Part shown: one piece after another, positions 1 to 10,727 of the stretch
How the letters are laid out: each line of letters opens with the position of its first letter
Position numbering within the stretch: position 1 is the stretch's first letter
Source of the DNA: an uncultured Faecalibacterium sp.
Lineage (GTDB): Bacteria; Bacillota; Clostridia; Oscillospirales; Ruminococcaceae
Reading direction: 5' to 3'
DNA length: 10,727 bases
Assembly: GCA_934540955.1 (NCBI GenBank)
Contig: CAKTCY010000064.1
Span: forward strand, 1-10,727
The notes under the pieces: generated by a model
What the model was told of the DNA's origin: nothing
Databases searched by the model: none
Seen by the model: only the letters and a program-made list of their open reading frames with translations
Made by a program: the position numbers and the translations under genes

Positions 1-209
1 TGCAGATCGCACAGCAGGAGAACCTGCTGCCCACCGACGAGGAGATCGACAAGCAGCTGGCTGAGCGCGCCGAAAAGGCCAAAAAGACGGTCGAGGAGAT
101 CAAGGCCAACACCGACGTTGCCGCCCTGCGCCGCAACGAGGGCATCCGTAAGGCTGCCGATTGGGTCATCGACCACTCCACCATCGAGGAAAAGGTAGAG
201 AGCAAGTAA
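1..209 (+). CDS. tig: Trigger factor, C-terminal fragment
   Basis: This is the last 68 codons of an open frame that enters from the left edge (first full codon at base 3) and stops with TAA at 207-209. The product reads as the helical C-terminal chaperone domain of trigger factor, the ribosome-associated folding factor that binds nascent chains at the exit tunnel. Supporting features are a QQENLLPTDEEIDKQLAE segment, which matches the family's 'EAIAxxExIxVTxEEIxxxL' helix, then a KKTVEEIK helix and a closing RKAADWVIDHS helix where the family has 'RxKALDFLVENA'. The ribosome-binding and PPIase domains would lie upstream, outside the window. The stop is followed by a repeated structured element and a strong terminator, so tig ends a transcript here. 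Identification rests on the C-terminal pattern only and would be firmer with the full gene. Confidence 0.8.
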   Translation, partial: QIAQQENLLPTDEEIDKQLAERAEKAKKTVEEIKANTDVAALRRNEGIRKAADWVIDHSTIEEKVESK

Positions 210-225
210 GCGCTGACGGTTTGGA

Positions 226-260
226 ATGCGCTCCGCTTTGCTTTGCGCATCAATAGCGGA
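226..260 (+). repeat. 35-base interleaved inverted-repeat element, copy 1 (tig 3' UTR)
   Basis: Two inverted repeats are interleaved. ATGCGC (226-231) pairs with GCGCAT (245-250), and TCCGCT (232-237) pairs with AGCGGA (255-260). The second pair starts inside the loop of the first, so the RNA would form either a pseudoknot or two mutually exclusive hairpins. The same 35-base layout recurs at 3436-3470. Both copies are followed by AAA, an AT-rich linker and a + strand terminator. Copy 1 begins 17 bases after the tig stop codon. The linker between the two stems is short (4 bases), so switching between hairpins may be easier than a simultaneous pseudoknot. I do not recognise a named RNA family here. 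Confidence 0.6.
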
Positions 261-278
261 AAAATCCTTTAAATTTCG

Positions 279-318
279 GGACACCGGAGCGTCTGCGGAC
301 GCTCCGGTGTCCTTTTTT
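279..318 (+). terminator. Rho-independent terminator of tig
   Basis: A perfect 15-bp stem (279-293 with 298-312) is closed by a TGCG loop on a C-G pair, giving C(UGCG)G, a UNCG-type tetraloop. Six Ts follow at 313-318. It lies 70 bases after the tig stop, with the 35-base element between them. Confidence 0.93.
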
Positions 319-324
319 CACGGA

Positions 325-368
325 AGATAAAAAACAAATGCCGGGCGGTCCGCAGACCGTCCGGCATT
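325..368 (-). terminator. Rho-independent terminator of the marR-type gene
   Basis: A 14-bp stem pairs 337-350 with 355-368, with one G-T pair. On the minus strand the loop reads TGCG on a C-G pair, again UNCG type, and is followed by TTGTTTTTTAT across 325-337. It starts 15 bases after the stop codon at 383-385. It faces the tig terminator, so the two convergent genes are insulated by separate hairpins. Confidence 0.9.
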
Positions 369-382
369 GGCTGTATAAGCCC

Positions 383-817
383 TTATGAAAACTGCAGCAG
401 GATCTCGTCCAGATTTTTCCCGATGACCTCCATGGTGCGGAAGAACGCCTCCCGGGTGGCGGCATCGGTGTTGTGCAGCAGGCGGGCAAAAAAGCGCTCC
501 TGCACCTCACGCCCCCGCGCGATGACCGGCTGCGCCTTTTCGGTGCACAGCAGCTGGGTCTTGCGGCGGTCGCCCGCCACGGCGCGGCGCTCCAGATACC
601 CCTCCTGCACCAGACGGTCCACGTTTACCGAAACGAGATTGGCCTTGATCTTGCGGATTTCCACGATATCCCGGGCGGTGGTGCAGTCCGGGTTATTGGC
701 TAAAAACATCAGGATATCAAAGGCGGTCTGAGGCAGCTTGAGTTCCTGACACAGCGGTTTGCACATGGCATTGTAGGCCTGCGCGGTCTTGAAGCTGATC
801 TCTATGGTAGGGTTCAT
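383..817 (-). CDS. MarR-family winged-helix transcriptional regulator
   Basis: The product is 144 residues, the usual length for MarR dimers that bind palindromic DNA and often release it on ligand binding. An N-terminal helix (about 5-25) would help form the dimer. A winged helix-turn-helix follows: LPQTAFDILMFLA (28-40), TTARDIVEIRKI (46-57) and a recognition helix around NLVSVNVDRLVQEGYLERR (60-78). The wing carries the family's D-x-R signature at D83-R84-R85, followed by TQLLCTEKA, which stands for the usual 'xxxLTxxG'. A C-terminal helix (118-142) completes the dimer interface. The ATG is supported by AAAGGAG at 824-830, six bases upstream. It has its own consensus promoter and terminator. 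An inverted repeat at its transcription start suggests self-repression. It lies 138 bases downstream of feoAB in the same direction, but a terminator separates them. Its ligand and wider regulon are unknown. Confidence 0.9.
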   Translation of the reverse strand: MNPTIEISFKTAQAYNAMCKPLCQELKLPQTAFDILMFLANNPDCTTARDIVEIRKIKANLVSVNVDRLVQEGYLERRAVAGDRRKTQLLCTEKAQPVIARGREVQERFFARLLHNTDAATREAFFRTMEVIGKNLDEILLQFS

Positions 818-843
818 GGGGCGCTCCTTTTGTTCTTATATAG

Positions 844-863
844 ATAGTTCATTTTTGAAGTAT
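844..863. promoter_or_regulatory. Candidate operator at the marR start site
   Basis: An inverted repeat with 8-base half-sites (ATAGTTCA and TGAAGTAT) flanks TTTT, with one mismatched pair (847/860). It overlaps the end of the -10 box and covers the expected transcription start. A bound MarR dimer would block its own promoter. The size and AT-rich character fit MarR operators; that this regulator binds here is inference. Confidence 0.5.
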
Positions 864-890
864 TATAGTGCAGATGAAGGGAGATGTCAA
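862..890 (-). promoter_or_regulatory. Sigma-A promoter of the marR-type gene
   Basis: On the minus strand a perfect TTGACA (885-890) and a perfect TATAAT (862-867) are 17 bases apart. The expected start is near 855, giving a leader of about 38 bases to the ATG at 817. The -35 box sits three bases from the T-tract of the feoAB terminator, so the gene starts afresh immediately after feoAB ends. Confidence 0.9.
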
Positions 891-939
891 GAGAAAAAGA
901 GAACCGGCACGTCCTGCGGACGCGCCGGTTCTCTTTTTC
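891..939 (-). terminator. Rho-independent terminator of feoAB
   Basis: A long hairpin pairs 893-908 with 924-939 and 910-914 with 918-922, with one A/C mismatch at 909/923 and a three-base loop. On the minus strand the 3' arm ends in TTTTT (894-898). It lies 17 bases after the feoAB stop. As the flanks are A5 and T5, it could stop transcription in both directions. Confidence 0.9.
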
Positions 940-955
940 AATATGATGATTGCGT

Positions 956-3298
956 TCAGAACACCGCCACGGCGACCAGACGCACCAGCAGGGCACACAG
1001 CCATGCCACGGCGCACTGGTTGACCACCATGATGGTGGCCCACTTGCCGCCAAGCTCCCGCTTGACCGAGGCCACTGCCGCGATGCAGGGGGTGTACAGC
1101 AGGCAGAACACCAGCAGCGGTGCGGCCTGTGCCGGGGTGAGGGCTGCGGTCAGGGCTGCGGTGGAGCCGAAGAGGATGAGCAGCGAGGACACCACGCTCT
1201 CCTTGGCCATAAAGCCGGTGATGAGGGCGGTGGAGATGCGCCAGTCCGCAAAGCCCAGCGGGGCAAACAGCGGGGCGATATCGCCCGCGATGCGTGCCAG
1301 AATGCTGGCCTGCGGGTCGGCGGTCAGCGACAGCTGCAAGTCAAAGTTCTGCAGGAACCAGATGACGATAGTGGCGGCAAAGATGACCGTAAAAGCCTTC
1401 TGCAAGAAGTCCCGTGCCTTTTCCCACAGCAGCTGCGCCACGTTTTTCAGGCCGGGCAGGCGGTAGTTGGGCAGCTCCATGACAAAGGGCACGGCCTCGC
1501 CCTTGAACACGGTGCTCTTGAGCAGCAGTGCCGCCAGCACGCCCACCACGATGCCGGTAAAGTACAGCAGCACCATCACAAGGCCCGCATACTGCGGGAA
1601 GAACGCCGCCGCAAACAGGCTGTAGATGGGCAGCTTTGCCGAGCAGCTCATGAACGGGGTGAGCAGGATGGTCATTTTGCGGTCGCGCTCCGAGGGCAGG
1701 GTGCGGCTTGCCATGACGCCGGGCACCGTGCAGCCAAAGCCGATGAGCATGGGCACGATGCTGCGGCCGGAAAGGCCGATGCGGCGCAGCAGCTTATCCA
1801 TCACAAAGGCCACACGGGCCATGTAACCGGTATCCTCCAGCATGGAGAGGAAGAAGAACAGCACCACGATGATGGGCAGAAAGCTCAGCACGCTGCCCAC
1901 GCCGGTAAAGATGCCGTCGATGACCAGCGAGTGCACCGCCGCGTTGACGTTCCAGCTGGTCAGGGCGGTGTCCACAACGCCGGTCAGGGCGTCGATGCCC
2001 ATCTCCATGAGGTTCTGGAAGAACAGGCCGATGACATTGAAGGTAAGGAAGAACACCAGACCCATGATGGCGATAAACGCCGGGATGGCGGTGTACTTGC
2101 CGGTAAGGAACTTATCAATGCGGTTGGAGCGCAGCTGCTCCTTGCTTTCGTGGGGCTTGACCACCGTCTGCGCCACCAGCTCCTGAATAAAGGAGAAGCG
2201 CATATCCGCAATGGCGGCGGCGCGGTCCAGCCCGCGCTCCTGCTCCATCTGCACGATGATGTGCTCGATCATTTCTTTTTCGTTCTGGTCCAGCTTCAAC
2301 GCTTCCTCAATGCGGGGGTCGCCCTCCACCAGCTTGGTGGCGGCGAACCGCACCGGGATGCCCGCCGCCTTGGCGTGATCCTCGATGAGGTGCTGGATGC
2401 CGTGGATGCAGCGGTGCACCGCGCCGCCGTGGTCGTCCTCGCTGCAAAAATCCATGCGCCCGGGGCGCTCCTGATACTTTGCCACATGGACGGCGTGGTC
2501 TACCAGTTCGTCCACGCCCTCGTTCTTGGCGGCGGAAATGGGGATGACCGGGATGCCCAGCATAGCCTCCATCTTGTTGATGCGTACCGTGCCGCCGTTG
2601 CCGCGCATTTCGTCCATCATGTTCAGCGCCAGCACCATGGGGATGTCCAGCTCCATCAGCTGCATGGTCAGGTAGAGGTTGCGCTCGATGTTGGTGGCAT
2701 CCACGATATTGATGATGCCGGTGGGCTTTTCGCCGATGATGAACTGCCGGGTGACGATCTCCTCGCTGGAATAGGGGGACATGGAGTAGATGCCCGGCAG
2801 GTCGGTGACCTCGGTCTCCGGGTGACCCTTGATGGCACCGCTCTTGCGGTCCACCGTCACGCCCGGAAAGTTGCCCACGTGCTGGTTGGAGCCGGTGAGC
2901 TGGTTGAACAGGGTGGTCTTGCCGCAGTTCTGGTTGCCCGCCAGTGCAAAGGTCAGGGTCTTATCCTCCGGCAGGGGATGCTCCCCCTCCTTGGTGTGGT
3001 ACTTGCCGCCCTCGCCAAGACCCGGGTGCTCCACCATTTTTCCGTCCACCGGGGCGTGCACCGCCGGGGTCTTTTCGGTGGGGGTCACGGTGATCTGTGC
3101 CGCGTCGTCCAGACGCAGGGTCAGCTCATAGCCGTGGATGCGCAGCTCCATGGGGTCGCCCATGGGTGCCAGCTTTACCAGCGTGACCTCTGCCCCGGGG
3201 ATCAGACCCATATCCAGAAAATGCTGCCGCAGTGCGCCTGCACCGCCCACTGCATCCACTATGGCGCTTTTGCCGATCTGTAACTCTTTTAACGTCAT
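956..3298 (-). CDS. feoB: Ferrous iron transporter, FeoA-FeoB fusion
   Basis: This 780-residue protein joins two Feo components that are separate in E. coli and imports Fe(II) across the cytoplasmic membrane. Residues 1-75 form a FeoA SH3-like domain (LGLIPG-type turn at 30-35, then APMGDPMELRIHGYEL). A linker of about 40 residues follows. The G domain shows G1 GNQNCGKT (121-128), G2 around PGVTVD (145-150), G3 DLPG (166-169), G4 NMMD (226-229) and a G5-like SAAKNEG (255-261). The membrane part starts near 400 and contains the gate motifs GFGCTVPGVMASR (520-532, with C523) and PFMSCSAKLPIYSLFAAAFF (548-567). Later helices include GFMAKESVVSSLLILF (695-710) and the C-terminal LLYTPC segment (733-738). 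Nothing essential is missing. The ATG has AAGAAGG nine bases upstream (3308-3314). It has its own promoter with overlapping dyads and its own terminator. Only the metal-dependent control is inferred. Confidence 0.96.
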   Translation of the reverse strand: MTLKELQIGKSAIVDAVGGAGALRQHFLDMGLIPGAEVTLVKLAPMGDPMELRIHGYELTLRLDDAAQITVTPTEKTPAVHAPVDGKMVEHPGLGEGGKYHTKEGEHPLPEDKTLTFALAGNQNCGKTTLFNQLTGSNQHVGNFPGVTVDRKSGAIKGHPETEVTDLPGIYSMSPYSSEEIVTRQFIIGEKPTGIINIVDATNIERNLYLTMQLMELDIPMVLALNMMDEMRGNGGTVRINKMEAMLGIPVIPISAAKNEGVDELVDHAVHVAKYQERPGRMDFCSEDDHGGAVHRCIHGIQHLIEDHAKAAGIPVRFAATKLVEGDPRIEEALKLDQNEKEMIEHIIVQMEQERGLDRAAAIADMRFSFIQELVAQTVVKPHESKEQLRSNRIDKFLTGKYTAIPAFIAIMGLVFFLTFNVIGLFFQNLMEMGIDALTGVVDTALTSWNVNAAVHSLVIDGIFTGVGSVLSFLPIIVVLFFFLSMLEDTGYMARVAFVMDKLLRRIGLSGRSIVPMLIGFGCTVPGVMASRTLPSERDRKMTILLTPFMSCSAKLPIYSLFAAAFFPQYAGLVMVLLYFTGIVVGVLAALLLKSTVFKGEAVPFVMELPNYRLPGLKNVAQLLWEKARDFLQKAFTVIFAATIVIWFLQNFDLQLSLTADPQASILARIAGDIAPLFAPLGFADWRISTALITGFMAKESVVSSLLILFGSTAALTAALTPAQAAPLLVFCLLYTPCIAAVASVKRELGGKWATIMVVNQCAVAWLCALLVRLVAVAVF

Positions 3299-3334
3299 AT
3301 CCGTCTGCCTTCTTTATATGTACCATTTTTATGT

Positions 3335-3369
3335 GTTAGTCTGTGTTAACAAATGTAGTATAGACTAAC
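3335..3369. promoter_or_regulatory. Candidate operator over the feoAB promoter
   Basis: An inverted repeat GTTAGTC (3335-3341) / GACTAAC (3363-3369) brackets the -10 box and start site of feoAB. Inside it lie a GTTAAC palindrome (3345-3350) and a TAGTATAGACTA near-palindrome (3356-3367, one mismatched pair). The TTAG/CTAA half-sites recall sites of DtxR/IdeR-type metal repressors more than a Fur box. The structure is visible; the protein that binds is a guess. Confidence 0.45.
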
Positions 3370-3385
3370 TAATAGCGGATGTCAA
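3357..3385 (-). promoter_or_regulatory. Sigma-A promoter of feoAB
   Basis: On the minus strand TTGACA (3380-3385) and TATACT (3357-3362) are 17 bases apart. Transcription would start near 3350, leaving a leader of about 52 bases to the ATG at 3298. Such a near-consensus promoter for an iron importer would need strong repression when iron is plentiful, which fits the overlapping dyads. Confidence 0.88.
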
Positions 3386-3435
3386 TAGAGAATATGGGGG
3401 AGTTGCTTGCAGATTTCCGGGTGGGACGATTCAAA

Positions 3436-3470
3436 ATGCCCTCCGTTACACTCTGGGCATATTCAGCGGA
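3436..3470 (+). repeat. 35-base interleaved inverted-repeat element, copy 2 (orphan)
   Basis: This has the same design as 226-260. ATGCCC (3436-3441) pairs with GGGCAT (3455-3460), and TCCGTT (3442-3447) pairs with AGCGGA (3465-3470) with one G-T pair. Relative to copy 1, the fifth pair of the first stem changes from G-C to C-G on both sides, while the loop bases differ freely. Total length and every internal spacing are identical. The + strand terminator begins 17 bases later, as for copy 1. No + strand gene precedes it in the window, so it may belong to a small stand-alone RNA or be a mobile repeat. Confidence 0.6.
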
Positions 3471-3487
3471 AAGATTATTTTTATTTT

Positions 3488-3526
3488 GCGTTTGTCGCGC
3501 TCTGCGGAGCGCTCCAAACGCTTTTT
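3488..3526 (+). terminator. Rho-independent terminator on the + strand with no upstream gene
   Basis: GCGTTTG (3488-3494) pairs with CAAACGC (3515-3521) and GCGCTC (3497-3502) with GAGCGC (3507-3512), separated by a two-base internal loop on each side. The TGCG loop sits on a C-G pair, and TTTTT follows at 3522-3526. The T-tract shows + strand polarity. Both flanking genes, feoAB and galE, are on the minus strand, so this terminator implies a + strand transcript of unknown origin. Confidence 0.8.
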
Positions 3527-3544
3527 CACGAGTGGAGTTTGCGC

Positions 3545-3585
3545 AAAAAAGCACCGCACACTCTCGGGCGAGAGGATGCGGTGCT
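3545..3585 (-). terminator. Rho-independent terminator of galE
   Basis: The outer stem pairs 3551-3558 (GCACCGCA) with 3577-3584. The inner stem pairs CTCTC (3561-3565) with GAGAG (3570-3574). The minus-strand tail is T6 (3545-3550). It lies 17 bases after the galE stop. Confidence 0.92.
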
Positions 3586-3601
3586 CCGGTTCAAATCATT
3601 A

Positions 3602-4627
3602 TTACTTCACGGTGTGGTAGCCGTCGGGGTTGTTCTTCTGCCAGTTCCAGCTGTCGGCGCACATCTCCTCGATGCCGTACTCAGCCACCCAGCCAAGCTC
3701 GTTCTTGGCCTTGGTGGGGTCTGCGTAGCACTCCGCGATATCGCCGGGGCGGCGATCCTCGATGACGTAGGGGATCTCCTTGCCGCAGGCCTTGGAGAAG
3801 GCGTGGATGACATCCAGCACGCTGTAACCCTTGCCGGTGCCCAGATTGCAGATGAAGAGGCCGCAGCCGGTCTCCAGCTTGCGGATGGCGCACACATGGC
3901 CCCGGGCCAGATCCACAACGTGGATGTAGTCACGCACACCGGTGCCGTCCGGGGTGGGGTAGTCGTTGCCAAAGACGTGCACCTTTTCCAGCTTGCCCAC
4001 AGCCACCTTGGCGATGTAGGGCATCAGGTTATTGGGGATGCCGTTGGGGTCCTCGCCGATCAGGCCGCTCTTGTGGGCACCGATGGGGTTGAAGTAGCGC
4101 AGCAGCGCCACATTCAGGCTGGGATCTGCCTTGCAGACGTCCTGCAGGATGCGCTCGGTGAAGGCCTTGGTGGTGCCGTAGGGGTTGGTGGTAGCGCCCA
4201 CGGGGAAGTCCTCGGTGATGGGCACGGTGGCGGGGTCGCCGTAGACGGTAGCGGAGGAGCTGAACACGAAGTTATGGCAGTCATGATGGCGCATCACGTC
4301 CAGAATGACCAGCGTGCAGTTGAGGTTATTATAGTAGTACTCGATGGGCTTGGACACACTCTCGCCCACAGCCTTGTAGGCTGCAAACTGGATGACTGCG
4401 GTGATGTCCGGGCACTCGGAGAAGATCTTCTCCACGTCCTCGTGACGGGTCATATCTGCATTATAGAAGCGGAAGTCCTTGCCGGTGATCTGCTTGACCC
4501 GGTCCAGAACCACAGGAGAAGCATTATAATAGTTATCTGCCACCACGATATCGTAGCCAGCGTTCAACAGCTCGATGCAGGTGTGGCTGCCGATGTAGCC
4601 GGCACCGCCGGAAACCAAAATTGCCAT
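3602..4627 (-). CDS. galE: UDP-glucose 4-epimerase
   Basis: This 341-residue short-chain dehydrogenase family enzyme interconverts UDP-galactose and UDP-glucose with bound NAD in the cytoplasm, the last step of the Leloir pathway. It also supplies UDP-galactose for glycans. The Rossmann fold opens with GGAGYIG (7-13). SSSATVYG (123-130) holds the catalytic serine, and YGTTK (150-154) gives the Tyr150/Lys154 pair. NNL (100-102) and RYFNPIGAH (177-185) are further family landmarks. RRPGDIAECYADPTKA (292-306) is the sugar-binding C-terminal segment. In it, Cys300 occupies the position of E. coli Tyr299, the residue that restricts E. coli GalE to UDP-Gal/Glc; human GALE has Cys there and also accepts N-acetyl sugars. 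A GAGAGG-type ribosome binding site lies nine bases before the ATG. It is a single-gene unit, separated from galM by a terminator. Length is normal for the family (about 338). Confidence 0.96.
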   Translation of the reverse strand: MAILVSGGAGYIGSHTCIELLNAGYDIVVADNYYNASPVVLDRVKQITGKDFRFYNADMTRHEDVEKIFSECPDITAVIQFAAYKAVGESVSKPIEYYYNNLNCTLVILDVMRHHDCHNFVFSSSATVYGDPATVPITEDFPVGATTNPYGTTKAFTERILQDVCKADPSLNVALLRYFNPIGAHKSGLIGEDPNGIPNNLMPYIAKVAVGKLEKVHVFGNDYPTPDGTGVRDYIHVVDLARGHVCAIRKLETGCGLFICNLGTGKGYSVLDVIHAFSKACGKEIPYVIEDRRPGDIAECYADPTKAKNELGWVAEYGIEEMCADSWNWQKNNPDGYHTVK

Positions 4628-4674
4628 AGCCGAGTACCTCTCTCATATCGTATTATCACTTTTATCTCTTTGCG

Positions 4675-4689
4675 CCGGGCGCTGCCCGG
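4675..4689 (-). other. Hairpin in the galE leader
   Basis: A perfect CCGGGC/GCCCGG stem closes a three-base loop, 48 bases before the galE start codon. No T-tract follows, so it is not a terminator. It may stabilise the leader or be incidental in GC-rich DNA. Confidence 0.4.
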
Positions 4690-4698
4690 TCTGCTTAA

Positions 4699-4727
4699 AG
4701 CATACCGCTTTTTGCCGCCGACTGCAA
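4699..4727 (-). promoter_or_regulatory. Weak candidate promoter of galE
   Basis: On the minus strand TTGCAG (4722-4727) and TATGCT (4699-4704) are 17 bases apart. Both boxes are partial matches (3/6 and 4/6). The leader would be about 65 bases. The rest of the gap between galE and the terminator at 4868 holds no other feature I can support. galE must have a promoter here because a terminator isolates it from galM, but this exact site is uncertain. Confidence 0.35.
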
Positions 4728-4867
4728 GGGGCGCTTTCTTTATTCAGATATATTTTTGTTGCATCTTCGCGCATTACACTTTTGATTGACAGAGATTTTT
4801 CGCACTTTTCACATGGAGAGAATGCGCCGTTTGTGCAAAACATAGAAATGGAATTCTCCTGCCACGC

Positions 4868-4897
4868 AAAAAACGTCTGCCGAGGCAGACGTTTTTT
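4868..4897 (-). terminator. Rho-independent terminator of galM (bidirectional form)
   Basis: CGTCTGC (4874-4880) pairs with GCAGACG (4885-4891) around a CGAG loop. The stem is flanked by A6 (4868-4873) and T6 (4892-4897), so it has the form of a terminator on both strands. It begins 15 bases after the galM stop and separates galM from galE. Confidence 0.93.
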
Positions 4898-4912
4898 GTG
4901 GTGTATCATTTT

Positions 4913-5986
4913 TTAAAGCTTTCCGCACTGCTTACCGGTAAAGAACCGCAGGGTGGTGGTGGCGCGGAACACCTTGCCCGCCCGCAGCACCGTGGAGGGG
5001 AACTCCGGGTGAGAGGGGCTGCAGGGATAGTGCTGGGTCTCCAGAGCAAAGCCGCCGTACTTGCGCAGAGGCTCGCCGCCCTTGCCCGGAGCAGGGCAGT
5101 CCTGCAAAAAGTTTCCGGTGTACAGCTGGATGCCCGGCTGGGTGGTGTACAGCTTCATGCTGATGCCGGTCTTATCGCTGGTAGCCCATGCGCAGATGCT
5201 CTGGCTGGAGCCGCGGGCGCGGTCGATGACATAGCAGTGGTCGTAGCCGCCGCCCACCATGGTGGTCTGGGAGAAGCCGGTGTCGATCTCCTTGCCGATG
5301 GTCTTGCCGGCGGTAAAGTCCATGGGGGTGTTCGCCACGGGCAGGATGTTGCCGGTGGGGCAGGTGGTATTGTTGCCCTCCAGATAGCGGGAGGCGTAGA
5401 TGCGCAGCTTCTGGTTCAGCACATCGCCGCCGCCATCCAGATTGAAGTAGCTGTGGTTGGTCAGATTTACAAGGGTGTCGGCGTCCGAGGACACACGGTA
5501 GTCCATGCGGAAGGTGTTATCATCGGTGAGGGTATAGCGCACCGCGATCTTCAGCGTGCCGGGAAAGCCGTCCTCGCCGTCGGGGCTTACGGCCTCCATC
5601 AGCAGGGTATCGCCGAAGTATTTCACCTCATAGATCTTCCGGGAAAAGCAGCCGTGCAGATGGTGCTCGCCGCAGTTTTTTTCCAGCTGATAGGTCTTGC
5701 CGCCCAAGGTAAAGACGGCGTTCTCGATGCGGTTGGCGTAGCGCCCCACAAAAGCACCGCAGCAGGTGCTGCCGGACGAGGTGAAGTCGTTTTCGTAATC
5801 TGCCATGGTGTCGTGACCCAGCACCACATCTACCGGGCCATTTTTGGCAGGAACGATAATATTTTTGATCACGCAGCCGTAATCCAACACACTGACGGAC
5901 ATTCCACCGGGGTTCGAGAGGATGTACTCGGTAACATTAGCGCCCTCTTTGGTCACACCGAAGGGCTTGGAACGGATCTGTGCCAT
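4913..5986 (-). CDS. galM: Aldose 1-epimerase (galactose mutarotase)
   Basis: This 357-residue beta-sandwich enzyme interconverts the alpha and beta anomers of galactose or glucose, giving galactokinase its alpha-D-galactose. Active-site landmarks are all present: GRYANRI (81-87), the LHG histidine (H111), TNHSYFNL with the general acid H178 (175-182), GYDHCY with D249 (247-252) and ALETQHYP with the catalytic base E316 (314-321). I start at the ATG at 5984-5986 because an AGGAGG lies nine bases before it and the sequence from MAQIRSKPFG fits the family's N-terminus. An in-frame ATG 21 codons upstream lies in a leader hairpin and has no ribosome binding site. There is no signal peptide, so it is cytoplasmic. 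It has its own promoter and terminator, so it is not cotranscribed with galE despite the shared pathway. No galK or galT is in the window. Confidence 0.95.
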   Translation of the reverse strand: MAQIRSKPFGVTKEGANVTEYILSNPGGMSVSVLDYGCVIKNIIVPAKNGPVDVVLGHDTMADYENDFTSSGSTCCGAFVGRYANRIENAVFTLGGKTYQLEKNCGEHHLHGCFSRKIYEVKYFGDTLLMEAVSPDGEDGFPGTLKIAVRYTLTDDNTFRMDYRVSSDADTLVNLTNHSYFNLDGGGDVLNQKLRIYASRYLEGNNTTCPTGNILPVANTPMDFTAGKTIGKEIDTGFSQTTMVGGGYDHCYVIDRARGSSQSICAWATSDKTGISMKLYTTQPGIQLYTGNFLQDCPAPGKGGEPLRKYGGFALETQHYPCSPSHPEFPSTVLRAGKVFRATTTLRFFTGKQCGKL

Positions 5987-5995
5987 TGGGCCTCG

Positions 5996-6001
5996 CCTCC
6001 T
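5996..6001 (-). promoter_or_regulatory. Ribosome binding site fixing the galM start
   Basis: AGGAGG on the minus strand, nine bases before the ATG at 5984-5986. It supports this start over the in-frame ATG at 6047-6049. Confidence 0.9.
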
Positions 6002-6017
6002 AAAGCTTTTTTCGGAA

Positions 6018-6049
6018 ATGCAAAAGGGGGCAGACTGCCCCCTTTGCAT
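6018..6049 (-). other. Leader hairpin before galM
   Basis: ATGCAAAAGGGGGCA pairs with TGCCCCCTTTGCAT around a three-base loop, with one bulged A (about 14 bp). Its position is about 10 bases after the expected galM transcription start. On the minus strand TTTT is part of the descending arm and GCATTT follows, so it is at best a weak terminator. It may be an attenuator or a 5' stabilising hairpin. Confidence 0.5.
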
Positions 6050-6065
6050 CTTGTCTGTATTTATG

Positions 6066-6074
6066 ATTATATCA
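6066..6074 (-). promoter_or_regulatory. Extended -10 promoter of galM
   Basis: On the minus strand a perfect TATAAT (6066-6071) is preceded by TGA (6072-6074), forming an extended -10 element. No good -35 box lies at 16-18 bases upstream, which is common for this promoter type. The start would be near 6059, giving a leader of about 73 bases that contains the hairpin at 6018-6049. Confidence 0.75.
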
Positions 6075-6168
6075 CAGTTTTCCGGTTTTGTGTTGGATTC
6101 ATTTTAGAATTACCCTCCAATTTTTACGGCGATTTTTTGTTGGAATCATCGAAAGTGACTACAACACC

Positions 6169-6208
6169 AAAAAGCGCCCCGCACTTCCGGTGGAAGTGCG
6201 GGGCGCTT
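6169..6208 (-). terminator. Rho-independent terminator of the RND gene
   Basis: A perfect 17-bp stem (6172-6188 with 6192-6208) closes a three-base loop. The minus-strand tail begins TTTTTGG. It lies 23 bases after the stop codon of the large transporter and upstream of the galM promoter. Confidence 0.92.
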
Positions 6209-6230
6209 GGGTGATACAGGCTGGTACGCC

Positions 6231-9200
6231 TTATGCCTCCGGCTGAGGCTGTGCCGCAGAGGACTGGGCGGCAATGAACTCGGCGGCATCGTCCGGGATG
6301 TCGTCCAAGTCCTCATCGCTGCCGACGTCCACGTTGAGCGGCGGCTTCTTGAACAGGATATCGTACAGGATGGGCACGATATACAGGGTCATCAGGGTGG
6401 CGTAGCTCAGGCCGCAGATGATGACGATGGCCATGCCGCTCATCAGCTGGCTTGCCATATCGTTGCTGAACACCATTTGCAGCATGGCCAGCACGGTGGT
6501 CAGGGTGGTCATCAGGATGGGGCGCATACGGGTCTTGCCGGTGGCCACCAGCGCGGCGCGGCGCTCCATGCCGCCGATGCGCAGCTGGTTGGCGTAGTCC
6601 ACGAACACGATGCCGTTGTTGACGACCGTACCCATCAGCACGATGAAGCCCATCATGGAGATCATGGTCAGCTGCTGGCCGGTGAGCAGCAGGCCCAGCA
6701 GACCGCCGGTAAAGGCCAGCGGCACGGTGAACAGCACGATGAAGGGGGACAGCAGGCTCTGGAACTGTGCCACCATGACAAGGTACACAAAGGGCAGGGC
6801 CAGTGCCATCCACTGGATCATCTCATCGGCCATATAGTTCACGCTGTCGCTCTCGCCGCCCATGGAGAAGGAGCAGCCCTCCGGCATCTCGTCGGTAAGG
6901 GCGAAGGCATCCAGCGCCTTTTTCACTGCACGCGCCTGCACCGTGGTATTGTAGCCCGGGGCAGTCTCGGCGGTAACGGTAACGTACTGGTTCCGGTTCT
7001 CGCTGGTGATGGAGTCCGGTGTGGTGCCGGTGGTCCAGCTGGCGATATCTGCCAGCGTGCAGGTGCCGGTGGCGGTGGTGCCGTCCGCAGACATGACGGT
7101 GGTCTCAAAGGTCATATCCATCATGTTTTCCTTGGTCAGCGGGTCCAGATTGTTGCTGATCTGCACATCCATGGTGGTGCCGTCCACAGTAACGGGGGTC
7201 TGCGCCGTGGTGGTAGTGGTCAGCTTTGCCGCGATCTGCTGGTACACCTGCGCAACGGTCAGGCCGTAGGCGCGCACCTTGTCGCGGTCCACCTGCAAAA
7301 TAATGGTGGAATCACCTGCGCCCAGACCGTTGGTGGCGTTCTGGAAGCCCTCAGTGCTGTTCACGATGTCCACGACCTTCTCGGACAGGGCGGTCAGGGT
7401 CTCGGCATCAGTGCCGTAGACCTTGATGGTCAGGCCGGTGACCAGCTGGCTGGTCAGGTCGTCGGTCATGCCGTACTGCTGGACGGTGGCGGTGCAGTCC
7501 GCAACACCGGCCACGGCTTCCTCCATGGCCTTGCAGGCGGCATCGATCTTGGAGGAGGAGAACTCCTCGTTGAGCTTGACGTTGATCTTGTATCTGCCGT
7601 AGCCGTTGGCGGCGTTCAGCAGGTCGGTGATGGTGGAGGGCAGGCCAAGGTTGGAAATATCCATGCCCGCCACGGTGTTGTCGGGGGTAATGCCTACCTC
7701 CTCCACGCCGTCCACGGTCATCACGGCCTGTACCACCTTACCGGCTACATCATAGGATTCCTGCTGCGAGAGGGTGTCGGTGGTGGAAAGGGTGATCATG
7801 GCCTCGTTGCTGGTGCTGGTGGGCAGCAGCTCGATGCCCATGGAGAACACCCGCCAGCCGCAGAACACCAGCAGCAGCACGGCGGCAGCCAGCGGCACAA
7901 AGCGCTTTTCCAGCGCCTTTTCCAGACTGCGGCCGTAGGCGTCCTGAATTTTATCGAACCACGCCAGCTTTTTGGGCTGGGCATTCTTCAGCACGGTAGC
8001 CGAGGCGGCAGGCACCACGGTAAGTGCCACGATGAGGGAGGCCATCAGGCAGTAGCCGATGCACAGGGACATGGGGCCCATCAGGCTGCGGATCATGCTG
8101 GCAGAGAACACCGCCGGCAGGAACACGCACACCGAGGTAAGGGTAGAGGCCACAACAGACATACCCACCTGACGCGCGCCCTGCACCGCAGCGCGGGCGG
8201 CGGGCACGCCGCGGCCGCGCAGACGGTAGACGTTCTCGATGACAACGACAGAGTTATCCACCAGCATACCGATGCCCAGCGAAAGGCCGGCCAGCGTCAT
8301 GACGTTCAGGTCCAGCCCGGTAAAGTACATCAGCACCACGGCAAACAGCACCGACAGGGGGATACTGACGCCGACCACCAGCGTGGGCTTGACGTCCTTC
8401 AGGAAGATGGCCAGCACGATGATGGCCAGTGCGGCACCCACCAGCATACTGGTGAGGATGCTCTTGATGAGGATGCTGATGTAGTTGCCCTGATTGGACA
8501 GCACCACAATGTGCAGACCCTCGTACTGGGCCTCCAGCTCCTTGAAGGCATCCAGACAGTTGGCAGATACCTCACCTGCGCTGGAGCTGTCATCCTTGTA
8601 GATCTTCAGCACCGAGGCCTGCTCGCCGTTCAGGCGGGTATAGCTGTCGGCGGCGTTGTCGATGACCTCCACGTCTGCCACGTCGGAAAGGCGCACGTCG
8701 CCGTAGCCCTCCACATGGAGCAGCAGTGCACCGCGGATATCCTCCACGCTGTCGTATTCCTCGCCCACCTTCAGCAGCCACGAACTGCCGTCCTTATCCT
8801 TGACGTAACCGGCGGGCATGGAGAAGTTCTGGGCGTAGATCAGGGTGGAAAGGGTATTGATATCCAATTGCTTAGCCACATCGGCGCTGGCAAGCGCCTT
8901 TTCCTTGGCGGCCTCGTACTGGGTCTTGGCCTCGCTGAGCTGCTTTTCGTACTCGTTCAGCATCTCGCGTGCCTCGGTAAACTGCATATAGGCAGCCAGC
9001 TGCTGCTGGGTAAAGCTGCCCAGTGCCTTGGAGAACTCGCCCATCATGCCGGGCACGTTGTCCATAGCCTTGATGGTGTCATCCAGCGTATTATAGATGA
9101 CGTTCAGGCTGTCCTGCAGCTGCAGCTCGTCCGCCAGATCTGCAGCGCCCTCGCCCTGCGTGCCGGTCTCGGTGTTGATGCGGTGCTGCAGGGTCTGCAA

Positions 9201-10175
9201 AGCACTGGAAAGCTTATCGGTGATGCTGCGCAGCTCGGACACGATCTCGATCAGGGAGTCGATATCCCGCATACCGGTGTTGTTGAACTTATCCAGCACA
9301 CGCTGCAAGCCGGCCTGCACCTCGACGAGAGCTTGCTGCACCTCGGGCTCCTTGACCACGGCAATCAGGTTGTTGACGCTTTGCAGCAGCGCCTCGGCCT
9401 GCTTGCGCACCACCTCTACGGCATTCCCGACCTCAGAGGACAAGGTGCCCATGACAGAGTTGGACACGGTGTTGCCGAAGTTTTTAAACTGCTTATCGTA
9501 TTCTGCGCGGCCGGCCTCGATCTTGGCCTCGGCCTCCTCCAGCTGGGCGTGCGCCACCTCCAGCTGGGTGTCGATAAGCTCCATCAGCCTTTCGTTGATG
9601 GCATCCACCTTTGCCTGATTCAGCTGCACCTGCACCAGCTGCTCCACAAGGCCGCTGGCAGACACGCTGGACACGCCGCCCTTGCGCTGGACGTAGGGGG
9701 TCATGGTGTTCTTGATAAAATCAGAAAGGTCGTACACCGAGCTGCCCTCGCGGCTGACAGCCACGGTCATAAAGGCGTTCATGTTCATGCTGTACTGCAC
9801 GATAGAGGGAGTCAGCGCCGTTTCCGGCAGGTCGCTCTTGGCCTGATCCAGCTTGTTGGACACCTGCACCAGTGCGCTGTCCATATCCGTGTCATCCACG
9901 AACTCCATCAGCAGCAGGCTGTAGTTTTCGGCCGAGGTGGCGGTGATCTTTGAAACACCGGGCACCGTAAGCGCATTTTGCAGCACGTCCGAGACCTCGG
10001 TCTCCACACGCTCCGGGCTGGCACCGGGATACACGGTGACCACCATCAGATACGGTGTGCTGACGTTCGGCAGCAGGTTGGTCTTCATCTTGGTGATCGA
10101 CACAAAGCCGAGCATCAGCACCATGATGACTGCAACCAGCACCGTAAATGGTTTTTTGACACTGAATTTTTCCAT
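6231..10175 (-). CDS. RND-family (AcrB/HAE1-like) efflux transporter with extracellular coiled-coil insertion
   Basis: This 1314-residue integral membrane protein is about 250 longer than AcrB or SwrC. The RND layout is clear: TM1 (8-29), a long loop (30-566), TM2-TM6 (about 567-589, 597-618, 622-646, 672-692, 702-725), TM7 (759-777), a second loop (778-1120) and TM8-TM12 (about 1121-1270). The TM4 proton-relay segment is GMLVDNSVVVIENVYR, where D640 matches AcrB D407 and N641 stands at D408; TM10 has VVNNGIVFVDY (1184-1194), as in many HAE1-type proteins. The extra length is in the first loop, about residues 195-437: charged heptad-like helices at both ends (195-230, 385-436) around further amphipathic helices. 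The equivalent point in the second loop (DRDKVRAYGLT, 963-973) has no insert. The C-terminus is acidic then Ala/Gln/Pro-rich. GGTAGG lies a few bases before the ATG. No adaptor or outer-membrane gene is adjacent. The substrate is unknown; drug, lipid or peptide export are all possible. Confidence 0.93.
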   Translation of the reverse strand: MEKFSVKKPFTVLVAVIMVLMLGFVSITKMKTNLLPNVSTPYLMVVTVYPGASPERVETEVSDVLQNALTVPGVSKITATSAENYSLLLMEFVDDTDMDSALVQVSNKLDQAKSDLPETALTPSIVQYSMNMNAFMTVAVSREGSSVYDLSDFIKNTMTPYVQRKGGVSSVSASGLVEQLVQVQLNQAKVDAINERLMELIDTQLEVAHAQLEEAEAKIEAGRAEYDKQFKNFGNTVSNSVMGTLSSEVGNAVEVVRKQAEALLQSVNNLIAVVKEPEVQQALVEVQAGLQRVLDKFNNTGMRDIDSLIEIVSELRSITDKLSSALQTLQHRINTETGTQGEGAADLADELQLQDSLNVIYNTLDDTIKAMDNVPGMMGEFSKALGSFTQQQLAAYMQFTEAREMLNEYEKQLSEAKTQYEAAKEKALASADVAKQLDINTLSTLIYAQNFSMPAGYVKDKDGSSWLLKVGEEYDSVEDIRGALLLHVEGYGDVRLSDVADVEVIDNAADSYTRLNGEQASVLKIYKDDSSSAGEVSANCLDAFKELEAQYEGLHIVVLSNQGNYISILIKSILTSMLVGAALAIIVLAIFLKDVKPTLVVGVSIPLSVLFAVVLMYFTGLDLNVMTLAGLSLGIGMLVDNSVVVIENVYRLRGRGVPAARAAVQGARQVGMSVVASTLTSVCVFLPAVFSASMIRSLMGPMSLCIGYCLMASLIVALTVVPAASATVLKNAQPKKLAWFDKIQDAYGRSLEKALEKRFVPLAAAVLLLVFCGWRVFSMGIELLPTSTSNEAMITLSTTDTLSQQESYDVAGKVVQAVMTVDGVEEVGITPDNTVAGMDISNLGLPSTITDLLNAANGYGRYKINVKLNEEFSSSKIDAACKAMEEAVAGVADCTATVQQYGMTDDLTSQLVTGLTIKVYGTDAETLTALSEKVVDIVNSTEGFQNATNGLGAGDSTIILQVDRDKVRAYGLTVAQVYQQIAAKLTTTTTAQTPVTVDGTTMDVQISNNLDPLTKENMMDMTFETTVMSADGTTATGTCTLADIASWTTGTTPDSITSENRNQYVTVTAETAPGYNTTVQARAVKKALDAFALTDEMPEGCSFSMGGESDSVNYMADEMIQWMALALPFVYLVMVAQFQSLLSPFIVLFTVPLAFTGGLLGLLLTGQQLTMISMMGFIVLMGTVVNNGIVFVDYANQLRIGGMERRAALVATGKTRMRPILMTTLTTVLAMLQMVFSNDMASQLMSGMAIVIICGLSYATLMTLYIVPILYDILFKKPPLNVDVGSDEDLDDIPDDAAEFIAAQSSAAQPQPEA

Positions 10176-10255
10176 CTTATCCTACCGTTTCTCTGCCACA
10201 CCGCCCAGCGCAGCAGCTTCTCCCTCTTTGGGGACAATGGGTTCCTAACATTCCT

Positions 10256-10283
10256 ATTATACACGCAAGGCGTGTGCTTTCAA
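10256..10283 (-). promoter_or_regulatory. Sigma-A promoter of the RND gene
   Basis: On the minus strand TTGAAA (10278-10283) and a perfect TATAAT (10256-10261) are 16 bases apart. The start would be near 10249, with a leader of about 74 bases to the ATG at 10175. The spacer holds an inverted repeat, listed separately. Confidence 0.85.
10261..10275. promoter_or_regulatory. Candidate operator between -35 and -10 of the RND gene
   Basis: A perfect inverted repeat ACACGC-AAG-GCGTGT fills the promoter spacer and touches the -10 box. Spacer-located dyads of this size are typical for TetR- or MarR-type repressors of efflux genes. It does not resemble the AT-rich dyad at the marR gene, so a different regulator is more likely. 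Confidence 0.55.
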
Positions 10284-10465
10284 TAGCAGGGCGGCGAATC
10301 TTTTGCGAAAGTTCTGTCAAAATCTGCAAAACGCACAGCCTTTCCGCCCCAAAACCGGCATTCCGTCTGCCTTCCTCCCTTCTGCCGCCGGACAGAATTC
10401 CGACACTTTTTTCCATACTGCATACGGTTGAGCCGGGGGAATCATTGCAGGGGAGGGAAAATTTT
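10284..10465. other. Noncoding stretch with no supported feature
   Basis: Between the RND promoter and the first palindromic repeat I see no gene with a ribosome binding site or a recognisable product. A GAGGGA segment (10453-10458) is the inverted complement of the start of repeat A (TCCCTC at 10468-10473), so part of this stretch may be a decayed repeat unit. Confidence 0.5.
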
Positions 10466-10518
10466 ACTCCCTCAGTCAAAACCTGACGGTTTTGCCAGCT
10501 CCCTCGGGGAGGGAAGTT
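10466..10518 (+). repeat. Two-hairpin palindromic repeat, unit A
   Basis: The unit begins ACTCCCTCAGTCA. Stem 1 is CAAAACC/GGTTTTG (10477-10483 with 10488-10494) around TGAC. TGCCAG follows, then stem 2 CTCCC/GGGAG (10499-10503 with 10507-10511) around TCG. It aligns with units B and C but is the most diverged, with a shorter second stem. Confidence 0.75.
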
Positions 10519-10520
10519 TA

Positions 10521-10573
10521 ACCCTCTCAGTCACGGCTTACGCCGTGCCAGCTCCCCCGAAGGGGGAGCTTTT
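10521..10573 (+). repeat. Two-hairpin palindromic repeat, unit B
   Basis: The unit begins ACCCTCTCAGTCA. Stem 1 is CACGGC/GCCGTG (10532-10537 with 10542-10547) around TTAC. Stem 2 is a perfect 9-bp AGCTCCCCC/GGGGGAGCT (10550-10558 with 10562-10570) around GAA. TTTT follows, so stem 2 could also act as a weak + strand terminator. It starts 55 bases after unit A in the same direction. Confidence 0.85.
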
Positions 10574-10596
10574 CGCCATCTGCCGATAAGTAGAGC

Positions 10597-10650
10597 AAAA
10601 CCTCCCCCTTTCGGGGGAGGTGGCATCGCGCAGCGATGACGGAGAGGGTT
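10597..10650 (-). repeat. Two-hairpin palindromic repeat, unit C (inverted)
   Basis: Read on the minus strand it begins ACCCTCTCCGTCA, like unit B. Stem 1 is CATCGC/GCGATG (10624-10629 with 10633-10638). Stem 2 is a 9-bp ACCTCCCCC/GGGGGAGGT (10600-10608 with 10613-10621), followed on the minus strand by TTTT. It faces unit B tail to tail, 23 bases away, so B plus C form a larger inverted repeat. Confidence 0.85.
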
Positions 10651-10698
10651 CGTCCTCTCAAAGACTTTTCTTTTTGCATAGAAATGTGCTTTTGATTA

Positions 10699-10707
10699 TG
10701 GTATACT
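10699..10707 (+). promoter_or_regulatory. Extended -10 promoter facing the right edge
   Basis: TGG (10699-10701) directly precedes TATACT (10702-10707), an extended -10 element on the + strand. No clear -35 box lies at standard spacing; the nearest TTGCAT (10674-10679) is 22 bases away. It probably drives a gene that begins beyond the window and is divergent from the RND gene. Confidence 0.5.
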
Positions 10708-10727
10708 AACAGCAGACTGAAAAAGCT

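Follow-up and report, generated by a model that had tools for sequence, protein, structure and literature searches.

Two short stretches of the window, the 10,727-nucleotide piece of Faecalibacterium DNA analyzed here, share the same arrangement of inverted repeats, and each stands in front of a terminator-like hairpin. What kind of element is this, and is it an RNA device of the neighboring gene or something that has spread?

Two arms in the window

The first-pass annotation described two interleaved 6-bp inverted repeats at positions 226 to 260, and both stems are indeed there. Stem 1 (S1) is made of ATGCGC at 226-231 and GCGCAT at 245-250, and stem 2 (S2) of TCCGCT at 232-237 and AGCGGA at 255-260. 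The same architecture was said to recur at 3436 to 3470. We find S1 there as ATGCCC (3436-3441) and GGGCAT (3455-3460) and S2 as TCCGTT (3442-3447) and AGCGGA (3465-3470), with every stem and loop length equal to that of the first copy. Such a recurrence is far from chance: a loose pattern of the 35-mer has two matches in the window, while 200 dinucleotide shuffles averaged 0.01 matches and never produced as many as two. Both 35-mers are followed by a 17-nt linker and then by a plus-strand hairpin capped with C(UGCG)G and ending in a T-run, which agrees with the UNCG-capped terminators proposed earlier. What the annotation overlooked is an inner 2-bp stem, a swap inside the S1 loop (a U-A pair in copy 2 is a C-G pair in copy 1), and conservation well beyond the 35-mer, from GACGATT, which begins 11 nt upstream of S1, to TTTTCAC after the terminator hairpin.

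We call the complete unit, of about 110 nt, an arm. Its parts, in order, are GACGATT, the core hairpin, AGCGGAAA, an AT-rich linker, the terminator hairpin and TTTTCACGGGAGGGGTCG, beyond which conservation fades; upstream of the outer block, no base exceeds about 55% among the aligned arms. Arm 1, on the plus strand, opens with the conserved outer block GACGGTTTGGA at 215-225 (GACGATTTRRA in the family). Its core hairpin (226-250) consists of S1, a 3x3 internal loop (232-234/242-244) and the inner stem (235-236/240-241), and two-sided changes are seen in S1 and in the inner pair corresponding to 236-240. The AGCGGA block at 255-260, the 3′ side of S2, is conserved and complementary to 232-237, with pairing unsupported. 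The AT-rich linker (261-277) directly precedes the terminator at 278-318, which by folding is a C(UGCG)G hairpin at 278-313 with 16 pairs, one of them G-U, and a T-run at 313-318. The conserved inner block starts with TTTTCACGG at 315-323, and no second arm follows it here.

Arm 2, also on the plus strand, has its conserved outer block GACGATTCAAA at 3425-3435, its core hairpin at 3436-3460 with the inner stem at 3445-3446/3450-3451 (the U-A variant; two-sided changes again), and the conserved AGCGGA block, likewise with pairing unsupported, at 3465-3470. The fold of its terminator (3488-3526) comprises a hairpin at 3488-3521, with 15 positions and two mismatches, and a T-run at 3522-3526. In its S2, the U-G pair at T3446 is accompanied by an A at 3450.

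The gene before arm 1 reads, by eye, like the end of tig. Around the arms, minus-strand family matches are MarR (383-817), a fused FeoA-FeoB (956-3298) and an NAD-dependent epimerase (3602-4627, galE-like by name only), and further ones are aldose epimerase and AcrB-type families. The FeoA and FeoB domains at 956-3298 are fused in a single 780-amino-acid protein. Arm 1 lies behind the tig-like gene and has a near-perfect terminator, whereas arm 2 is antisense to both neighboring genes and has a 2x2 mismatch in its terminator stem. The tig site carries one arm in the window and two arms each in L070 (CP094467) and in genome G020. Just past arm 1, at 335-367, there is a second hairpin, with a CCGCAG loop, that resembles the terminator of the L070 arm at the same tig site. 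Two other features of the window deserve mention. An open reading frame of 1,248 amino acids (6207-9953) runs antisense to the AcrB-type gene and is probably a by-product of codon bias. The interval 10439-10650 is also repeat-like but of another kind (CCCTCAGTC...CTCCC / GGGGGAGGTGGCATCGCGCAGCGATGACGGAGAGGG); it contains long inverted repeats, and stretches similar to it adjoin arms in other genomes.

Copy number, distribution and placement

We scanned one genome per species, 84,980 species in all, for the pattern. The scan returned 103 loci, 98 of them from five Faecalibacterium assemblies; the other five, judged by their flanks, were dropped as chance matches. A model, R1, built from 74 non-redundant copies then matched at least 68, 111, 83, 95 and 89 times in the five source genomes. 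Among 31 Faecalibacterium genomes, R1 found at least 68 to 134 arms each in eight, one arm in two and none in 21, all of these being lower bounds, since no more than 150 candidates were scored in any one genome. The eight arm-rich genomes are those whose FeoB is 95 to 99% identical to that of the window; the next six stand at 86%. A matrix scan of 400 kb of G017, one of the sister-group genomes at 86%, found no arms. L299, in the sister-group genome G018, is a single diverged copy, seemingly two-armed and, by eye, behind a stop codon; its 6-kb surroundings had no match in the DNA compared from the arm-rich clade. At the family level, under stricter filters and with the best 17 candidates per genome, at least 2 of 297 matched, G001 itself and G018, which makes a weak negative. 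A relaxed descriptor gave 763 matches, mostly chance, and these were left out of the counts. In a pattern scan of viral contigs, only L008 and L014 of 17 loci held real arms, as judged by flanks; both lie near contig ends and are probably host DNA. Six further loci from a second viral-contig scan (L018-L023) were left out.

The annotation did not recognize the element, and neither does Rfam: across 4,227 families there was no match at gathering score for either arm, and a permissive scan gave six weak matches, none overlapping an arm. Among the matches listed in open-licence literature there was no Faecalibacterium paper on such a repeat. The suspicion that the motif is a recurring unit is borne out, since further copies exist, about 100 dispersed in each arm-rich genome, and the covariation of S1 and the link to terminators hold in them. 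The unit is not particular to tig; that copy is one of about 100 with the features of a mobile element.

Arms occur as 31 inverted, tail-to-tail pairs and as 148 singles. In the pairs, 86 to 523 nt separate the cores, and the two-armed elements span about 220 to 660 bp. For all 146 classified elements, any overlap with a called gene is at most 40 nt, with genes called by a codon-usage script rather than a standard gene finder. In the 790 kb of G020 that remained after removal of arm-rich blocks, arms occupied 12 of 45 convergent gaps, 12 of 161 tandem gaps and 2 of 57 divergent gaps (P = 0.0002 for convergent). In a sample chosen for holding arms, inverted pairs fell into 16 convergent, 10 tandem and one divergent gap, and classified singles, sorted by the strands of the upstream and downstream genes relative to the arm, numbered 47 (+,-), 44 (-,-), 24 (+,+) and 4 (-,+). 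Where an arm follows a same-strand gene in the 790 kb of G020, it starts within 30 nt of the stop codon in 15 of 21 cases. Purifying selection alone could explain the enrichment of arms behind genes.

The arms themselves receive other repeats. Eight distinct arms (L068, L079, L081, L083, L088, L187, L203 and L280) hold a second repeat of about 115 nt (CGGGTTGCGGC...GTCGTCGTTG) within the apical loop of their core hairpin, and all have S1 paired at 6 of 6 positions, where the search required at least 5 of 6. In L040, L056 and L068, other repeats appear, by eye, to be inserted in the terminator hairpin. Both hairpins therefore serve as insertion sites. REPs are also described as targets of other insertions in the available part of PMC1525189.

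REPs and REPINs, according to the accessible portion of PMC3116915, are extragenic, imperfect hairpin units of high copy number that occur as singlets and inverted doublets and show compensatory differences. The arm family resembles REPs, BIMEs and REPINs in its imperfect hairpins, singlets and inverted doublets, compensatory differences, extragenic sites and about 100 copies per genome. The arms might accordingly be repeats of the REP/REPIN type that depend on a RAYT (Y1 tyrosine transposase) for their movement, with the two-armed form mobile and the singles its remnants. We searched 18 of the 31 Faecalibacterium genomes for the enzyme. Y1_Tnp (PF01797) matches were present in six of the eight arm-rich genomes, as such a mechanism would predict; however, G020, with at least 134 arms, and G030, with at least 86, had no match. 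With no consistent link to arms in the 18 genomes, the Y1 transposase was set aside as the mobilizer. The arms also depart from REPs in form. They measure about 110 nt, against 20 to 60 for REPs in the same portion of PMC3116915, lack a GTAG tag at the hairpin foot, and bear a U-tailed terminator of their own, a part absent from the REP descriptions in the available text of PMC3116915, PMC3733652 and PMC12306157; in the last of these, RepRanger separates T-tailed hairpins from REPs. We consider a RAYT-driven REPIN improbable. Facing arms 600 to 6,000 nt apart occur eight times in 2.4 Mb. Five genes in four of these intervals were scanned and contained no recognized transposase; they match a symporter, an aminotransferase, a hydrolase and an AcrB-type pump, and one protein is unmatched.

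Pairing, transcription and alleles

The first-pass annotation saw in the changes between the two copies what selection on pairing would leave, and called the evidence thin. In the 74-row alignment, S1 and the inner 2-bp stem together have four pairs with two-sided change and 54 such cells, and 99.7% of cells are paired. In the percentage paired, the count of two-sided cells and the covariation score, the alignment beat all 500 shuffles; its count of two-sided pairs was reached in 27 shuffles and that of pair types in 424. S2 had no two-sided change in this alignment. Because the search patterns had fixed parts of both stems in the 74 rows, we recounted on 241 distinct arms from a matrix scan, which itself still favors the core motif. 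Here, S1 has two-sided changes at five of its six pairs and 22 of 1,446 cells unpaired, and the inner pair is C-G in 224 arms, U-A in 11 and unpaired in five. S2, on the other hand, has 74 of 1,205 cells unpaired and only two cells with two-sided change. Cells count copies rather than events, and there are about nine fully Watson-Crick types of S1. In copy 2, the inner pair is preserved by the very base that weakens S2. The pairing of S1 is supported and that of S2 is not, so the claim stands for the first stem only; AGCGGA and TCCGC may be conserved for a reason other than pairing.

The interleaved stems had been taken as a possible pseudoknot or switch. With covariation in S1 and none to support S2, that structure is unsupported as well. 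An RNA regulatory element in 3′ untranslated regions, controlling the terminator or mRNA stability through two competing folds, would fit with both stems being complementary in the 74 aligned copies (partly forced by the search pattern), with the S2 fold being the more stable in 43 of 172 copies (the S1 fold is better in 122), and with the short distance from stop codons noted in G020. It is hard to reconcile with about 100 copies per genome beside unrelated genes, or with the 48 of 119 classified singles that have no same-strand upstream gene, a setting in which the core nevertheless stays intact. Moreover, terminator stems vary so freely that no pairing between core and terminator can be conserved. 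We regard such a switch as very unlikely.

The terminator hairpins tell a different story from the core. A C(UGCG)G-type stem, with UGCG or a near variant, is present in 182 of the 241 arms, and 138 of these stems are 16 bp long. The 182 hairpins include 110 distinct ones, and yet 2,871 of their 2,887 pairs are Watson-Crick, the rest being 11 G-U, three A-C and two others. The excess of G-U over A-C (11 to 3, P = 0.057) lends weak support to a role in RNA. The 790 kb of G020 contain 55 perfect hairpins of at least 14 bp with 4-nt loops, 34 of them with TGCG or CGCA loops; 400 kb of G017 contain five such hairpins, all with other loops. We then classed 164 of the 241 arms, those with an upstream gene within 300 nt, by the strand of that gene; the other 77 were not classed. 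Behind same-strand genes, 94 of 112 arms have an intact terminator stem, versus 32 of 52 behind opposite-strand genes (P = 0.0026). For full pairing of S1, the corresponding counts are 106 of 112 and 49 of 52 (P = 1), the weaker half of this test, as the scan requires the core motif and so partly fixes the S1 result. The two parts thus come apart: terminators are best preserved in arms that are transcribed, and the core is preserved everywhere. The two arms of the window fit this contrast. In its terminator half, the arm behaves like a component of an RNA, and the core hairpin, equally intact in either orientation, points to a role at the DNA level. Both arms in the window have the layout of an intrinsic terminator, a GC-rich hairpin and a U-run on the same strand, and from sequence and context we predict that arms act as transcription stops.

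At many sites, an arm present in one strain is missing from another. Counting overlapping loci, 81 comparisons covering 56 of 273 arms turned up an armless aligned counterpart, with both flanks at least 93% identical in 55 of the 81. Arm 2 is an example: nothing in the galE-feoAB gap of G020 (L188/L157) corresponds to the segment 3396-3544, and the arm is also missing from that gap in G003 (L159). At 22 inspected junctions, overlaps and gaps vary, with overlaps of up to 10 nt and no clean target duplication. Several of the "empty" alleles retain GACGATTTAAAAT-like or TTTTCACGGG scars of the element and are therefore deletions rather than virgin sites. Many arms begin a few nucleotides past a stop codon, where the first terminator behind a gene would be, but arms absent from the same gap in close strains, a sequence common to unrelated loci, a clade-restricted burst and inverted pairs leave native terminators with a conserved leader, vertically inherited and immobile, as a very unlikely explanation.

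Where two alleles both carry an arm, the hairpins need not agree. We compared 84 allelic pairs from 47 sites. The two alleles have different S1 stems in 22 pairs and different terminators in 16 of the 53 pairs that were testable; these 53 include 10 pairs in which only S1 differs, 11 in which only the terminator does and five in which both do. A closer comparison took in 48 allelic pairs of terminator stems, with a mean flank identity of 95.7%. Thirty-four are identical and one has a single difference, and the remaining 13, at 10 sites, differ at 5 to 13 of 16 positions. This bimodal distribution means that hairpins are replaced whole, as blocks. The annotation had read the changes between copies as a trace of selection on pairing; where alleles could be checked, such changes are not stepwise compensation. 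In eight of the 13 divergent pairs, the stem of one allele is found elsewhere in its own genome, although in five of these eight it is the commonest stem of all, for which a donor is easy to find. We also asked whether equal arms are avoided within a single element: the two arms have the same S1 in 10 of 32 cases (7.6 expected) and the same terminator stem in none of 22. As the mechanism of replacement, we infer ectopic conversion or replacement insertion. A bolder proposal, which we hold only tentatively and think more apt to be wrong than right, is that the arms amount to a pool of terminators that evolve as exchangeable cassettes through hairpin-specific recombination. Whole core hairpins and 16-bp terminator stems would be exchanged independently among about 100 loci, and transcription ends would be reshuffled between strains of this clade, with pairing staying perfect.

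A fold-back repeat and similar systems

Taken together, these data favor, with a probability of about 75%, a dispersed, non-coding, fold-back repeat of the MITE/REP-like kind that has expanded in one Faecalibacterium clade, would be mobilized in trans, and is predicted to supply terminators behind genes. The full element would be two inverted arms flanking a variable center, and single arms, the commoner form, are probably remnants. A separate enzyme would move it, or have moved it, in trans. The core hairpin, S1 plus inner stem, is kept whatever the direction of transcription and is probably the structure recognized in the DNA during mobility. Terminators are most often intact in arms that follow a same-strand gene, so that an insertion would provide that gene with a transcription stop. 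Hairpins are exchanged between copies as whole blocks, as seen in the alleles, presumably by one of the two routes named above.

A puzzling motif with two copies thus turns out to belong to a family with many copies in one of the major commensals of the human gut. The family differs between strains and probably sets transcription ends behind many genes. Perfectly paired stems with almost no intermediates between them, at allelic sites whose flanks are about 95% identical, indicate that these hairpins evolve by block replacement rather than stepwise compensation. This is also a warning that covariation in repeats is not proof of RNA function.

Among known systems, REPs with a CGTC tag are one point of comparison. 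In the available part of PMC3733652, these have no dedicated transposase, form dimers and have A-T type pairs at the first two stem positions, and the five phyla named for them exclude Firmicutes. The arms likewise form dimers and begin their stem with two pairs of A-T type, no transposase could be tied to them in the searches above, and the reverse complement of an arm ends in AAATCGTC. However, REPs have a GTAG or CGTC tag directly at the hairpin foot; in the arms, GACG stands 7 nt away from the foot and flanks the opposite side of the hairpin, and the 6-bp stem comes with an internal loop.

Bacterial MITEs, such as EFAR in Enterococcus, RUP, NEMIS and ERIC, are another. Like these, as far as they are described in the available text of PMC3733652, the arms are short, non-coding and gene-adjacent, with terminal inverted repeats and strong RNA folds. 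The arm family is short, non-coding, dispersed and extragenic throughout, and has the terminal inverted repeats in its 31 pairs. Its terminal repeats are about 110 nt long versus 15 to 30, its two-armed elements span about 220 to 660 bp versus 70 to 300 bp in the same text, and its host is a different genus. No parent insertion sequence was found in the eight facing pairs, with five genes scanned, and the terminator stems vary strongly and are exchanged in blocks. Like the arms, EFAR repeats have terminators close to stop codons. The arms are a new family within the known kind of bacterial miniature or palindromic repeats, one with terminators in its arms.
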